The notes below the pieces were generated by a model, which worked only from the letters and a program-made list of their open reading frames with translations, did no database searches and had not been told where the DNA came from. 64,000 bases of DNA from the NCBI GenBank assembly GCA_013359235.1, contig JABWCE010000002.1, positions 1-64,000 of the forward strand, given 5' to 3'. Every line of letters begins with the position of its first letter. Position 1 is the first letter of the stretch. Source of the DNA: Bacteroidota bacterium (GTDB lineage Bacteria > Bacteroidota > Bacteroidia > NS11-12g > UBA9320). Positions 1 through 64,000 of this stretch are shown here, in pieces. A program made the translations under genes and the position numbers.

Positions 1-67
1 TGAATAAATATTTCAAAGTGACTCACATCATGTTGAAATTTTGAACAAAAAACTAATTTATATTATC

Positions 68-1284
68 ATGAAAAATAAAAAATTAAATCTTCTACCCCCT
101 CCTCCTCTCAAGGTGCTGGTAATCAGCGTGTTATGTATTTATTCCTTTTCGGCTAATTCACAAAACTGGTTAACAAACGGCAATTCTGCAACAGGAACAG
201 AAAAACATGGCACTACCAACGCTTTTGACTTGAATTTTTTTACAAACAACAACCAACGGATGACCCTCAAATCTGGAGGTCAACTCGGTGTTGGAATAAC
301 AACACCAAGAGGTTGGCAGGAAATTCTTTATTGCCCTTCTCTTGGAGGAATTCAAAACGGGCTAATTGTAACAAAGAACAACTGCCAAAACAATTGGCTG
401 GCTGCAGACCCTGCATTAGGAGATTATATTGGGGGAGGACTTGTGGAAGCTGATACAGGACAAGGTGGGGAAGGAAACCCTGATCCTCCTTTCGTTCTTC
501 CATTTAGTTTCTTAACTGGTCATTCCACAAATGCAACAACGCCCCTATATTCATCAAATGCTCCGCTTTTTTGGGTAAGAACGGAGGACCCTTATCCTAA
601 TCCATTTTACTCGGGTCCAGCAAAATTTGACACAAAAATGATTGTAATGCCAGATGGAAGTACAGGTATCAATATTGCTCAACCTCGTGCGGCTTTGGAT
701 GTAAGAGGTAGCCAAATTCCAAATCGACCGGCTGCAATTTTCGGTTCGAGAGCTTTGAGTACAGGAGGACCCTCCGGGCCAAATGGCTTGCTTCAATATT
801 ACACATTGTTCCAATCTTAAAAATAAACGGCTATAACAGAATCAGTCAAGCTAATGATCAGGGTATGTTTTTTAGTGATGGTAAGGGTACAGAAGGTGCA
901 AATCTTAATGGCGCTTTAGTACTTGCTCCGTGGTCAAACAATAACGACACATTAGTGGGTGGAATGCGAATGGACAAATTCGGAAACACCGAATTTCATG
1001 GAAAGGTTAAGGCGACTAAAGTAAATGTGAACGCTAAATGGTGGAGTGATTTTGTATTTGCACCTGACTATAATTTAATGAACCTTTCTGACCTTGAAAA
1101 ATTCATAATAGCCAATAAACATCTTCCAAATGTGCCAAGCGAAGCCGAGGTACTGAAAAATGGGATTGATTTAGCAAATATGCAAGCCATTCAACAACAA
1201 AAAATAGAAGAATTGACATTGTATATTATTCAATTGCAAAGGCAACTGAATAGTTTACAAACTCAAATAAGCGACCTTAAATAA
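68..1284 (+). pseudogene. Tail-fibre-like surface protein, frameshifted
   Basis: This reads as one gene of about 405 codons split by a single-base frameshift near position 802. The 5' part from the ATG at 68 has a signal peptide after a poly-proline stretch, then short sequences such as GVGITTPRGW and AALDVRGSQ that are typical of Bacteroidota tail-fibre-like proteins. It stops at 818-820. In the next frame the same sequence continues as HIVPILKINGYNRISQAND and runs to a coiled-coil C-terminus with LSDLEKFIIANKHLPNVPS, a tail shared by this family. One missing base near 802 would restore the frame. A TTG at 41 is a weaker start. Whether the lesion is biological or a consensus error cannot be told from the sequence. 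The next gene starts 7 bp downstream. Confidence 0.7.
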
Positions 1285-1291
1285 TTGCATT

Positions 1292-2095
1292 ATGAAACCG
1301 CTTCATTTTATTTTTTTCGCCCTTTGGTCAATGGCTTTTCTTTGTATTCAATCCTGTAAAAAAGATTGTTGCAACGACCCATCCAACCCCGATTGCAAAA
1401 ACTACGACCCTTGTTACGGAAAAGAACCCGCTAATGCCAGTTTTCATTTCTATCGTGACCTGAGCAACGAATACGGGAAATATCATTATAAAACCGATAC
1501 AATCGAAATGTATGAAGGAGGCAGTATGACTGGTGTTATCTTTAAAGTAGAAGACAAAAATGTGGATAGTTGTTGGTGGACTGTGGGGCAAGATACAAGG
1601 GTATTCACTCAAAAGGAATTTTATTTGACTTTCAACTTATGGAATTCCCCTATACCAGTTAAACTAATAGTGGATAAGCATAATGCCAAAAATTGTAATC
1701 CTGATAAACCAATAAGGGACACATCAACAAAGATTCTTACCTTAATGCCATTAGGTAGCAGTAATATTTATGGGAGATATTTTGGATATTTAGATGGTAA
1801 CAAAGATGATACTGCCACGGTTCAAGTTCTTTTAGAAAAATTACAAAGCGAAAACATTCCGGTTCTAAGAAGCTCAAAACTATTGGGAAATATTAATGAT
1901 GAATCAGGGAGAAGAAATATTTGGACTGGATGGAATGAATTTGCTATTTCAGGATATGATTTAGGAACAAGACCATACTTTGAAGGTCATGCCAAATTGC
2001 AGGGAAATGAACTCGAAATTAAATTCAAATATGCAGGAATTGATTATCCTAATGGAACTTTTAAAAACAGAACTTTTAACGGAATTAGACAATGA
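1292..2095 (+). CDS. Lipoprotein, tandem paralogue copy 1
   Basis: A 267-residue predicted lipoprotein with a hydrophobic N-terminus ending in a lipobox-like CIQSC near residue 22. A Cys-rich segment follows (CCNDPSNPDCKNYDPC) and then a probable beta-rich domain. I do not recognise the family. It is the first of three adjacent paralogues of 264-267 residues; the first half is most conserved, including the EPANASF and DTIE motifs. Its stop overlaps the next start by ATGA, so the copies are probably translated as one unit. Composition and the phylum suggest an outer-membrane or surface-anchored lipoprotein working with the T9SS cargo protein at the end of the operon. That role is inference. 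Confidence 0.85.
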   Translation: MKPLHFIFFALWSMAFLCIQSCKKDCCNDPSNPDCKNYDPCYGKEPANASFHFYRDLSNEYGKYHYKTDTIEMYEGGSMTGVIFKVEDKNVDSCWWTVGQDTRVFTQKEFYLTFNLWNSPIPVKLIVDKHNAKNCNPDKPIRDTSTKILTLMPLGSSNIYGRYFGYLDGNKDDTATVQVLLEKLQSENIPVLRSSKLLGNINDESGRRNIWTGWNEFAISGYDLGTRPYFEGHAKLQGNELEIKFKYAGIDYPNGTFKNRTFNGIRQ

Positions 2096-2889
2096 AACCG
2101 CTTGATTTTATTTTTTTTGGCCTTTGGTCAATGGCTTCTCTTTGTATTCAATCCTGTAAAAAAGATTGCTGTAATGACCCATCCAACCCCGATTGCAAAA
2201 ACTACGACCCTTGTTACGGAAAAGAACCCGCTAATGCAAGTTTTAAATTTTATCGTGACCTGAGTAATGATTTTGGGAAATACCATTTTCAAACCGATAC
2301 AATTGAAGTATTTAATGATGGTAGCTATATTGATGTAATCTTTAAAGTAGATGATAAAAATGTTGATAGTTGCTGGTGGTCAATAGGAGCGGACCCAAGG
2401 GAATTTACACAAAAGGAATTTCATCTGACATTTCAAAAAGATGATGCGCCCATTCTTGCAAAATTGATTGTAAATAAAAGTAGTGCTAAAACCTGTTACC
2501 CTAATAAGCCCGATAGAGACACTTTTTATAGAGAATTAATTTTTATGCCATTGGGTTCGAGTAGTATTTTCGGCATGTATTCAGGGTATTTTGATGGAAA
2601 TGCTAAAGATACTGGAATAATTTCGGTCTCACTAAAAAGATTAACCGGTGATTACATACCCATACTTCGCAACTCACAAGAATCTCCGGGAATTGATAGT
2701 AGTAACTTTCACTTAGTGATATTGGGATGGAACTCCGCTTTTGGAATTCGAGCAAATCAAGGATTACCGTCAATGGACGGGTTCGCCAAAATTGATGGTA
2801 AAAATATTGAAATTAAATATAAGTATAGAACAAAGGGCGATCCTAATGGAGTTTATAGAAAAAGAACTTTTAACGGAATAAAACAATGA
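2092..2889 (+). CDS. Lipoprotein, tandem paralogue copy 2
   Basis: A 265-residue lipoprotein paralogue of the preceding gene. The signal peptide, lipobox (CIQSCKK) and Cys-rich segment almost match copy 1 at the DNA level. The middle and C-terminal half have diverged: the shared TVGQDTRVFTQKEFYLTF block of copies 1 and 3 is SIGADPREFTQKEFHLTF here. It begins within the last codons of copy 1 and ends inside the start of copy 3, each by a 4 bp ATGA overlap. The function is unknown. The diverged C-terminal half suggests that the copies bind different partners, but no ligand-binding motif is recognisable. Confidence 0.85.
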   Translation: MKPLDFIFFGLWSMASLCIQSCKKDCCNDPSNPDCKNYDPCYGKEPANASFKFYRDLSNDFGKYHFQTDTIEVFNDGSYIDVIFKVDDKNVDSCWWSIGADPREFTQKEFHLTFQKDDAPILAKLIVNKSSAKTCYPNKPDRDTFYRELIFMPLGSSSIFGMYSGYFDGNAKDTGIISVSLKRLTGDYIPILRNSQESPGIDSSNFHLVILGWNSAFGIRANQGLPSMDGFAKIDGKNIEIKYKYRTKGDPNGVYRKRTFNGIKQ

Positions 2890-3680
2890 AACCGCTTCAT
2901 TTTATTTTTTTCGCCCTTTGGTCAATGGCTTTTCTTTGTATTCAATCCTGCAAAGAAGAATATTGCAACGACCCATCCAACCCCGACTGTAAAAATTACG
3001 ACCCATGTTTCGGAAAAGAACCCGCCAATGCAAGTTTTAATTTTTTCCTTGATTTGAGTAATGAATACGGAAAATATCATTATAAAACCGACACCATTGA
3101 AATGCGTGAAGGCGGTTATAGTGCTTTGGTTCATTTTAAGGTAGATGATAAAAATGTAGATAGCTGTTGGTGGACTGTGGGGCAAGATACAAGGGTATTC
3201 ACTCAAAAAGAATTTTATCTAACCTTTAATTTATGGAATTCCCCAATTGCAGTCACTTTAATAGTTGATAAGCATAGATCAAAAACCTGCCATCCCGATA
3301 AACCTATAAGAGATACCATTACAAAGGTTCTAACCCTTCTGCCCTTAGGAAGCAGTAATATTTTTGGCAGATACCTTGGATATTTGGATGGAAATAAGGA
3401 GGACACCGCCTCAATAGTTATAAGCAGAGAGTTCAAGCAGGGTTTAAATGAACCTGAATTGAGAAGTGTAAAGCTTTTAGGCAAACAACCTTATCAATTC
3501 ATGGGAATTATTCCCGGATGGAACGAATTTGGAGTAGTTGGCGATATCACTGGAAAACCATATATGGAAGGTCAAGCCAAATTAGAAGGAAATGAACTTG
3601 AAATCAAATTCAAGTACGCGGGAATTGATTATCCCTTTGATACTTATAAAAACAGATACTTTAAAGGAATTAAACAATGA
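2886..3680 (+). CDS. Lipoprotein, tandem paralogue copy 3
   Basis: A 264-residue third lipoprotein of the tandem set. Its first 65 nucleotides are identical to those of copy 1. After the lipobox it reads CKEEYCNDPSNPDCKNYDPC, so one Cys of the CC pair is lost. The middle again matches copy 1 closely (TVGQDTRVFTQKEFYLTF), while the last 80 residues differ in part. The stop codon overlaps the start of the 847-residue T9SS protein by ATGA, so all four genes look translationally coupled. The family is not recognised. Lipidation is supported by the N-terminus; surface exposure is inference. Confidence 0.85.
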   Translation: MKPLHFIFFALWSMAFLCIQSCKEEYCNDPSNPDCKNYDPCFGKEPANASFNFFLDLSNEYGKYHYKTDTIEMREGGYSALVHFKVDDKNVDSCWWTVGQDTRVFTQKEFYLTFNLWNSPIAVTLIVDKHRSKTCHPDKPIRDTITKVLTLLPLGSSNIFGRYLGYLDGNKEDTASIVISREFKQGLNEPELRSVKLLGKQPYQFMGIIPGWNEFGVVGDITGKPYMEGQAKLEGNELEIKFKYAGIDYPFDTYKNRYFKGIKQ

Positions 3681-6220
3681 AACAGATAATATTAATTGCA
3701 GCAATTTTGGCCTTTCAATTAGCAAAAGCCCAGTGTCCTGAACGGACAAATACTACCAATCCTGATTCAACCAACGGATATGATTGGCGAAACCTGAAAC
3801 TTGCCGATACTGTCTGGATAGGTTCAGACCCTTGGACGCATATTCAGGGCGTTTTCAACAGTTCTCAAAACGCCAATATTGGCTTTTTGGCGACTTTACC
3901 AAAAGATATGCAACCCGAAGATGGCTGGGAACTTCTTTATGTTGACATTGGCACCAATCCTGCGAGTGGCGGCAATAGCACAAATCACCCTAAACTTGTT
4001 TTATACAATAAATTCAGGAGTGTTATGAGAGTGTTTGTTTGCATTACAGGAACAAATTCCGACTATAATAAGGCAAGCGTTTATTTGAGTTGGGATGGAT
4101 ATATAAATGGTACATTAATAGGAAATGCAAATCTTTCGGCTTATAACTCACCAATAGATGCTTTGGACGATTTTAATGAATCGAAAATTTTTATTTCTTT
4201 GAAAAAATTTAACCAATGGGATAATAATGGAGCAAATCCCGGAGGGTATTATTGGCTTATGGGCGAATTTCCAATAATGTATGACCCTTGTGTTTGCAAT
4301 TACAATTCGTCATTTAACATAGGTGCAAGGCTCGCTTCAACTGGGGATTTACAATTCAATATTTTTGAAAGTCAGGAAAAAGGGGCAAAAACAGCAAGCA
4401 GCGGTACACCAAATAGCACTTCTAAAGGTTTTGCGAGGTCAATTGGATATTTAGGTGATGCAGCCAAAAAAGGAAACGAATTTGAAAAAACACTGAACGA
4501 AGTGAACAATGCTTTGGAAGATATATTCGGAGTTGTACATTCCCTTACATCAGACAGCACTCCTTTTAAAATGCCTGAATGGGCCAAGCAGATACCGAAA
4601 GTAGGGGTTATTGTTGGAGTTGCGGAATTCCTTATTAGCGGCGGCAACAAAACCTCCGGTTCAGCAACTCAAACTACCCTGAAAATTCCTAACTTAATCT
4701 CTCAAGGAAATTTAACCTTTAATTCACCTTTTGGAATTAACAAATTCGGAACTCCCGGTGGCGACCACACCAATGAGCCAAGCGACCACATACCGCATTA
4801 CGACAACCCCATTGGTGTTTTTAACTTATTGGAAACACCTGAATTAGAATACGTAGATTATTTCCTGAACGCCTCTGACGCAGCTGCTTCCGTTGACTGG
4901 TTGCATGTCAATAATCAAATGTGGCATCTTCCTACCCTAAGGCAATATAGAGTTAAAAATGATTTGAAGTATATTGTCAATCCTCATTCTGGCTTAGAGT
5001 TGGTAGATATACAAGCAAAAATTTCATTTACAATGGGTGGTGATTTTGACAAAATAGTAGGAGACGAGGGAGTAACAAGTCGCCACACTTGGCCTGTTTC
5101 TTTTGGTGGAGGAACTATTAACAAATTAGTGAATTACGGACCTTATGGGCCAGTTATACTTGGAACAGATACGAATGCCGATATGAGAAAAGCATGGGAC
5201 AGAATGGGTGTTACCCTTGATTTTAGAAGTGATTCTTTTCCCGGCATTAACAGGTATATTTTTGGTACGCCTTGGAAAGCTCTTGGTTGTTTTCCGGGAA
5301 CTACTTTTATACTCACAATATATTCAAGCGGGTATTATGAAAATACACCTAAACTAACTTGTAAAGTAAGAGCCGTGTTTAAGCGTAAAGATGACCCTGA
5401 TGCAAAAGAAGTGATTTGGGTAGGTACTTTTAATGTTAAAACAACTCAATCGGGATTGCAGGATAATACCAATAACAGATACAGGATAACAACCTATGAC
5501 CAGTATGGTGTTCAACAAATACTTGTTCCTCATTATGCAGACATCTCACGATACAAGTTTAATTACGACATCAGCGTGATTAACTCCGGCAATCGTTCTG
5601 GTAACACTGTTTGGCCGCTAAAGTATGAATTAAATCCGGCAAATCTAATCTTTGCCAACACCCATGTCGCAGCCGGTAATTATTTCGCAACCAATAAAAT
5701 TACCATTGGCCCAAATGTTACAATGGATGAAGGAATTATTTTCAGGGCAGGGGTTAATATTGAAGTATTGGAAAACGTTGAACTTGCACAAAATGTAGAA
5801 CTTGACATCAGCAGCAAATGGCATCCCGATTGTGACAGAAATGTTTACGAAGTTGATCAAAATACAATAATATCATTCTGCAATGATTCGTTAAAATATA
5901 AACCAAAGTTCATCCTTTCCAAACGTGACATTGTAGAAGAAAGTGTCGAAGATAATAGAAAAATTAATAATGGAAACTTGGCATTTAGCGTTTATCCAAA
6001 CCCATCAACAAATATTGTAAATGTGAGAATTACCAGCGATAATTCAACAGATTACTCCCTTCAGATTATTGACATTTCTGGAAAGGTTTATCAAACAGTT
6101 TCAACGATTGAACCAGTTCTTAGAATCAATATTGAAGGCCTTGCAGACGGAATCTATTTCATTAAGGTTACAGATAATCAAGGTATAAATAAAGTTGAAA
6201 AGCTTTTAAAATACCATTAA
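3677..6220 (+). CDS. T9SS type A sorting domain protein
   Basis: An 847-residue secreted protein. The N-terminus MKQIILIAAILAFQLAKAQ is a clear signal peptide ending at AKA-Q. The last 75 or so residues form a type A type IX secretion sorting domain, with the FSVYPNPSTNIVNVRI motif and a closing GIYFIKVTDNQG segment. Just before it lies a short stretch typical of Bacteroidota cargo (VAAGNYFATNKITIGPNVT, then the NVELAQNVELDI repeat). The central 600 residues show no catalytic motif that I can name. It is the last gene of the four-gene ATGA-coupled unit. The protein should cross the outer membrane through the T9SS and be attached to the surface or released. Confidence 0.88.
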   Translation: MKQIILIAAILAFQLAKAQCPERTNTTNPDSTNGYDWRNLKLADTVWIGSDPWTHIQGVFNSSQNANIGFLATLPKDMQPEDGWELLYVDIGTNPASGGNSTNHPKLVLYNKFRSVMRVFVCITGTNSDYNKASVYLSWDGYINGTLIGNANLSAYNSPIDALDDFNESKIFISLKKFNQWDNNGANPGGYYWLMGEFPIMYDPCVCNYNSSFNIGARLASTGDLQFNIFESQEKGAKTASSGTPNSTSKGFARSIGYLGDAAKKGNEFEKTLNEVNNALEDIFGVVHSLTSDSTPFKMPEWAKQIPKVGVIVGVAEFLISGGNKTSGSATQTTLKIPNLISQGNLTFNSPFGINKFGTPGGDHTNEPSDHIPHYDNPIGVFNLLETPELEYVDYFLNASDAAASVDWLHVNNQMWHLPTLRQYRVKNDLKYIVNPHSGLELVDIQAKISFTMGGDFDKIVGDEGVTSRHTWPVSFGGGTINKLVNYGPYGPVILGTDTNADMRKAWDRMGVTLDFRSDSFPGINRYIFGTPWKALGCFPGTTFILTIYSSGYYENTPKLTCKVRAVFKRKDDPDAKEVIWVGTFNVKTTQSGLQDNTNNRYRITTYDQYGVQQILVPHYADISRYKFNYDISVINSGNRSGNTVWPLKYELNPANLIFANTHVAAGNYFATNKITIGPNVTMDEGIIFRAGVNIEVLENVELAQNVELDISSKWHPDCDRNVYEVDQNTIISFCNDSLKYKPKFILSKRDIVEESVEDNRKINNGNLAFSVYPNPSTNIVNVRITSDNSTDYSLQIIDISGKVYQTVSTIEPVLRINIEGLADGIYFIKVTDNQGINKVEKLLKYH

Positions 6221-6324
6221 AGCAATTCGACAACAAATGCAAAATGTGTGGCTGCCAAACAGCGTTTTGGCTCACCGCACATGGAGTATTTACGAGAATA
6301 AATCATTGACACCTGCATATAACA

Positions 6325-6399
6325 GCACCTACAAAAAATTGGCGGTTCATTGCCCCGCAGACACATTTTGGGTAAAAATCTCCAACTTATTGTAGCTGC
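6325..6399. repeat. Imperfect inverted repeat, 18 bp arms
   Basis: The arm at 6325-6342 (GCACCTACAAAAAATTGG) and the arm at 6382-6399 are inverted copies matching at 15 of 18 positions, separated by 39 bases. A folded single strand would form a bulged stem, as integron attC sites do. However, I cannot find the canonical RYYYAAC/GTTRRRY ends, so the attC label is not supported. Confidence 0.55.
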
Positions 6400-6400
6400 A

Positions 6401-6534
6401 AAACGTCAGTTTGTCTAAAAACTCAAAAGTAAAATTAAAATATTCAATCGGCAAGCGGTATTGGAAGAAAAAAGCGATAAACAAATGCACATCTTATAAA
6501 AAAACATGATGAGTTTTAGACAGTCTGACGGTTT
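6401..6534. repeat. Imperfect inverted repeat, 24 bp arms
   Basis: The arms at 6401-6424 and 6511-6534 are inverted copies that match in about 21 of 25 aligned columns (two mismatches and one single-base gap on each side). They enclose 86 bases without an ORF. The core is GTCAGTTTGTCTAAAAACTC on the left. This is longer than chance would readily give and lies directly after the first inverted repeat, about 95 bp from the 3' end of the PIN gene. Confidence 0.6.
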
Positions 6535-6629
6535 GGAACTTGGCATAGTGACGGAATATTAGCACTACAGTATTTATGAAAAACAAAACCCTCCATTACG
6601 TCAAACCCTTGTTGGCTGCTGGGCTTTTC

Positions 6630-7193
6630 TTATTTTAGGTATTCGCTTAGTTTTAGTCCGAAATGTGTTTCTAGTAAAGTCGGTAAGTTGCAATGTTCAA
6701 TTTTAAGTAATTCGCAAATTTCGGGAAGTTTCTTAAATAGTTTATTGGCGTTGTCTGTTCGTGTTTCTTCTGTAACTAATAAGGTTTTATCAAGTTTCAA
6801 ACTATCGTCATTGTTGGTTGTTGAGCAAAACAAAATCAATTTTGCATCGGCAGAATCTAAAAATGCTTGTTTTCGGTTTTCAAATTCCGTTTCGTTGAGT
6901 TTATTTTTCAACGCTGTATAGCAAAAACGATTTTCTAAATCTCTTAAAAAACTTTGAGTTGGCAGAAGTGTGTCTGTTTTTGTGATGTTCTTTTTATCTT
7001 CAATAAAATCCAAACTTTGCACAATAAGACCTTTTGCAGTTCTTTTAGACTCCAATGAAACCTTATCTATTACGACAATACTTTTGCTTTCAACTTTACT
7101 TTTGATAAAGTTCTTCAAAGTATCTTTTTTATCAAATGGCAAATAGTAACGAACCAATGCCATAAGTGAGCTGGTATCAATTACTATTGTCAT
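6630..7193 (-). CDS. PIN-like (DUF4411-type) putative toxin
   Basis: A 187-residue protein starting MTIVIDTSSLMALVRYYLP, the first strand of a PIN nuclease fold with the expected acidic Asp6. A second acidic cluster, FLDSADAKLILF, lies in the middle, and VTEETRTDNANKLFKKLPEIC near the end resembles the conserved TEE...KIPxVC region of DUF4411 PIN proteins. PIN toxins cut RNA using metal held by such acidic residues. Its start overlaps the stop of the ImmA/IrrE gene by 4 bp, so the two are translationally coupled. Members of this family are often paired with an HTH or ImmA-type partner, which supports a type II toxin-antitoxin reading. RNase activity here is inferred. Confidence 0.7.
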   Translation of the reverse strand: MTIVIDTSSLMALVRYYLPFDKKDTLKNFIKSKVESKSIVVIDKVSLESKRTAKGLIVQSLDFIEDKKNITKTDTLLPTQSFLRDLENRFCYTALKNKLNETEFENRKQAFLDSADAKLILFCSTTNNDDSLKLDKTLLVTEETRTDNANKLFKKLPEICELLKIEHCNLPTLLETHFGLKLSEYLK

Positions 7194-8350
7194 TTGAGGT
7201 AATTTTCAATTTTTTCGGGTTTAATATTTAGTCGTCTGCAAAATTCAGTTTCGCCAATTATACCTTCAATAAATGCAGATTGAACTGTATTTACATACAA
7301 AGGTGACAAAATTGGTTTTGATGCTCTTGCATTTGATTTGCGACCTTCTTCTTTTTCCTTTTCTCGTTCTTTTCTTAGTCGTTCTTCGTTTTCACGATAT
7401 TGCTTTTCAAAATCTTCTTTTACAGTTTGATAATCATTAAATGAAATTGTGTCGTTAATTCTAAGTCGTGTAAAAAGTGCAAACTCACTCAAATTTGTTT
7501 GCTCTGAAATTTGTTTTACAATTTCGTGATGATAGTCATTTTTTGCAGATGCTTTTTCTAATTGAGAAATTGTTTTGTCAAAATCTCCCGCCAAAAAATA
7601 ATAGGCGAAGTCATTACACCACTTTTCAATTTTATCCAAACTTTCATAGTTTGAAAAATCATCTCCGATTTTCTCGTCAATTTCTTCAACATTCAATAAA
7701 TAATGTCCAAGTTCGTGAATTAACGTAAACGTTTCTCTACGATATGATTTTTGACGTTTTAATACGATGACATTCGTGGAAAGATAAAACCCGTTGATAT
7801 TGGCTTTTTCTTTTTTGTTCCAAGTTTCAATAAATTCAAAAACGATAATGTTGTTTTCTGCAAACTTTCCAATAAGCGATTTTAAAAATGCTTTTCTGTC
7901 GGTTGTGAAGTTAGGATATAGGACTTTACGAATTTCTTCCGCTACTTTTTTCGGACTATTCGTTACTTTGTAACTTGGTAAAGTTCGTTCAGTTTTAAAA
8001 TCTGCTAATTTTGATAGAGCCGAAAAAGCAATTTTTTCTTCTTCAAAATGCGTTACAATTTGTTTTGCACCAAAACTCAATTCTGCATTGAATTTATCTT
8101 TTCTGAAAAAAATACTTTCCTCTTTGGCTTCTTTTAAATCTTTTGGGTCAATATAATAGCTTAACCCTTTTTTAAAAAGTTCGTCTATTTTTTTTAGAAC
8201 GCTAATTTTGATGTTGTTTCCAAAAACTTCGTTTTCGGAAAGTACTTTTTTTCGGTCTTTGTTCAGATTATGCAACAAATCGTCCTTTGAAAGTCCGTAG
8301 AGTTTCAGAAGATGAGTTAAACGATTGATATTTATGTCAGTATAAGTCAA
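7190..8350 (-). CDS. ImmA/IrrE-family metallopeptidase
   Basis: A 386-residue protein with a zinc-peptidase motif HELGHYLLN in the middle (TLIHELGHYL), the signature of the ImmA/IrrE (DUF955) family. The first 60 residues (LTHLLKLYGLSKDDLL...) look like a helical, possibly HTH-like, N-terminal domain. The C-terminus is highly charged, with an Arg/Glu/Lys-rich coiled-coil segment followed by a short globular end. The reading frame has no ATG before the conserved region; an in-frame TAA lies just upstream, so TTG at 8350 is the likely start. ImmA proteases cleave phage-type repressors, and in some toxin-antitoxin modules this family acts as the antitoxin partner. It is coupled to the PIN gene. 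Confidence 0.8.
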   Translation of the reverse strand: MTYTDININRLTHLLKLYGLSKDDLLHNLNKDRKKVLSENEVFGNNIKISVLKKIDELFKKGLSYYIDPKDLKEAKEESIFFRKDKFNAELSFGAKQIVTHFEEEKIAFSALSKLADFKTERTLPSYKVTNSPKKVAEEIRKVLYPNFTTDRKAFLKSLIGKFAENNIIVFEFIETWNKKEKANINGFYLSTNVIVLKRQKSYRRETFTLIHELGHYLLNVEEIDEKIGDDFSNYESLDKIEKWCNDFAYYFLAGDFDKTISQLEKASAKNDYHHEIVKQISEQTNLSEFALFTRLRINDTISFNDYQTVKEDFEKQYRENEERLRKEREKEKEEGRKSNARASKPILSPLYVNTVQSAFIEGIIGETEFCRRLNIKPEKIENYLK

Positions 8351-8389
8351 TGCAATACGAAATTAGACCAAAATACAAAAAATTTGGGG

Positions 8390-8397
8390 CAAAGTTA
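8390..8397 (-). promoter_or_regulatory. Candidate -7 box of the ImmA/PIN operon
   Basis: The minus strand reads TAACTTTG, matching the Bacteroidota -7 consensus TAnnTTTG, about 40 bp upstream of the TTG start at 8350. No clear TTTG -33 element is present at the usual spacing, so this is a moderate candidate. The same octamer precedes feoA. Confidence 0.4.
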
Positions 8398-8439
8398 CCT
8401 CTTTTTAAGGAACTATGAAATAGTTTGCTGTCTAAATCA

Positions 8440-8616
8440 CTACTTCCCCGATTTTCTACGATTATCGTCTTTGCATAACATTTGACAATTTTCGGCTGTT
8501 GTTTTACCGCCTAAATGCCAAGGTGTGATGTGGTCGGCTTCCATTTGTTCAATTTCGTAATGTTCGGTACAAACAGGACAAATTCCTTTTTGCCGTTTTC
8601 GCCATTGTTGTCCGAT
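8440..8616 (-). pseudogene. C-terminal remnant of an HNH endonuclease
   Basis: The minus strand encodes 58 residues between an in-frame TAA and a TAG. They contain an HNH core: CPVC, then EADHITPWHLGGKTTAENCQ, then MLCKDDNRRKSGK. The ADHI...PWHLGG...N...L.C.DDN pattern is the zinc-finger HNH type often found at the C-terminus of Bacteroidota nucleases. No start codon precedes the first Cys pair and no matching N-terminal domain was found upstream, so this is a truncated fragment. It lies between the toxin-antitoxin-like operon promoter and rpoD, which fits decay after insertion or deletion at this spot. Confidence 0.7.
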
Positions 8617-8704
8617 TTAAGGCAACAAGTCAAAACGGACTTATTTTGTCGGACTGTTGATTTTAGTACCGAGTTCCGTAAGCCTTGCTGCCAATAAGAT
8701 ATTT

Positions 8705-9568
8705 TTAACCCAGGTAAGATTTTAAAATCTTGCTTTTTGAAGATTTGCGTAGTCTTCGCAAAGCTTTTTCTTTTATTTGACGTACACGTTCTCTGGTAAG
8801 CCCTACTTTTTCACTAATATCTTCAAGTGTGTGAGTAGGTCCTCCGTCAAGTCCATAATAATATTTCAAAACATCTCTTTCTTTGTCGCTCAAGGTGCTT
8901 ATTACACGACTAATTTCTTTCTGTAATGATTCGCTAATAAGTGTTGCATCGGGCCTTGGTTCATCGTTGCTGTCTAATACACCTAAAAGCGTATTGTCTT
9001 CACCTTCGGTAAGTGGAGCATCAATAGAAAGGTGCCTGCCGGCAGAGCGTAGGGCATTTTCTACTTCTATTAAGGGAATATCAAGAGCTTGAGCAATTTC
9101 TTCGGCTGTTGGTTCGCGTTCGTGTTGTTGTTCAAGTTTAGCAGCCATTGCAGAAATACGCCCAATTGAACCAACCTTGTTAAGTGGAAGTCTTACAATT
9201 CTTGACTGGTCTGCCAATGCCTGAAGAATTGATTGACGAATCCACCATACAGCATAAGAAATAAACTTAAATCCTCGTGTTTCATCAAATCTTTTTGCAG
9301 CTTTTATTAATCCAAGGTTCCCCTCGTTGATAAGGTCGCCAAGTGTCAAACCTTGGTTTTGATATTGTTTTGAAACAGAAACAACAAATCTTAGGTTTGC
9401 ATTTACAAGTTTTTCTAAAGCAGCTTGGTCTCCTTCGCGAATTCTTCTTGCAAGTTCTACTTCTTCCTGAGCATCAATCATCGGAACCTTCGATATTTCA
9501 TTCAAATACTTGTCAAGTGATTTATTTTCTCGGTTTGTAAATTGTTTGCTGATTTTAAGTTGCCTCAT
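8705..9568 (-). CDS. rpoD: Primary RNA polymerase sigma factor RpoD
   Basis: A 287-residue group 1 type sigma-70 factor. Region 1.2 is [14 protein letters not shown], followed by region 2 with [17 protein letters not shown] and the -10 recognition helix ([13 protein letters not shown]), region 3, and the region 4.2 HTH ([18 protein letters not shown]). Region 1.1 is absent and the protein is about half the length of E. coli RpoD, which is normal for the Bacteroidota housekeeping sigma factor that reads TAnnTTTG promoters. The gene is flanked by the HNH remnant and feoB and appears to be monocistronic. ATG at 9568 is the natural start. Confidence 0.95.
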
Positions 9569-9634
9569 TTTTTCTTTTTCTTATTTTTTTAGACGTTAAA
9601 AAGGTGAATTAAGTGTATTATTTTTTTAGAACTT

Positions 9635-9642
9635 GCAAAAAT
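9635..9642 (-). promoter_or_regulatory. Candidate rpoD -7 box
   Basis: TATTTTTG on the minus strand fits TAnnTTTG and lies about 67 bp upstream of the rpoD ATG, in otherwise AT-rich DNA. There is no obvious -33 TTTG. Such matches arise easily in AT-rich sequence, so this is tentative. Confidence 0.3.
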
Positions 9643-9673
9643 ATAACAATAAATTGAGATTTTGGTTTAATTT

Positions 9674-11743
9674 TTAAAAGAAAATATTATAAGTAACAAA
9701 ACTTGCCAACCAAGCAGTAATGCCCATTAAAACAAACTGAATTATTGGCCATTTCCATCTTTTTGTTTCTTTGTAAACTACTGCTAAAGTACTTGCACAT
9801 TGCATTGCTAATGCATAAAAAACCATAAGCGAAAGACAGGTGGCAATTGAAAAAAATGGTTGATTTGTTTCGGGATTTATTTCAGACTGCATTTTTTCTC
9901 TTATGTTTACAAAATTTTCTTCTGATGTTCCATAAATTGTAGCCATAGAGCCTACAAAAACTTCACGAGCAATAAATGAAGTTATTAAAGATATTCCTAT
10001 TCTCCAATCAAAACCCAAAGGTTTAATAAACGGTTCAATCGAACGCCCAAAGTATCCGGCATAGGAATATTTCTGTTTTTCTGACATGAGTTCACTGTTT
10101 GCCTGTTCGTGTGAGAGTTCGCCTTTCATAACTTTTTCGGCTATATTTTGTTCAATGTTGTGAATTTTGTTTGATGGACCAAAAGATGTAAGGTACCACA
10201 AAATCATCGAAATTATAAAAATAATTTTACCCGCCTCCCATATAAAACTTTTTGCTTTTATATAACAGGTAGTTGCTATATTTTTTAATCGTGGAATTTG
10301 ATAATTGGGCATTTCCATAATAAAACCCGAATGTTCGGTGTTTTTTATTACTTTGCTTAATACCACAGCAGCAATCAATGATGTAATAACTCCAAGAATA
10401 TACATTGCCATTAGTAAAAAACCTTTATGATTAAATATTCCTAAAATTTTATAATCAATAGGAATTATACTAATCATCATAATATAAACCGGTAGCCTTG
10501 CAGAGCAACTTATAAATGGAGTTACAAGTATGGTTATAAGGCGATCTCGCTTGTTTTCTATAGTTCGGGTACTCATAATTGCAGGAATAGCACACGCAGC
10601 TCCGCTAATAATTGGCAATACTGATTTTCCGTTCATCCCAAATTTTTTCATTACCTTATCAAGTATAAAGCTTACCCTTGCCATATATCCCGAATCTTCT
10701 ATTATTGCAAGAAAGAAAAACAAAATAACAATTTGTGGAATAAAGGTAATTACACCCGAAAGTCCTGCAAGAATACCATTTACTACTAAGCTTTGAAAAA
10801 TACCTTTTTCGAGATTTAAAGTAAAAAAATTACCGAGATAGTTAAACATATTTTCAATAAGGCTCATTGGGTATTCGGCAAGCTTAAAAACCGACTGAAA
10901 TATAACAGCCAGAATAATTAAAAAAATTAAATATCCTCCAATTTTATGAGTTAAAATTATATCTGCTTTTTCTGAAAATAATTTACTACGATCTTTAATT
11001 TTAACAGTTTTAGACAAAAGTTTATCAATAGATTTGTATCTTACCATCACCTCCATAGCTCTTTGCTCTTCAAATATTTTTCTGTGTGCTTTTGCTCCTA
11101 CTATTTCTGTATTTCTATAAGCCAATTGCAATGCCTGATAATCATTAAATTTTGAAATATCAATATCGGTATTTGTAACAAATTGCTTTAACGATGGTGG
11201 CTCATAGCTTTTAAAATGAGATTTAAATCCATTTTTAAAAACCAATTCTTTAATTTTATCAATATTCAGCCCTTTTCTTACAGATGTTTTAAAAACAATA
11301 ATTCCCAATTCCTTTTCTAACCTTTCAATATCTACATCTACTCCTTTTTTTTCAGCAATATCAGCCATGTTTAATACTAAAGAAACGGGTATTGACAAAT
11401 CTGAAATTTGAGTAAAAAGCAGCAAGTTTCGCTTTAGATTTGTCATATCTGCCACTACTATTACATGGTCGGGATAATTTTTATGCTCAGGGTTCAATAG
11501 TGGTTCACAGGCAATCTGTTCATCTTTACTTACGGGATTTATGCTATATAAACCAGGCAAATCAAATAGTTTGACCGCTTTGCCATTATTAGATTTAACC
11601 ACACTGCTTCTTATCTCTATGGTGGTTCCGGGAACATTGCTTGTTTTCTGTTGTAAGCCGGTAATGATATTAAAAATTGAAGATTTGCCGCAATTAGGAT
11701 TTCCGGCAAGATATACGTTTGGTAATTTTTCTTCTTTTTTCAA
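9674..11743 (-). CDS. feoB: Ferrous iron transporter FeoB
   Basis: A 689-residue inner-membrane Fe(II) transporter. The N-terminal G domain has G1 GNPNCGKS at residues 14-21, G3 DLPG near residue 62 and G4 NMAD near residue 125. A linker follows, then a membrane domain with the two Gate repeats (including the SGAACAIPAIMSTR segment and the late VFYALAMQCASTLAVV). The length is typical. The start is a TTG overlapping the feoA stop (TTGA), and no ATG lies between it and the G1 motif. Together with FeoA it forms the feoAB unit for iron uptake under reducing conditions. Confidence 0.93.
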   Translation of the reverse strand: MKKEEKLPNVYLAGNPNCGKSSIFNIITGLQQKTSNVPGTTIEIRSSVVKSNNGKAVKLFDLPGLYSINPVSKDEQIACEPLLNPEHKNYPDHVIVVADMTNLKRNLLLFTQISDLSIPVSLVLNMADIAEKKGVDVDIERLEKELGIIVFKTSVRKGLNIDKIKELVFKNGFKSHFKSYEPPSLKQFVTNTDIDISKFNDYQALQLAYRNTEIVGAKAHRKIFEEQRAMEVMVRYKSIDKLLSKTVKIKDRSKLFSEKADIILTHKIGGYLIFLIILAVIFQSVFKLAEYPMSLIENMFNYLGNFFTLNLEKGIFQSLVVNGILAGLSGVITFIPQIVILFFFLAIIEDSGYMARVSFILDKVMKKFGMNGKSVLPIISGAACAIPAIMSTRTIENKRDRLITILVTPFISCSARLPVYIMMISIIPIDYKILGIFNHKGFLLMAMYILGVITSLIAAVVLSKVIKNTEHSGFIMEMPNYQIPRLKNIATTCYIKAKSFIWEAGKIIFIISMILWYLTSFGPSNKIHNIEQNIAEKVMKGELSHEQANSELMSEKQKYSYAGYFGRSIEPFIKPLGFDWRIGISLITSFIAREVFVGSMATIYGTSEENFVNIREKMQSEINPETNQPFFSIATCLSLMVFYALAMQCASTLAVVYKETKRWKWPIIQFVLMGITAWLASFVTYNIFF

Positions 11744-11961
11744 TCAACTCTCACTTTTATGGTTGAAGCATCTTGTTTTCTAATGCTTAAAAGGTTTCCA
11801 TTAATGTTTATTGCTATCGGATCGCCTAATGGAGCTATAAGTTCAAGTGATATCTTTTCTCCCGGTAAACACCCCATTTCATAAAATCGCACTTTTAATT
11901 CGTCATCATCGAATGAAATTATTTCTGCAGTTTGTCCTTTTTTAAGTTCCGAAAGTTTCAA
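11740..11961 (-). CDS. feoA: FeoA-domain protein
   Basis: A 73-residue small cytosolic protein with the SH3-like FeoA fold: MKLSELKKGQTAEIISF, then RFYEMGCLPGEKISL, and PIAININGNLLSIRKQDA. FeoA docks on FeoB and is needed for normal Fe(II) uptake. The gene overlaps feoB by 4 bp. The start appears to be TTG, because no ATG is available in the frame. Confidence 0.9.
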   Translation of the reverse strand: MKLSELKKGQTAEIISFDDDELKVRFYEMGCLPGEKISLELIAPLGDPIAININGNLLSIRKQDASTIKVRVD

Positions 11962-11971
11962 AATTGAGAGG

Positions 11972-11979
11972 CAAAGTTA
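11972..11979 (-). promoter_or_regulatory. Candidate feoAB -7 box
   Basis: TAACTTTG on the minus strand matches TAnnTTTG. It lies only about 10 bp before the feoA TTG, so transcription from it would give a very short leader or a leaderless message. It is the same octamer as upstream of the ImmA gene. Confidence 0.4.
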
Positions 11980-12118
11980 ATATTTATTTAAAACATTTCT
12001 AAATAATGACAAAACTTTTAATTTTTGTATCAATTCAAACTAAAGTTATTCAATGTACGTTGATAATTAAATTCCCTTTATTTTTTATTTGATTTTAATC
12101 TTGTAGGAGTTATTATTA

Positions 12119-15007
12119 ATGCGGAAAATACTAATATTTCTATTTTTTCCACTTTTGCTTATTAATTGGCAAAAACCCATACTTGGTACAGGTAAAGACA
12201 GGTGGGTTGACGATGTTCTTTCTAAAATGAGCATAGAAGAAAAAATTGCACAGTTGATAATAGCAGAAGTTAGACCTTCTAAAGGACAGAAACATCTTGA
12301 TTTTGTTGATACTCTGGTAACAAAATACAAAATTGGTGGCGTTATTTTTTTTAAAACAGACCCTCAAAATCTTTTTTTGCTTTCGCAAAAATATCAGTCT
12401 TTGGCTACGATTCCTCTTCTTGTAAGTATTGATGGAGAGTGGGGTTTGTCTATGAGATTAGACAACACTATTTCATATCCATATCAGGTTGGTTTGGGCG
12501 GTATTCAAGACGAGAGTTTAATATACAAAATGGGTAGAGACATTGGAAAACAATGTAAACGCTTAGGTATACATTTGAATTTTGCACCGGTAATTGATGT
12601 AAACAACAACCCTGAAAATCCGGTAATTAATTTTCGTTCGTTTGGCGAAGACCCCGATAATGTTTCACGCAAAGGCTGGCTTTATGCTAAAGGTTTACAA
12701 GACGAAGGTATAATAGCTTGTGCCAAACATTTTCCGGGACATGGTGATACTAAGACCGATTCTCATAAAGACCTACCTATAATTTTACATAATCGTTCAA
12801 GGCTTGATTCCATAGAATTAAAACCTTTCAAATATTTGATAGATAGCGGTGTGATGAGTATAATGACCGCACATGTTTTTATGCCCGCAATAGACACTAC
12901 AAACAACCTCGCAATTTCTCTTTCTTCAAAAGGAGTAAATTATTTACTTAAAAAAGAACTAAATTTTAAAGGTTTAGCAATTACTGATGCTCTAGATATG
13001 AAAGGAGCTTCAAAGTTTTTTTCTCCCGGAACTCTTGAACTCAAAGCTCTAATGGCAGGAAATGATATTTTGCTTTGCCCTTCTGAAATTCCAACAGCTA
13101 TTGATACTATAAAAAATGCCATTGCCGATGGTAGATTTTCAGTTGAAGATTTGAATACAAAGGTAAAAAAAGTATTAGAAGCAAAAGTATTTGCCGGACT
13201 TGATAAAAAACCTAATTTATATTATCCAGGAATAATAGAAGACCTTAACAATACTGATGCTCTTAGCCTTTTTAATAAATTAGTAGAAAGTGAAATTTGT
13301 GTTGCTAATAATGAAAATGGAATTATTCCCGTATTTTCTAAACCCTTCAAAAAAATAGCTGTATTAGCTCTTGGTAACAACGCTCCAACATATTTTGAAA
13401 ATTATATTAAAGAACTGGGAAATTGTGATTTGTTTTCAGTAGGGAAAAATTTTGGTGTAGAATATTGTACAAATATTGTTTCTCAATTAGAGCCTTACGA
13501 CCTTGTGATTATAGGACTACATCAGGTTAGTAAATATCCAAAAGACAATTATGGAATTACTACCGATGCATGTAGCCTTGTAAGCCAGTTAAAAGAAAAA
13601 ACTAATGTTGCTTTAGTATGTTTTGGAAATCCTTATTCAATGAGAAATTTTCCGGGAATTAAAACATGTGTATTTGCTTTTAATGACGAAGAACCTTATT
13701 ACAAAGCCGCTGCCGAAATTATTTGGGGCATGAAAAAGGCTGATGCCAAACTTAGCATTACCATTAGCAATGAGTACAAATTAAACAATGGTGTTACTTT
13801 ATTTAAAAGCGATAAACTTATTGCCGGAAGCACTTCTGTTTTAAAGCTTAAAAAACTACAAAAAATAGACAGTATTGTAAATAAAGCAATAAAAATAAAA
13901 GCTATGCCAGGGTGCCAGGTATTAGTTGCTCATCGTGGCAAAGTTGTATTTTCAAAATCTTTTGGTTATCAAACTTATGATAAAACTGTGAAAATAGACA
14001 ATAATCAACTTTACGATATTGCTTCAATTACCAAAATTGCTTCAACAACTCTTGCCATTATGAAACTAAAGGAAAACAACCAAATAAACCTTGATGATTC
14101 TTTAGTAAAATATCTTCCCGAATTAAAGGGAAGCAATAAGCAATTTATAACTATAAGAGAAATTCTTGTTCACGAATCAGGATTAAAAGACTTTATTCCT
14201 TTTTACAATTCTTTTAAAAACAATCCACAATTGCGTGATAGTGTTTTATCTTACAATAAAAGTGATAATTTTTGCTATGAAATAGGAAAAAATCTATTTG
14301 TAAACAAAAATTATTATAAAACCATATTAAAAGAGATAGCAAACTCACCTCTCGGTAAAAAAGGAAAATACGTTTATAGTGATTTGGGTATGATAATGCT
14401 CAGATTTGTAATAGAAAGAGTTACTAATTTGAAATTTGAAGAGTATCTTGATAATACTTTTTACAAACCTATGGGTTTAAAAATGCTTACATTTAACCCT
14501 TTAAATAAATTTTCTAAATCTCAAATTGTACCAACAGAAAAAGACCCCGATTTTAGAAAGGGAGTTTTACATGGATATGTACACGACCCTTCTGCTGCCT
14601 TGCTTGGAGGTATTTCGGGTCATGCTGGTTTGTTTTCTAATTCTTATCAACTTGCCGAAATTGGTCAAATGCTGTTGAATTTTGGTTTTTACAATGGTAA
14701 ACGCTATTTAAAACAAAGTACCATAATTGAATTTTCTTCAAGACAAAACAAGGAAAGCAGGCGTGGACTTGGTTTTGATAGAGCTGAAAACACTCCGGGT
14801 AAACTTAGTCCTGTTTCTTCTATGGCTTCTGATAATTGTTTTGGTCATACCGGATTTACAGGCACCTGCCTTTGGATAGACCCTGACAAAGAATTAGTTT
14901 ATGTTTTTCTTTCAAACAGAATTCACCCTTCTTCCGAAAACAAACTTTTGATAACTAAAAATGTAAGAACTGATATTATGGATGTTATTTACAATGCTTT
15001 GAAATAA
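12119..15007 (+). CDS. GH3 N-acetylglucosaminidase/serine hydrolase fusion
   Basis: A 962-residue secreted protein with a signal peptide in the first 24 residues. Residues 30-380 are a glycoside hydrolase family 3 domain of the NagZ type, with KHFPGHGDTKTDSH at 203-216 (catalytic His) and ITDALDMKGA with the nucleophile Asp290. After a linker like a GH3 C-terminal domain, residues 590-960 are a class C beta-lactamase/DD-peptidase-like domain: SITK near 637 (SxxK), YSD near 754, and HTG near 915. This two-domain plan is common in Bacteroidota and points to periplasmic peptidoglycan remodelling or recycling. An AGGAG 8 bases before the ATG is a rare visible Shine-Dalgarno sequence in this window. 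Confidence 0.9.
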   Translation: MRKILIFLFFPLLLINWQKPILGTGKDRWVDDVLSKMSIEEKIAQLIIAEVRPSKGQKHLDFVDTLVTKYKIGGVIFFKTDPQNLFLLSQKYQSLATIPLLVSIDGEWGLSMRLDNTISYPYQVGLGGIQDESLIYKMGRDIGKQCKRLGIHLNFAPVIDVNNNPENPVINFRSFGEDPDNVSRKGWLYAKGLQDEGIIACAKHFPGHGDTKTDSHKDLPIILHNRSRLDSIELKPFKYLIDSGVMSIMTAHVFMPAIDTTNNLAISLSSKGVNYLLKKELNFKGLAITDALDMKGASKFFSPGTLELKALMAGNDILLCPSEIPTAIDTIKNAIADGRFSVEDLNTKVKKVLEAKVFAGLDKKPNLYYPGIIEDLNNTDALSLFNKLVESEICVANNENGIIPVFSKPFKKIAVLALGNNAPTYFENYIKELGNCDLFSVGKNFGVEYCTNIVSQLEPYDLVIIGLHQVSKYPKDNYGITTDACSLVSQLKEKTNVALVCFGNPYSMRNFPGIKTCVFAFNDEEPYYKAAAEIIWGMKKADAKLSITISNEYKLNNGVTLFKSDKLIAGSTSVLKLKKLQKIDSIVNKAIKIKAMPGCQVLVAHRGKVVFSKSFGYQTYDKTVKIDNNQLYDIASITKIASTTLAIMKLKENNQINLDDSLVKYLPELKGSNKQFITIREILVHESGLKDFIPFYNSFKNNPQLRDSVLSYNKSDNFCYEIGKNLFVNKNYYKTILKEIANSPLGKKGKYVYSDLGMIMLRFVIERVTNLKFEEYLDNTFYKPMGLKMLTFNPLNKFSKSQIVPTEKDPDFRKGVLHGYVHDPSAALLGGISGHAGLFSNSYQLAEIGQMLLNFGFYNGKRYLKQSTIIEFSSRQNKESRRGLGFDRAENTPGKLSPVSSMASDNCFGHTGFTGTCLWIDPDKELVYVFLSNRIHPSSENKLLITKNVRTDIMDVIYNALK

Positions 15008-15043
15008 TATCAAACTTACAAATATTTTTTTTATATCTATTAT

Positions 15044-16057
15044 CTAAAGCCCAGCAAACTGGTTCAATAGACGAGTGTCGTTTTCAAAAAACATTCTTAT
15101 ATCTTTTATACCGTATTTTAGCATTGTTATTCTTTCAATGCCCATTCCAAAAGCAAAACCTGAAAATTTTTCATAATCTATCCCACAATTTTTTAGTACA
15201 TTTTCATCAACCATACCACAACCTAATATTTCTAACCAACCAGTCCCTTTGGTCAAGCGTTTGTTTTCTTCTGTTTCTGTTCCCAAAAATATATCCATTT
15301 CTGCTGATGGCTCGGTAAAAGGAAAATACGAAGGGCGAAACCTTATTTTTATATCTTTCCCAAAAAATTCTTCAACAAACTTTAGTAATACAAACTTTAA
15401 ATCAGCAAATGATACATTTTTATTAATATATAAGCCTTCTATTTGATGAAAAAAACAATTTGACCTTGCTGATACTACTTCGTTTCTGTAAACCCTTCCT
15501 GGCGATATTGTTCTTATGGGTGGTTTTTGCTTTTCCATAACCCTAACTTGTACAGATGATGTATGTGTTCGTAACGCCATTTCTTTGCTAATAAAAAATG
15601 TGTCTTGCATATCTCTTGCAGGATGATTTTCAGGAAAATTTAGTGCAGAAAAATTATGCCAATCGTCTTCTATGTCGTTTCCTTCTGATATTACAAAACC
15701 CATTTTATTAAAAATATCAATAATTCTGTTTTGTACAATGCTTAATGGATGCAAACTTCCCAGTTTTATTGGTGTTCCAGGTAAAGAATAATCAATTATA
15801 TTTTTTTCTTCTTTTTTAGTTTCTTCAATATATTTTCTATTTTCATTGTATTTTTTTTCAATAAGGCTTTTAAATTCATTTAATATCTTCCCATATTTTT
15901 TTTTCTCTTCTCCTCCTATACTTTTAAACTCAACGAATAATGAATTTAAAATACCATTTTTTGAAAGATATTTTAATCTGAATTTTTCAAGATCTTCGCT
16001 TGTTTTTATTTCAATTTTTTTATTTTCTTTTAATATTTCTTCAATATTTCTTAACAT
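15044..16057 (-). CDS. pheS: Phenylalanyl-tRNA synthetase alpha subunit
   Basis: A 337-residue class II synthetase subunit. The N-terminal coiled-coil is followed by [19 protein letters not shown], then the conserved [11 protein letters not shown] and [10 protein letters not shown] (motif 2 region), PGRVYRNE, and motif 3 [18 protein letters not shown] near the end. It charges tRNA-Phe as an alpha2-beta2 enzyme with PheT, which is not in this window. Length and motifs are complete. The gene is convergent with the GH3 fusion and stands alone in its transcription unit. Confidence 0.95.
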
Positions 16058-16405
16058 ATTTTTTTCAAAATTAATCTAAAATATATAGTTGATGAATAAA
16101 AAGGATATTAGTATTAAAAAAAAATTATATTATTTATAAAATTTTCTTTTTATAGCTATGTTAAAATATGGAAAACTAAAGTTTTTTGTAATATATTTAA
16201 CATAATTTTAACAACTAAAAACTTTTATATATTTGACTATTAATTTATTAAATTTAATAAATGTTTATTAAACTAATAAATTAACATAAATTGTTAATTA
16301 AATAAATGTTTATAAACGGATGAATATTTATTGAGTTATTATTTTTTAAGAAATTTTAATGTTATAAATGTTAGAAAAATATGCTTAAATAACAATATAT
16401 TTACA
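16058..16405. other. Very AT-rich gene-free gap
   Basis: These 348 bases between the Big_5 lipoprotein and pheS are close to 85-90% AT. They contain short direct repeats (AATAAATGTTTAT appears twice with variations, near 16256 and 16301) and many AT palindromes. I see no ORF, no GC-rich hairpin and no DnaA-box cluster. The upstream side should hold the pheS promoter, but no TAnnTTTG motif stands out. Confidence 0.5.
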
Positions 16406-17944
16406 TTAATTAATATTGATATTAACATTCTCAAGTTCCCAATTTTCTTTAATATTAAAGAAATTATTTAATTTAATAATTCTTTCATTTTCTTCTCTAT
16501 TGCCATTATTGTTGTTATCTAAAATTATTTGAATATTGTAGTTTCCAGGCAGTAAAGATTTAATTTTTATCAATTTTTCTGGTATTGAAACAATGTCATA
16601 ATTATAGTTATTATTAAATACTTTTATTAATAAATGTCCGCTACATTGTTTTGTACTATCTTTGATAATAAATGAAAGATTTCCAATTTCATCGTCTGTT
16701 GCAAGTTTAACATTGAAAGTATCAGTGTAATCTTTATAATCATCAAAGTCTGTAATGAAACCTTTATTTATTATAATTGTTGCAGGATAAGTTAGGAGGT
16801 TTTTAAATTTAATTTTAGTATTATTTATAAGTTCTACATCTTCTTTTAAATTTATTCCATTAATTAAAATATTTTTTGAATTTATATACTTAATTGGGAG
16901 ATTTGACTCTAAAAAAATTTCATTATTTTTTGTTATAATTGGTGAAAAAAGCGTGAGTTTTAAATCTTGTACTTTCAAAATTTTAGGTTGAGGAATAATA
17001 AAAGAATCTAAATAATTATTTAATTCAATATTTAAAGTAATATTTTCATTATTAACAGTTTTATGGTATATAATAAAGCTGTCTCTTTCATTTGTACTAA
17101 TTAGTTCATTAGTTTTTTTATTATATGAATTATTGATGGAGTATTTAATATTATCTTCTTTATTTAAAAATCGGTTAAAAACTACTGAAAAACAATTTTT
17201 ATTAATATAAGAAGTTTTTTTTACTTTTAGAGGAATAGAATCTGACGGATTTTTAGAAATTAAATAAATTTTTTTAATAATATTTTTATTCATTGAGTTG
17301 ATTTCAAAATTGCTTGTGTAATATAACTCTTTAAAATCTGCAACTTTATTTTTATTATTATCTTTAAAACAATAAAAATTATAAAAGCCATTCTTTAGGT
17401 TGCTGAATTCAATTCTTCCTTTTTCGTTAGAGTATGAAATGTATTTTAATTTTTTATTTTCGTTAATTAATATCCCACTAAGTCCATCAACAAATTCATT
17501 AGACATACTATTAATACCGATTAAAAAAAATGATAAAGTATCAATAAAACTGCCTGTTGAAAAAGAAAAATCAATATTTTTTAAAACATTTCCTTCGTTT
17601 ATATCAGCTATAGAATTTGGCAATGAAATTTTATAAGTAATATTTGAGTCAAGAGAATTTTTTTGGAAAAAAATATAAAGTTTATTTTTTTTAATTTTAT
17701 ATTTTGGAAAAACATTAATAACCGGAGAAATAACAAAATTTTCATTAAATCTATTTAAGGTAATTAATTCATCAAATTCAAAAACAATTTTATCATTTTT
17801 AAAATTTGTAAAATTGTTTTGAGGGATAGACCTAAGTAATTTAGGAGGAGTTGTATCTTTATCTCCACCAGTAGGAGGTACAACAGTTGCGCAGGAAAGG
17901 CTAAGAAAGATAAAGTAATAGCTTAATATTTTTTTTACAATCAT
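16406..17944 (-). CDS. Ig-like (Big_5) domain lipoprotein
   Basis: A 512-residue lipoprotein. The signal segment ends in LSLSC, followed by the PPTGGDKDTTPPKL motif that typifies a Bacteroidota family with an N-terminal Big_5 Ig-like domain (residues about 30-135: VFEFDELITLNRFNENFVIS...). The remainder is Asn/Lys-rich and probably beta-structured, with an NxNGNREENE segment resembling the prealbumin-like tail of this family. The protein should sit in the outer membrane. Its start overlaps the mnmG stop (ATGA), making it the last gene of a four-gene unit. The precise function is unknown. Confidence 0.85.
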   Translation of the reverse strand: MIVKKILSYYFIFLSLSCATVVPPTGGDKDTTPPKLLRSIPQNNFTNFKNDKIVFEFDELITLNRFNENFVISPVINVFPKYKIKKNKLYIFFQKNSLDSNITYKISLPNSIADINEGNVLKNIDFSFSTGSFIDTLSFFLIGINSMSNEFVDGLSGILINENKKLKYISYSNEKGRIEFSNLKNGFYNFYCFKDNNKNKVADFKELYYTSNFEINSMNKNIIKKIYLISKNPSDSIPLKVKKTSYINKNCFSVVFNRFLNKEDNIKYSINNSYNKKTNELISTNERDSFIIYHKTVNNENITLNIELNNYLDSFIIPQPKILKVQDLKLTLFSPIITKNNEIFLESNLPIKYINSKNILINGINLKEDVELINNTKIKFKNLLTYPATIIINKGFITDFDDYKDYTDTFNVKLATDDEIGNLSFIIKDSTKQCSGHLLIKVFNNNYNYDIVSIPEKLIKIKSLLPGNYNIQIILDNNNNGNREENERIIKLNNFFNIKENWELENVNININ

Positions 17945-19803
17945 CTTCCAAAATGAACTAGTAAAACTGATACATCAGCTGGCGAAACACCACTAATTCT
18001 ACTTGCTTGGCCAATTGTAGCTGGTTTTATTTTATTTAATTTTTCCCTTGATTCTGATGATAATGAATTTATTTTACTAAAGTCTGTTCCTTCTTTAATA
18101 GGAATATAATCAAGTGAAATTATTTTTTCAGCTAATTCTCTTTCTTTTTCTATATATTTTGAATATTTTATCATTATTTCTGCTTCTTCAATTTCATCTT
18201 TTTCAAAATTTTTAAAGTAATCTTTATATCCTTCAAAATTATTTATAAATGAATTAAAAGAAACTTCAGGACGAGATAAAATTCTATAAATCGTTGTTTT
18301 TTCAGTTAATTTATTACTGTTTAATTTTTGTAAGAAATCATTAAGTGTTGCTAAATCGGGCTTTTCTTTATTTACAAACCAAATTAATTCTTCAATTCTC
18401 TTTAATTTATTTTTATAAATTTCGTATTTTTCTTGCGAAAGCAACCCAATATCTCTACCAATTTTACAAAGCCTTTGATCTGCATTATCTTGTCTTAGCA
18501 ATATTCTGAATTCTGCTCTTGAAGTAAACATTCTATATGGTTCATTCGTGCCTTTATTAACCAAATCGTCAATTAGAACACCTATATATGCGTCTTGTCT
18601 GGAGAGAATTAAAGGATTTTTATTATTAATTTTATTGTGTGCATTTATTCCTGCAATTAATCCTTGACATGCTGCTTCTTCATAACCCGTTGTACCATTA
18701 ATTTGACCTGCAAAATATAAATTAGGAATTAATTTAGTTTCAAGCGATGCAAAGAGTTGGGTTGGATCAAAATAATCATATTCAATAGCATATCCCGGTC
18801 TGAACATTTTTACATTTTCAAAACCTTTAATTTTTTTCAGAGCTTTATATTGAATATTTTCTGGCAAAGAAGAAGAAAAACCATTAATATAAACCTCTAT
18901 CGTATCTTCTCCTTCGGGTTCAATAAAAATTTGATGGCGATTTTTATCTGCAAATCTATTAACCTTATCTTCTATTGAAGGACAATATCTAGGACCAATT
19001 CCTCTGATTGAACCATTAAATAAAGGAGATTCTTTAAAGCCACTTTCAATTATTGAATGTACATCTTCATTTGTGTAGGTAATAAAACAGCTACTTTTAT
19101 TTATTAAGGGTTTGTTTTTTGACCAAAATGAAAAACCACTATACCCATCATCGCCTTTCTGTTCTTCTAAAATTGAATAATTAATTGTTCTACCATCAAC
19201 TCGTGGTGGAGTTCCTGTTTTCATTCTACCATATATAAAACCAAAGGATGAAAGACATTCTGTTATGCCTTTTGAAGAAGATTCAGAAGCTCGTCCTCCG
19301 CCTATTTTAACATTTCCAATATGAATAATACCATTTAGAAAGGTTCCAGTGGTTAATATTAGTGATTTGCCTTCAAATGAAAGTCCTAAAGTGGTTTTTA
19401 CATAAAAAGAATTATCAACTATTGAAAATCCAATAACATTATCTTGCCAGAAATCAAGATTTGTACATTTTTCTAATGCCAAACGCCAATTCCATGAAAA
19501 TTTCATTCTATCGCATTGTGAACGAGGGCTCCACATTGCCGGACCCTTAGAAAGATTTAACATTCTAAATTGAATTGAAGCAGAATCGGTTATTATACCC
19601 GACATACCACCAATAGCGTCTATTTCTCTAATTAGTTGCCCCTTAGCTACGCCTCCCATTGCTGGGTTGCAGCTCATTTTAGCAATTGTTTCCATATTAC
19701 TTGTTATTAACAATACATTAGAACCAAGCATAGATGATGCGTATGCTGCTTCACAACCTGCGTGACCAGCGCCAACAATAATTATATCATACTTTTTCTT
19801 CAT
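17941..19803 (-). CDS. mnmG: tRNA U34 carboxymethylaminomethyl enzyme MnmG
   Basis: A 620-residue FAD enzyme. The dinucleotide-binding motif VGAGHAGCEAA is at residues 10-20, followed by MSCNPAMGGVAKGQL, the GTPPRVDGRTI segment, the second nucleotide site around GQINGTTGYEEAACQGL, and a C-terminal helical domain ending in the conserved ISGVSPADVSVLLVH. With MnmE it installs the cmnm5 group on wobble uridine of several tRNAs. The length is normal. It overlaps ybeY by 17 bp upstream and the Big_5 lipoprotein by 4 bp downstream. This coupling of a tRNA modification gene to surface-protein genes is notable. Confidence 0.95.
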   Translation of the reverse strand: MKKKYDIIIVGAGHAGCEAAYASSMLGSNVLLITSNMETIAKMSCNPAMGGVAKGQLIREIDAIGGMSGIITDSASIQFRMLNLSKGPAMWSPRSQCDRMKFSWNWRLALEKCTNLDFWQDNVIGFSIVDNSFYVKTTLGLSFEGKSLILTTGTFLNGIIHIGNVKIGGGRASESSSKGITECLSSFGFIYGRMKTGTPPRVDGRTINYSILEEQKGDDGYSGFSFWSKNKPLINKSSCFITYTNEDVHSIIESGFKESPLFNGSIRGIGPRYCPSIEDKVNRFADKNRHQIFIEPEGEDTIEVYINGFSSSLPENIQYKALKKIKGFENVKMFRPGYAIEYDYFDPTQLFASLETKLIPNLYFAGQINGTTGYEEAACQGLIAGINAHNKINNKNPLILSRQDAYIGVLIDDLVNKGTNEPYRMFTSRAEFRILLRQDNADQRLCKIGRDIGLLSQEKYEIYKNKLKRIEELIWFVNKEKPDLATLNDFLQKLNSNKLTEKTTIYRILSRPEVSFNSFINNFEGYKDYFKNFEKDEIEEAEIMIKYSKYIEKERELAEKIISLDYIPIKEGTDFSKINSLSSESREKLNKIKPATIGQASRISGVSPADVSVLLVHFGR

Positions 19804-20218
19804 TTGTTTTCACGTGAAACAATTTATTTAAATAATAGTTTTCTTTTACTTTCATGTTCTTTCTATTGATTTCTGTTTCGTCTGTATAGCCTGCTAGATG
19901 TAAAAAACCATGAATAATTAATCTATTAATTTCTTCTTCAATTGTACATTTATAAATTATTGAATTTTCTAAAGCCATTTCATAGCTTATATATATTTCT
20001 GCATCTTTTATCATTTCATCGCTCAAATCAAAAGTAAGTATATCGGTATAATAATTATGATTTAAAAATTTATTATTCATTTCTAAAATTTCCTGATTGC
20101 TTATGATATTGATGGAAATAATATCATAATTTATGCATAATGAATTGGCCAAATTTAATAATTTTCTTTTATTATTAAGTTTATATGAATTGTGATTGTT
20201 TTCAAAAAAAATTTCCAT
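19787..20218 (-). CDS. ybeY: Endoribonuclease/rRNA maturation factor YbeY
   Basis: A 143-residue UPF0054 protein. The metal site reads HGFLHLAGYTDE near residues 107-118. The first two His ligands are present, while the third His of the usual HGxLHLxGYDH is replaced, as I recall for other Bacteroidota YbeY proteins. DILTFDLSD upstream is also a family motif. YbeY acts in 16S rRNA 3' processing and ribosome quality control. It lies 3 bp after the CHU_C gene and overlaps mnmG by 17 bp, so the cluster is one operon. Confidence 0.88.
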   Translation of the reverse strand: MEIFFENNHNSYKLNNKRKLLNLANSLCINYDIISINIISNQEILEMNNKFLNHNYYTDILTFDLSDEMIKDAEIYISYEMALENSIIYKCTIEEEINRLIIHGFLHLAGYTDETEINRKNMKVKENYYLNKLFHVKTNEEKV

Positions 20219-20221
20219 TTA

Positions 20222-21955
20222 TCAATATATAACTATAATAGTTCCGTTAAAATAATGTGAATTATTGTTTTGGTCTTTTAAATATGCTTTAAAAAAGTAT
20301 GTTCCTAAGTTAATTGGTTTATCGTTTATTTTAAAATTCCATCCTGAAATAATATCATTTGAATCAAATATTTTCGCCCCCCATCTATTAAATATTTCTA
20401 ATTTCGATTCTAAAATGTCTAAATTGTTTCCATAAATTTTGAATACATTGTTTATATTACTCAATGGATTTATAGAGTGAGGAAAGAAATATTGTCCCTG
20501 CTTTTTAAAGCATAAAGCATTTGAGAAAGAATGGTTCTCTGTATTATAAATGCTTTTGTTTTCAACATCTAAAATTCTAAAACATATTGAATCTTGGTTT
20601 TGAATTAAATTATCCAAATTGAATTTAAAATTATTAACAGGAGAGATAGTAGAAGTATTCCATGTATTATTCAACTTGTTTTGGATATATTGTTCTTTTA
20701 CACCAGCTTGCCAACCAGAATATGCATTCCAAATTAGAGTATAATTTTCATCATTTTGATATGAATGCTTAAGCAAAATGGATTTGCCTTTGTTTGAAAT
20801 TTTTAAAGTATCTTTACAAACATTTATACACTTTGCAAAATATTGATATGACTCTGAATTTATTGCTACATCATAATCTAAAAATTCGTAGTGCGAACTA
20901 TTGCTTTGTTTAATTAATGTTGCAAATATTTCTGGTTTTGAAGATGAAAATTGTTTAAATACAAATAATGAATCAAAAGTAGATCCTGCATCTATTTCAA
21001 GCGAAATTTTTAAAAATGAATTTTCTTCAACAGTTACATTGCTTAAATACATAAATGAAGGAATGCTATCTGTTTTAATATTAAAGTTTATTATATTAGA
21101 TGAAGAAGTATAACCATTGTCGTTGTTAATAGTTCTGATTAAGAAAGATACGTATTTATCAGATGACAAAATGTTCAAATTATATGAATTTAGATTTGAA
21201 ACATCAATTATATCTTTAAAGCCATTTTTATTACGGTTTAAGATTAAAAATACTTTTTTGTTTTGCCAACCTTCATAATTAGACCAATTTAATGTAATAG
21301 ATTTTTTACAAGTATCATATTTACCAGAAAGATAAACGGCTTTTTGAGGAGGACTAATTAATGAATATAAATTACAACTATCAAAAGAGGCAACTGTAAA
21401 ATGCTCAGGGTTGGTAGATGTGTAAAATGGTAGTTTAATAAAAGTAGTATAAGAGTAAGATATAAAATCATTTACAGAATTATAATATTTATATATTTTA
21501 TAACCTTTTATATCGGGCGAAGTATTGACTGACCAACCAATAATTATGTTTTGAGAGTTCATATCAAAACTAACCGAATCTATATAAATATTTGAAGGCG
21601 GCGTTTTATCTATATAAACCGCTGCCGAAGTAAAACTATCAATATTGTTACAAGAAGTATAACTAACAATTTTGTATTTCCAAACAGATGTTAAATTTCC
21701 TATAGAATAAGAAATTTCGTTTATATTTTTATTAAAAATTTCAAGAATCTTAACCCATTGTCCTTCGTTTTCTGAGGAATATATCACATTTTTTTGAAAA
21801 GAATTGCATGTGTCATTTATTGATTGCCATGAAATGGTAATGGTAGATGTGCTGTAATCAAGGCAAACCCTTTTTATTTCGGGGTTTTTATCTAATCCAA
21901 AACAAAAAGGAAAACTTATAATAAAACAAAAAAATAAATTAAAAAATTTTATCAT
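20222..21955 (-). CDS. CHU_C (type B T9SS sorting) surface protein
   Basis: A 577-residue secreted protein with an N-terminal signal peptide (FFNLFFCFIISFPFCFG). The middle has several fibronectin III-like beta-sandwich stretches (TITISWQSI, NIIIGWSV, ITLNWSNYEGW). The C-terminal 85 residues match the gliding-motility-associated CHU_C domain: FFPHSINPLSNINNVFKI, EIFNRWGAKIFDS, WNFKINDKPINLGTYFF. That domain serves as a type B signal for the type IX secretion system. It is the first gene of the CHU_C-ybeY-mnmG-Big_5 unit and is divergent from the pseudouridine synthase gene. Confidence 0.87.
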   Translation of the reverse strand: MIKFFNLFFCFIISFPFCFGLDKNPEIKRVCLDYSTSTITISWQSINDTCNSFQKNVIYSSENEGQWVKILEIFNKNINEISYSIGNLTSVWKYKIVSYTSCNNIDSFTSAAVYIDKTPPSNIYIDSVSFDMNSQNIIIGWSVNTSPDIKGYKIYKYYNSVNDFISYSYTTFIKLPFYTSTNPEHFTVASFDSCNLYSLISPPQKAVYLSGKYDTCKKSITLNWSNYEGWQNKKVFLILNRNKNGFKDIIDVSNLNSYNLNILSSDKYVSFLIRTINNDNGYTSSSNIINFNIKTDSIPSFMYLSNVTVEENSFLKISLEIDAGSTFDSLFVFKQFSSSKPEIFATLIKQSNSSHYEFLDYDVAINSESYQYFAKCINVCKDTLKISNKGKSILLKHSYQNDENYTLIWNAYSGWQAGVKEQYIQNKLNNTWNTSTISPVNNFKFNLDNLIQNQDSICFRILDVENKSIYNTENHSFSNALCFKKQGQYFFPHSINPLSNINNVFKIYGNNLDILESKLEIFNRWGAKIFDSNDIISGWNFKINDKPINLGTYFFKAYLKDQNNNSHYFNGTIIVIY

Positions 21956-22121
21956 TTAAAGTATTAGATGTAATTTTGAATAAAAAAATTACAATCAATT
22001 AAAATCTTAAAATTAAAACTGCAAAATAAATGAATTATTATCGGTTTTTCGAAACTATATAAGTTAAAGCGTGTTTTAAATATTAAAATTATATTATTTA
22101 GATTTTTAATTTTCACTAATA

Positions 22122-23120
22122 ATGGCAAATAACCTAAATGAGAATCAGAGAAGGATTCGAAAAAGAATTGTATTAAAAAAATCAGATTCAGAGCCAAGTT
22201 TTGTTCCTGTGAATTTGAATAAAAATGAAGGTTTTCAAAGAAAGGACAACTTTTTTAAAGGAAATTTTAAAAACAAAAAAAGACCTTTTATGAAAGATGG
22301 AGAATTTAAATTATCACCTCAAAAAACGCATCCGTTTTTTAAAAAATATGAGAAAGAATCGCCCGATAATTCGTATGTAGCCAAATATTTAAAAGAAACA
22401 AAAGCTGAAGATTCTATAAGACTTAACAAATATATTTCAAATTCAGGAGTATGCAGCAGGCGAGATGCCGATAATTTAATTTCAAAAGGAGATATAAAGG
22501 TTAATGGTAAGGTGGTTACTGAACTTGGGACTAAAATTAATCCAAAAGATATAGTTGAATTTAAAGGAAGAAAAATATTTGAAGCACAACACGTATATAT
22601 ACTACTTAATAAACCTAAAGATACTATTACAACTACAAAAGATCCTGAAAACAGAGCAACGGTTATGGATTTGGTTGAAAAAGCCACAAACCAAAGAATA
22701 TTTCCTGTTGGAAGATTAGACCGCAATACTACGGGGGTGATTTTGCTTACAAACGATGGAGATTTTGCTCAAAAATTATCACACCCATCAAGCAATGTAA
22801 AGAAAATTTATTATGCCGAACTTGATAACCCTTTAAAAATAGAAGATTTTAATACTTTAAAAAGCGGAATTGATTTGCCTGACGGATTTATTTGTGCTGA
22901 TGACTTAGCTTTTGTAGATAATGATGACAATAGTAAAATAGGGATTGAAATTCATAGCGGCAGAAACAGAATTGTACATAGAATGTTCGAACATTTGGGA
23001 TATAAAGTTAGAAAATTAGACAGAGTAGTTTATGCCGGCTTAGACAAAAGCGGACTTAAAAAGGGGAAATGGAGATTTTTAAGATATAATGAAGTACAGC
23101 AAGTGCTAAATTCAATCTAA
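22122..23120 (+). CDS. RsuA/RluB-family rRNA pseudouridine synthase
   Basis: A 332-residue protein. The first 95 residues form a Lys/Asn/Phe-rich, probably disordered extension. An S4 RNA-binding domain follows (RLNKYISNSGVCSRRDADN, residues about 105-165), then the pseudouridine synthase domain with catalytic GRLDRNTTGVILLTNDGD and the late GRNRIVHRMFEHLGY. Members convert specific uridines of 23S or 16S rRNA. Bacteroidota commonly annotate this as RluB-like, with such basic N-terminal tails. The next gene starts 3 bp after its stop, so the two are probably cotranscribed. Confidence 0.92.
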   Translation: MANNLNENQRRIRKRIVLKKSDSEPSFVPVNLNKNEGFQRKDNFFKGNFKNKKRPFMKDGEFKLSPQKTHPFFKKYEKESPDNSYVAKYLKETKAEDSIRLNKYISNSGVCSRRDADNLISKGDIKVNGKVVTELGTKINPKDIVEFKGRKIFEAQHVYILLNKPKDTITTTKDPENRATVMDLVEKATNQRIFPVGRLDRNTTGVILLTNDGDFAQKLSHPSSNVKKIYYAELDNPLKIEDFNTLKSGIDLPDGFICADDLAFVDNDDNSKIGIEIHSGRNRIVHRMFEHLGYKVRKLDRVVYAGLDKSGLKKGKWRFLRYNEVQQVLNSI

Positions 23121-23123
23121 ATC

Positions 23124-24008
23124 ATGAAAATAAAATTAATTTTTTTTACAGCAATTGTCATTATTGGGGGTTGTAAAGAAATTCCTCCGTTTATTGATTT
23201 TGAAAAAAACAATACAAACTTGCTTGATACTACATATATTGAAACATCAGTACCTGCACCTGTAAAAACCATGGTGGTAATTGAAGATTTAACAGGTGTA
23301 AATTGTTCAAATTGTCCCAAAGCTGCCGATAAAATTAAAACCATTAAAACTGCAAATCCTGATAAAGTAATTTCTATTGGTGAATATCCTTGGGCTTTGT
23401 CAAACCTTACTGCTCCCTGGGCTGGTTTCGACACATTAAACACCAAAGAAGCAAATGATATATTTGTAAATATATTTAACAACCCTACAGGAATACCAAC
23501 CGGCGGTGTAAACAGAAAACTGTTTAGCGGCGAAACAACATTATGGGTAAGTTATTTTAATTGGGCGGGCTTTGCAGACCAAATAAAAATTGAAGATTCA
23601 AAATGTATTATTTCATCACAAATTATAAGTAAAGATACAATTTCGAGAAAAGCAATTGTAAAAGTAAAAGTTTTGTTTACAGAGTCTTATAGCAAACCGG
23701 TTAATCTTACAATTTATTTAACTGAAAGTAATATTTTATCAAAGCAACACATGCCTGACGGAACAAAAAAAAACGATTATATTCATAATCATGTTTTGCG
23801 AAAATCTATAACTCCATATTCTGGTACTATGTTAAAAATGGATGTTATAGCAAACATGTATGAAAAAGGTAGAGTTTTCGAAAAAGAATTCGAAATTAAA
23901 ATTGCAGATAAATGGAATTTTAAAAACTGCGAAGTTATTAGTTTTGTTAATCGTTTTGATAATGACAGCAAAGAAATACTACAAGCCAATGAAATAAAAC
24001 TTGAGTAA
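23124..24008 (+). CDS. Omp28-like lipoprotein, thioredoxin-like
   Basis: A 294-residue lipoprotein (lipobox IIGGC at residues 13-17). Residues 50-130 contain VVIEDLTGVNCSNCPKAAD, the CxxC-type motif of the Omp28 outer-membrane family, and NPTGIPTGGVNR, which resembles the cis-Pro loop of a thioredoxin fold. The C-terminal half is a beta-rich domain with HNHVLRK, typical of Omp28 proteins. The function of the family is not settled; redox or adhesion roles are guesses. It ends by overlapping the recombinase start by one base (TAATG). Confidence 0.83.
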   Translation: MKIKLIFFTAIVIIGGCKEIPPFIDFEKNNTNLLDTTYIETSVPAPVKTMVVIEDLTGVNCSNCPKAADKIKTIKTANPDKVISIGEYPWALSNLTAPWAGFDTLNTKEANDIFVNIFNNPTGIPTGGVNRKLFSGETTLWVSYFNWAGFADQIKIEDSKCIISSQIISKDTISRKAIVKVKVLFTESYSKPVNLTIYLTESNILSKQHMPDGTKKNDYIHNHVLRKSITPYSGTMLKMDVIANMYEKGRVFEKEFEIKIADKWNFKNCEVISFVNRFDNDSKEILQANEIKLE

Positions 24009-24919
24009 TGAACATTTCGCTATATATAGCCGAATACGAAAGATATCTTCGACTAGAAAAAAACCTTTCACCCAATAGTATTCAAGCATATATCAGAGAT
24101 ATTAAAAAAATAGAAGATTTTATTAATATTAATAGTATTAACCTTAGTTCAAATAAACCAAACAGCGATTTTTTTGAAAGTTTTATAAATTGGTTAGCCC
24201 AAAATGGTATAGCACCATCTTCGCAATCTAGAATTATTTCGGGCATACGTTCATTTTTCAACTACTTGTTATTAGAAAAAATAATTGATGAAAACCCTGC
24301 AGAAATGATTGAATTTCCAAAACTTGCAAAAAAACTCCCAAATTTTTTAACATTAGAAGAAATTGAGAAAATGCTTAGTATAATTGACTTGAGCAAAACC
24401 GGAGGTTTCAGAAATAAAGTAATTATTGAATTGCTTTTTGCTTGCGGGCTAAGGGTTTCAGAACTTGTAAATTTAAAAAAAGCCGATATTTCGTATGATG
24501 AAGAATGGATAAAAGTTACCGGAAAAGGAAACAAGCAACGGCTTGTACCAATTAGCCAAAATGCCCTTAAACTAATTGAAATTTACCTTGAAACCGAACG
24601 AAATAAACAAAAAGCCAGTAATGCTGATAAAGAAACACTGTTTTTGAACAGAAGAGGAAAAAAATTATCACGAGTTTTTGTTTTTAATATTATTAAAGAG
24701 TTAGCTATAAAAGCTGGAGTTAGAAAAAATGTAAGCCCTCATACCTTAAGACATTCATTTGCAACCGGACTTGTTGCAAATGGTGCAGACCTAAGATCTG
24801 TTCAGCTTATGCTTGGACACGAGAGCATTACTACCACTGAAATTTATACTCATTTGGATAGAAAATTTTTAACACAAACAATTGACGAATTTCATCCAAG
24901 GTCAAAAAAAAGAAAATAA
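24008..24919 (+). CDS. xerD: Tyrosine recombinase, XerC/XerD type
   Basis: A 303-residue site-specific recombinase. The N-terminal SAM-like core-binding domain covers residues 1-90. In the catalytic domain all active-site residues are visible: Arg148 (CGLRVSEL), Lys near 173 (GKGNKQR), His245 and Arg248 (HTLRHSFATGL), His271 (LGHESITTTEIY) and Tyr280. XerC and XerD resolve chromosome dimers at dif, and Bacteroidota usually encode XerD-like copies next to ordinary genes like this one. No phage or integron genes are adjacent, so a housekeeping role is more likely than a mobile integrase. XerC versus XerD cannot be settled by eye. Confidence 0.88.
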   Translation: MNISLYIAEYERYLRLEKNLSPNSIQAYIRDIKKIEDFININSINLSSNKPNSDFFESFINWLAQNGIAPSSQSRIISGIRSFFNYLLLEKIIDENPAEMIEFPKLAKKLPNFLTLEEIEKMLSIIDLSKTGGFRNKVIIELLFACGLRVSELVNLKKADISYDEEWIKVTGKGNKQRLVPISQNALKLIEIYLETERNKQKASNADKETLFLNRRGKKLSRVFVFNIIKELAIKAGVRKNVSPHTLRHSFATGLVANGADLRSVQLMLGHESITTTEIYTHLDRKFLTQTIDEFHPRSKKRK

Positions 24920-24949
24920 TAAACGCCCTTTTATTAGCAGCGGTTGTAT

Positions 24950-24976
24950 ATAAATAAAAAATTTTTTTTTATTTAT
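24950..24976. terminator. AT-only hairpin after the recombinase gene
   Basis: An 11 bp perfect inverted repeat (ATAAATAAAAA and its complement) with a run of T in the loop lies about 30 bp after the recombinase stop. It could end transcription of the three-gene unit, though an all-AT stem is weak. Confidence 0.3.
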
Positions 24977-25010
24977 GAGAGTTAATTATAATTGCACACC
25001 TTTTTAGTCT

Positions 25011-26270
25011 ATGAAAAATTTAAAAACCCCTATTAAAAGCTTATTGCTTATAGCAATAATTGTATTAAACAATGCGGAAACAAAGTCGCAACCGAGATTA
25101 GTAATATCAGATGGAACCTTTATAAAAATAGGCGGAAACGGCAGCAGCACACCTGTTTATCTTACAGTAAACAACAGCAGTACAAATGCTATATCGCAAA
25201 GTGGCAGCGGAACAGGCAGAATAATTTCAGAAAACGAGTATAGTTACATAAGCTGGATGACCCAAACCGGCACCGGCAGTTATGTTTTTCCAACAGGCAC
25301 ATCATCATATTTTACTAAAGTAGATGTAAATATAAGTTCGGCAGGTACAGGAAACGGAAACACTTTGCTTTCAACATGGTACACTGCAAACAATGCGGTA
25401 GTGCCCGATACGGGCTACAGTATATGCTCTCTTGAAGACAAGGCTGTTGACAGATTTTGGAAAATATCGTTCAATGGATATTCAAGTAAACCCACTTCAA
25501 GTATTAAATTTTATTACAACTCTGCCGAGCTTGATGCAATAGCCGAGGCAGATTTAAAAGCTCAAAAGGGAAATTTAAGTAACCCTTGCCCTTGGGATTC
25601 GCCTATTGGAACAGTTTATACAGGTTCTGATTATGTAGAAGTGACATCAATAAATACATCAAACAGATGGATATTGTCAAACAGCAACAGCCCTGTACCG
25701 GTAAAACTTTTGAGGTTTTTTGCATATTGGAAAAACGAAAATCAAAATGCTGTAACTATACAATGGACAACTGCAACAGAAATAAACAACGATTATTTTG
25801 AGGTGGAACGAAGTGGAGATTCAATAAATTTTGCTTCAATAGCAAGAGTGAAAGGGGCAGGCAACAGTCTTCAGAATATAGAATATACTACTGAAGATGC
25901 CAACCCTTTGAAATCTCCGGTAATTTATTACAGGCTAAAACAGGTAGATTTTGACGGAAAGATAAGTTATAGCAAGCCCGTTAAAGTTCTTAAAAACTAC
26001 AATCCTAAAAACAACAATCTGATATCAATATACCCCAATCCGGTAAGCGATGTATTTAATTGTAATATATATACTGAAATTGAAGAAGAAATAGAATACA
26101 AAATATACGATATGTGCGGTAAACAGTGTGTAGCACAAAAGATATTGCTTAAACCCGGAATAAACAATATAAGCCAAGATATATCAAGTCTTTCAAAAGG
26201 TATATACACCTTAGAAATAAATGCTTTCAGGTTTAAAAATACAATAATTAAAAAAGTAACAAAAATTTAA
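25011..26270 (+). CDS. T9SS type A sorting domain protein
   Basis: A 419-residue secreted protein. The signal peptide is SLLLIAIIVLNNAETKSQ. Residues 30-215 look like an all-beta domain with Thr/Ser/Gly repeats of a kind frequent in Bacteroidota cargo. Residues 225-330 are a segment seen before many sorting domains (TVQWTTATEINNDYFEVERS-like: here TIQWTTATEINNDYFEVE). The C-terminal 75 residues carry ISIYPNPVSDVFN and a closing SLSKGIYTLEI, the type A sorting signal. It is 13 bp upstream of the repeat-rich tail-fibre-like gene, and the two may form one unit. Confidence 0.88.
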   Translation: MKNLKTPIKSLLLIAIIVLNNAETKSQPRLVISDGTFIKIGGNGSSTPVYLTVNNSSTNAISQSGSGTGRIISENEYSYISWMTQTGTGSYVFPTGTSSYFTKVDVNISSAGTGNGNTLLSTWYTANNAVVPDTGYSICSLEDKAVDRFWKISFNGYSSKPTSSIKFYYNSAELDAIAEADLKAQKGNLSNPCPWDSPIGTVYTGSDYVEVTSINTSNRWILSNSNSPVPVKLLRFFAYWKNENQNAVTIQWTTATEINNDYFEVERSGDSINFASIARVKGAGNSLQNIEYTTEDANPLKSPVIYYRLKQVDFDGKISYSKPVKVLKNYNPKNNNLISIYPNPVSDVFNCNIYTEIEEEIEYKIYDMCGKQCVAQKILLKPGINNISQDISSLSKGIYTLEINAFRFKNTIIKKVTKI

Positions 26271-26283
26271 AAAAAATAAAATC

Positions 26284-28092
26284 ATGAAAACAAAATTAGC
26301 TTTTAGTTTACTTCTTGCATTAACAATAACGTGCAAAGTTTTTTCACAAGGAATTGGAATTAATTCATCAGGTGCTGCGGCAAACAGTTCGTCAGGGCTT
26401 GATGTAGATTTTTCAAACAAAGGAGTATTAATACCCCGTGTATCATTAACGGGCACAAGTGATGTAACAACAATATCAAGTGCAGCCACCTCGCTTATAG
26501 TGTATAACACAGCCAGTGTGAGTGATGTTACTCCGGGTTTTTATTTTTGGAGCGGCTCAGCCTGGGTGCGTTTTGTAACAACAAGCAGTTGGTCGCTCAC
26601 AGGTAATTCTGGCACAACAGACGGCACACATTTTATAGGTACAACAGATGACAAACCCCTAAATTTTAAAGTAAACAACCAAAAAGCCGGTAGAATAGAA
26701 AATACTACAAAAAACACATTTTTTGGATATACTGCAGGTAATGCGATAACATCAGGTGCATATAATACTGCTATGGGATACGAAGCTTTAAAAAGCAATA
26801 CTTCAGGAAACAATCATGTTGCTATTGGCTATCAGGCATTATATAGCAATGATGGTGGAGGTAGTAACTTAGCTATAGGATTTCAATCATTATATAGAAA
26901 CACTAGCGGGTACTCCAATATTTCGATTGGGTATCGTTCTTTATATACCAATATTTCAGGCGTCAATAATACTGCAGTAGGGCACAGTTCTCAATTTTAC
27001 AATACATCCTCAAATAACACATCTTTAGGGCATAATTCATTATTATATAATTCAACAGGATATCATAATTCTGCAGTTGGTAGCTTTTCTTTATATTATA
27101 ATACTGATGGATTTTATAATGTTGCAATTGGAAGTTATTCATTATATGATAATATTTCAGGAGATGAAAATACAGCAGTAGGTAATTATTCTCAATATAG
27201 AACTTCTACAAGCTCAAAAAATACATCATTAGGAACAAATTCTTTATATACAAACACAACGGGATCAGAAAATACAGCATTAGGTTATAATTCTTTATAT
27301 TACAGTACAACAAGCTCAGACAATACAGCAGTTGGAGTATATTCTTTATATAATAACACAACGGGAGCTGAAAATACAGCATTAGGTATTTATTCTCAAT
27401 ATAGTACCACTACAAGCTCAAAAAATACATCATTAGGAGCAAATTCTTTATATAACAATACAACAGGTTATAATAATACTGCAGTAGGTTATGCGGCAGG
27501 GAATTTTACTTCAAGTTCTAACAATTGCACATTTATAGGTTGTAATTCAACAGTATCAACTACACGTTCAAATGTAACAATGCTTGGGGCTTCCATTGCT
27601 AATGCACAATGTACTAATGACGATCAAGTATTGCTTGGCAATACAGCAATTACTTCAATAAGAGCACAAGTTTCAAGTATTACAGCTTATTCTGATGCAC
27701 GTTTTAAGTTTAATATAAAACCAGATGTAAAAGGGCTTGATTTTATAATGAAACTTAAACCTGTAACATACAACCAAAACCCCGAAATACTGCACCAGAT
27801 ATGGGGAACCCCCGATAGCATACTAAAACACATAAAACATGACGAAATAAAGAAAATGAAATTCATAGGATTTTTGGCACAAGATGTAAAAAAAGCAGCC
27901 GACGAGAGTGGTTTTGATTTTCCGGGCATTGATGTACCGCGAAACGACAAAGAAGTTTACAGCCTAAGATATACTGATTTTATAATGCCAATGGTAAAAG
28001 CCATACAGGAACTTAAAGCCGAAAACGATTTATTGAAAGATGAAATTGTAAAACTTAAAGCTACCGTAGGTAAAGTAACAAGCGACAAGTGA
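26284..28092 (+). CDS. Repeat-rich tail-fibre-like protein with S74 domain
   Basis: A 602-residue secreted protein with a signal peptide (LLLALTITCKVFSQ). Residues 30-110 match a start common in these proteins (SSGLDVDFSNKGVLIPRVSL). Residues 161-397 are 14 tandem copies of a 17-residue unit (consensus NTAxGxxSLYxNTTGxx; one copy has 16). The C-terminus has the peptidase S74/intramolecular chaperone motif AYSDARFKFNIKPDVKGLDF, with LKPVTYN and a final coiled coil (ELKAENDLLKDEIVKLKA). S74 domains trimerise phage tail fibres and then cut themselves off; Bacteroidota carry many such surface proteins. The product is probably a trimeric surface fibre or adhesin. A strong terminator follows. Confidence 0.87.
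   Translation: MKTKLAFSLLLALTITCKVFSQGIGINSSGAAANSSSGLDVDFSNKGVLIPRVSLTGTSDVTTISSAATSLIVYNTASVSDVTPGFYFWSGSAWVRFVTTSSWSLTGNSGTTDGTHFIGTTDDKPLNFKVNNQKAGRIENTTKNTFFGYTAGNAITSGAYNTAMGYEALKSNTSGNNHVAIGYQALYSNDGGGSNLAIGFQSLYRNTSGYSNISIGYRSLYTNISGVNNTAVGHSSQFYNTSSNNTSLGHNSLLYNSTGYHNSAVGSFSLYYNTDGFYNVAIGSYSLYDNISGDENTAVGNYSQYRTSTSSKNTSLGTNSLYTNTTGSENTALGYNSLYYSTTSSDNTAVGVYSLYNNTTGAENTALGIYSQYSTTTSSKNTSLGANSLYNNTTGYNNTAVGYAAGNFTSSSNNCTFIGCNSTVSTTRSNVTMLGASIANAQCTNDDQVLLGNTAITSIRAQVSSITAYSDARFKFNIKPDVKGLDFIMKLKPVTYNQNPEILHQIWGTPDSILKHIKHDEIKKMKFIGFLAQDVKKAADESGFDFPGIDVPRNDKEVYSLRYTDFIMPMVKAIQELKAENDLLKDEIVKLKATVGKVTSDK
26764..27474 (+). repeat. Tandem 51 bp repeats coding 17-residue units
   Basis: Fourteen consecutive coding repeats, 51 bp each except one of 48 bp, begin at the AAT codon at 26764. 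Late units are the most alike. A block of units starting with the codons for YSQY at 27187 recurs at 27391, exactly 204 bp or four units later, showing a recent multi-unit duplication. Confidence 0.85.
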
Positions 28093-28097
28093 TGTGA

Positions 28098-28140
28098 ATA
28101 GAACCTGTAAGCTATACTTACAGGTTCTATAAATTTTTTT
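28098..28140 (+). terminator. Strong intrinsic terminator
   Basis: A perfect 14 bp stem (28098-28111 with 28117-28130, arm ATAGAACCTGTAAG) has a 5-base loop and is followed by AAATTTTTTT. It starts 6 bp after the stop of the S74 protein and is the best terminator in the window. Confidence 0.85.
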
Positions 28141-28164
28141 AGAAATTAAAAAAATAAAAAAAAA

Positions 28165-28620
28165 TCAGTTTTGGGGAGTTGGAGGAGGAAAAAACATTTT
28201 GGTTGTTACGGCAATTCTATTCCAAAAATTTATTTGATTTACAATTATAATAATTTGGGCTATTTGATTTTCGCTAAAATGTTTCTTTAAGTTTTCAAAA
28301 GTTATATCATTTACACCATGTTCAGCTATATTTGTTATTTCTTCGGCAAAAGCCAATACAACACGTTCTTCATCGCTAAAAAGCGGGCTTTCTTCCCAGG
28401 CAGAAAGGGCGTAAAGTCGGTTTTCGGTTTCACCCGCCTTTCGTGCATCGCTTGTGTGAAGCTCAATACAATAAGCACATTTGTTTATTTGCGAAACCCT
28501 AATTTTTATCAATTGCCTTAAACTGTATTTTATATCGGTAGTAGAAATATAATTTTCCATAGCATACAGCACTTCGTATGCTTTTGGTTCAAGTTGTTTT
28601 AAACTAATTCTCTGTATCAT
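28165..28620 (-). CDS. Carboxymuconolactone decarboxylase (AhpD-like) protein
   Basis: A 151-residue all-helical protein of the AhpD/CMD superfamily. It shows the redox motif KIRVSQINKCAYCIELHT, in which CxxC and the nearby His form the proton-relay disulfide site. LSAWEESPLFSDEERVVLAFAE and QIIIIVNQINFWNRI complete the family pattern. Members reduce alkyl-hydroperoxide reductase partners or act as peroxidases. It lies 11 bp downstream of the cyclase gene on the same strand and is probably cotranscribed. The substrate is unknown. Confidence 0.88.
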   Translation of the reverse strand: MIQRISLKQLEPKAYEVLYAMENYISTTDIKYSLRQLIKIRVSQINKCAYCIELHTSDARKAGETENRLYALSAWEESPLFSDEERVVLAFAEEITNIAEHGVNDITFENLKKHFSENQIAQIIIIVNQINFWNRIAVTTKMFFPPPTPQN

Positions 28621-28631
28621 CAGGTAATGTA

Positions 28632-29714
28632 TTATTCAACAAAATACATGGTTAGGTCGCCTTTTCCTTTAACATTTATCTGGCCCCTTGGGGAGCATTT
28701 ATATACATCTTTCACTAATTGATATGTTGACTCTGAAATATTAATTTTTCCCACTTCTCCGTTGCTTTCCATTCGGCTTGCGGTATTTACAGTATCGCCA
28801 AATAAATCGTAGGCGTATTTTTTCTTGCTCACCACACCTGCCACAACCGGTCCCGAATGTATTCCAACACGCATATTCCATTGGATTTTGTTTTTTTTAT
28901 TTCTCATCTCCAAATATTTAAACATTTCTTTTGCAGCTTTAATACAAAGCACTGCATGGTCTTTGTTTACTTGCGGCAAACCACACACAGCAAAATAAGC
29001 ATCGCCAATAGTTTTTATTTTTTCTATTCTTAAAGATTCTACGATACTATCAAACTTGCTGAACAATTCATTAAGTTCTTTTACAAGTTTTACAGGAGAA
29101 ATAGAATGAGCCAAAGAAGTAAAATCTTTAAAATCAGTAAAAATTATAGTTACATTATCAAATTTTTTGGTTGATGCTTTTCCTTTTGTTTTAAGCTCTT
29201 TAGCTACTTGTTTTGGAAAAATATTTAAAAGCAGGTCGTCAGATTTTTTCTTTTCTTCTAAAATAGCCATTTCGGCTTTCTTTTTTTCGGTAATATCTCT
29301 AATTATACCGCTGTAATATCTTTTGCCATCATTTTGCCAACTACCGAGTGTAAGTTCTATTGGAAATATTTCACCGTTTTTTTTCTGTGCCCTCAGTTCG
29401 AGAACCTTACCAAGTACACGAGGCTTTTCGCCTTGATTCATTCGTTCAATACCTTCGTTGTGCCTTTGATGCAAATCTGGTGGGATAATCAAAGTTAGTG
29501 GTTGGCCTATTGCTTCTTCGGCTGTAAAACCAAAAATATGTTCGGCCCCGGTATTCCAAAATAAAATTCGATTGGTTTCGTCAGAAGTAATGATAGCATC
29601 ATTTTTTGAACTGCAAATTACCTGAAACCTTTTATTTTGTTCATTAATTTTGCTTTTTATTCTGCTAATTGAAGGTGTATTAATATCAATTTTTTCGGTA
29701 TTTTCAGCTTCCAT
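28632..29714 (-). CDS. PAS domain-class III adenylate/guanylate cyclase
   Basis: A 360-residue cytosolic protein. Residues 30-145 are a PAS domain with its PAC motif (RILFWNTGAEHIFGFTAEEAIG... YYSGIIRDITEKKKAE). A short coiled-coil linker (LNIFPKQVAKELK) leads to a class III cyclase domain with metal-binding FTDFKDFT, IKTIGDAYFAV, and YDLFGDTVNTASRMES carrying the transition-state Asn and Arg. Lys in IEKIKTIGD and Asp in YDLFGDTVN fit ATP preference, but specificity is not certain. No transmembrane helix is seen. The product would be a soluble cAMP-type signalling enzyme controlled by a PAS-bound cue. Confidence 0.88.
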   Translation of the reverse strand: MEAENTEKIDINTPSISRIKSKINEQNKRFQVICSSKNDAIITSDETNRILFWNTGAEHIFGFTAEEAIGQPLTLIIPPDLHQRHNEGIERMNQGEKPRVLGKVLELRAQKKNGEIFPIELTLGSWQNDGKRYYSGIIRDITEKKKAEMAILEEKKKSDDLLLNIFPKQVAKELKTKGKASTKKFDNVTIIFTDFKDFTSLAHSISPVKLVKELNELFSKFDSIVESLRIEKIKTIGDAYFAVCGLPQVNKDHAVLCIKAAKEMFKYLEMRNKKNKIQWNMRVGIHSGPVVAGVVSKKKYAYDLFGDTVNTASRMESNGEVGKINISESTYQLVKDVYKCSPRGQINVKGKGDLTMYFVE

Positions 29715-30028
29715 ATTTTAATTTTTTTTAGTCTTTAACTTATTACTTTTTTGTTTAAATATAATATAGCTTTAAAGCTTGGGTTTTTTACATATATTAA
29801 AATTTGTATATAGACATTAAACTTCTATAAACACTAATTATTTTTCAAAAATATGAAATAAATTCATAGTTTTATTTTGGTTCAAATCTAATGATTTTTT
29901 TAATTTATCAGTATAAATTGAAAAACAAATTGTCATATTTTCGGCGGGTGTCCTCACCAGCATAAACACTATCCTAAATAATTTACATTATAAAAATCTT
30001 AATTGTGTACTGACCGGTATGCAAAATA
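29715..30028. other. Gap with small GC-rich hairpin
   Basis: These 314 bases between the TolC-like gene and the cyclase gene are mostly AT-rich and hold no ORF. A short GC island at 29942-29961 forms the hairpin GC-G-GGTG / CACC-A-GC with loop TCCT (29944-29961). It may be a repeat-element relic or part of the terminator region of the efflux operon, though no T-tract follows closely on either strand. Confidence 0.45.
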
Positions 30029-31348
30029 TTACTTTATCAAATCTCCATTTAATCTCATTAGTTCAATTTCAGCCATTTTAGTAAAGTATCGGGCACTTAT
30101 AAGCCTTGCAATTCCGTCTTCAAAACTTTTTTGAGCTGTCATTAGTTCTATTGAGGTTGAGCTTCCTATTCGGTATCTCTCCATTGCAATTTCAATATTT
30201 TCACTCACAATTTCAATGTTTTCTTCTTCAAGTTTTAGAGCTTTAAGCGAATTGCTGTATTCAACCCAAGCCTTGTAAAGTGCAGTTTCTACAATGCTTG
30301 TGCTTTGTGTAAATAAGGTTTGATTTTGATGCAAAGCTATACGAGAATTTGAAATAAGAGAACGGTTTTTGTATCCGTCAAACAATTTCCAACTTGCTGT
30401 AAAACCTGCATTAAAACCGAGAGTTTGATTGAGTAAAACCAAGCCAACTTGATTTTTACTATTGATAAAATTGTAATTGGCGTTTAAGCCTATTGTTGGA
30501 TACATACTGCTTTTACTCTCTTTTAAAAGGTTTTTGGCTATATCTATATTGTTTTTAGCAAATAAAACCTGACTGTTGTTGTATGTAATTGTTTTTTTTA
30601 ATTCATCATAAGAAAAGTTTGGATTTAGTGGAATTGTATCTAAAACATCTATAATATTATTAACAGGGTATGACAACAATTGATTTAAAGAGGCTTTTAA
30701 ATTTTCTAAGGTTGTTTGATATTTTAATAAATTTGATTTTTGAGTGTTCAAATCGGCTTTTGCCTGAAGTAATTCGAGTTTTGAGCCAGAACCAATATTT
30801 AATTTAGTTTGAGTGATTTTAATTCGTTCATCATTAAGTTTAATTGATTGATTTGTTGCATCAATCAATTTTTGTTGTTTTACTATATCAAAATATATGC
30901 TTGCCAGATTAACAATATTGTTTTCAATTTCAATTTTTAAATTAAGAAATTGTTGATTTTGTATGGATTTTAGTTTTTCGTAGCTAGCAAACATTTTCAT
31001 CCCGTCAAAAACGGTCCAGCCAAGACCTATTCCTGTATTAAATGAATTTGAATTTGCCCCTTTTCTGTCAATATCACTTCCCGATGAAAATTTAAGGTAG
31101 GTATTGTTGTTATTAAAACTCCCGTTTGAATTAATACTTACACTTGGCAAAAAACCTGCATTACCACGTGTAGTATTGTTTTTTGAAATTTGTACCTGAT
31201 CGCTAAAAACACTAATTGAATAATTATTTTTTAAAAGAATTTCAACAGCTTGTTCAAATGATAAAGTAGTTTGAGAAATTGATATTTGAGGAAATAATGC
31301 TAAAGCAAAAAGTACTATTACAGAAATTATTTTATAATTCATTTTCAT
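30029..31348 (-). CDS. TolC-family outer membrane efflux protein
   Basis: A 439-residue outer-membrane channel subunit. The signal peptide is IISVIVLFALALFPQISIS. The body has two repeats of the long amphipathic helices of OEP proteins (ATNQSIKLNDERIKITQTKLNIGSG and KLEEENIEIVSENIEIAMERYRIGS). Such trimers form the tunnel across the outer membrane and periplasm. It is the third gene of an MFP-RND-TolC operon and overlaps the RND pump stop by 17 bp. Confidence 0.92.
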   Translation of the reverse strand: MKMNYKIISVIVLFALALFPQISISQTTLSFEQAVEILLKNNYSISVFSDQVQISKNNTTRGNAGFLPSVSINSNGSFNNNNTYLKFSSGSDIDRKGANSNSFNTGIGLGWTVFDGMKMFASYEKLKSIQNQQFLNLKIEIENNIVNLASIYFDIVKQQKLIDATNQSIKLNDERIKITQTKLNIGSGSKLELLQAKADLNTQKSNLLKYQTTLENLKASLNQLLSYPVNNIIDVLDTIPLNPNFSYDELKKTITYNNSQVLFAKNNIDIAKNLLKESKSSMYPTIGLNANYNFINSKNQVGLVLLNQTLGFNAGFTASWKLFDGYKNRSLISNSRIALHQNQTLFTQSTSIVETALYKAWVEYSNSLKALKLEEENIEIVSENIEIAMERYRIGSSTSIELMTAQKSFEDGIARLISARYFTKMAEIELMRLNGDLIK

Positions 31349-34300
31349 TTTTCATTTGTTTATGTGAAGAAATGTAAGAGTATATGGCAGGTATAACATA
31401 CAAAGTTAAAACAAGTGAAAACAATAAACCGCCAATTACAACTATACCCATACCCATACGGCTTTTGGCACCGGCACCCATAGCAAGTGCTATTGGCAAA
31501 GCTCCTAATGATGTAGCTAAGCTTGTCATTAATATTGGTCGTAAACGATTTACAGCAGCTTGTTCAATTGCCTTTTTTCGTTCAATTCCTTTTTCTCTTA
31601 GTTGATTTGCAAATTCTACTATAAGTATTCCGTTTTTGGTTACAAGACCTATTAGCATTATAATTCCAATTTGGCTGAAAATATTAATAGTTTGATTAAA
31701 ATACCAGAGTGAAAGCAAAGCCCCCGCCATAGCAAGCGGTACAGTGAGCATTATTATTAAAGGATCAATAAAACTTTCGAATTGTGCAGCAAGAACAAGG
31801 TAGATGAGAACGAGTGCCAACACAAAAGCAAACAATATATTTGATGAACTTTCGGCATAATCGCGTGATGCACCAATTAATGCCGTAGAAAAAGTATCAT
31901 CAAGTAATTTATCCGAAATTCTCTCCATTTCTTTAATTCCATCACCAATTGTTTTTCCTGGAGCCAAACCAGCAGAAATAGTTGCAGACTGGTACCTGTT
32001 GTAGTGGTATAGCTGTGGTGGGCTGCTTTGCTCTTCAAAACGAACAACATTATCTAACTGAACCAAATCTCCTCTGTTATTTCGTACATAAATTGATTTT
32101 ATATCAATTATTTCATCGCGGTTTTCTCTGCTGAATTGTCCTATTACCTGATATTGCTTGCCATTCATTGTAAAATAACTAAATCTTTGTGTGCTTAATG
32201 ACAATTGTAGGGTTTGAGCAATATCAATAACCGAAATTCCCAGATTACGGGCTTTATCTCTGTCTATTGTTAAATTAAGTTCAGGTTTATTAAACTTTAA
32301 ATTACAATCAACCATTTGCAAAACAGAACTCTTATTTGCTTCTTCAATAAATTTAGGAACTATTTCTTTTAATTTTTCAAAATTAGGTGCCTGTAAAACA
32401 AATTGAACGGGAAGGCCTCCAAAACCTCCCGAAGAAATTGTTTGCTGTTGTATTACAAATGTTTTTGCTTCGGGAAATTGTCGGGTAATTTTCGTAATAT
32501 AATTTGCAATTTCCTGCTGGCTTCGCTTTCTTTCTTCCTGTTCGGTAAACTTGAGCCTTACAAATCCGGTATTAGTTGCTCCGGAGCCTGTAAATCCGGG
32601 GGCTGTTACGGTTAAGCATACTTTTTTTTCAGGAATTGAATCATTTATAAAATTGGTGAGTTTGTTAATGAATTTATCAGTATATTCAAATGAAGAACCT
32701 TCGGGTGCTGTAATCATTAAGCGCAGCCAGCCCCTATCTTCAAGGGGTGATAACTCTGATGGGATTTTTTTACCAATAATAAAAATTAAAGCAACTGCTA
32801 TAAAGATTATGACAAACGACCACCACCTGACTTTTAAAAACTTAGAAAGAGAATGATTATAATTTTTTATTAACCTCTGAAAAAAAGGTTCGGTAAGCTC
32901 GTAAAACTTACTTTTTTTATGAGGATTTTTTCTTACCAAATATGCGTTTAACATTGGTGTAAGTGAAAGAGATACAAATGCCGAAATCAATACAGCACCG
33001 GCAATAACAACCCCAAACTCTCTAAATAAACGTCCGACAAATCCCTGTAAAAAAATAACCGGCATAAACACAGCCGCAAGTGTAATAGAAGTAGAAATAA
33101 CAGCGAATAAAATTTCGTTTGATCCTTTAATAGCAGCTTCTCGGGGACTCATTCCATCTTCTATTTTTTTAAAAATATTTTCAGTAACTACAATTCCATC
33201 GTCAACAACCAAGCCTGTTGCAAGTACAATTGCTAAAAGCGTAAGTACATTTACCGAAAACCCCATTAAATACATTATAAAAAAGGCTCCAATTAGCGAA
33301 ACAGGGATATCAATCAAAGGACGAAAAGCTACTAACCAATCTCTAAAAAAAAGATAAATAATAAGTATTACAAGAATTATGGCAATTATAAGAGTTTCTT
33401 TAACTTCTGAAATAGATTTTCTGATAAAGGTTGTATTGTCAAGTGCTATATCTAACTTGTAATCCGACGGCAAATCTTTTTTTATTTGTTCTATTCTTTT
33501 ATAAAATTCATTCGCAATTTCAAGATAATTGGCTCCGGGCTGAGGAACAATACCAAGTCCTATCATTGGAACACCGGATTGTCGTAAAATTGTCTCTTCG
33601 TTTTCAGTCCCTAATATTGCATAGCCTACGTCTTTTAATCTTACTACATTGTCGCCCGATGTTTTAATAATCATATTGTTAAAACTCTCTTCGTCAGTAA
33701 ATTTTCCAATAGTTTTAACTGTAAGTTCTGTATTGTTTCCCGCTATTTTACCCGAAGGTAATTCAATATTTTCTTTTTCTAAAGCAAGTTTAATGTCTAA
33801 TGGAGTTAAGCCTTTTGCAGCTAATTTTGCAGGTTCCATCCATATTCTCATCGAATAGCGTTTTTGTCCCCAAATTTGAACATTGCTTACACCTGCAATT
33901 GTTTGAAGCCTTTCGGCTATTACATTTTCAGCAAAATCACTTATTTCTAATTGGTTTTTTGTATCAGATTGTATTGTTAAAGCAAGAATAGCATCAGAAT
34001 TTGCATCAGATTTGGTTACAGTTGGTAGAGCATCAATATCTTGTGGCAATTGTCTTACAGCTTGAGAAACTTTATCGCGAACATCATTTGCAGCCGCTTC
34101 TAAATTAGCATCAAGATTAAATTCTATTGTTATTTGACTTGACCCCTGATTGCTCGAAGAAGAAATAGAACGTATGCCTTCTATTCCATTTAGAGCTTTT
34201 TCTAATGGTTCTGTTACCTGCGATTCAATTACATCAGCATTTGCTCCGGCATAACTTGTTCTTACAGTAATAACAGGTGGATCAATTGATGGATATTCCC

Positions 34301-34403
34301 TTACTCCTAAATATTTATAACCAATACCACCAAACAAAATAATCACTATTGACATAACTATTGCAAGTACAGGACGCTTAATGCTTATTGTTGATAAACT
34401 CAT
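31332..34403 (-). CDS. RND efflux pump, HAE1 (AcrB-like) family
   Basis: A 1023-residue inner-membrane drug/proton antiporter. The N-terminus SLSTISIKRPVLAIVMSIV is the usual first membrane helix, so the ATG at 34403 is preferred over an upstream TTG at 34415. The porter and funnel domains follow, and the membrane core includes GLVVDDGIVVTENIF, with the proton-relay Asp pair in helix 4, and the second half GLVTKNGILIVEFANQ. AcrB-type pumps export drugs, detergents or lipids in complex with MFP and TolC partners, both adjacent here. The substrate cannot be read from the sequence. Confidence 0.93.
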   Translation of the reverse strand: MSLSTISIKRPVLAIVMSIVIILFGGIGYKYLGVREYPSIDPPVITVRTSYAGANADVIESQVTEPLEKALNGIEGIRSISSSSNQGSSQITIEFNLDANLEAAANDVRDKVSQAVRQLPQDIDALPTVTKSDANSDAILALTIQSDTKNQLEISDFAENVIAERLQTIAGVSNVQIWGQKRYSMRIWMEPAKLAAKGLTPLDIKLALEKENIELPSGKIAGNNTELTVKTIGKFTDEESFNNMIIKTSGDNVVRLKDVGYAILGTENEETILRQSGVPMIGLGIVPQPGANYLEIANEFYKRIEQIKKDLPSDYKLDIALDNTTFIRKSISEVKETLIIAIILVILIIYLFFRDWLVAFRPLIDIPVSLIGAFFIMYLMGFSVNVLTLLAIVLATGLVVDDGIVVTENIFKKIEDGMSPREAAIKGSNEILFAVISTSITLAAVFMPVIFLQGFVGRLFREFGVVIAGAVLISAFVSLSLTPMLNAYLVRKNPHKKSKFYELTEPFFQRLIKNYNHSLSKFLKVRWWSFVIIFIAVALIFIIGKKIPSELSPLEDRGWLRLMITAPEGSSFEYTDKFINKLTNFINDSIPEKKVCLTVTAPGFTGSGATNTGFVRLKFTEQEERKRSQQEIANYITKITRQFPEAKTFVIQQQTISSGGFGGLPVQFVLQAPNFEKLKEIVPKFIEEANKSSVLQMVDCNLKFNKPELNLTIDRDKARNLGISVIDIAQTLQLSLSTQRFSYFTMNGKQYQVIGQFSRENRDEIIDIKSIYVRNNRGDLVQLDNVVRFEEQSSPPQLYHYNRYQSATISAGLAPGKTIGDGIKEMERISDKLLDDTFSTALIGASRDYAESSSNILFAFVLALVLIYLVLAAQFESFIDPLIIMLTVPLAMAGALLSLWYFNQTINIFSQIGIIMLIGLVTKNGILIVEFANQLREKGIERKKAIEQAAVNRLRPILMTSLATSLGALPIALAMGAGAKSRMGMGIVVIGGLLFSLVLTLYVIPAIYSYISSHKQMKNENEL

Positions 34404-34418
34404 TTTATAAGTCAATAA

Positions 34419-35486
34419 TTATTTGTTGTTTTTATCAATTGAAATTACTTTAACAGGCGAGCCATTTCTTAGCTGCATAATACCGGTAGTTATTATTGAA
34501 TCGCCAATTTGCAAGCCGCTAACAATTTGTATTTTAGTATCTGTTCTTATCCCTGTTTCAACTTTAATTTGCTCTGCTTTTCCATTTCTGTAAGCAAATA
34601 CTGTTTTGCCTTTTAGTACCGGTATAATAGCCTCTGTAGGAATCATAAGTGCATTTTCAATTTTTGCTAATGGCAAATCTATCTTTGCAAATGAGCCTGG
34701 AAGTAAGTTATTGTTATTTTCGGCAATTGCTCTTAATTGTAAAGTTCGTGTGTTCAAATCTACTTTGGGTTCGATAGCATATACACGTGCATTATGTTTA
34801 ATGTTGCTGCCTTCTACATTAAATTGAATAATATCACCTACTTTTACAATTTCAACGTATTTTTCAGGAATAGAAAAATCTATTTTTATTGGATTTAATT
34901 GTTGTATTGAAGCAATTCTGCTTGTAGGCGATACATAACTGCCCTCGCTAATATATCGCAATCCTATAATTCCTGAAAAAGGTGCTCTTATTTCTGTTTT
35001 TGCTATCTGAGCATTTATAAATTCCAAATCAGCTTTCGAAGAATTATACATATTCAAGGTTATATCAAAATCTTCCTGACTAATGCCCTTAATGGAGAGA
35101 AGTTGTTTCTGGCGGTTTAGTTTTTCTTCGTTTATTTTTATTTGTAATTCGATTTTACTTAACTGTGCTCTATATTCTGTATCATTAATTTTTACTAATA
35201 GCTCGCCTTTTGATACTTTTTTACCTTCTTTCATGTTTAAAAACACTACTTTCCCTGAAATTTCGGGAGTTAAAATTGCTTCTTCATTTGCTATAAGTGT
35301 CCCAGTAGCCGAAACATTGTTTGAAAGTTGCTGCGGTTTTACAATATATACTGTTACAGAATTTTCTTGGTGAAATCCTTGCTTGCCCGACGATTTTTTT
35401 TCATTTTCATCATTGGGAGATATGAATAGCAGCTTTATTGCTGCCAATACACCAATTACTACAACTATCCAGATTGTCTTTTTCAT
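34419..35486 (-). CDS. RND periplasmic adaptor (HlyD/AcrA-like)
   Basis: A 355-residue membrane fusion protein. The N-terminal membrane anchor (TIWIVVVIGVLAAIKLLFI) is followed by a lipoyl-type segment (GKVVFLNMKEGKKVSKGELLVKI), a helical hairpin of about 60 residues, a second lipoyl half (IRAPFSGIIGLRYISEGSYV) and the beta-barrel domain. It links the RND pump to TolC. It is the first gene of the operon and ends 15 bp before the preferred pump start. Confidence 0.92.
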   Translation of the reverse strand: MKKTIWIVVVIGVLAAIKLLFISPNDENEKKSSGKQGFHQENSVTVYIVKPQQLSNNVSATGTLIANEEAILTPEISGKVVFLNMKEGKKVSKGELLVKINDTEYRAQLSKIELQIKINEEKLNRQKQLLSIKGISQEDFDITLNMYNSSKADLEFINAQIAKTEIRAPFSGIIGLRYISEGSYVSPTSRIASIQQLNPIKIDFSIPEKYVEIVKVGDIIQFNVEGSNIKHNARVYAIEPKVDLNTRTLQLRAIAENNNNLLPGSFAKIDLPLAKIENALMIPTEAIIPVLKGKTVFAYRNGKAEQIKVETGIRTDTKIQIVSGLQIGDSIITTGIMQLRNGSPVKVISIDKNNK

Positions 35487-36118
35487 TGCTTATTACTAAT
35501 ATTTTAAATAATAATTTTATAGTTATTCAAATTGTTTGGAAATTTTTTTAAATTTTTAATTAAAATGATAGCGAAACCTTTCATTTTATTTTTTATTAAT
35601 TTTTAGCATTTCAAAAGTTGTATTTTGAGAATGTTCAAAAATATTCTTTAATAGTTATTTCAACACTTAATGATACTTATCAATTTCTAAATACATAAAT
35701 TTTATTGCTAATAATACTATTTTAAAGCAGTTATTATAAATAAGAAACATGCCAAAATTAAGAAAAAAAAATTATGGTATTTGAATATGTAATATGAAAA
35801 ATCGCAAGTTTTTATAAAAAGATTGGAAAATTCAACTTCTTTTATTAATCTTATACTGCCAAGTAATAAATTTAAAAATTTGTAACTAAATAGAATAGCG
35901 CAACTTATTTGAATTATAAATTTAAAACAATGATAAAAAAACAAATATTTTATAAAATCCAAATTCAGCATTTAAAAATGCTGAATCGGACAACAAAATC
36001 AAACTAAATGCTTAAATATCTGCACCGAAAGATTTTATTACTTGAAATAAACCACCCAAAAAAATAGTTGCTAAGATGATCATTTAGCACCTAATAAATA
36101 TTTTGATAAAAGTATATG
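35487..36118. other. 632 bp AT-rich gap with hairpin candidates
   Basis: I find no credible gene here. The left end must hold the promoter of the efflux operon. A short hairpin (GCTAA/TTAGC, 36070-36088) followed on the minus strand by a run of T at about 36057 may terminate the gene ending at 36119. A stronger palindrome lies at 35963-35986. One 84-codon hydrophobic frame at 35717-35971 is judged spurious. Confidence 0.5.
35963..35986. terminator. 11 bp perfect hairpin
   Basis: ATTCAGCATTT (35963-35973) and its exact complement (35976-35986) flank two bases. On the minus strand a T-rich stretch follows. It lies 133 bp past the end of the 210-residue membrane-protein gene and could be a terminator or a palindromic operator for the efflux operon. 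Confidence 0.4.
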
Positions 36119-36751
36119 CTAGTGTTTTAGATTTTTTTCGTGAAATAAATTTAAAATCACATCTTTAAGGCTATGTTTGGTTTCTAATGTACTGGCGTGA
36201 ATTTTATCTTTTAATGAATCTTTTTGATTATAAGTTTTGTATTGATAAGAATCTTCAAGCAATTTTCCATCTAATACAGTTGTAAGACTTTTTAACTCAG
36301 TATTTTTCATATTTACCAACGAAACTTTGGTTAGCAATACAGCCACAAATGCACAAATTATAAATGCACATGAAAAAAGAAAACCATGAATTTGATACTC
36401 TGTACCGCCAAGAACCAAAGCACTTAGTAACATTACAATAAGTCCGATAGGTATCAAAGTACTGTAATACATTTTTTTGGTAATACTAAAATATTCATTT
36501 ATATCCATTTTAACTTTAACAGTAGTGCTATTTACGCCGCCTTCAATTTCTCCTTGAAGCGAAGGAGTAGCACTAAAAGGGCTGTATCTAACATTTTTGA
36601 TATTAAATGAATGAGATGTAATTTCGCCATAGTAAGATACAGGAGGCGATTGTCTTAATTGTGTAAAATCAGTAATTGTAACTGATTTTAATTTTTCAGC
36701 TATTTCAGATGGTGAAAGCTGTGTCTGGATGATGTTTGTTATATTTTTCAT
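36119..36751 (-). CDS. Uncharacterised membrane protein, SLAC1 partner
   Basis: A 210-residue protein of unknown family. Residues 1-90 are soluble and predicted partly beta ([20 protein letters not shown]), two transmembrane helices lie at about 96-116 and 122-146, and the C-terminal 60 residues are charged. I recognise no catalytic motif. Its ATG overlaps the stop of the SLAC1/TehA-like transporter by 4 bp, so it is probably made with the transporter and may regulate or assemble with it. That link is inferred from coupling alone. Confidence 0.75.
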
Positions 36752-37839
36752 TGTTTTATATATTTTTTATTTAAAATTTTAAAATTTGGAATATATGTGT
36801 TAAAGGTTTTATAAATTAAACCGCCCATAGTTACTGTCCATGCAAAAAGAGCCATATAAACAAAGGTTTTGGGAATATTATAAAGAAAAGATATTTGCGT
36901 AGCTTGTGCTAGCCTGTATGTGCAAACAGTGTACATTCCAAGTGGAAATACCATTCCCCAATATTGCGGATGATAAATCATAGGAATTAACTGATAAAAA
37001 TGTCGCCATGCACCAAGCAAAACGATAAGTGGTATCCACCATGTGCCAGTTGCCCAAAACATAAGTGTTATACCTTTCAGAAAATGCTTTAATGAATACA
37101 AAAAATCCCATTGCTCAATATTTAGTATTAATACAGAACCTGAAAGAGTTATTATAGCTACAGCACCCATGTTTATCCAATATGGTGGGGCAAATTCTTC
37201 GGCTCTGAGTTCAAAAAATGTAAGACGATAAAAAATTAATGTTATTATGATAATGTACAACATGCAACCAATCAAAAACAACATTAAACTTACAAAAAGT
37301 ACAACTTCTTTTGAAAATGGCAGATAATTTACAAGCTGAGTGCCAAGAATTGAAATTGATTGGGTGGCAACAACCATTAACAGCCATATACCATTCATTC
37401 CTTCTTCGAGAGTCGGTTTGCCTCTTCTTACTGTAATAATCATAAAGAATGAATAAATAAGTATAAACCAGAGAATAAACCCAAAATAAAACAGAATAGT
37501 TGCAATTTTATAATTTTCAGAAATAATAATAAATTGACTGCCAAGTACATTTGTGCCTGCAACAATAGTTAAAAAGCCCGGGCTGCGTGAATGATTAGAA
37601 AAATCGTTTAAGAAGTTTTGAAAATAAAATATCAATCTACATATAAGCAATATCCACAAGATGATATATGCAATTACATTAAAATAAAACAATACCTCGC
37701 CTATGTATGGAAATTTTAATAAATGACATGCAATAGAAACTATGCCCGTAGCCATTGTCAAAGCAAAATAGCTAGGAAACAAGTTTTCAATTCCTTTTAA
37801 AATGTTGCTCTCAATATTGTTGTAATTTGAAAATTTCAT
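36748..37839 (-). CDS. SLAC1/TehA-family (TDT) transporter
   Basis: A 363-residue inner-membrane protein with about ten transmembrane helices. The family start [20 protein letters not shown] and later [23 protein letters not shown] and [19 protein letters not shown] are typical of the tellurite-resistance/dicarboxylate transporter (SLAC1, TehA, Mae1) family, whose members conduct anions or export C4-dicarboxylates or sulfite. The ATG at 37839 is preferred to a TTG at 37857. It is coupled to the 210-residue membrane protein. The substrate is not readable. Confidence 0.88.
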
Positions 37840-37993
37840 CTTAAATATTAAAGACAAATTTCAAATACAGAACTTAAATTGACGTTAAAATCAAATTAAA
37901 AATTATTAAATTTTTAATGATTAAATGCATAAATTTTTTATTATTTCTTGTAAAATAAGCAATTTTTTTAAGTTCAATTAATTTAGATTAAAA

Positions 37994-39361
37994 TTAGCTT
38001 AAATTGGGTAAAACCACCTCTATTGTAGTACCACTATTTATTTTTGAACGTATAAAAATTTTACCTGAGTGTAGTTTTATAATTCTTTGAACTAATGATA
38101 AGCCTATACCGCTTCCCGAAATGCCATGTGTATTACTGCCTCTGAAAAAAGGTTCGAAAGCATGCTTAAGATAAGTTTCGGGCATACCAATACCATTATC
38201 AATGAAATACAAGATAATATTATTTTTTTCTGCTAATACTTTTATTTCAACGGTTTTATTTTTTGAAAACTTACAAGCATTTTCAATAATATTTAAAAAT
38301 GCAACAGATAATAATTTTACTTTTCCTCTGCAAGTAATTAGTTTTTCATTGTCTATTATTTGGTCAAAATTTATCTGAATATTGAATTCGGGTTTTAGTT
38401 TTAACATTTCGTCTCTTACGTTCCACAAAAGTTCATCAATTCTTATTTCTTCCGAGTCTTTAAAGATAGTTTCTGCTTCGCTGTTTGCAAGCTCTAATAG
38501 ATTGTTTGCAAGTGTTCTTACATTTTTAATTTCTTTTGAAATTGAATTTAAAACACTTTTATATTCTTCTGGGTTTCTTTCTTTTAACAATGCTACTTCT
38601 ATCTGTCCGCTTATTGCTGTTAAGGGATTTCGCAATTCGTGAGAAGCATTTGAAACAAATCTTTTTTGAATTTTAAAGGAGGTTTCAAGCCTTTCGAGCA
38701 TTTTGTTAAAAGTAGCTGTAAGTCTGCCAATTTCATCATTTTTGTTTTTTGTGCTCAGTCTGTAATTCAAATTACTATATGTGATTTTATCAGCTTGTTG
38801 TACAATTTTTGAAATGGGTTTCAAAAACCGACCGGCATACAACCATCCGCTAAGCACTATTAACAACATTATTATCAAACCTCTGAAAATAAGAGTTCTT
38901 TTAAGATTATTTATAAATTTTGTTCCATATTCGTCTTGTGCTTTTGCAAAAAGAAAATAATTATTTCCGATATACGAGTATTTTATACCTACAATTTCTT
39001 CTTTGTTTGTAACCGAAACGTATAGTTTTTGTTTATTCAATAAATTGATAGTTTCGAGAGTTGGCAACGCGGTAGCAGAATCTTTATAAATTATTTCTTT
39101 ATCAGAATTATATATAATAATCTTTTCATCTTTTAGTAAATTAATTTTACTTTCTTCAATATTATTTAAATGAAATTTTTCGGGTTTTCCTTCGGCAGCA
39201 ATTACTAATTTTAGCTTTGAAATGGCTCTGTCCTGGAGTCTTGAATGAAAATCATTCTGACGGTAATCTTCTGAAAGGTAATAAATAGCAAACGAAAAAA
39301 GAAAAAGTATAATGCCTACTATTAATGCAAACAAAAGGGTAAAACGGGTTCTTATATTCAT
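37994..39361 (-). CDS. Two-component sensor histidine kinase
   Basis: A 455-residue sensor kinase. The N-terminal helix (LFALIVGIILFLFSFAIYYL), a periplasmic sensor of about 120 residues, a second helix (GLIIMLLIVLSGWLYAGRFL) and a HAMP linker precede the phosphoacceptor box SNASHELRNPLTAISGQIE (His241) and the ATPase motifs NIIENACKFSK, DNGIGMP and GSGIGLSLVQ. The layout is that of heavy-metal-type kinases such as CusS. It lies 3 bp after the response regulator gene and downstream of the heavy-metal efflux operon, which suggests metal sensing. That is inference. Confidence 0.93.
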   Translation of the reverse strand: MNIRTRFTLLFALIVGIILFLFSFAIYYLSEDYRQNDFHSRLQDRAISKLKLVIAAEGKPEKFHLNNIEESKINLLKDEKIIIYNSDKEIIYKDSATALPTLETINLLNKQKLYVSVTNKEEIVGIKYSYIGNNYFLFAKAQDEYGTKFINNLKRTLIFRGLIIMLLIVLSGWLYAGRFLKPISKIVQQADKITYSNLNYRLSTKNKNDEIGRLTATFNKMLERLETSFKIQKRFVSNASHELRNPLTAISGQIEVALLKERNPEEYKSVLNSISKEIKNVRTLANNLLELANSEAETIFKDSEEIRIDELLWNVRDEMLKLKPEFNIQINFDQIIDNEKLITCRGKVKLLSVAFLNIIENACKFSKNKTVEIKVLAEKNNIILYFIDNGIGMPETYLKHAFEPFFRGSNTHGISGSGIGLSLVQRIIKLHSGKIFIRSKINSGTTIEVVLPNLS

Positions 39362-39364
39362 TTT

Positions 39365-40063
39365 TTAGTCGTCTTTTAAAATATATCCCATTCCAACCAT
39401 AGTGTGAAGTAGTTTGGTTTGATGGTCTTTATCTATTTTATTTCTCAAAAAATTCATATAAACTTCTATCACATTAGTTCCCGAGTCAAAAGTAATATCC
39501 CATATTTTTTCGGCAATTTCGGCTTTGCTCAACACTCTGTTTTTATTAATTACCATCAATTCTAATAAAGCGTATTCTTTGGCAGTAAGTTTTATTTCAA
39601 TACCATTTCTTTTAACTCTTTTGTTGTTTGTGTTTAGTTCCAAATCGGCTACTTTTAATATATGATGAGAATTGTGAAATTCGTCATCGGCATGAATTGA
39701 CCTTTTAATAAGAGATTTTATTCTTGCAAGCAATTCTGGAAAATCAAAGGGCTTTACAAGATAATCATCGGCTCCTGCTTCAAAACCTTCAAGTTTATCG
39801 TTTAATGTGCCAAGTGCAGTAAGCATAAGTATTTTTACAGTATCATTTTTTTCTCTAATTAATTTACACAGTTCAAGTCCATTTATTTTTGGAATTATAA
39901 TATCGAGTATTATCAGGTCGTAATTTTTTGTGAATGCTAATTTTTTGCCACATTCACCATCATAAGCAAAATCAACCTGAAAGTTGTTTTCTTCTAAGCC
40001 TTGTTTTATAAATTGCAAAACTCCGGCTTCGTCTTCAACAATCAGAATTTTTAGATTTTCCAT
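39365..40063 (-). CDS. OmpR-family response regulator
   Basis: A 232-residue regulator. The receiver domain has the acidic pair ED at 10-11, phospho-acceptor Asp54 (LIILDIIIPKING) and Lys in DDYLVKPF. A C-terminal winged helix follows (KRNGIEIKLTAKEYALLELMV... GTNVIEVYMNFLRNKID). It pairs with the kinase encoded 3 bp downstream. The gene order regulator-kinase beside a Cus/Czc-type operon suggests that this pair controls metal efflux. Confidence 0.93.
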   Translation of the reverse strand: MENLKILIVEDEAGVLQFIKQGLEENNFQVDFAYDGECGKKLAFTKNYDLIILDIIIPKINGLELCKLIREKNDTVKILMLTALGTLNDKLEGFEAGADDYLVKPFDFPELLARIKSLIKRSIHADDEFHNSHHILKVADLELNTNNKRVKRNGIEIKLTAKEYALLELMVINKNRVLSKAEIAEKIWDITFDSGTNVIEVYMNFLRNKIDKDHQTKLLHTMVGMGYILKDD

Positions 40064-40372
40064 TGCTTTATTGTTATTTTATTACAAATGTAATCTGATA
40101 ACTTATGCTATCAAAATTCTTAAAAATAGATTCAATATCAGAAAACGACTATTTAAATTATTTAAAATAACCTTATAATTCTATAATTTAAAGTGAGTTC
40201 GATTTAAGAAATTGCTTGCATTATTCAAGTCAATAAAAATTGAATATTAATTATAAACTTGAAACAAATTATTTCCTTTATTTTTAATTTTTTAAAAAAA
40301 CAAAATGTAGTTTGTATTTATGTTGCTCCATAGAGCTTCTATTATCGAACTCACGTTAATTTACTTTAATTT
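40064..40372. other. Gap carrying a TTAA-flanked inverted-repeat element
   Basis: These 309 bases separate the response regulator from the end of the metal-efflux operon and have no ORF. They hold the MITE-like element listed next. The regulator's own promoter should lie in the left part. Confidence 0.55.
40192..40355. repeat. MITE-like element with terminal inverted repeats
   Basis: GTGAGTTCGAT at 40193-40203 and its exact complement at 40344-40354 enclose about 140 bp without an ORF. Both ends are preceded by TTAA (40188-40191 and 40356-40359), as a target duplication would be. TTAA is common in AT-rich DNA, so the duplication is not proof. The structure fits a miniature inverted-repeat element, or else a pair of binding half-sites. 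Confidence 0.5.
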
Positions 40373-41509
40373 TTATTCTTCTTCTTCTTGATTTTTCATT
40401 TTCATCAGCAAGGTATATGCACCTTTAAGTACATAAATTTTATTCCTCATTTCTGTGCTGTCTTCAAAAGTAATTTGAGTAAAACCAAGTTCGGTATTTT
40501 GTGTTGTAACAGCTTGTATTTCAAATTTATTTTTGCTTGTTTGAATAAAAACATATTGCTTTCCTTCAAATCTAACTATGCCTTCATTCGGTATTACATA
40601 AGCATTATTTGTGGATACTTCTATCTCGGCATTCATATACATTCCCGGAATTAAACTTTTATCATATTTTTCAAAGTGACATTGTACTTGTACAGTTCTT
40701 TCGGGCGATACATCTTTTCCAATTAAAATTATTTCGCAAATATATTTTTTGCTTGGATGTGTGTTGTTGTAAGCAAATATTTTCTGTCCTATTGAAAGTT
40801 TAAACAAATCTTTTTCAAATACTGTAAGATGCAAATGTATATCTTCAGGATTTACCAGTTCAAACAACACATCGGTTGGTGTTACATACTTTCCTATGTT
40901 TTGATTTACTGAAGAAACAAAACCATCAATAGGTGATGGTATATTTATACTTCGCGAAATGTTGGTTTCGTTCAAATTGTTAGGATTGATATTGATGAGT
41001 TTTAATTTTTCTTCCAGGGATTTTAGTAAAACTTTTTGAGAAATATATTCTGTTTGTGCTGCCTCAAATACTTTATCGCTACTGGCTTTGCTTTGATTTA
41101 AGTCTTTTTGCCGAAAGTATTCCTTTTCAATTGAGCTAAAATGTGCTTTGGCTGTAAGGTAATCTTGCTGTAATTGAATATACTGCTGGTCTTCTAATGT
41201 AGCAATAATTTCGCCTTTATTAATGTGCATACCTGCTAAAAGTTTGGTTGATTTTAAATAACCACCCATAGGCACACTAACCGAAACCATGTTTTGTGGG
41301 GGTACTTCAATTTTTCCGTTAACCTTTAAAAGTGATGAAATATTGCGTTGTTCTATTTTTCCAGTTGCAATTTCAGAATTTTTTAATTGTGCATCAGTGA
41401 GTTCAACCGAGGTCTCATCTGGTATTTCTTCTTTTATAGTATTTGTTTTCTTATTTCCACATGAAATAATAATTGTTAAAAGTATTGTTAAAATGGTGTA
41501 TTTTGTCAT
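40373..41509 (-). CDS. Heavy-metal RND periplasmic adaptor (CusB/CzcB-like)
   Basis: A 378-residue lipoprotein (lipobox TIIISC) of the HlyD/CusB type. Segments SVPMGGYLKSTKLLAGMHINKGEIIATL and INIPSPIDGFVSSVNQNIGKYV are the two lipoyl halves around a helical hairpin, followed by the barrel domain and a membrane-proximal domain. It ends in an acidic EEEE. The gene lies 9 bp after the fused CusA-OMF gene. It links pump and outer-membrane channel and may pass the metal ion to the pump. Confidence 0.9.
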   Translation of the reverse strand: MTKYTILTILLTIIISCGNKKTNTIKEEIPDETSVELTDAQLKNSEIATGKIEQRNISSLLKVNGKIEVPPQNMVSVSVPMGGYLKSTKLLAGMHINKGEIIATLEDQQYIQLQQDYLTAKAHFSSIEKEYFRQKDLNQSKASSDKVFEAAQTEYISQKVLLKSLEEKLKLININPNNLNETNISRSINIPSPIDGFVSSVNQNIGKYVTPTDVLFELVNPEDIHLHLTVFEKDLFKLSIGQKIFAYNNTHPSKKYICEIILIGKDVSPERTVQVQCHFEKYDKSLIPGMYMNAEIEVSTNNAYVIPNEGIVRFEGKQYVFIQTSKNKFEIQAVTTQNTELGFTQITFEDSTEMRNKIYVLKGAYTLLMKMKNQEEEE

Positions 41510-41518
41510 AATTGAAAT

Positions 41519-44500
41519 TTATTTTGAAATTAAATATTTAAGATTAATAATAGTTTGATTTAATTCATAAACTGCATCTGCATAATTGCTATAAACAGTA
41601 GTTGCATTGTTGATCAACATAGTCCATTCCAAGTAATTAATATCTCCATTTTTGAACTGTTCATTGGCAGTTTGGGTAATAGAATTGGCATTTATCAAAG
41701 CATTATCTTCAAAATATTTCACAGTCATTAATTGCGTTTGATAATTTTTAATTGCTGAAATGTATTCTGTTTTAAGTGACAGCAAACCAATTTGATAATT
41801 GCTTTCAGAAATAAGCTCCTGCATTTTGCATGATTTTATTTTTGCTGTATGTGAACTAAAAAAAAGCGGAATTCCAATTCCAAACTGCAAAAAATTAAAT
41901 CGTGATGATTTGTTGTAAAGCATATTGTCAGATCCCATTCCTTGAATTGTAATGCTGTTGTAGCCAAATTGCAGGCTGGGCAATAGTTGTTGTTTATGCA
42001 ATTGTGTGTTAATCAAACTGATTTTCTGTTGCTGTTGCAAAATTTTCAATTGAGGGTGGTTAAAAATTGTTGAGGAATCTAATAGTGCCGTTAATGAAAG
42101 CTTTTTATCAGCTTTTGGTATATAAGCTATATTGGTATTAAGTAGCAATTGAAATTTTAATTTCATTATTTCAATTTCATTTTCAATCTGTTTCAACTGA
42201 ATAAAAATTTGAGATATATGGGTTTCGGCAGTTGATTTTTCTATAATGTTAGACTCACCTTTTGTAAAACGCAATTTAGCTTTTACTAAAAAAGAAGCAT
42301 ACACACTATCGGTTTTTATCAAAATGTTCCTTTTTTCATTTAAATATATCAGGGTGTAAAAAATTTCACTTATTTGTTTTTTTACTTCAGATTCTTTCAA
42401 CTCAATATTTAACAAACTGCTTTTGTAAACCTCGTTGTATAATGTTTTTTGTTTTGCATACACCGTTGGAAAACTTAATGATTGCGAAAATCCAAACGAA
42501 TTGTCTTTATAAATTGAATTAAATTGCCCAAATTGAGCAGTAATTTCAGTTTGCGGAATATCATAAGCTGTGGCTTTGATTTTTTTCTGATATTCGGCAC
42601 AAAGAGATTCATTTTTAATAAGCAGATTATTTTTTAAAGCCGTATCAATTGCAGATTGTAAGCTTATTTCTGTTTGTGCATTTGCTTTTTGAAATGAAAT
42701 AAATATTAAAGCAATGGCTGTTATCACTGTTTTGCTTAGCTTCATTTTTTTTAAGGAAATATTCTCAAATAAAATGTACAACACGGGCAAAACAAAAAGT
42801 GTTAGAAATGTAGCTACCAACAAGCCCCCAATTACAACAGTAGCAAGTGGTCGCTGAACTTCGGAACCGTTTCCGGTGCTTAAAGCCATTGGCAAAAAAC
42901 CTAAAGATGCAACTAATGCAGTCATCAAAACCGGTCTTAAACGTATTTTAGTGCCTAACAATACAATTTTTTTTAAATCAGTTTCGCCATTTTTCTTTAT
43001 CCTGTTAAATTCGGCAATAAGAACAATGCCATTTAAAACAGCAACACCAAATAAAGCTATAAACCCAATACCGGCACTTATACTGAAGGGCATTCCTCTT
43101 AAAGCCAAAAACAATATTCCGCCAATTGCAGAAAGCGGTATAGCCGAATAAATTAGCAAACCTTGTTTAACTGAGCCAAATGCGAAGTAAAGCAGTATGA
43201 ATATCATTAATAGAGAAAGTGGTACAGCAATACCCAATCTCTTTTTTGCAGCTTCCAGATTTTCAAAAGAACCACCATAGGTAACGTAGTACCCCGAAGG
43301 CAGTTGCAATTTTTCATCTACTGCATTTTTTAAATCTTTTACAATGCTTTGCACATCTCTGTCTTTTGCATTAAAACCTACAATAATTCTACGCTTTGCA
43401 TCATCTCTTTGTATCTGGTTTATGCTTTCTTCAATTTCTACATTGGCAACCTGATACAATGGTATTTGTGTTCCATTTGAAGTAGGTATTAATAGATTTT
43501 GAACATCTTCTAAATTTTGCCGCAATTCGCCACTAAGCCTTACTACCAAATCAAATCGTTTTTCATCTTCAAATACTATGCCGCTTGTTTGCCCTGCCAA
43601 TGCAGTGTTTACAACTTTGTTTATGTCAGAAATATTCATACCGTATTGGGCAATAATGCCTCGTTTATATCTTATAATTATTTGAGGTAACCCGTCAATT
43701 GGCTCAACATATATATTTTCTGTTCCATCAATTTTATTTGAAATTTCGCCCAAAATTTTTGAATATTTTGAAAGAGTATCTAAGTTTTCACCGTATATTT
43801 TACATACAATGTCTTGTTTAGAACCGGTCATAAGTTCATTAAAACGCATTGCTACAGGATATTGAAAACTATAAGTAACGCCAGGAACATCCAACAATGC
43901 TTCACTCATTTTAGTTGATAGTTCGTCCCAGGTTTGTGCTGATGTCCATTCAGATTTTTTTTTCAAAATTACCATTAGGTCGGCAGCTTCCATAGGCATA
44001 GGGTCTGTCGGAATTTCGCCACTTCCTACTTTACCAATTACTTTTTCAACTTCAGGAAATTTGTTTTTTAAAATGTGAGAAGCTTTTAGGCAGGCTTCTA
44101 CCGTTGTATTTATATTACTTCCGGTAAGCACTCTTGTTTCTACTGCAAAATCTCCTTCGGGTAATTGAGGAATAAATTCGCCGCCCATTCGGGTAAATAC
44201 AAATACGGCAAAAATCAATAAACTAACGGCAAACAATAATATTGTTTTTGGAAAATTTAATACACGATTCATATTAAGTTGATGATATTTGGTAAAGAAG
44301 TCCATCATCTTATCAGAAAAATTTCTTTTATGTGTAATTTGTTTATTTAAAAACAATGCACTCATCATAGGAACATAAGTAAGCGATAGAATGAAAGCCC
44401 CGAGCAAAGCAAAAGATACAGTTTGAGCCATGGGTTTAAACATTTTACCTTCTATTCCTTCAAGTGTAAAAATAGGGAGATATACAATTAAAATTATTAT

Positions 44501-45859
44501 TTGACCGAAAACTGCACTGTTCATCATACGGCTTGCTGATTGATTTACTTGTACATCCATTTCATTTTGTGTAATTTTAATCATTTTGTTTTTATGCACC
44601 AAATTGATCATTACTGCTTCTACAATAATCACAGCACCATCAACAATCAGACCGAAATCAATGGCACCCAAACTCATAAGATTTCCGCTCACACCAAATA
44701 TATTCATCATTATTACTGCAAATAGCATTGATAAAGGTATGACCGAAGCAACAATAAAACCCGCTCTGAAATTTCCTAGAAATAAAACCAAAACAAAAAT
44801 CACAATCAAAGCTCCTTCAAGTAAATTTTTTGAAACTGTGCCAATAGCGCTGTTTACCATTTTTGTTCTGTCGAGAAATGGTTCAATTACCACACCTTCG
44901 GGTAATGTTTTTTCAATTTGTTTAATTCTTTCTTTAACATTTTTAATTACCTCGCTGCTATTTCCACCTTTCAACATCATAACTACTGCACCTGCTGCTT
45001 CGCCTTCGTCGTTATAAGTCATACCCCCATACCGAATTGCATTTCCAATCCTCACATCTGCCACATCGTTTATCAACAATGGTGTACCGTTGCTGGTATT
45101 TTTAATTACGATGTTTTTAATATCATCAATATTTTCTATCAAACCTTCGCTTCTGATATACAATACTGTTGATTTTTTTTCGATATATGCTCCTCCGGTA
45201 TTTTCATTGTTTTTTTCAAGAGATGCAAATACATCGTTTATTGAAATATTGTATGATTTTAATTTATTGGCATCAACAGCAATTTCATATTGTTTTAGTT
45301 TTCCACCAAAACTACTCACATCGGCAACACCTTTTACTCCCAGCAATTGCCTTCTAACAATCCAATCCTGAATTGTACGCAATTCTGTTGCATCATATTT
45401 TAATTCAAAACCATGTTTTGCACGTATTATGTATTGGTAAATTTCTCCAAGCCCTGTTGTTACAGGTGCCAGTTCAGGAGAACCAAGTCCATGCGGAATT
45501 TGCTGTTCGGCAATTTTTAATCTTTCTGAAACTTGATGTCTTGCCCAGTAAATATCAATATCTTCGTTAAAAACAATTGTAATTAAAGATAAGCCAAACC
45601 TTGAGAAACTTCTTATTTCTTTTAATCCAGGAATATTGCTGTTGGCTTGCTCAATCGGGAATGTGATAAGCCTTTCAATATCTGGTGCACCAAGCGAAGG
45701 TGCAGTAGTAATTACCTGTACTTGATTGTCTGTAATATCTGGTACAGCGTCTATCGGCAATTTTGTAAACTGGTAACTGCCAAAACCAATCAGAGCTATT
45801 ATAAAAAGCCCTATTATGAGTTTGTTCTTTATTGAGAACGCAATTATTTTGTTGAGCAT
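41519..45859 (-). CDS. CusA/CzcA heavy-metal RND pump fused to a TolC-like channel
   Basis: A 1446-residue fusion. Residues 1-1035 are an HME-family RND pump: MLNKIIAFSIKNKLIIGLF start, the proton-relay motif DFGLIVDGAVIIVEA near 402-416, and the second half with LFGVAVLNGIVLIAEFN. Residues 1039-1446 form an outer-membrane efflux domain. Between them sits MKLSKTVITAIALIFISFQ followed by KANAQ, which looks like a signal peptide, and its Met codon at 42745 could even serve as an internal start. Similar fusions are known in Bacteroidota. The pump exports Cu(I), Ag(I) or divalent ions (Zn, Co, Cd); the Asp/Glu relay does not decide which. Confidence 0.92.
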   Translation of the reverse strand: MLNKIIAFSIKNKLIIGLFIIALIGFGSYQFTKLPIDAVPDITDNQVQVITTAPSLGAPDIERLITFPIEQANSNIPGLKEIRSFSRFGLSLITIVFNEDIDIYWARHQVSERLKIAEQQIPHGLGSPELAPVTTGLGEIYQYIIRAKHGFELKYDATELRTIQDWIVRRQLLGVKGVADVSSFGGKLKQYEIAVDANKLKSYNISINDVFASLEKNNENTGGAYIEKKSTVLYIRSEGLIENIDDIKNIVIKNTSNGTPLLINDVADVRIGNAIRYGGMTYNDEGEAAGAVVMMLKGGNSSEVIKNVKERIKQIEKTLPEGVVIEPFLDRTKMVNSAIGTVSKNLLEGALIVIFVLVLFLGNFRAGFIVASVIPLSMLFAVIMMNIFGVSGNLMSLGAIDFGLIVDGAVIIVEAVMINLVHKNKMIKITQNEMDVQVNQSASRMMNSAVFGQIIILIVYLPIFTLEGIEGKMFKPMAQTVSFALLGAFILSLTYVPMMSALFLNKQITHKRNFSDKMMDFFTKYHQLNMNRVLNFPKTILLFAVSLLIFAVFVFTRMGGEFIPQLPEGDFAVETRVLTGSNINTTVEACLKASHILKNKFPEVEKVIGKVGSGEIPTDPMPMEAADLMVILKKKSEWTSAQTWDELSTKMSEALLDVPGVTYSFQYPVAMRFNELMTGSKQDIVCKIYGENLDTLSKYSKILGEISNKIDGTENIYVEPIDGLPQIIIRYKRGIIAQYGMNISDINKVVNTALAGQTSGIVFEDEKRFDLVVRLSGELRQNLEDVQNLLIPTSNGTQIPLYQVANVEIEESINQIQRDDAKRRIIVGFNAKDRDVQSIVKDLKNAVDEKLQLPSGYYVTYGGSFENLEAAKKRLGIAVPLSLLMIFILLYFAFGSVKQGLLIYSAIPLSAIGGILFLALRGMPFSISAGIGFIALFGVAVLNGIVLIAEFNRIKKNGETDLKKIVLLGTKIRLRPVLMTALVASLGFLPMALSTGNGSEVQRPLATVVIGGLLVATFLTLFVLPVLYILFENISLKKMKLSKTVITAIALIFISFQKANAQTEISLQSAIDTALKNNLLIKNESLCAEYQKKIKATAYDIPQTEITAQFGQFNSIYKDNSFGFSQSLSFPTVYAKQKTLYNEVYKSSLLNIELKESEVKKQISEIFYTLIYLNEKRNILIKTDSVYASFLVKAKLRFTKGESNIIEKSTAETHISQIFIQLKQIENEIEIMKLKFQLLLNTNIAYIPKADKKLSLTALLDSSTIFNHPQLKILQQQQKISLINTQLHKQQLLPSLQFGYNSITIQGMGSDNMLYNKSSRFNFLQFGIGIPLFFSSHTAKIKSCKMQELISESNYQIGLLSLKTEYISAIKNYQTQLMTVKYFEDNALINANSITQTANEQFKNGDINYLEWTMLINNATTVYSNYADAVYELNQTIINLKYLISK

Positions 45860-45952
45860 TTTTTAATCTATTTAATTAATAATAATTTAAAGTTTACGGA
45901 GCTTTTTATCCGCAATTTTTTTGTTCCTTAAATATGGAATTTTATTATATAA

Positions 45953-46339
45953 TTAAACGATTTTGGGCGGTTGCCAAATATTACTTAAAAATGCAGATTG
46001 TACAAACTTCATCTTGTTTTGAAAAGTTATTTTTGAACATAAGAGAATTGCACAAAAAGATAAAGTTGATTGTGTATTGAGAAAGGTTGTACTATGTACA
46101 GTTTCGCAGTCGTGTGTTTTGAAAGGTAGGTTTTTGTGGTCTTTGTTAGCGTTATTACAATGAGAAGGTTTATCGCTTGTGTAATGTTCTAAAAGAAAAC
46201 TCGATAATGATTCGTTGTGATTTTGATTTTTGTGCTCAAAAAAGTGGTGAATAAGTACAGGTAATTTATATAACTGATGCAATTCTGTATTTGCACTTAG
46301 AAATGAAAAGATGAGCAATATTGCCAATACTTTTTTCAC
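45953..46339 (-). CDS. His/Cys-rich small secreted protein
   Basis: A 128-residue protein with a signal peptide (VLAILLIFSFLSANT), rich in His (HQLY, LIHHFFEHK, LEHYTSD, HCNN, DHKNL, THDCETVH) and with several Cys. I recall similar small proteins, with motifs LPxLxxHFxEH and LPFK, encoded just upstream of CusA-type genes in Bacteroidota, but no function is known. Position 93 bp before the pump start and the metal-ligand composition suggest a periplasmic metal-binding or metal-sensing role. The start is a GTG; no ATG lies in frame nearby. Confidence 0.75.
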   Translation of the reverse strand: MKKVLAILLIFSFLSANTELHQLYKLPVLIHHFFEHKNQNHNESLSSFLLEHYTSDKPSHCNNANKDHKNLPFKTHDCETVHSTTFLNTQSTLSFCAILLCSKITFQNKMKFVQSAFLSNIWQPPKIV

Positions 46340-46376
46340 ACAACAAATTTATAAAATTTAATCAAAATATTATATC

Positions 46377-46403
46377 ATAATTTCATAACACAAATGAAAT
46401 TAT
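46377..46403. terminator. 10 bp perfect hairpin
   Basis: ATAATTTCAT and its exact complement (46377-46386 and 46394-46403) with a 7-base loop lie about 60 bp past the stop of the SUOX-fold gene and 38 bp before the His-rich protein start. It may terminate the former or act as an operator of the latter. Confidence 0.4.
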
Positions 46404-46461
46404 ATATTTAACACAAATTGGATAATTGAAAAATCTGAATTTTACTCAGAAAATATATTTA

Positions 46462-47046
46462 TCAATCAACCCTATTCACTTCAATACTTTTTAACCAATA
46501 AACATGTCTTGGTCCTGTTTTAATATCATTTGTACAAATAAGTATCATATCGCCCTGTGCTTTGATTGGGTTGCCATTTTCTTCAAAAATAACATAAACA
46601 TTTTCACCTGTAGGATTATTAAATATTTCTGCCCAAGAAAAAGTAGCTTTATAATTGTCTGTAGCTCGAGCAACTATATAAAAGTTTCTGTCTTTATGGG
46701 TATGCTGTTTAATTTTAGCTTTATTAAGTATATCTTTTAATAACACACCTTTACAAGATTTATTTTCTTTCATATTTGCTCCGCTTTGACAAACTACCTT
46801 AAAATTTTCTATTGTTGTTACATTCATTTTAATTAAAGAATCAACGGTAAGGATTAAAGATTTTTCAACTTCGCCTATTATTTCTATCTTTTTGCTTATA
46901 TACTTTGCACTATCTTCTTTGTTAATTGGCACAATGCATGCATCATTTTTGTCTTGCATTTTTTTTTGTTTTTTTTCCGAAAAATTACACATGTTAAATG
47001 TGAAAGCAATTGTAATTGCTGTAATAATGATTGTTTTCTTTTTCAT
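46462..47046 (-). CDS. Sulfite-oxidase-fold (molybdopterin-type) lipoprotein
   Basis: A 194-residue exported protein (hydrophobic N-terminus with Cys20, probably lipidated, though the lipobox TFNMC is unusual). Residues 50-194 resemble the oxidoreductase molybdopterin-binding (SUOX) fold. The conserved Cys that ligates Mo falls at VVCQSGANMKENKSCKG (Cys86), followed by VLLKDIL, and the family end is TGPRHVYWLKSIEV. It lacks the dimerisation domain of full sulfite oxidases. It lies downstream of a TonB receptor and a ModE-like regulator, which supports a link to molybdenum or tungsten. Whether it binds cofactor, as an enzyme or a binding protein, is open. Confidence 0.72.
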   Translation of the reverse strand: MKKKTIIITAITIAFTFNMCNFSEKKQKKMQDKNDACIVPINKEDSAKYISKKIEIIGEVEKSLILTVDSLIKMNVTTIENFKVVCQSGANMKENKSCKGVLLKDILNKAKIKQHTHKDRNFYIVARATDNYKATFSWAEIFNNPTGENVYVIFEENGNPIKAQGDMILICTNDIKTGPRHVYWLKSIEVNRVD

Positions 47047-47132
47047 GTTTTTATTATTATTTTTAATGAGTTTTATTTTATGGATTATTAAGTAATGCTT
47101 ATTTTTATATGTTATTTCAAGTTTTAAATCGT

Positions 47133-49145
47133 TTAATTGTGATTATAAAAACGTAGTGTTACAAAAAAGTTTCTACCTTCTTCGGGATAACCTTCAGTCA
47201 ACATATAGTTTTTATCAAATAAATTGTTAACTCCCGTTTCAATATTTATATGTTTCCAAATCTTACCAGATATAATGGTGTTGAATATAGTAAATGCAGG
47301 AGCTTTTGTTCCATAGCTTGTACTGTATCTAAATGAATTGTATTCTGAGTTTACAATTATATTTATTTGTTTAATAGGTTTGTATTGTACATAAGCAAAA
47401 ACTTTTGTACTCGGTACATCTGTAAACAGGATGGTTGGGTTTGTTAAATTATGTCGTTCGATATATGTGTAATTTGCCCCAGTTAAAAGGTTTTTTAAAA
47501 TATCATATTTTGCCGAAAATTCAACTCCTTTAAATTCAGCCGAACCTGTATTTTGCATTTGCGATTTGCCTGGTTGAACATTGCTCACGCTAAGAATGGC
47601 ATTGGTTATATGGCTATAAAAAACAGAAGTCTGAAATGATAAATTTTTAAAAAATTTTGAAATGTATGTTAGGTCAAAATTATCAGAAATTTCGGGGTTT
47701 AAGTCAGGATTAGGAATTGCAGTTCCCATTCTGTATGAATATCGGTCTTTAATTGTTGCAAATCGCGTTTTTCGCGAAGCTGTTGCACTAATTTTGTGAT
47801 TTTCTTTTATATAATAGAATGCACCTAACTGACCATTAAATGCAGTACTGGTAACAGCTTTAGCATAATTAAAAATTTCTTTTGTTGTTGAATTATAATC
47901 TTCAGCTTTTATGTTTTTTCTTGCACTGTAACCTATGCCCGGAATTACAATTAATTTATGATTGATTTTTAATATATCTTCAATTGCAAAGTTTATTGTA
48001 TTGTCTTCAATTTTTCTAACAGGCTCATTAATATTATTTTCTCTATGAATATCTTCTTTAAAATGTGTAGATAGTTTCAATTCATTTTTCTTGAAAATAG
48101 AAGTACCGTATTCAATACTTCCACCGTATGTATAATCATTATACCAACTTTGAAATGAATATGGTTTCTTTTGTGTTGTATATGTAGAATCGTCGTAGCT
48201 ACTCACAGAATTTTTGAAAATATCATAATAAATTCTGCTTTTAATATAGCTATTGTTGTTAAATTTGGTATTTGACAAAAAGTAATAGGTTTCTTTGTTC
48301 CAGAATGGCCATTGCCAATAGCGTGGCTTTGAGTAAAGTGAATTTAATTTATCATCTCCGGCATAAACCGGATTCCCTTTTTCACCTTTTTGCTTGATAT
48401 ATCCCAAAACAAATTCATTCTTTTCATTTGGTGTCCAACCAATTTTTAAATTTGTTTTTTGATCGCTACGATACGAATTTTCTCGGTTTCCACCATTTTC
48501 ATGAGCATGTGGAGTATATTCACCAGACATTATGTATGATTCTCTGTGTAAATATGAAATTCCCCCTTGAACAAAGAATTTTCCAAAGTTATAGCCTACA
48601 TTAATGTTGCCTTTGTAACCATTTGTGTTTATTAAACCTAATGAACCATCATATTCAAACTTCTTATAAGGTTTACGAGAAATCAGGTTAATTGTTCCAC
48701 CAAGCGAATTTGGCCCATAAAGCATTGAAGTAAAACCTCTCGAAACATCTATTGCAGATAAATCAAAAGTAGTAAATCTTGCCAAATCCACATAACCATC
48801 GTATGGTACATAAACCGGAACGCCATCCATATATACCGGAACTGCACGCAAATCAAAGCCTCTTATTGATACCATTGACTCGTTTCTTGTACCTGATGAA
48901 GTAAGAAAAACACCCGGCAGCATATTTACCGAGCGTGAAACTTCAAATCTGTTTTGTGTTTCCATATTCTCTTGAGTTATTCTATCTGTCATTTCATTTT
49001 TTGGGGATGCAGAAATTGTTACTTCGCCAAGCTGAAAAATTTTGCTCGAAAAAGAATCTGTGCGATTAATGTTTGTTGTGTCTTTCTTCTGTGAATAAGC
49101 TACGAATGATAAAATACTTGTTACAATTAATAATTTAATTTTCAT
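47133..49145 (-). CDS. TonB-dependent receptor, possible Mo/W uptake
   Basis: A 670-residue outer-membrane receptor. The signal peptide precedes a TonB-box-like LGEVTISASP. The plug has MLPGVFLTSSG, MVSIRGFDLRAVPVYMDGVPVY and the closing SMLYGPNSLGGTINLISRKP. A 22-strand-type barrel ends in FFVTLRFYN with a terminal aromatic region. It takes up a scarce solute using TonB energy. Co-location with a ModE-like regulator, a candidate ModE operator in its promoter and a SUOX-fold lipoprotein suggests a molybdate, tungstate or related metal complex as substrate. Sequence alone resembles siderophore/vitamin receptors, so this is inference. Confidence 0.85.
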   Translation of the reverse strand: MKIKLLIVTSILSFVAYSQKKDTTNINRTDSFSSKIFQLGEVTISASPKNEMTDRITQENMETQNRFEVSRSVNMLPGVFLTSSGTRNESMVSIRGFDLRAVPVYMDGVPVYVPYDGYVDLARFTTFDLSAIDVSRGFTSMLYGPNSLGGTINLISRKPYKKFEYDGSLGLINTNGYKGNINVGYNFGKFFVQGGISYLHRESYIMSGEYTPHAHENGGNRENSYRSDQKTNLKIGWTPNEKNEFVLGYIKQKGEKGNPVYAGDDKLNSLYSKPRYWQWPFWNKETYYFLSNTKFNNNSYIKSRIYYDIFKNSVSSYDDSTYTTQKKPYSFQSWYNDYTYGGSIEYGTSIFKKNELKLSTHFKEDIHRENNINEPVRKIEDNTINFAIEDILKINHKLIVIPGIGYSARKNIKAEDYNSTTKEIFNYAKAVTSTAFNGQLGAFYYIKENHKISATASRKTRFATIKDRYSYRMGTAIPNPDLNPEISDNFDLTYISKFFKNLSFQTSVFYSHITNAILSVSNVQPGKSQMQNTGSAEFKGVEFSAKYDILKNLLTGANYTYIERHNLTNPTILFTDVPSTKVFAYVQYKPIKQINIIVNSEYNSFRYSTSYGTKAPAFTIFNTIISGKIWKHINIETGVNNLFDKNYMLTEGYPEEGRNFFVTLRFYNHN

Positions 49146-49171
49146 GTTTTATTTATTTTTTATGATTATTT

Positions 49172-49195
49172 CGATATGTTTTGTAATGAATAGCG
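49172..49195 (-). promoter_or_regulatory. Candidate ModE-type operator
   Basis: The minus strand reads CGCTAT, 12 bases, ATATCG. These are inverted CGnTAT half-sites spanning 24 bp, the same half-site and spacing I recall for the E. coli modA operator. It sits 27 bp before the TonB receptor start and 14 bp after the regulator stop. Confidence 0.55.
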
Positions 49196-49208
49196 ATTGT
49201 TAAAAAAA

Positions 49209-49556
49209 TTATAGTTTAATCTTGCTTGCTTCTTGTTTTATATAAAATTCAATTTTTTCCTGAAGTTCATTGAAAGCCTTAATTGTTTTTAACCCTGCCT
49301 CAGTAACTATTGCACCTCCGCCACTTTTTCCTCCAAGATGTTTTACTACAAAAGGAAATGCTGAACGTTGGTTCATCTCATTTACCATTTGCCAGGCTTG
49401 ACGATATGACATTTTCATCTCTTTGGCAGCTTTTGCAATAGAACCTGTTGTGTTTATTCTTTCAAGTAGTTCTACACGACCAATTCCAAGCAGCTTTTCT
49501 TCTCCCGCAAAAAACCAAATTCTGAATTTAACATTTATTATTTTATTATTTGTCAT
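49209..49556 (-). CDS. ModE-like winged-helix regulator
   Basis: A 115-residue protein consisting of the N-terminal DNA-binding part of ModE. The HTH is LLERINTTGSIAKAAKEMKMSYRQAWQMVNEMN, followed by the characteristic GGKSGGGAIVTEAG wing. The molybdate-binding Mop domains of the 260-residue E. coli protein are absent, so the ligand must be sensed in another way or the protein is a constitutive repressor. The ATG at 49556 is preferred over TTG at 49559. It is the first gene of the group with the TonB receptor and the SUOX-fold lipoprotein. Confidence 0.85.
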   Translation of the reverse strand: MTNNKIINVKFRIWFFAGEEKLLGIGRVELLERINTTGSIAKAAKEMKMSYRQAWQMVNEMNQRSAFPFVVKHLGGKSGGGAIVTEAGLKTIKAFNELQEKIEFYIKQEASKIKL

Positions 49557-49559
49557 CAA

Positions 49560-49577
49560 TATGCTTTATAAAACATA
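49560..49577. promoter_or_regulatory. 18 bp near-palindrome at regulator start
   Basis: TATGCTTTATAAAACATA reads the same on both strands except for one symmetric pair. It lies 4 bp before the regulator ATG, where an autoregulatory site could be. AT-rich palindromes are common, so the evidence is weak. Confidence 0.3.
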
Positions 49578-49644
49578 CTGCAAAAAAAAGTTTTTTTATA
49601 ATAGGTATATTATGATTTTTGTCATTTTTTATTTTAATTATAAA

Positions 49645-52600
49645 TTACTGAACTATAAGTCTTTTTGTTGCATTGCCTATTTTTAGATAATACATACCCG
49701 AAGGCAAATCTGAAACAGAAAGTTTAAAAACAGAATTTGATGTAAGAAATGATATAACTTTTTTTCCTTGTATATTAAAAATTAATAATTCTTCTCCAAC
49801 TATATTGTTGCCAATTATAACTTTAATATCATTATTAGTAGGATTGGGAAAAACTTCTAAACTATTTTTTTTATCTTTAATTAAAGGAACAATTGCATTA
49901 ATTACTGTATCCTTTTTCAACATCAGTTTACATGTATCAATGCGTATTAGTACAACCGAAGACCAAGGTTTTAAACTTAAAGGAGAAATTACAGGTGTGC
50001 TATCGAGATATAAAAAGCAATTTGCATCAAAAATGTATGTTTTTGCTGAATCACTCATATTGCTTATTAAAGGAAATTTAAATTCATTTGACCACTTATT
50101 TGCCTGCAAAGGAATAAGAGAAACATTATCTAAGCGAAACGATAAATTTCCCTGAATATGATATGAAAAAAATTTAAGATTTGCCTGCAAAGCATTTGTT
50201 TTTGGCTTAAAAATAAATTTAAAATGTTGTAAAGTATCGCGTGGCTCAATAGTTCTATTAAATAGTAATTCATTATTTTGAGTATTAGTCAAACTAACAC
50301 TCCAAAAAGTATTTGCCAAGTTCTTTGCGTCAACAGGTATTGAACTATATACATCAAAACTTAGTGAATAATTAATACTACTGTCAATATTTACAGATGC
50401 AGAAAATGCATTGGTGCTATCAGCAAGATTTGTAGAAATTGAAATATTATTGTTTACCCCACATAAACCTGAAGGATTGTAATAATACAAATGATTAGAT
50501 GAAAAATACGAGGTTGAGTCTATATTTATATTATTCAAGCACAATTTATTTGTTGCATAAAAATTCCAGAAATTATAATTTGAGTTAAACTTTGAATTTC
50601 GTATCAGATTGCCTTGTGGCAAGGTACCAAAAACAAAAATGTTTGACTGCATTGGAAAAACAAAATACGAAGCAGAATCTTGACCCCACAATTGCCATTC
50701 GTATGGTTCAACCCATTCATTCTTTGATATTAAGCCGGCAAGATAACTTTTTGTTGCTATATACTTATTATTTAGCGAAACATAAAAATTGTTGTTGTAT
50801 TTTCCCCAATTCACCCCATCGCTTACTTTGTTGCTTGTGCGCAGAGCAAAACCATCTTCATCAAAATGCACAACTGAATTATCTGTAAACTGTAGAGGAG
50901 AGTATAAAAACGTTTTGGGTATATGATTTGCATCGGGTATGCCTTGTGCTCCAATACCAAATTCTTCGTAATGATTATTATAAAGAACATTTTTTTTAAT
51001 AATTGAAGGAGGCGAACAATAGCCGTTACCGTATTTGTTGGGCTTGCCAATAAAATCATCAGATGTAATAAAACCAATTCCTCTACCACAATTGGTAATA
51101 GTATTTCCTTCTACCTCTACCGAAGTATATCGTAAGTCACCATTATAGTCAATATAAACTCCGTTACCGGCTATAAGTGCTAATGAGTTTATTGATGGAA
51201 TAAAGACTCCTTTATCGAAATTGCCGTAGCAATTGTTCACAAAATTATTTTTAATAGTAATGCTATCGTTGAAAACTGAATAAAGTGCACCGCAATCATA
51301 ATAATTCAAACATGAATTATTTACAATATTCTTATTCACAAAAGAGTTATAGGCTGGTAATATTCCGTAGTGTCCGGTACTATCAATAATATTGTGTTCT
51401 ACTATGCAATGGTTTCCGGTTTGTATTGCCGAACCATTTGCAAAATCAATTACATCATAAGAACGAGGTAAATTGAGCCATTCCCCTATATTTGGTAAAA
51501 CTGCATTGCGTATTATATAATTATTAGTAATTACTGAGTGTGATGGAAAACAAGCTACTGCCGAGCGGTAAATATCAGAAAATTTATTTCCTTTTATTTC
51601 TAATTCATAAGTTAATGCCCTGCGAATAAAGCAATCCGTATTACGTGATTCACCTCTATTGTGAACTCCAAATGGCGTATGTTGAAATTTACAATCAATG
51701 ATATAAATTCTATTATCATTTTCTTTCAATTCTATTGATGAAATTGATTGGTAGTTAAATTCAATTTCTTTAATTTTTATATCATGAGCCATTGTATCAG
51801 TTAGTTTTATTCCGTAATTGTGTTTTGAATATTCAACAAACGAGGGTATAGTATTAGCTACTAAATATAATAGCTGGTTTGCCTCGTCAACCCAAAATTC
51901 TGATTGTTGCGACAAAAATTCTTTTTTATTTGAAAGAAAAAATCCATATTTTTCTGATGAACTATTGTGTATTGTAAGATTGGTGCTCCATCCGTAGCTT
52001 GATGAATGCAGTGATAATTTTCCTTTAGCTTTATCAAAAGCAATTGCTTTAAAAGTAGCAATATTCCACCCTGAAGTTCGCAGATTTATATAAGCACCTG
52101 TAATATCATTCATAGCAATGGTTGTAAGAGAATCAGAAACTATTACCGAATCTCGGGGATAGCTTTTGCCACACATAGTAAAGTTGCCGCTGCTTATTGC
52201 ATTATCTACAAATAGATAATGATTGTCGGGATAACGTGCAAGGTGATGAAATTTTCTATCAACAAAAACAAACCGTGCAATGTCTGCAAAATTAGTTTTA
52301 TAGGTTTTTATTCCGCCTACAAATTCAATCTGCCAATTTGCATTTTGCAAAACTTCTGCACCACTTATTACAGGTTCTTTTCCGTTTCCATAACTTCCAA
52401 CAAATATTGGTAAGCTTGAGTTTCCGCTACCTTTAATATAAAATGTACCGCGATAAATACCGTTTCGTTCAAAGAAAATACTATCGCCGGCAGCAAAAGT
52501 TTGACTACTTAGTTTTGTTAATGTTTGCCAAGCTTTAGAGGTAGATGTGCCATGGTTATTGTCATTTCCTTGGGGCGATATGTAATAGTTTGTTTGAGCA

Positions 52601-52653
52601 TAAACACTCATTACAAGAAGTGGATATATAAGAAAACCGAAAACACGTCTCAT
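49645..52653 (-). CDS. Beta-helix protein with T9SS type A sorting domain
   Basis: A secreted protein of about 1002 residues. From the ATG at 52653 it has the signal peptide RRVFGFLIYPLLVMSVYAQ. It then starts YYISPQGNDNNHGTSTSKAWQ, the common beginning of right-handed parallel beta-helix proteins. Many short N-x-I and N-N-x-I turns follow, around residues 330-560 (ITNNYIIRNA, VEHNIIDSTGHYGI, VNKNIVNNSCL). A carbohydrate-binding-like beta-sandwich at 690-860 leads to the type A sorting domain with EVFPNPTNNDIKV and LPSGMYYLKIG. Polysaccharide lyase or hydrolase activity is possible, but no catalytic residues could be assigned. An alternative ATG lies at 52671. Confidence 0.85.
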   Translation of the reverse strand: MRRVFGFLIYPLLVMSVYAQTNYYISPQGNDNNHGTSTSKAWQTLTKLSSQTFAAGDSIFFERNGIYRGTFYIKGSGNSSLPIFVGSYGNGKEPVISGAEVLQNANWQIEFVGGIKTYKTNFADIARFVFVDRKFHHLARYPDNHYLFVDNAISSGNFTMCGKSYPRDSVIVSDSLTTIAMNDITGAYINLRTSGWNIATFKAIAFDKAKGKLSLHSSSYGWSTNLTIHNSSSEKYGFFLSNKKEFLSQQSEFWVDEANQLLYLVANTIPSFVEYSKHNYGIKLTDTMAHDIKIKEIEFNYQSISSIELKENDNRIYIIDCKFQHTPFGVHNRGESRNTDCFIRRALTYELEIKGNKFSDIYRSAVACFPSHSVITNNYIIRNAVLPNIGEWLNLPRSYDVIDFANGSAIQTGNHCIVEHNIIDSTGHYGILPAYNSFVNKNIVNNSCLNYYDCGALYSVFNDSITIKNNFVNNCYGNFDKGVFIPSINSLALIAGNGVYIDYNGDLRYTSVEVEGNTITNCGRGIGFITSDDFIGKPNKYGNGYCSPPSIIKKNVLYNNHYEEFGIGAQGIPDANHIPKTFLYSPLQFTDNSVVHFDEDGFALRTSNKVSDGVNWGKYNNNFYVSLNNKYIATKSYLAGLISKNEWVEPYEWQLWGQDSASYFVFPMQSNIFVFGTLPQGNLIRNSKFNSNYNFWNFYATNKLCLNNINIDSTSYFSSNHLYYYNPSGLCGVNNNISISTNLADSTNAFSASVNIDSSINYSLSFDVYSSIPVDAKNLANTFWSVSLTNTQNNELLFNRTIEPRDTLQHFKFIFKPKTNALQANLKFFSYHIQGNLSFRLDNVSLIPLQANKWSNEFKFPLISNMSDSAKTYIFDANCFLYLDSTPVISPLSLKPWSSVVLIRIDTCKLMLKKDTVINAIVPLIKDKKNSLEVFPNPTNNDIKVIIGNNIVGEELLIFNIQGKKVISFLTSNSVFKLSVSDLPSGMYYLKIGNATKRLIVQ

Positions 52654-52670
52654 ATAAGTAAAATCAAGCA

Positions 52671-52688
52671 TTTGATAGAAGTATCAAA
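52671..52688. promoter_or_regulatory. 7 bp hairpin before the beta-helix gene
   Basis: TTTGATA and its exact complement flank a 4-base loop, directly at the upstream ATG (52671) and 18 bases before the preferred ATG at 52653. In the message it would fold in the leader and could influence initiation or bind a regulator. Confidence 0.3.
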
Positions 52689-52791
52689 GTTCAAATATAT
52701 TGATTTTTTGTTTACAAGCTTAGTTTCTTTGTTTAATCAATAAAATTGATAAGAAAAGTATTAAAATAAACTTTATTTTCTAAACTTTTGA

Positions 52792-53565
52792 TTAATTAAA
52801 ACTATCTTTTAAATTATCGTTTTCAAAATCTTCTTTACTTTTACTATATGGTTTGAAAAAATTTTTAAAGTTTTTCTTCTTGCCAGGTACTTTCAAATGA
52901 TATGTAATACCCAATACAAAATCTATTTTGGGTTGCGAAAATGATATTATATCAGGCTCAATTAAATAAAATGCAGCAAAACTCTGATATTTATTATATT
53001 TATAGTTAAGGTGAGTTACAAAACGTATTCTACTTAAATAAGCATAATGTTTGTACGAATGCTTTATATATGGCTCGCCCGATACTGCCATACCAAACAT
53101 TTTGTTTATTTTATATGAAAATCTTACTCTGTTTCTAAACTCTACATAAGGCTTGTCTGAGTACATTTCGCCTGTAAAATAATTTCTCACTGCCTGAACA
53201 GATGTTCGGTAAAAAAATGAAGTACGTCTGGTAAGTGGATGTTTATATGTTAAACCAAAGAAAAAGGTGTGTTGATCGGTTTTATGATTAGTTGTTAATT
53301 GATATAAAATTTCAGCATTATATTTTTTTTTGAAATCTAATCCATACATAAAATAAAAATTGCTGCGATTAAATTGAGTTACATTTTGATTAAATCGTGC
53401 TTGATATTGAAATTCTATACTATGTTTTTTACCAATTTTTTTTTCTAATTGAAACCAAGTCCACAACGAAAAATCTTTTTTAGTATTTTCTTGTGCATTA
53501 GATTTATAACTAATTGCAATTATCAAAACTACAAATAAAATTATATTTAAGTTTGAAATTTTCAT
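52792..53565 (-). CDS. DUF2490 outer-membrane barrel protein
   Basis: A 257-residue protein with a signal peptide (IILFVVLIIAISYKSNAQ). The DUF2490 pattern is visible: DFSLWTWFQLEKKIGKKHSIEFQYQARF, FYFMYGLDFKKKYNAEILYQ and KPYVEFRNRVRFSYKI, with alternating beta strands and an aromatic-rich end. It is predicted to form an outer-membrane beta-barrel of unknown cargo. It lies 17 bp after the M1 peptidase gene on the same strand, so the two are probably cotranscribed and may act together at the outer membrane. Confidence 0.85.
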   Translation of the reverse strand: MKISNLNIILFVVLIIAISYKSNAQENTKKDFSLWTWFQLEKKIGKKHSIEFQYQARFNQNVTQFNRSNFYFMYGLDFKKKYNAEILYQLTTNHKTDQHTFFFGLTYKHPLTRRTSFFYRTSVQAVRNYFTGEMYSDKPYVEFRNRVRFSYKINKMFGMAVSGEPYIKHSYKHYAYLSRIRFVTHLNYKYNKYQSFAAFYLIEPDIISFSQPKIDFVLGITYHLKVPGKKKNFKNFFKPYSKSKEDFENDNLKDSFN

Positions 53566-53582
53566 TAGTTAATGATGATTTA

Positions 53583-56561
53583 TCAAAACAACTTTATTTT
53601 TTTTAATAAACTATGTGGTTCGAGTACATTCAAATTTAATGTAAAACAAATCCGTTCGCCAAAATTACTCATATTTGCTAATTCGCTTGATTGAACTAAG
53701 GGAATATAAATTATGAAAATTTCGGGTATTACATCTAAAGCAATTCCACCCGAAAATATGAATTTTTGTGGTGAACCATTACTTTTCAAAAGCAAAGTAT
53801 CAGTCATTATACAAAAATCTGAATAAAGTCTTATCGGAATTTTTCCGGGAATAGATGTACTCATGTTTAAAGTTGCAAATAAATTTGTAAAATTGCCCAA
53901 AGTACCAATAATTTTCATGTTATCATCACCTTGTGTAACATGCCTGCTCCACAAGCCAGATGTAGCTTTTCTGCCGGCAAGTACATTGTCAAAATTGTAA
54001 TCAAAAGAGCCGTCTTTTGACCCCAGACGATACATAAATAAGCCATTATCAAAACCCTTTTTAGCAAAAAAAGTACCCGCAAAAAGCCTCACTGCAAATC
54101 CTTTCTTTTTGCTTTTGTATGTGTTGAAATAGTTAAATTCAATACCCGGTTTTACAAAACCTGTATCTTGATTTTTATATTTTCCGGTTTCTAAAATTAA
54201 TTTAAAACTGTATGGATTTAAAGTTTTATTATTTTCAAACGAGTATGTAAATTTCAATGTTTGATATTTTATATCCTTAGTCCCATTAATAAAATATGCT
54301 TTTTTTCTAATGCTGTCATGCGTTTCGGAGGCGTTTTCGAGCCATACAGATTTTATATTGTTAAATTCAACCAAAAGCGAACTTCGGGTTGTATTTGTGT
54401 ATCTTTTCGGTTTAAAATTAAACTTAACAAAGGCTTTGTTTCTGTGGTATTTGAAGGTTTCCATTGAAATTGCAGGTTCGTATGCAAAACTTGCATTTTT
54501 TAACCCAACAACAATTGATTGAAAAGTATTTTTTGGCAAAATTCGATAGCTAAAGTTGTAATATCCATTAAAACTCTTTGTTTTGAACGAATATAAGGGC
54601 GATAGCCAATATTCAAATCTTCGGTGTGGAAATGTCCAGTTATGCAATGCTCCGCCAATCATAAAACCATTGTGAATGTTGTAACCCACCAGAGGTAATG
54701 CATAAAACTCTGTCTTGTCAGATAAATCAAGTCTCGAACCTAAAACTATTTTAGGTTGAAAAATGTGTTTAAAAAGTGAACGATTTACATATACATTATT
54801 TCGTCTGTTTGTTTCAAAAATATTTTTGTCCTCGTCAATTATTACGTGTGTAAAGTCTGAAATTGAATCGTGTTTTATTATTGTATCACTTTTTGTAACC
54901 CATATTTTACTCAGTTTTTCATTATCTTTAAAAAATGTTAACGAAACAGGGATATTAGCATAATATCCTTTTTTAATTTTCACTTCGGAATAGGGGTATT
55001 TGGTATTTATTTTTTTAATTTTAAAATCCATTTCTTGGGTGTTAGTTAACAAATCTTTAAAAAACCAATCGAGTTTTTTGCCCGATTCGTTTTCAAAAAC
55101 TATTTGAATATCGCCCGGCAATGGATGTTTATATGCCCACAAATCAAAATATTTTCTGAAACATTTAAAGTAAACATCTTCTCCAAGATAATCGGCAAGA
55201 TGCTTAAAAATGTAAGCACCTTTGCCATAAACAACAGTTCCGTAATTTTCGGTAGTATAGTCAGTGGCATGAAGATTTATAGGTTGTGAGGTATTTTCTC
55301 TTACCGAATTAATTGCCATTACATTCATTAAAACAATATTCAAATCGTTCCACAAATCTTTTTTAACTGCAATATGGCGTTTTTTACGGTAATCGCTAAT
55401 GGTTTTTTCTGTAAAATAACTGTTTATTGATTCATCCATCCATGGGTAGCGTCTTTCATTGCTGCCTATTATACCATAAAACCAGTTATGCCCTACTTCG
55501 TGAATAATTATTTCTTCGTTTAGCATATCGCAAACTGTAATCATCGGATACTCCATGCCGCCACCGGCTTTAAGCATACTCCTCACTACAGTTACATGTT
55601 CGTATGGATAATTTCCAACTTTTTCAGAGTAAAATAAAATTGCTTTTTTAACTGATTCCATGTTTTCGTAAGATAAATCTTTAAAATCTTCGCTGTATAT
55701 ATAAGTATCTATGTTTTTCCCACCAATCTGTATATTGCTGTATCTAATACCGAAATTTTTTGAAGCAAACCATGCAAAGTCGTGTATATTCTCTTGCTCA
55801 AATTTTAGGGTTTTAAAAGCTGTTTTGCAGTATGTATTTTCTATTACACCTGTAATTTTTCCTTTCATATTTCTATACATAATTTCATATTTATCGTTAA
55901 GCACCCCTGTAGAAGCCACAACATAATTTTTTGGAACAGTAATATTCACAGTAAACTTGCCAAACTCTGAATAAAATTCACCCTGATTTAAATATGGAAA
56001 AACATTCCACCCGTTGATATCATAAACAGCAGGTTTTGCATACCATTGAGTTATATTATATGTTTGACCGCTGTGCCCCAAACGCGAAAATACGTGGGGA
56101 ATTTTTACTAAAAAGGGTGTAGAAATCATACATTTTTGTCCACTTAGCAAAGCTTTATTGAGAGTTATTTTTGCAATATCAGGATTTGAAGGGTCAAAAG
56201 CCCAAACAGCATTTTTTCCATCAATAAAAAAATCAAGAGAATCAATGTATCCCATTTGTTCATTTTTTGAAAATTTAAAATCGGTTTTACCCTCTTTCAA
56301 AAAATTATGAGCAAATGAAGTTGAAGTGTTTTTGTACGCATTAGGCCAAAGGTGCATGTATATTTCTCTTAATGTATCGGGCGAATTGTTTATATATTCA
56401 ATTGTTTCAAAACCTCTGAGAAAATGATTGACATCGTCAAGAAAAACGTCAATGTTGTAATTTACCTTTTGTTGCCAGTTTGCTTGATAAACTGACTGGG
56501 AATGAACTTTATTTATAAAAAACAAAGTTAATGTAAAAAAAATGCGACAATAAAAATTCAT
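53583..56561 (-). CDS. M1-family zinc metallopeptidase with C-terminal barrel-like domain
   Basis: A 992-residue exported protein (signal IFFTLTLFFINKVHSQ). Residues 25-560 are an M1 aminopeptidase-type core. The beta-sandwich start is followed by the zinc motif HEVGHNWF near residues 354-361, with the third ligand Glu in WMDESINSYFTE about 20 residues later. The GGGMEYP segment just before is the GxMEN-like exopeptidase loop, in variant form. Residues about 600-992 are Tyr/Phe-rich alternating strands (SFNGYYNFSYRILPKNTFQS, KLILETGKYKNQD) that resemble an outer-membrane barrel. The next gene is a DUF2490 barrel. Length exceeds a plain M1 enzyme because of this extension. Confidence 0.85.
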   Translation of the reverse strand: MNFYCRIFFTLTLFFINKVHSQSVYQANWQQKVNYNIDVFLDDVNHFLRGFETIEYINNSPDTLREIYMHLWPNAYKNTSTSFAHNFLKEGKTDFKFSKNEQMGYIDSLDFFIDGKNAVWAFDPSNPDIAKITLNKALLSGQKCMISTPFLVKIPHVFSRLGHSGQTYNITQWYAKPAVYDINGWNVFPYLNQGEFYSEFGKFTVNITVPKNYVVASTGVLNDKYEIMYRNMKGKITGVIENTYCKTAFKTLKFEQENIHDFAWFASKNFGIRYSNIQIGGKNIDTYIYSEDFKDLSYENMESVKKAILFYSEKVGNYPYEHVTVVRSMLKAGGGMEYPMITVCDMLNEEIIIHEVGHNWFYGIIGSNERRYPWMDESINSYFTEKTISDYRKKRHIAVKKDLWNDLNIVLMNVMAINSVRENTSQPINLHATDYTTENYGTVVYGKGAYIFKHLADYLGEDVYFKCFRKYFDLWAYKHPLPGDIQIVFENESGKKLDWFFKDLLTNTQEMDFKIKKINTKYPYSEVKIKKGYYANIPVSLTFFKDNEKLSKIWVTKSDTIIKHDSISDFTHVIIDEDKNIFETNRRNNVYVNRSLFKHIFQPKIVLGSRLDLSDKTEFYALPLVGYNIHNGFMIGGALHNWTFPHRRFEYWLSPLYSFKTKSFNGYYNFSYRILPKNTFQSIVVGLKNASFAYEPAISMETFKYHRNKAFVKFNFKPKRYTNTTRSSLLVEFNNIKSVWLENASETHDSIRKKAYFINGTKDIKYQTLKFTYSFENNKTLNPYSFKLILETGKYKNQDTGFVKPGIEFNYFNTYKSKKKGFAVRLFAGTFFAKKGFDNGLFMYRLGSKDGSFDYNFDNVLAGRKATSGLWSRHVTQGDDNMKIIGTLGNFTNLFATLNMSTSIPGKIPIRLYSDFCIMTDTLLLKSNGSPQKFIFSGGIALDVIPEIFIIYIPLVQSSELANMSNFGERICFTLNLNVLEPHSLLKKIKLF

Positions 56562-56625
56562 CTTTTGTTTAAAATTTAATTTTCAAAAATACAAATTGCC
56601 TAATCAAGTTAACCTAAAGTTAGAT

Positions 56626-56633
56626 TATTTTTG
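56626..56633 (+). promoter_or_regulatory. Candidate -7 box of the TPR gene
   Basis: TATTTTTG matches TAnnTTTG and ends 18 bp before the ATG at 56652, the spacing expected for a short leader. No -33 element is obvious. Confidence 0.35.
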
Positions 56634-56651
56634 TACAAACTTTGAATTATT

Positions 56652-58064
56652 ATGAAATTTGACGAAAACAATTTCAACAGCGAAACGGATGCTGTAAAAA
56701 AATACGAAAAATACCTTGAAACAGGCAATTCAATTTATTTGAGCGAAGAAGAAATGGACGAGGTAATTAATTATTACACCTATAATGATAAATATAAACA
56801 GGCATTGATAGCGGTTGAAAACTCAATATCTCTTTATCCATACGAATCAATATATTATGTAAAAAAATCGGAGATTTTAAACGAACTTGGAAAAATGAAT
56901 GAAGCACTAAAAGCTATAGATAAAGCTATGGCTTTGGAGCCTGCCAATCATGAAAATTATATTTCTAAAGGTGAAATTTATGAAAAATTTGAAGAATATA
57001 ACAAAGCTATAGATGTATATAAAGAAGCAATAAAAATGAGGTTTAATCCTACAATTTTTATTGTAAAAATTGCTGTAAATTATCATTTTGCCGACAAATT
57101 GGATCTTGCAAAAAATTGGATGAGAAAGCTCGATCCAAAACTTGTTGATGAAGAAATAACGCTTATAGAAATAGTTTTTGGTTTTAGCCTTTTACAATTG
57201 CAAAATCAATGTATAGATTTTTTAATTTCTTATACCGATGAAAATCCATACAGCGAAAGAGCATGGCTACTATTATCGCAGATATATTTTGAAATAGGCG
57301 AATTAAAAAAAGCTCTTTGGGCTATTGATTTTTCTATTGCCATAAAAGACTACGTATCTGAATTTTGGAGTATAAAAGGTATTATTCATTTTAAAAAAGA
57401 AGAATATAATACAGCTATAGAAAGTTTCATAAAAGCAATAGAATTAGACTCGGAAGAAAGCCAAACCTTTAGCGAACTCGGACAATGTTATCTTAAACTA
57501 AACGATTGGCAAACTGCAAGAAAGCACTTTAAAACAGCATTGAAATTAGAAAGGGACAATGCCTCTGCCTGGGCGGGAATAGGTTCTTCATTTATTTTGC
57601 AAAATAAAAATACAGATGCTGTACATTATTTGAAAAGAGCATTAAAACTTGAGCCTTGCAACGAAAGTTTTCAATTAGAACTGGCAAAAGCATATTTTAA
57701 TCTTGAAAAATATCAGCAAGCAGATAATATTTACTTTAATATTGTTGTTTTTAACCCCGATAATACCGAAGCATGGCTCGATTGGTCATATCTACACTGG
57801 GAAATGGGTAATTATCATGAAGCATTTGAAAAACTTTATCTTGCATCGCCAAGTTTGCCTCCACAAGCCGAAGTACTTTACCGTTTGGCATCATACAGTT
57901 TTTTAAGAAAAAAGATAAAGGAAGGAACTAAGTTTTTGGAAGAAGCTCTCGGTTTGAATTTTAATAAAAAAGATTTGTTTTTTAAATTTGCTCCTAAGTT
58001 TATAAACTCAAAAGCAGTTAGAGAATTGATAGATATGTACAACCCAGAAAATTATTACAAGTAA
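56652..58064 (+). CDS. Tetratricopeptide-repeat protein
   Basis: A 470-residue soluble protein composed almost entirely of TPR-like helix pairs, with repeats such as ILNELGKMNEALKAIDKAMALEP, KGEIYEKFEEYNKAIDVYKEAI, LGQCYLKLNDWQTARKHFK and the 34-residue periodicity of the motif. No signal peptide is present. TPR proteins scaffold protein complexes. The phosphosulfolactate synthase gene starts one base after its stop codon, which suggests cotranscription and possibly a shared pathway. Confidence 0.87.
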   Translation: MKFDENNFNSETDAVKKYEKYLETGNSIYLSEEEMDEVINYYTYNDKYKQALIAVENSISLYPYESIYYVKKSEILNELGKMNEALKAIDKAMALEPANHENYISKGEIYEKFEEYNKAIDVYKEAIKMRFNPTIFIVKIAVNYHFADKLDLAKNWMRKLDPKLVDEEITLIEIVFGFSLLQLQNQCIDFLISYTDENPYSERAWLLLSQIYFEIGELKKALWAIDFSIAIKDYVSEFWSIKGIIHFKKEEYNTAIESFIKAIELDSEESQTFSELGQCYLKLNDWQTARKHFKTALKLERDNASAWAGIGSSFILQNKNTDAVHYLKRALKLEPCNESFQLELAKAYFNLEKYQQADNIYFNIVVFNPDNTEAWLDWSYLHWEMGNYHEAFEKLYLASPSLPPQAEVLYRLASYSFLRKKIKEGTKFLEEALGLNFNKKDLFFKFAPKFINSKAVRELIDMYNPENYYK

Positions 58065-58065
58065 A

Positions 58066-58821
58066 TTGAATTATAAAATTAGTAAAATCCCACGACGAAC
58101 TGCTAAACCAAGAGAAAAAGGGCTGACAATGGTTATGGATAAAGGTTTGAGCCTGCGTGAAGTTGAAGATTTTTTGTCTGTTGCATCATCATATACCGAC
58201 CTTGTAAAACTTGGTTTTGGAACCTCGTATGTTACTCCCAATCTCAAAGAAAAAATTAAACTTTACCAACAAGCTGAAATTCCTGTGTACTTTGGAGGTA
58301 CATTATTTGAAGCATTTGTTATCAGAGGGCAGCTTGATGAGTACATTAAAATATTAGAAAAATACAAACTTACACATTGCGAAATAAGCGATGGATCTAT
58401 TGAAATAACACAGGAGCAAAAATGTAAGTACATAAAACAACTATCAAAATATGTTACAGTTTTATCTGAAGTAGGTTCAAAAGATGCCGAAAAAATTATT
58501 CCACCTTATAAATGGATAGAAATGATGCAGGCAGAAATTGATGCAGGGGTTTGGAAAGTGATTGCCGAAGCAAGAGAAAGCGGAAATGTTGGTATTTTTA
58601 GAGGGACAGGCGAGGTGCGTTCAGGTTTGGTAGAAGAAATTTTAACAAAAGTTCCTCAAGAAAAAATTATATGGGAATCGCCCCAAAAATCACAGCAAGT
58701 ATGGTTTATAAAGTTATACGGAGCTAATGTAAATCTTGGTAATATTGCCCCAAACGAAGTAATACCACTGGAAACACTAAGACTTGGTTTGAGAGGAGAT
58801 AGTTTTAATTTCTTTTTGTAG
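58066..58821 (+). CDS. comA: Phosphosulfolactate synthase (ComA) homologue
   Basis: A 251-residue TIM-barrel protein of the ComA/YitD family. Typical parts are PREKGLTMVMDKGLSLREVEDFL near the N-terminus, VKLGFGTSYVTPNLKEKI, PVYFGGTLFEAF, THCEISDGSIEI and LSEVGSKDAEKIIPPYKW. The enzyme adds sulfite to phosphoenolpyruvate to make (2R)-phospho-3-sulfolactate, the first step of coenzyme M synthesis in archaea. Bacteroidota lack coenzyme M, so the product must serve another sulfonate pathway. The start is TTG at 58066; the residues before the first ATG codon (residue 22) match the family, so the TTG is preferred. Confidence 0.85.
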   Translation: MNYKISKIPRRTAKPREKGLTMVMDKGLSLREVEDFLSVASSYTDLVKLGFGTSYVTPNLKEKIKLYQQAEIPVYFGGTLFEAFVIRGQLDEYIKILEKYKLTHCEISDGSIEITQEQKCKYIKQLSKYVTVLSEVGSKDAEKIIPPYKWIEMMQAEIDAGVWKVIAEARESGNVGIFRGTGEVRSGLVEEILTKVPQEKIIWESPQKSQQVWFIKLYGANVNLGNIAPNEVIPLETLRLGLRGDSFNFFL

Positions 58822-58828
58822 AGAAAAA

Positions 58829-59413
58829 CTATTTTTTATATCTGTAATGACCAATTATTGTATAATCAAACAAACAATCTTCAAGTACTTGGCCCGCACC
58901 AATATTGTGAATAATCAGAAATCGTTTGCCATCTTTTGATTTTATTCGCGATACAATTCCTATATGAGTTATTTCACCGCCCAAATTCCAGCATACTATA
59001 TCGCCTGGCTGGTAATCAGCAGCATTAAAACTTATCGGTTTTATTGTACCCTTACGTGCAAAAAATACCATTAAATTTGGTACTCGTCTATGATCTATAT
59101 TTTTGTCAGGTTGTTTCAATCCCCATATTTTTGGATATTTACTAAAGTTTTCTTTCATATCAAGATGAATTTCTTTTTGTAAATCAATTCCAAGTTTTCT
59201 GTATGCTCTAATAATAACATCAGAACATACTCCTTTATTAGCGGCTACATCACCATTAGGATAATCAATCGTTGAATAAGAAGGGTCGTAAATAACTTTT
59301 TGCTTGGTAAGTGTTAATGCCGAATCAGCCAGCTTTTCGTAGAAACCCGATTGAGCGAAAGACTGAAAAAATATAAATATTAAGAATATTGATGTGTAGA
59401 ATGCCTTTTTCAA
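58829..59413 (-). CDS. DUF1287 secreted protein
   Basis: A 194-residue exported protein with a signal peptide (FYTSIFLIFIFFQSFAQ). The DUF1287 family pattern is clear: YDPSYSTIDYPNGDVAANKG, VCSDVIIRAYRKLGIDLQ, DHRRVPNLMVFF, YQPGDIVCWNL and ITHIGIVS. The conserved Cys (VCSD) and His (THIGIV) are placed as in NlpC/P60 and CHAP cysteine peptidases, so a cell-wall hydrolase or amidase role is plausible but unproven. The start is TTG at 59413. It is convergent with the comA gene. Confidence 0.87.
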   Translation of the reverse strand: MKKAFYTSIFLIFIFFQSFAQSGFYEKLADSALTLTKQKVIYDPSYSTIDYPNGDVAANKGVCSDVIIRAYRKLGIDLQKEIHLDMKENFSKYPKIWGLKQPDKNIDHRRVPNLMVFFARKGTIKPISFNAADYQPGDIVCWNLGGEITHIGIVSRIKSKDGKRFLIIHNIGAGQVLEDCLFDYTIIGHYRYKK

Positions 59414-59465
59414 ATTTTGAATACTATAAAAACGAAAAATAATTATTTTATGATAAAATTAAAGT

Positions 59466-59870
59466 TTAAACTTTTTTTCGCCTAACAAGCATAAATTGCA
59501 CTTTGTGAATTTTTATTCCGGGCAATCTATCGTTTATTCCAAAAAAAACACGGTAAACTCCCGATTCTTTAACTTCAAATGGCAGATCAATAATATTATT
59601 CGAAAAATCTTTATTTTTTGTAGAAACATATTCGTCTTGTAAGTCGAAAACCTGAATTGAAGCCATTGCCGAATCTAATTTATGATTCATTATAAAAATG
59701 TAGTCGTATCCTGCTTCGGCAGCAAATTCGGTATTGTACCATACTCCATCTGTCATATCTATTTCTTGGCTTTTTACATAGTTCCATCCAATGCTCGGGT
59801 TTATTTCTTTTATTTGACTTTTTGCTAAAAAGAAACCAATCATCGCACAAAAAACTATTATATATCTCAT
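59466..59870 (-). CDS. Small exported protein of unknown function
   Basis: A 134-residue protein from the ATG at 59870, which starts the signal peptide MRYIIVFCAMIGFFLAKSQ; an earlier ATG at 59939 would put extra residues in front of it. The mature part looks like a single beta-sandwich (GVWYNTEFAAEAGYDYIFIMNH, SIQVFDLQDEY, ESGVYRVFFGIND, KVQFMLVRRKK). The family is not recognised. It is divergent from the DUF4197 gene and upstream of the DUF1287 gene on the same strand. Confidence 0.7.
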   Translation of the reverse strand: MRYIIVFCAMIGFFLAKSQIKEINPSIGWNYVKSQEIDMTDGVWYNTEFAAEAGYDYIFIMNHKLDSAMASIQVFDLQDEYVSTKNKDFSNNIIDLPFEVKESGVYRVFFGINDRLPGIKIHKVQFMLVRRKKV

Positions 59871-60012
59871 TGAGTTTACAAATGCAAATTTAAGACTACT
59901 TATTATAACAAGACGAAAAATAAAACTTTTTGTTAGCATAGCTGTATAATAATTTTCACAGGTTAATAAATAGGAATTAATTTTGTAATAAAAATTTTAT
60001 AAAGAAATTACA

Positions 60013-60753
60013 ATGAAAATTTTAAAAATTACAATAATAATAGCTTGCGTTTTTTTTAATTACTCTTGTGGAAATACAAATAAATTGTTTTCTGATGCAA
60101 ATGAAATACTCAAAACAATAAATGCAGGAATTACCGAAGAAGAAGCTGCAAGTGGACTAAAAGAAGCTTTAAATTCAGGCGTTTCAACCGGAACAGATTT
60201 TCTTTCGAAACGCGATGGTTTTCTAAAAAATGATATGTATAAAATTTTATTTCCGCCCGAAGCACAAAAAATTGAGCAAACTTTAAGAAATTTGGGTTTT
60301 GGAAACAAATGTGATCAGGTAATTGAAAACATTAATAGAGGAGCCGAGATGGCTGTTGCAGTAGCAAAACCTGTATTTATAAATTCAATAAAGCAAATGA
60401 AAATAAAAGATGCAATTAAAATTGTAACAGGTGGTAATGGTGCTGCTACTTCATTTCTAAAAAGAACAACTACAAGCGAACTGACGAATAAATTCAAGCC
60501 CATAATACAAACATCGCTTGACAAGACACAAGCTACAAAATATTGGACAGATATAATGACAATTTATAACAAAATACCCGGAGTTGAAAAAATCAATCCC
60601 GATCTTAATTCGTATGTAACTCAAAAAGCTCTATCTGCACTTTTTAGCCAAATAGAAACAGAAGAAAACAATATAAGAAAAGACCCCTTGAAAAGAAGCA
60701 CTCAATTACTTAAAAAAGTTTTTGGATATGCCGACCAGAAAAAAAACAATTAA
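60013..60753 (+). CDS. DUF4197 lipoprotein
   Basis: A 246-residue protein with a lipobox (FFNYSC) at its N-terminus. The DUF4197 pattern is clear: GLKEALNSGVSTGTDFLSKRDGF, LFPPEAQKIEQTLRNLGFG, AEMAVAVAKPVFINSIKQMKIKDAIKIVTGGNGAATSFLKRTT and LNSYVTQKALSALFSQIETEENNIRKDPLKRST. It is mainly helical and found across Bacteroidota and Proteobacteria. Its function is unknown. Confidence 0.9.
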   Translation: MKILKITIIIACVFFNYSCGNTNKLFSDANEILKTINAGITEEEAASGLKEALNSGVSTGTDFLSKRDGFLKNDMYKILFPPEAQKIEQTLRNLGFGNKCDQVIENINRGAEMAVAVAKPVFINSIKQMKIKDAIKIVTGGNGAATSFLKRTTTSELTNKFKPIIQTSLDKTQATKYWTDIMTIYNKIPGVEKINPDLNSYVTQKALSALFSQIETEENNIRKDPLKRSTQLLKKVFGYADQKKNN

Positions 60754-60853
60754 AAAATCAATTTAGATTATAATTTTTTTTTGGCTTTTTCGATACAATT
60801 TATTCAATTTCAAAAACATTAAAGTTTTAAATCTAAAATTCTAAAATTATTTT

Positions 60854-60861
60854 TACATTTG
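60854..60861 (+). promoter_or_regulatory. Candidate accA -7 box
   Basis: TACATTTG matches TAnnTTTG and ends 25 bp before the accA ATG, giving a plausible leader of about 20 bases. Confidence 0.4.
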
Positions 60862-60886
60862 TCGCCCTGTTTAAAAATAACTTAAT

Positions 60887-61837
60887 ATGATGTTATTTGA
60901 TTTTGAAAAGCCAATAGAAGAGCTATACAAGCAAATTGAAAAGGCAAAAGAAACCCATGTAAAGGGCAAAGTAAATATGCTCGATACTATTGAACAATTA
61001 GAAAAAAAAGTAGTAGAATTAAAAAAAACCATATACAACGATTTAAATGCATGGCAAAAAGTTCAGATAAGTCGCCATCCCGATCGACCCTATACCTTAG
61101 ATTATATCGAAAACATATTTAAAGATTTTATCGAGTTACACGGAGATCGCAACATAGCTGATGACAAAGCTCTTGTTGGTGGTTTAGCTAAACTTGATAA
61201 TCAACCGGTGATGATAATAGGTCATCAAAAAGGGCGTAATACCAAACAAAGACAAATGCGAAATTTTGGTATGGCAAATCCCGAAGGATATCGAAAAGCG
61301 TTGCGATTAATGAAAATTGCCGAAAAATTTGATATTCCTGTAATATCATTTATTGATACGCCCGGAGCATCGCCAGGCCTTGAAGCCGAAGAAAGAGGGC
61401 AAGGCGAAGCTATTGCCAGAAATCTTTTAGAAATGTCAGTATTAAAAGTGCCTGTCGTTTGTATAATAATTGGCGAAGGTGCAAGCGGAGGAGCATTGGG
61501 TATAGGAATAGGCGATGTAGTATCAATGCTTGAATATTCTTGGTATTCGGTTATTACACCCGAATCATGTTCTTCAATTTTGTGGCGTAGCTGGGAGTTT
61601 AAAGAAAAAGCTGCAAATGCTCTTAAACTCACTTCGAAAGATATGCTCGAAATGCAAATGATTGACAAAATAATAACTGAACCCACGGGGGGTGCTCATA
61701 ACGATCCGGAAACAATGTATAAAACCGTCAAATCCGAATTAAAAAAAATATTAAAAGAACTTTGTGAAACAGACATTAACAAATTGGTGAACAAAAGAAT
61801 TGAAAAGTTTTCGAATATGGGAGTTTATAACGAATAG
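60887..61837 (+). CDS. accA: Acetyl-CoA carboxylase carboxyltransferase subunit alpha
   Basis: A 316-residue subunit of the acetyl-CoA carboxylase carboxyltransferase. It has the N-terminal helical part ([18 protein letters not shown]) and the crotonase-like core: [71 protein letters not shown] and [15 protein letters not shown]. It transfers the carboxyl from biotin to acetyl-CoA in fatty acid synthesis. AccD, AccB and AccC are not in this window. ATG at 60887 or 60890 can serve. It is convergent with the membrane-protein gene. Confidence 0.95.
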
Positions 61838-61854
61838 AATATTTTATTCTTTTT
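61836..61854. terminator. Bidirectional terminator candidate
   Basis: AGAATA and TATTCT (61836-61841, 61845-61850) with a 3-base loop and TTTT after it overlap the accA stop and the stop of the opposing membrane-protein gene. It fits a shared terminator for the two convergent genes. Confidence 0.4.
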
Positions 61855-63187
61855 CTGTTTGAACTATAAGCCTTCTCCTAAATTTTATATAATAAAAAAT
61901 TGCTGCAAAGCATGAAATAATCAAATTTACAGGTAATGCAAACCTGCTTGCTCCTAATGGTCCTGTGAGAAATGCTATATAAAATACCAAAGCCGCTCCT
62001 CCCAAAACAATTAAATTAGTACGTTTTAGCCATAAAAATCCCAAAAAACCTATAGTTTTCGTTACATTTACAATTAAAACAAAAACTAAAAATAGAAATA
62101 TCAAAGGTTGTTGTTCTATTATAGATTTTATTTTTGAAACCTTAAAACCATTGTGTAAAAAACCATCAGAATTTGTCTTTTCTAATCGTAAAAAATTGTA
62201 AACATCGTATCGTCCGGGATCAATAAAAAAATATAACATACCTTTCAAATGAAATACAGTATAACTAAATGGATATTTCAAAATTTGTTCAATGCAAACT
62301 TTATTTACTTCACTGTAATTGTTTTTAAAATCATCAATGTTTGCGGGTACTGTCATTAGAGGAGAAAGTAGTTTTTCTGTTTCGGTTTTTCCAATTGTTT
62401 TATTCAAAAACAAATTAGTGTTATAATGCAAAATATTAATGTAGCTAATGCTGCTATAGTGAAAAACTCCTGTATTTTTTTGATTCTGGCTTGAAATTAT
62501 ATACCAACTTAGCACAGGCAAAATTGATATAAGTATCAAAATCTTGTGTTGACTTTTTATAATGAAATAATAAAAAGTACAAACTCCAATTGCCAGTGAA
62601 AATAAAAGAAAAACAGGCTTGGTTAATGCACCAAGTGTAGAAGCTATTATTAAAAAAACCAGCCAGAAACTGTGTTTTGATTTTATAAATTCCACATAAA
62701 ACCAAAAACAAACTGTAATAAAAAGCTGAAGCCAGATATCAGCCATTATTACAACACTGTATATAAATTGTGCGGGTGTAAATAGCACAAAAAATGCAAA
62801 TAAGTAAAGAGGTTTACTGTGATAATTTGATAAAAACCTAAGCAATTTTATTGTAATGTAGATATTAAAAAGAGCAATAAAAATCTGAAGTATAAACAAC
62901 AAATTCAAATGTATATTAAGCTTGTTGAATAAATATAATACAAATGGGTAAAAAGGTGTTCGTTTGCTGAAAAGCCTATAATCTGTATTGCTACCAGATG
63001 CTCCAGCGTAAAAATTTTCATTGTTTTTAAAACTAATACTACTATTTATGTACTCTTGCGAATCACGTATATTTACTGGTTCTTGGTTTAAACTGTAGAA
63101 TAAAACAAAATGATAAACAATGAGAAAAATAAAAATTACAAGTTTGTAATTACCACTTACATGATTTTGTGAATGATAATGCACCAT
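61844..63187 (-). CDS. Multi-pass membrane protein, glycosyltransferase-like (GT39/GT-C)
   Basis: An inner-membrane protein of about 447 residues with ten or so transmembrane helices. The N-terminal loop has the DSQEYINS and the RTPFYPFVLYLFNKL segments that resemble the first periplasmic loop of GT-C/PMT-like glycosyltransferases, and LGALTKPVFLLFSLAIG follows in a later helix. A transferase acting on a polyprenyl-linked sugar is plausible, but no complete acceptor motif is visible. The ATG at 63187 is preferred to a TTG at 63208. Confidence 0.65.
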   Translation of the reverse strand: MVHYHSQNHVSGNYKLVIFIFLIVYHFVLFYSLNQEPVNIRDSQEYINSSISFKNNENFYAGASGSNTDYRLFSKRTPFYPFVLYLFNKLNIHLNLLFILQIFIALFNIYITIKLLRFLSNYHSKPLYLFAFFVLFTPAQFIYSVVIMADIWLQLFITVCFWFYVEFIKSKHSFWLVFLIIASTLGALTKPVFLLFSLAIGVCTFYYFIIKSQHKILILISILPVLSWYIISSQNQKNTGVFHYSSISYINILHYNTNLFLNKTIGKTETEKLLSPLMTVPANIDDFKNNYSEVNKVCIEQILKYPFSYTVFHLKGMLYFFIDPGRYDVYNFLRLEKTNSDGFLHNGFKVSKIKSIIEQQPLIFLFLVFVLIVNVTKTIGFLGFLWLKRTNLIVLGGAALVFYIAFLTGPLGASRFALPVNLIISCFAAIFYYIKFRRRLIVQTEKE

Positions 63188-63326
63188 AGGGTAGTATTTT
63201 TTAAACAAAAATAGAAAAGAATATGTAAAAAAGTTAAAATTTAATGTACCTGTGTTTTAATTTTTGGGCAATTCATAAACTCTTTTATTAAAATTTAAAA
63301 TTAATTTTGCAATTGTTTAATATTCA

Positions 63327-64000
63327 TTGACCTCAATACTTTCAATAGAATCAAGCGGAAATGTGTGTAGTGTAGCATTGCATAAAAACGGAATACTTAT
63401 TTCACAAAAAGAAAGCAAAGAACTGAATGTGCACGGAAAAATGCTTGCAGTTTTTGTTAAAGAGATTTTATTTGAAAGCAAGCTAAATACTATAGATTTA
63501 GATGCAATTGCAGTAAGTGGAGGTCCTGGAAGTTATACAGGTCTTAGAATTGGAACTTCGCTGGCAAAGGCTATTTGCTTTACATCTAACATACCTTTGA
63601 TTTCGGTAAATTCGCTACTATCACTATCATTAAATATTAAAGACAATTGCGGAAATTTGCCCGAAAATACCTTGTTTTTGCCAATGATAGATGCACGCAG
63701 AATGGAAGTATATACCGAACTGTTTGACTTGAATTTGAAAAGCATTAGCAATACGATACCTATAATTTTAGATAATGAATTTAGTAATATTTTAGATCCC
63801 CAAAAATTATATTTAACAGGTGGAAACGGTGCTGTAAAATTATTAAAAATAGAAAAGCCTGATAATATTACAATAGTTGAAAATATTGATTTTTCGGCAG
63901 ATTTTACCGGTAGAATTGCATTTATGAAATATGAAAAAAAACAATTTGAAAACCTTGCAAATTATGAACCTCTATACCTTAAAGAATTTGCCGAATTAAT
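63327..64000 (+). CDS. tsaB: tRNA t6A biosynthesis protein TsaB (partial)
   Basis: The first 224 codons of TsaB, running off the window. LSIESSGNVCSVALHKNG is the N-terminal ASKHA strand and GGPGSYTGLRIG is the family signature, followed by FLPMIDARRMEVYTEL. TsaB with TsaD and TsaE forms the complex that puts threonylcarbamoyl on A37 of ANN-decoding tRNAs. A stop codon precedes the frame at 63318, so the TTG at 63327 is the only nearby start. It is divergent from the GT-C-like gene. Confidence 0.9.
   Translation, partial: MTSILSIESSGNVCSVALHKNGILISQKESKELNVHGKMLAVFVKEILFESKLNTIDLDAIAVSGGPGSYTGLRIGTSLAKAICFTSNIPLISVNSLLSLSLNIKDNCGNLPENTLFLPMIDARRMEVYTELFDLNLKSISNTIPIILDNEFSNILDPQKLYLTGGNGAVKLLKIEKPDNITIVENIDFSADFTGRIAFMKYEKKQFENLANYEPLYLKEFAEL

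Follow-up and report, generated by a model that had tools for sequence, protein, structure and literature searches.

How trace molybdenum crosses the outer membrane has so far hardly been addressed. The ModE-ModABC and MolABC systems, which take up molybdenum and share their type of ModE operator with the locus described here, act at the inner membrane. A review of molybdenum uptake and molybdenum enzymes mentions neither TonB nor porins (PMC7759655), and no TonB receptor for molybdenum was found in the open-licence papers searched; an earlier description may exist elsewhere. An outer-membrane step for molybdate has also been proposed for T6SS-ModA-IcmP of Pseudomonas aeruginosa, but the description of IcmP is that of a metalloproteinase in the outer membrane and not of a TonB receptor (PMC8602904), and that system has no SUOX-fold or ModE-linked unit. 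In the 64,000-nucleotide stretch of a Bacteroidota genome analysed here (the window), a ModE-like regulator, a TonB-dependent receptor (TBDR) and a small lipoprotein with a sulfite-oxidase (SUOX) fold lie together, which raises the question of whether they form such a step. A sequence-only reading had grouped the three genes as a possible outer-membrane uptake system. Here, we find that the three genes recur together across bacterial groups, near genes of molybdenum metabolism and near molybdenum switch sites, which suggests that it is probably a molybdenum-regulated uptake unit and a dedicated import route for molybdenum across the outer membrane. TonB-dependent metal uptake is of a known kind; a molybdenum-controlled receptor with a SUOX-fold partner is new to the literature searched.

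Gene organization

All three genes lie on the minus strand in the order modE, TBDR, lipoprotein, with intergenic gaps of 63 bp and 86 bp. The regulator (49209-49556; ATG at 49556, stop at 49209) has 115 aa counted from the ATG and scores 83.4 bits (E 1e-23) against TIGR00637 (ModE_repress), which is below the curated cut-off of 98.5, and 65 bits against PRK10676. It had been read as lacking Mop domains, and indeed the protein stops after its HTH domain, with no match to Mop (TIGR00638) in the regulator or anywhere in the genome by profile search. HTH-only ModE proteins are already known (PMC545781). The receptor (670 aa; 47133-49145) carries the motif RNESMVSIRGFDLRAVPVYMDGVPVYVPYDG and matches the Plug domain PF07715 (70 bits) and the barrel domain PF00593 (100 bits); its structure model is of low confidence, with barrel strands visible and the plug not modelled. 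No close TBDR paralogue was found in the 2.65-Mb genome, the next match scoring 29.6 bits. The lipoprotein (194 aa; 46462-47046), with Cys20 as its lipidation site, was assigned from its match to PF00174 (Oxidored_molyb; 30.8 bits against a gathering score of 24), from alignments and from a structure model searched with Foldseek. Cys86, already picked out in the sequence-only reading, is seen in VVCQSG.

Co-occurrence of the trio

With the lipoprotein as query, the collection yielded 45 loci, almost all under Bacteroidota titles. A ModE gene is present in 31 of them, the window-type TBDR in 21 and a second, unrelated TBDR of 853 aa in 12; three loci have both receptors. The predominant order is ModE-TBDR-lipoprotein, found in several Bacteroidota lineages, and several other loci end at a contig edge; the Flavobacterium units form an island flanked by leuS and by ftsX-uppP-truB-pyrH-frr, and one trio (L014) belongs to Flavobacterium johnsoniae strain CI04. 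As an unbiased check we used 393 Bacteroidota genomes, in which the SUOX-fold gene is present in 24 of the 28 with a close TBDR versus 14 of the 365 others (Fisher test, 1e-24, a value that is too small because the genomes are related). Where both are present, the pair lies within 300 bp in 16 genomes, within 9 kb in seven and on two contigs in one. The co-occurrence spans several families and the receptor-SUOX pair extends to another phylum; many of the loci from Flavobacterium and from genome family f19 (apparently Chlorobiaceae) are related and hence non-independent. Exceptions are some Flavobacterium with the lipoprotein alone or with the unrelated 853-aa TBDR, and four genomes (G239, G042, G057 and G275) with the TBDR and no SUOX-fold gene. 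The sequence-only reading had made its proposal hinge in part on the trio occurring together elsewhere; neighbourhood comparison finds this co-occurrence to be strong and, with the conserved gene order, the grouping is not due to chance.

Pairs in which a lipoprotein gene comes directly after that of a TBDR are familiar in Bacteroidota, as in BtuB-BtuG, HmuR-HmuY and SusCD, but the SUOX fold, the predicted ModE control and the proposed molybdenum cargo set the present unit apart. None of 37 other genomes of the source family, six of them from the same genus, has the lipoprotein, so the locus is patchy in its spread and probably moves horizontally.

Operator sites

Abutting the modE start codon, a palindrome search found a ModE-type operator at 49557-49580 (CAGTATGTTTTATAAAGCATATTG as read on the minus strand), and this site is the sole exact match to NTATGNNTTATAANNCATAN in the 2.65-Mb genome. 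We defined ModE-type palindromes as TATRT-N8-AYATA with at most one mismatch and a dyad of at least 8/12, at -250 to +10 of a start. Such sites precede 17 of 20 unit starts, against 2 of 230 starts of other ORFs nearby, a comparison in which the Bacteroidota operator variant had first been spotted in the loci that were later scored and some unit starts were set by hand. Unit starts L004, L083 and L099 fail the strict test, and one of the two control positives is a modD-like gene (identified by reading). In the window the site lies at the modE start; in f19 and P. aeruginosa it is the TBDR that such a site precedes. The published E. coli ModE consensus is CGNTATATA-N6-TATATANCG (PMC545781), which the sites found here match. 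Together with the neighbouring molybdenum genes described below, these operators lend support to the regulation by molybdenum that had been predicted for the trio.

The canonical ModE box was not found in the Flavobacterium loci. There (L016-L042), a dyad TACKTA-N8-TAMGTA lies 57-198 bp upstream of 13 of 25 modE genes, and these account for 13 of all 14 matches in 486 kb. It shares the geometry of the ModE box and differs in its half-sites, and may be the counterpart of that box in Flavobacterium or else belong to the promoter of the divergent leuS gene.

The window's genome, in which no Mop domain was found, encodes two HTH-only ModE proteins, a kind for which no molybdenum-sensing domain was found. 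The second (111 aa; L049:8193-8528) lies within a nar/Moco operon that also holds a weaker ModE-like dyad between moaA and moeA (L049:6984-7007). A few weak ModE matches occur among phage-collection records.

Molybdenum-gene neighbourhoods

Orthologues 38-67% identical to the window TBDR sit beside molybdenum genes. In f19, a TBDR with 38-43% identity is followed by a SUOX-fold protein without a lipobox, and the pair adjoins nifE-nifN-nifB, anf-type nitrogenase genes, modE or modA (names from reading translations, with the nitrogenase family checked separately). By the same kind of reading, the trio lies downstream of a Moco operon, moeA-mobA-moaD-moeB-moaE-moaCB, in L007 and L011, and the lipoprotein gene lies near nar genes in L012 and L013. 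The TBDR and SUOX-fold genes of P. aeruginosa overlap and face moaA-narIJHG, and in Caballeronia the SUOX-fold gene stands alone upstream of nifQ and a ModE-like gene. The receptors of Bacteroidota, of f19 and of P. aeruginosa/E. coli each form a well-supported group in the tree, and the plug motif RNE...RGFD...YVPYDG is common to all three. Alphaproteobacterial relatives (30-34% identity) lack YVPYDG, with no visible molybdenum neighbours in those examined.

The E. coli homologue (33% identity over 95%, with the same motif) is the last gene of an operon (L104:1368-7842) that looks like the prrA-modD-yc73-fepC cluster, and 2122 of the 5426 complete genomes of this species (39%) carry the receptor. 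Like the trio, this operon has a ModE-type dyad, here a strong one 48 bp before its first gene; unlike the trio, it encodes ModD (504 bits), a methyltransferase and an ABC transporter of the FecCD type, and has no SUOX-fold partner. The dyad conflicts with the description of the cluster as possible iron uptake. More generally, a ModE site might be found at a receptor whose cargo is iron or some other nutrient that molybdenum enzymes need. A rival reading is that the receptor takes up an iron or mixed-metal chelate, for example a catecholate binding iron and molybdenum, with ModE control because nitrogenase and nitrate reductase are iron-hungry. The description of the E. coli cluster speaks for this, general profile models make the TBDR family look like siderophore and heme receptors, and FecCD-type ABC genes adjoin the E. 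coli, Paracoccus and Bartonella homologues. However, ModD and a ModE-type site head the E. coli operon, neighbours elsewhere are molybdenum-specific (modA, modE and Moco genes; nifQ for the SUOX-fold gene), and the literature found gives no evidence of the E. coli cluster moving iron. We consider an iron or mixed-metal cargo distinctly unlikely.

Substrate-binding proteins encoded near these receptors were also considered. The one beside the P. aeruginosa pair was rejected as a molybdenum binder because it is of the Lys/Arg/Orn type, and the E. coli protein was rejected as MolA, its best PDB match being 4pag. The Bartonella protein gave only a partial MolA match in the PDB search.

The lipoprotein and its cargo

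A sequence search of the PDB with the lipoprotein gave no usable match. Its structure model (mean pLDDT 71, with a higher core) matched YedY/MsrP, sulfite oxidases and PruR in Foldseek (1xdq at E 2e-6), with PruR closest in size and the best fold match by target length (TM-score 0.65-0.72). Cys20 is invariant across 20 relatives, and the lipobox itself is degenerate.

PruR is likewise a small secreted SUOX-fold protein, in which a tryptophan replaces the molybdenum-ligand cysteine and which binds monapterin and signals via DcpA (PMC13259868). By analogy, the unit might import a pterin, molybdopterin or finished Moco, with the lipoprotein holding the pterin as PruR holds monapterin. The predicted fold similarity fits this reading, as does the presence of MoaC in all 17 non-f19 genomes that carry the SUOX-fold gene. 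On the other hand, the binding site of PruR lacks the cysteine and, by its description, does not offer enough room for Moco and probably cannot hold the cofactor (PMC13259868). The window lipoprotein differs from PruR in having Cys86, which is kept together with the window-type receptor, and in its partner, a TBDR with a ModE-type regulator; no dcpA-type coupling was recognised in the gene lists inspected by eye, the neighbour being the TBDR. ModE-type control and the neighbouring modA, modD and nifB point to the metal.

Evidence against a pterin cargo comes from f19, where MoaC is missing in 8 of 21 genomes and seven of these eight also lack MoeA. These seven genomes are 94-100% complete, keep the SUOX-fold gene and carry nitrogenase-family genes; a close TBDR is present in six of the seven, in one of these six (G337) with an in-frame stop. 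The nitrogenase-family profile, PF00148, also matches chlorophyll-synthesis proteins, an ambiguity eased by nifENB adjoining the pair in several f19 loci. The pair hence seems independent of Moco synthesis by its host. The window's own genome has both MoaC and MoeA. We regard pterin, molybdopterin or Moco import as unlikely.

Sulfite oxidase and YedY (MsrP) share the fold and the cysteine position with the lipoprotein, and its PF00174 domain and the place of Cys86 at the molybdenum ligand would suit a small periplasmic Moco enzyme with the TBDR as an unrelated neighbour. However, those enzymes have about 260-460 aa versus 194 aa, the adjacency to the TBDR is non-random and the molybdenum-ligating cysteine, present in the window, is not conserved across the SUOX-fold gene family, which is kept in genomes without Moco-synthesis genes. 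In Flavobacterium, all 16 loci that have the window-type TBDR keep Cys86, and 8 of the 9 with only the other TBDR have lost it (Fisher test, 8e-6, uncorrected for kinship and with L026, VVCQTG, counted as Cys). Loss was seen in L029-L035, L037, L041 and L042 and in a distant group (L089 and L092-L096). We regard a Moco enzyme beside an unrelated TBDR as extremely unlikely.

Taken together, retention of the pair without MoaC and MoeA and loss of Cys86 alongside the other TBDR argue for molybdenum (or tungsten), and not molybdopterin, as the most likely cargo, and for a lipoprotein that probably binds this cargo or hands it over in concert with the window-type receptor. Of the substrates first suggested for the system, molybdopterin is thus disfavoured; for the lipoprotein, a binding role fits, and a molybdenum-cofactor role is weakened by the loss of Cys86 in several lineages. 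As to the metal, ModE and molybdenum-binding proteins generally discriminate poorly between molybdate and tungstate, which would allow tungsten as the physiological cargo. The neighbours are molybdenum systems (nif, nar and Moco synthesis), though, and the window's genome itself has a nar locus as well as two genes whose products contain a Molydop_binding domain, so that we hold tungsten in place of molybdenum to be very unlikely.

Proposed route

Our working model for molybdenum import, built from sequence comparison, starts with low cell molybdenum, on which the HTH-only ModE would come off the palindromic operator that abuts its start codon, and the trio would be expressed. The TBDR would then drive molybdenum across the outer membrane as molybdate or, more likely, as a larger molybdenum complex, with tungstate possible. 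Beside the receptor, the SUOX-fold lipoprotein, which seems to descend from Moco proteins without being an enzyme itself, would hold or hand over the cargo, helped by Cys86 in the version partnered with the window-type receptor. A separate transporter would finally move molybdenum across the inner membrane. The window's genome encodes MoaC and MoeA, and ModB was not found in it or in four genomes of the genus Flavobacterium (g15). A TauE/SafE permease gene (L049:8532-9263, G000:C28) lies between the second modE and moeB inside the Moco operon, and L007, L008, L092 and L097 have look-alikes next to Moco genes or genes of the trio (from reading translations); where ModB was not found, such a permease may be the inner-membrane molybdate carrier.

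In its widest form, the proposal is of a widespread ModE-controlled, TonB-dependent molybdenum system of the outer membrane that spans Bacteroidota, Chlorobi-type nitrogen fixers and P. aeruginosa and takes in the E. coli prrA operon. Its molybdenum carrier would be a converted Moco-enzyme fold with a cysteine that co-evolves with the receptor; for this whole we see the case as evenly balanced. If true, the receptor family would give bacteria that fix nitrogen or respire nitrate their missing molybdenum step. It would also suggest a new label for the 'iron uptake' cluster of E. coli, the receptor of which occurs in more than a third of the complete genomes, and would explain the role of some small 'molybdopterin-dependent oxidoreductases'.

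Downstream of the trio, a CusA/CzcA RND gene and a small protein (45953-46339) were considered as unit members and set aside, as they were matched in no related locus. At 41519-45859 of the window, a CusA/CzcA-type RND permease is fused with a TolC-type outer-membrane efflux domain in a single 1446-aa frame.
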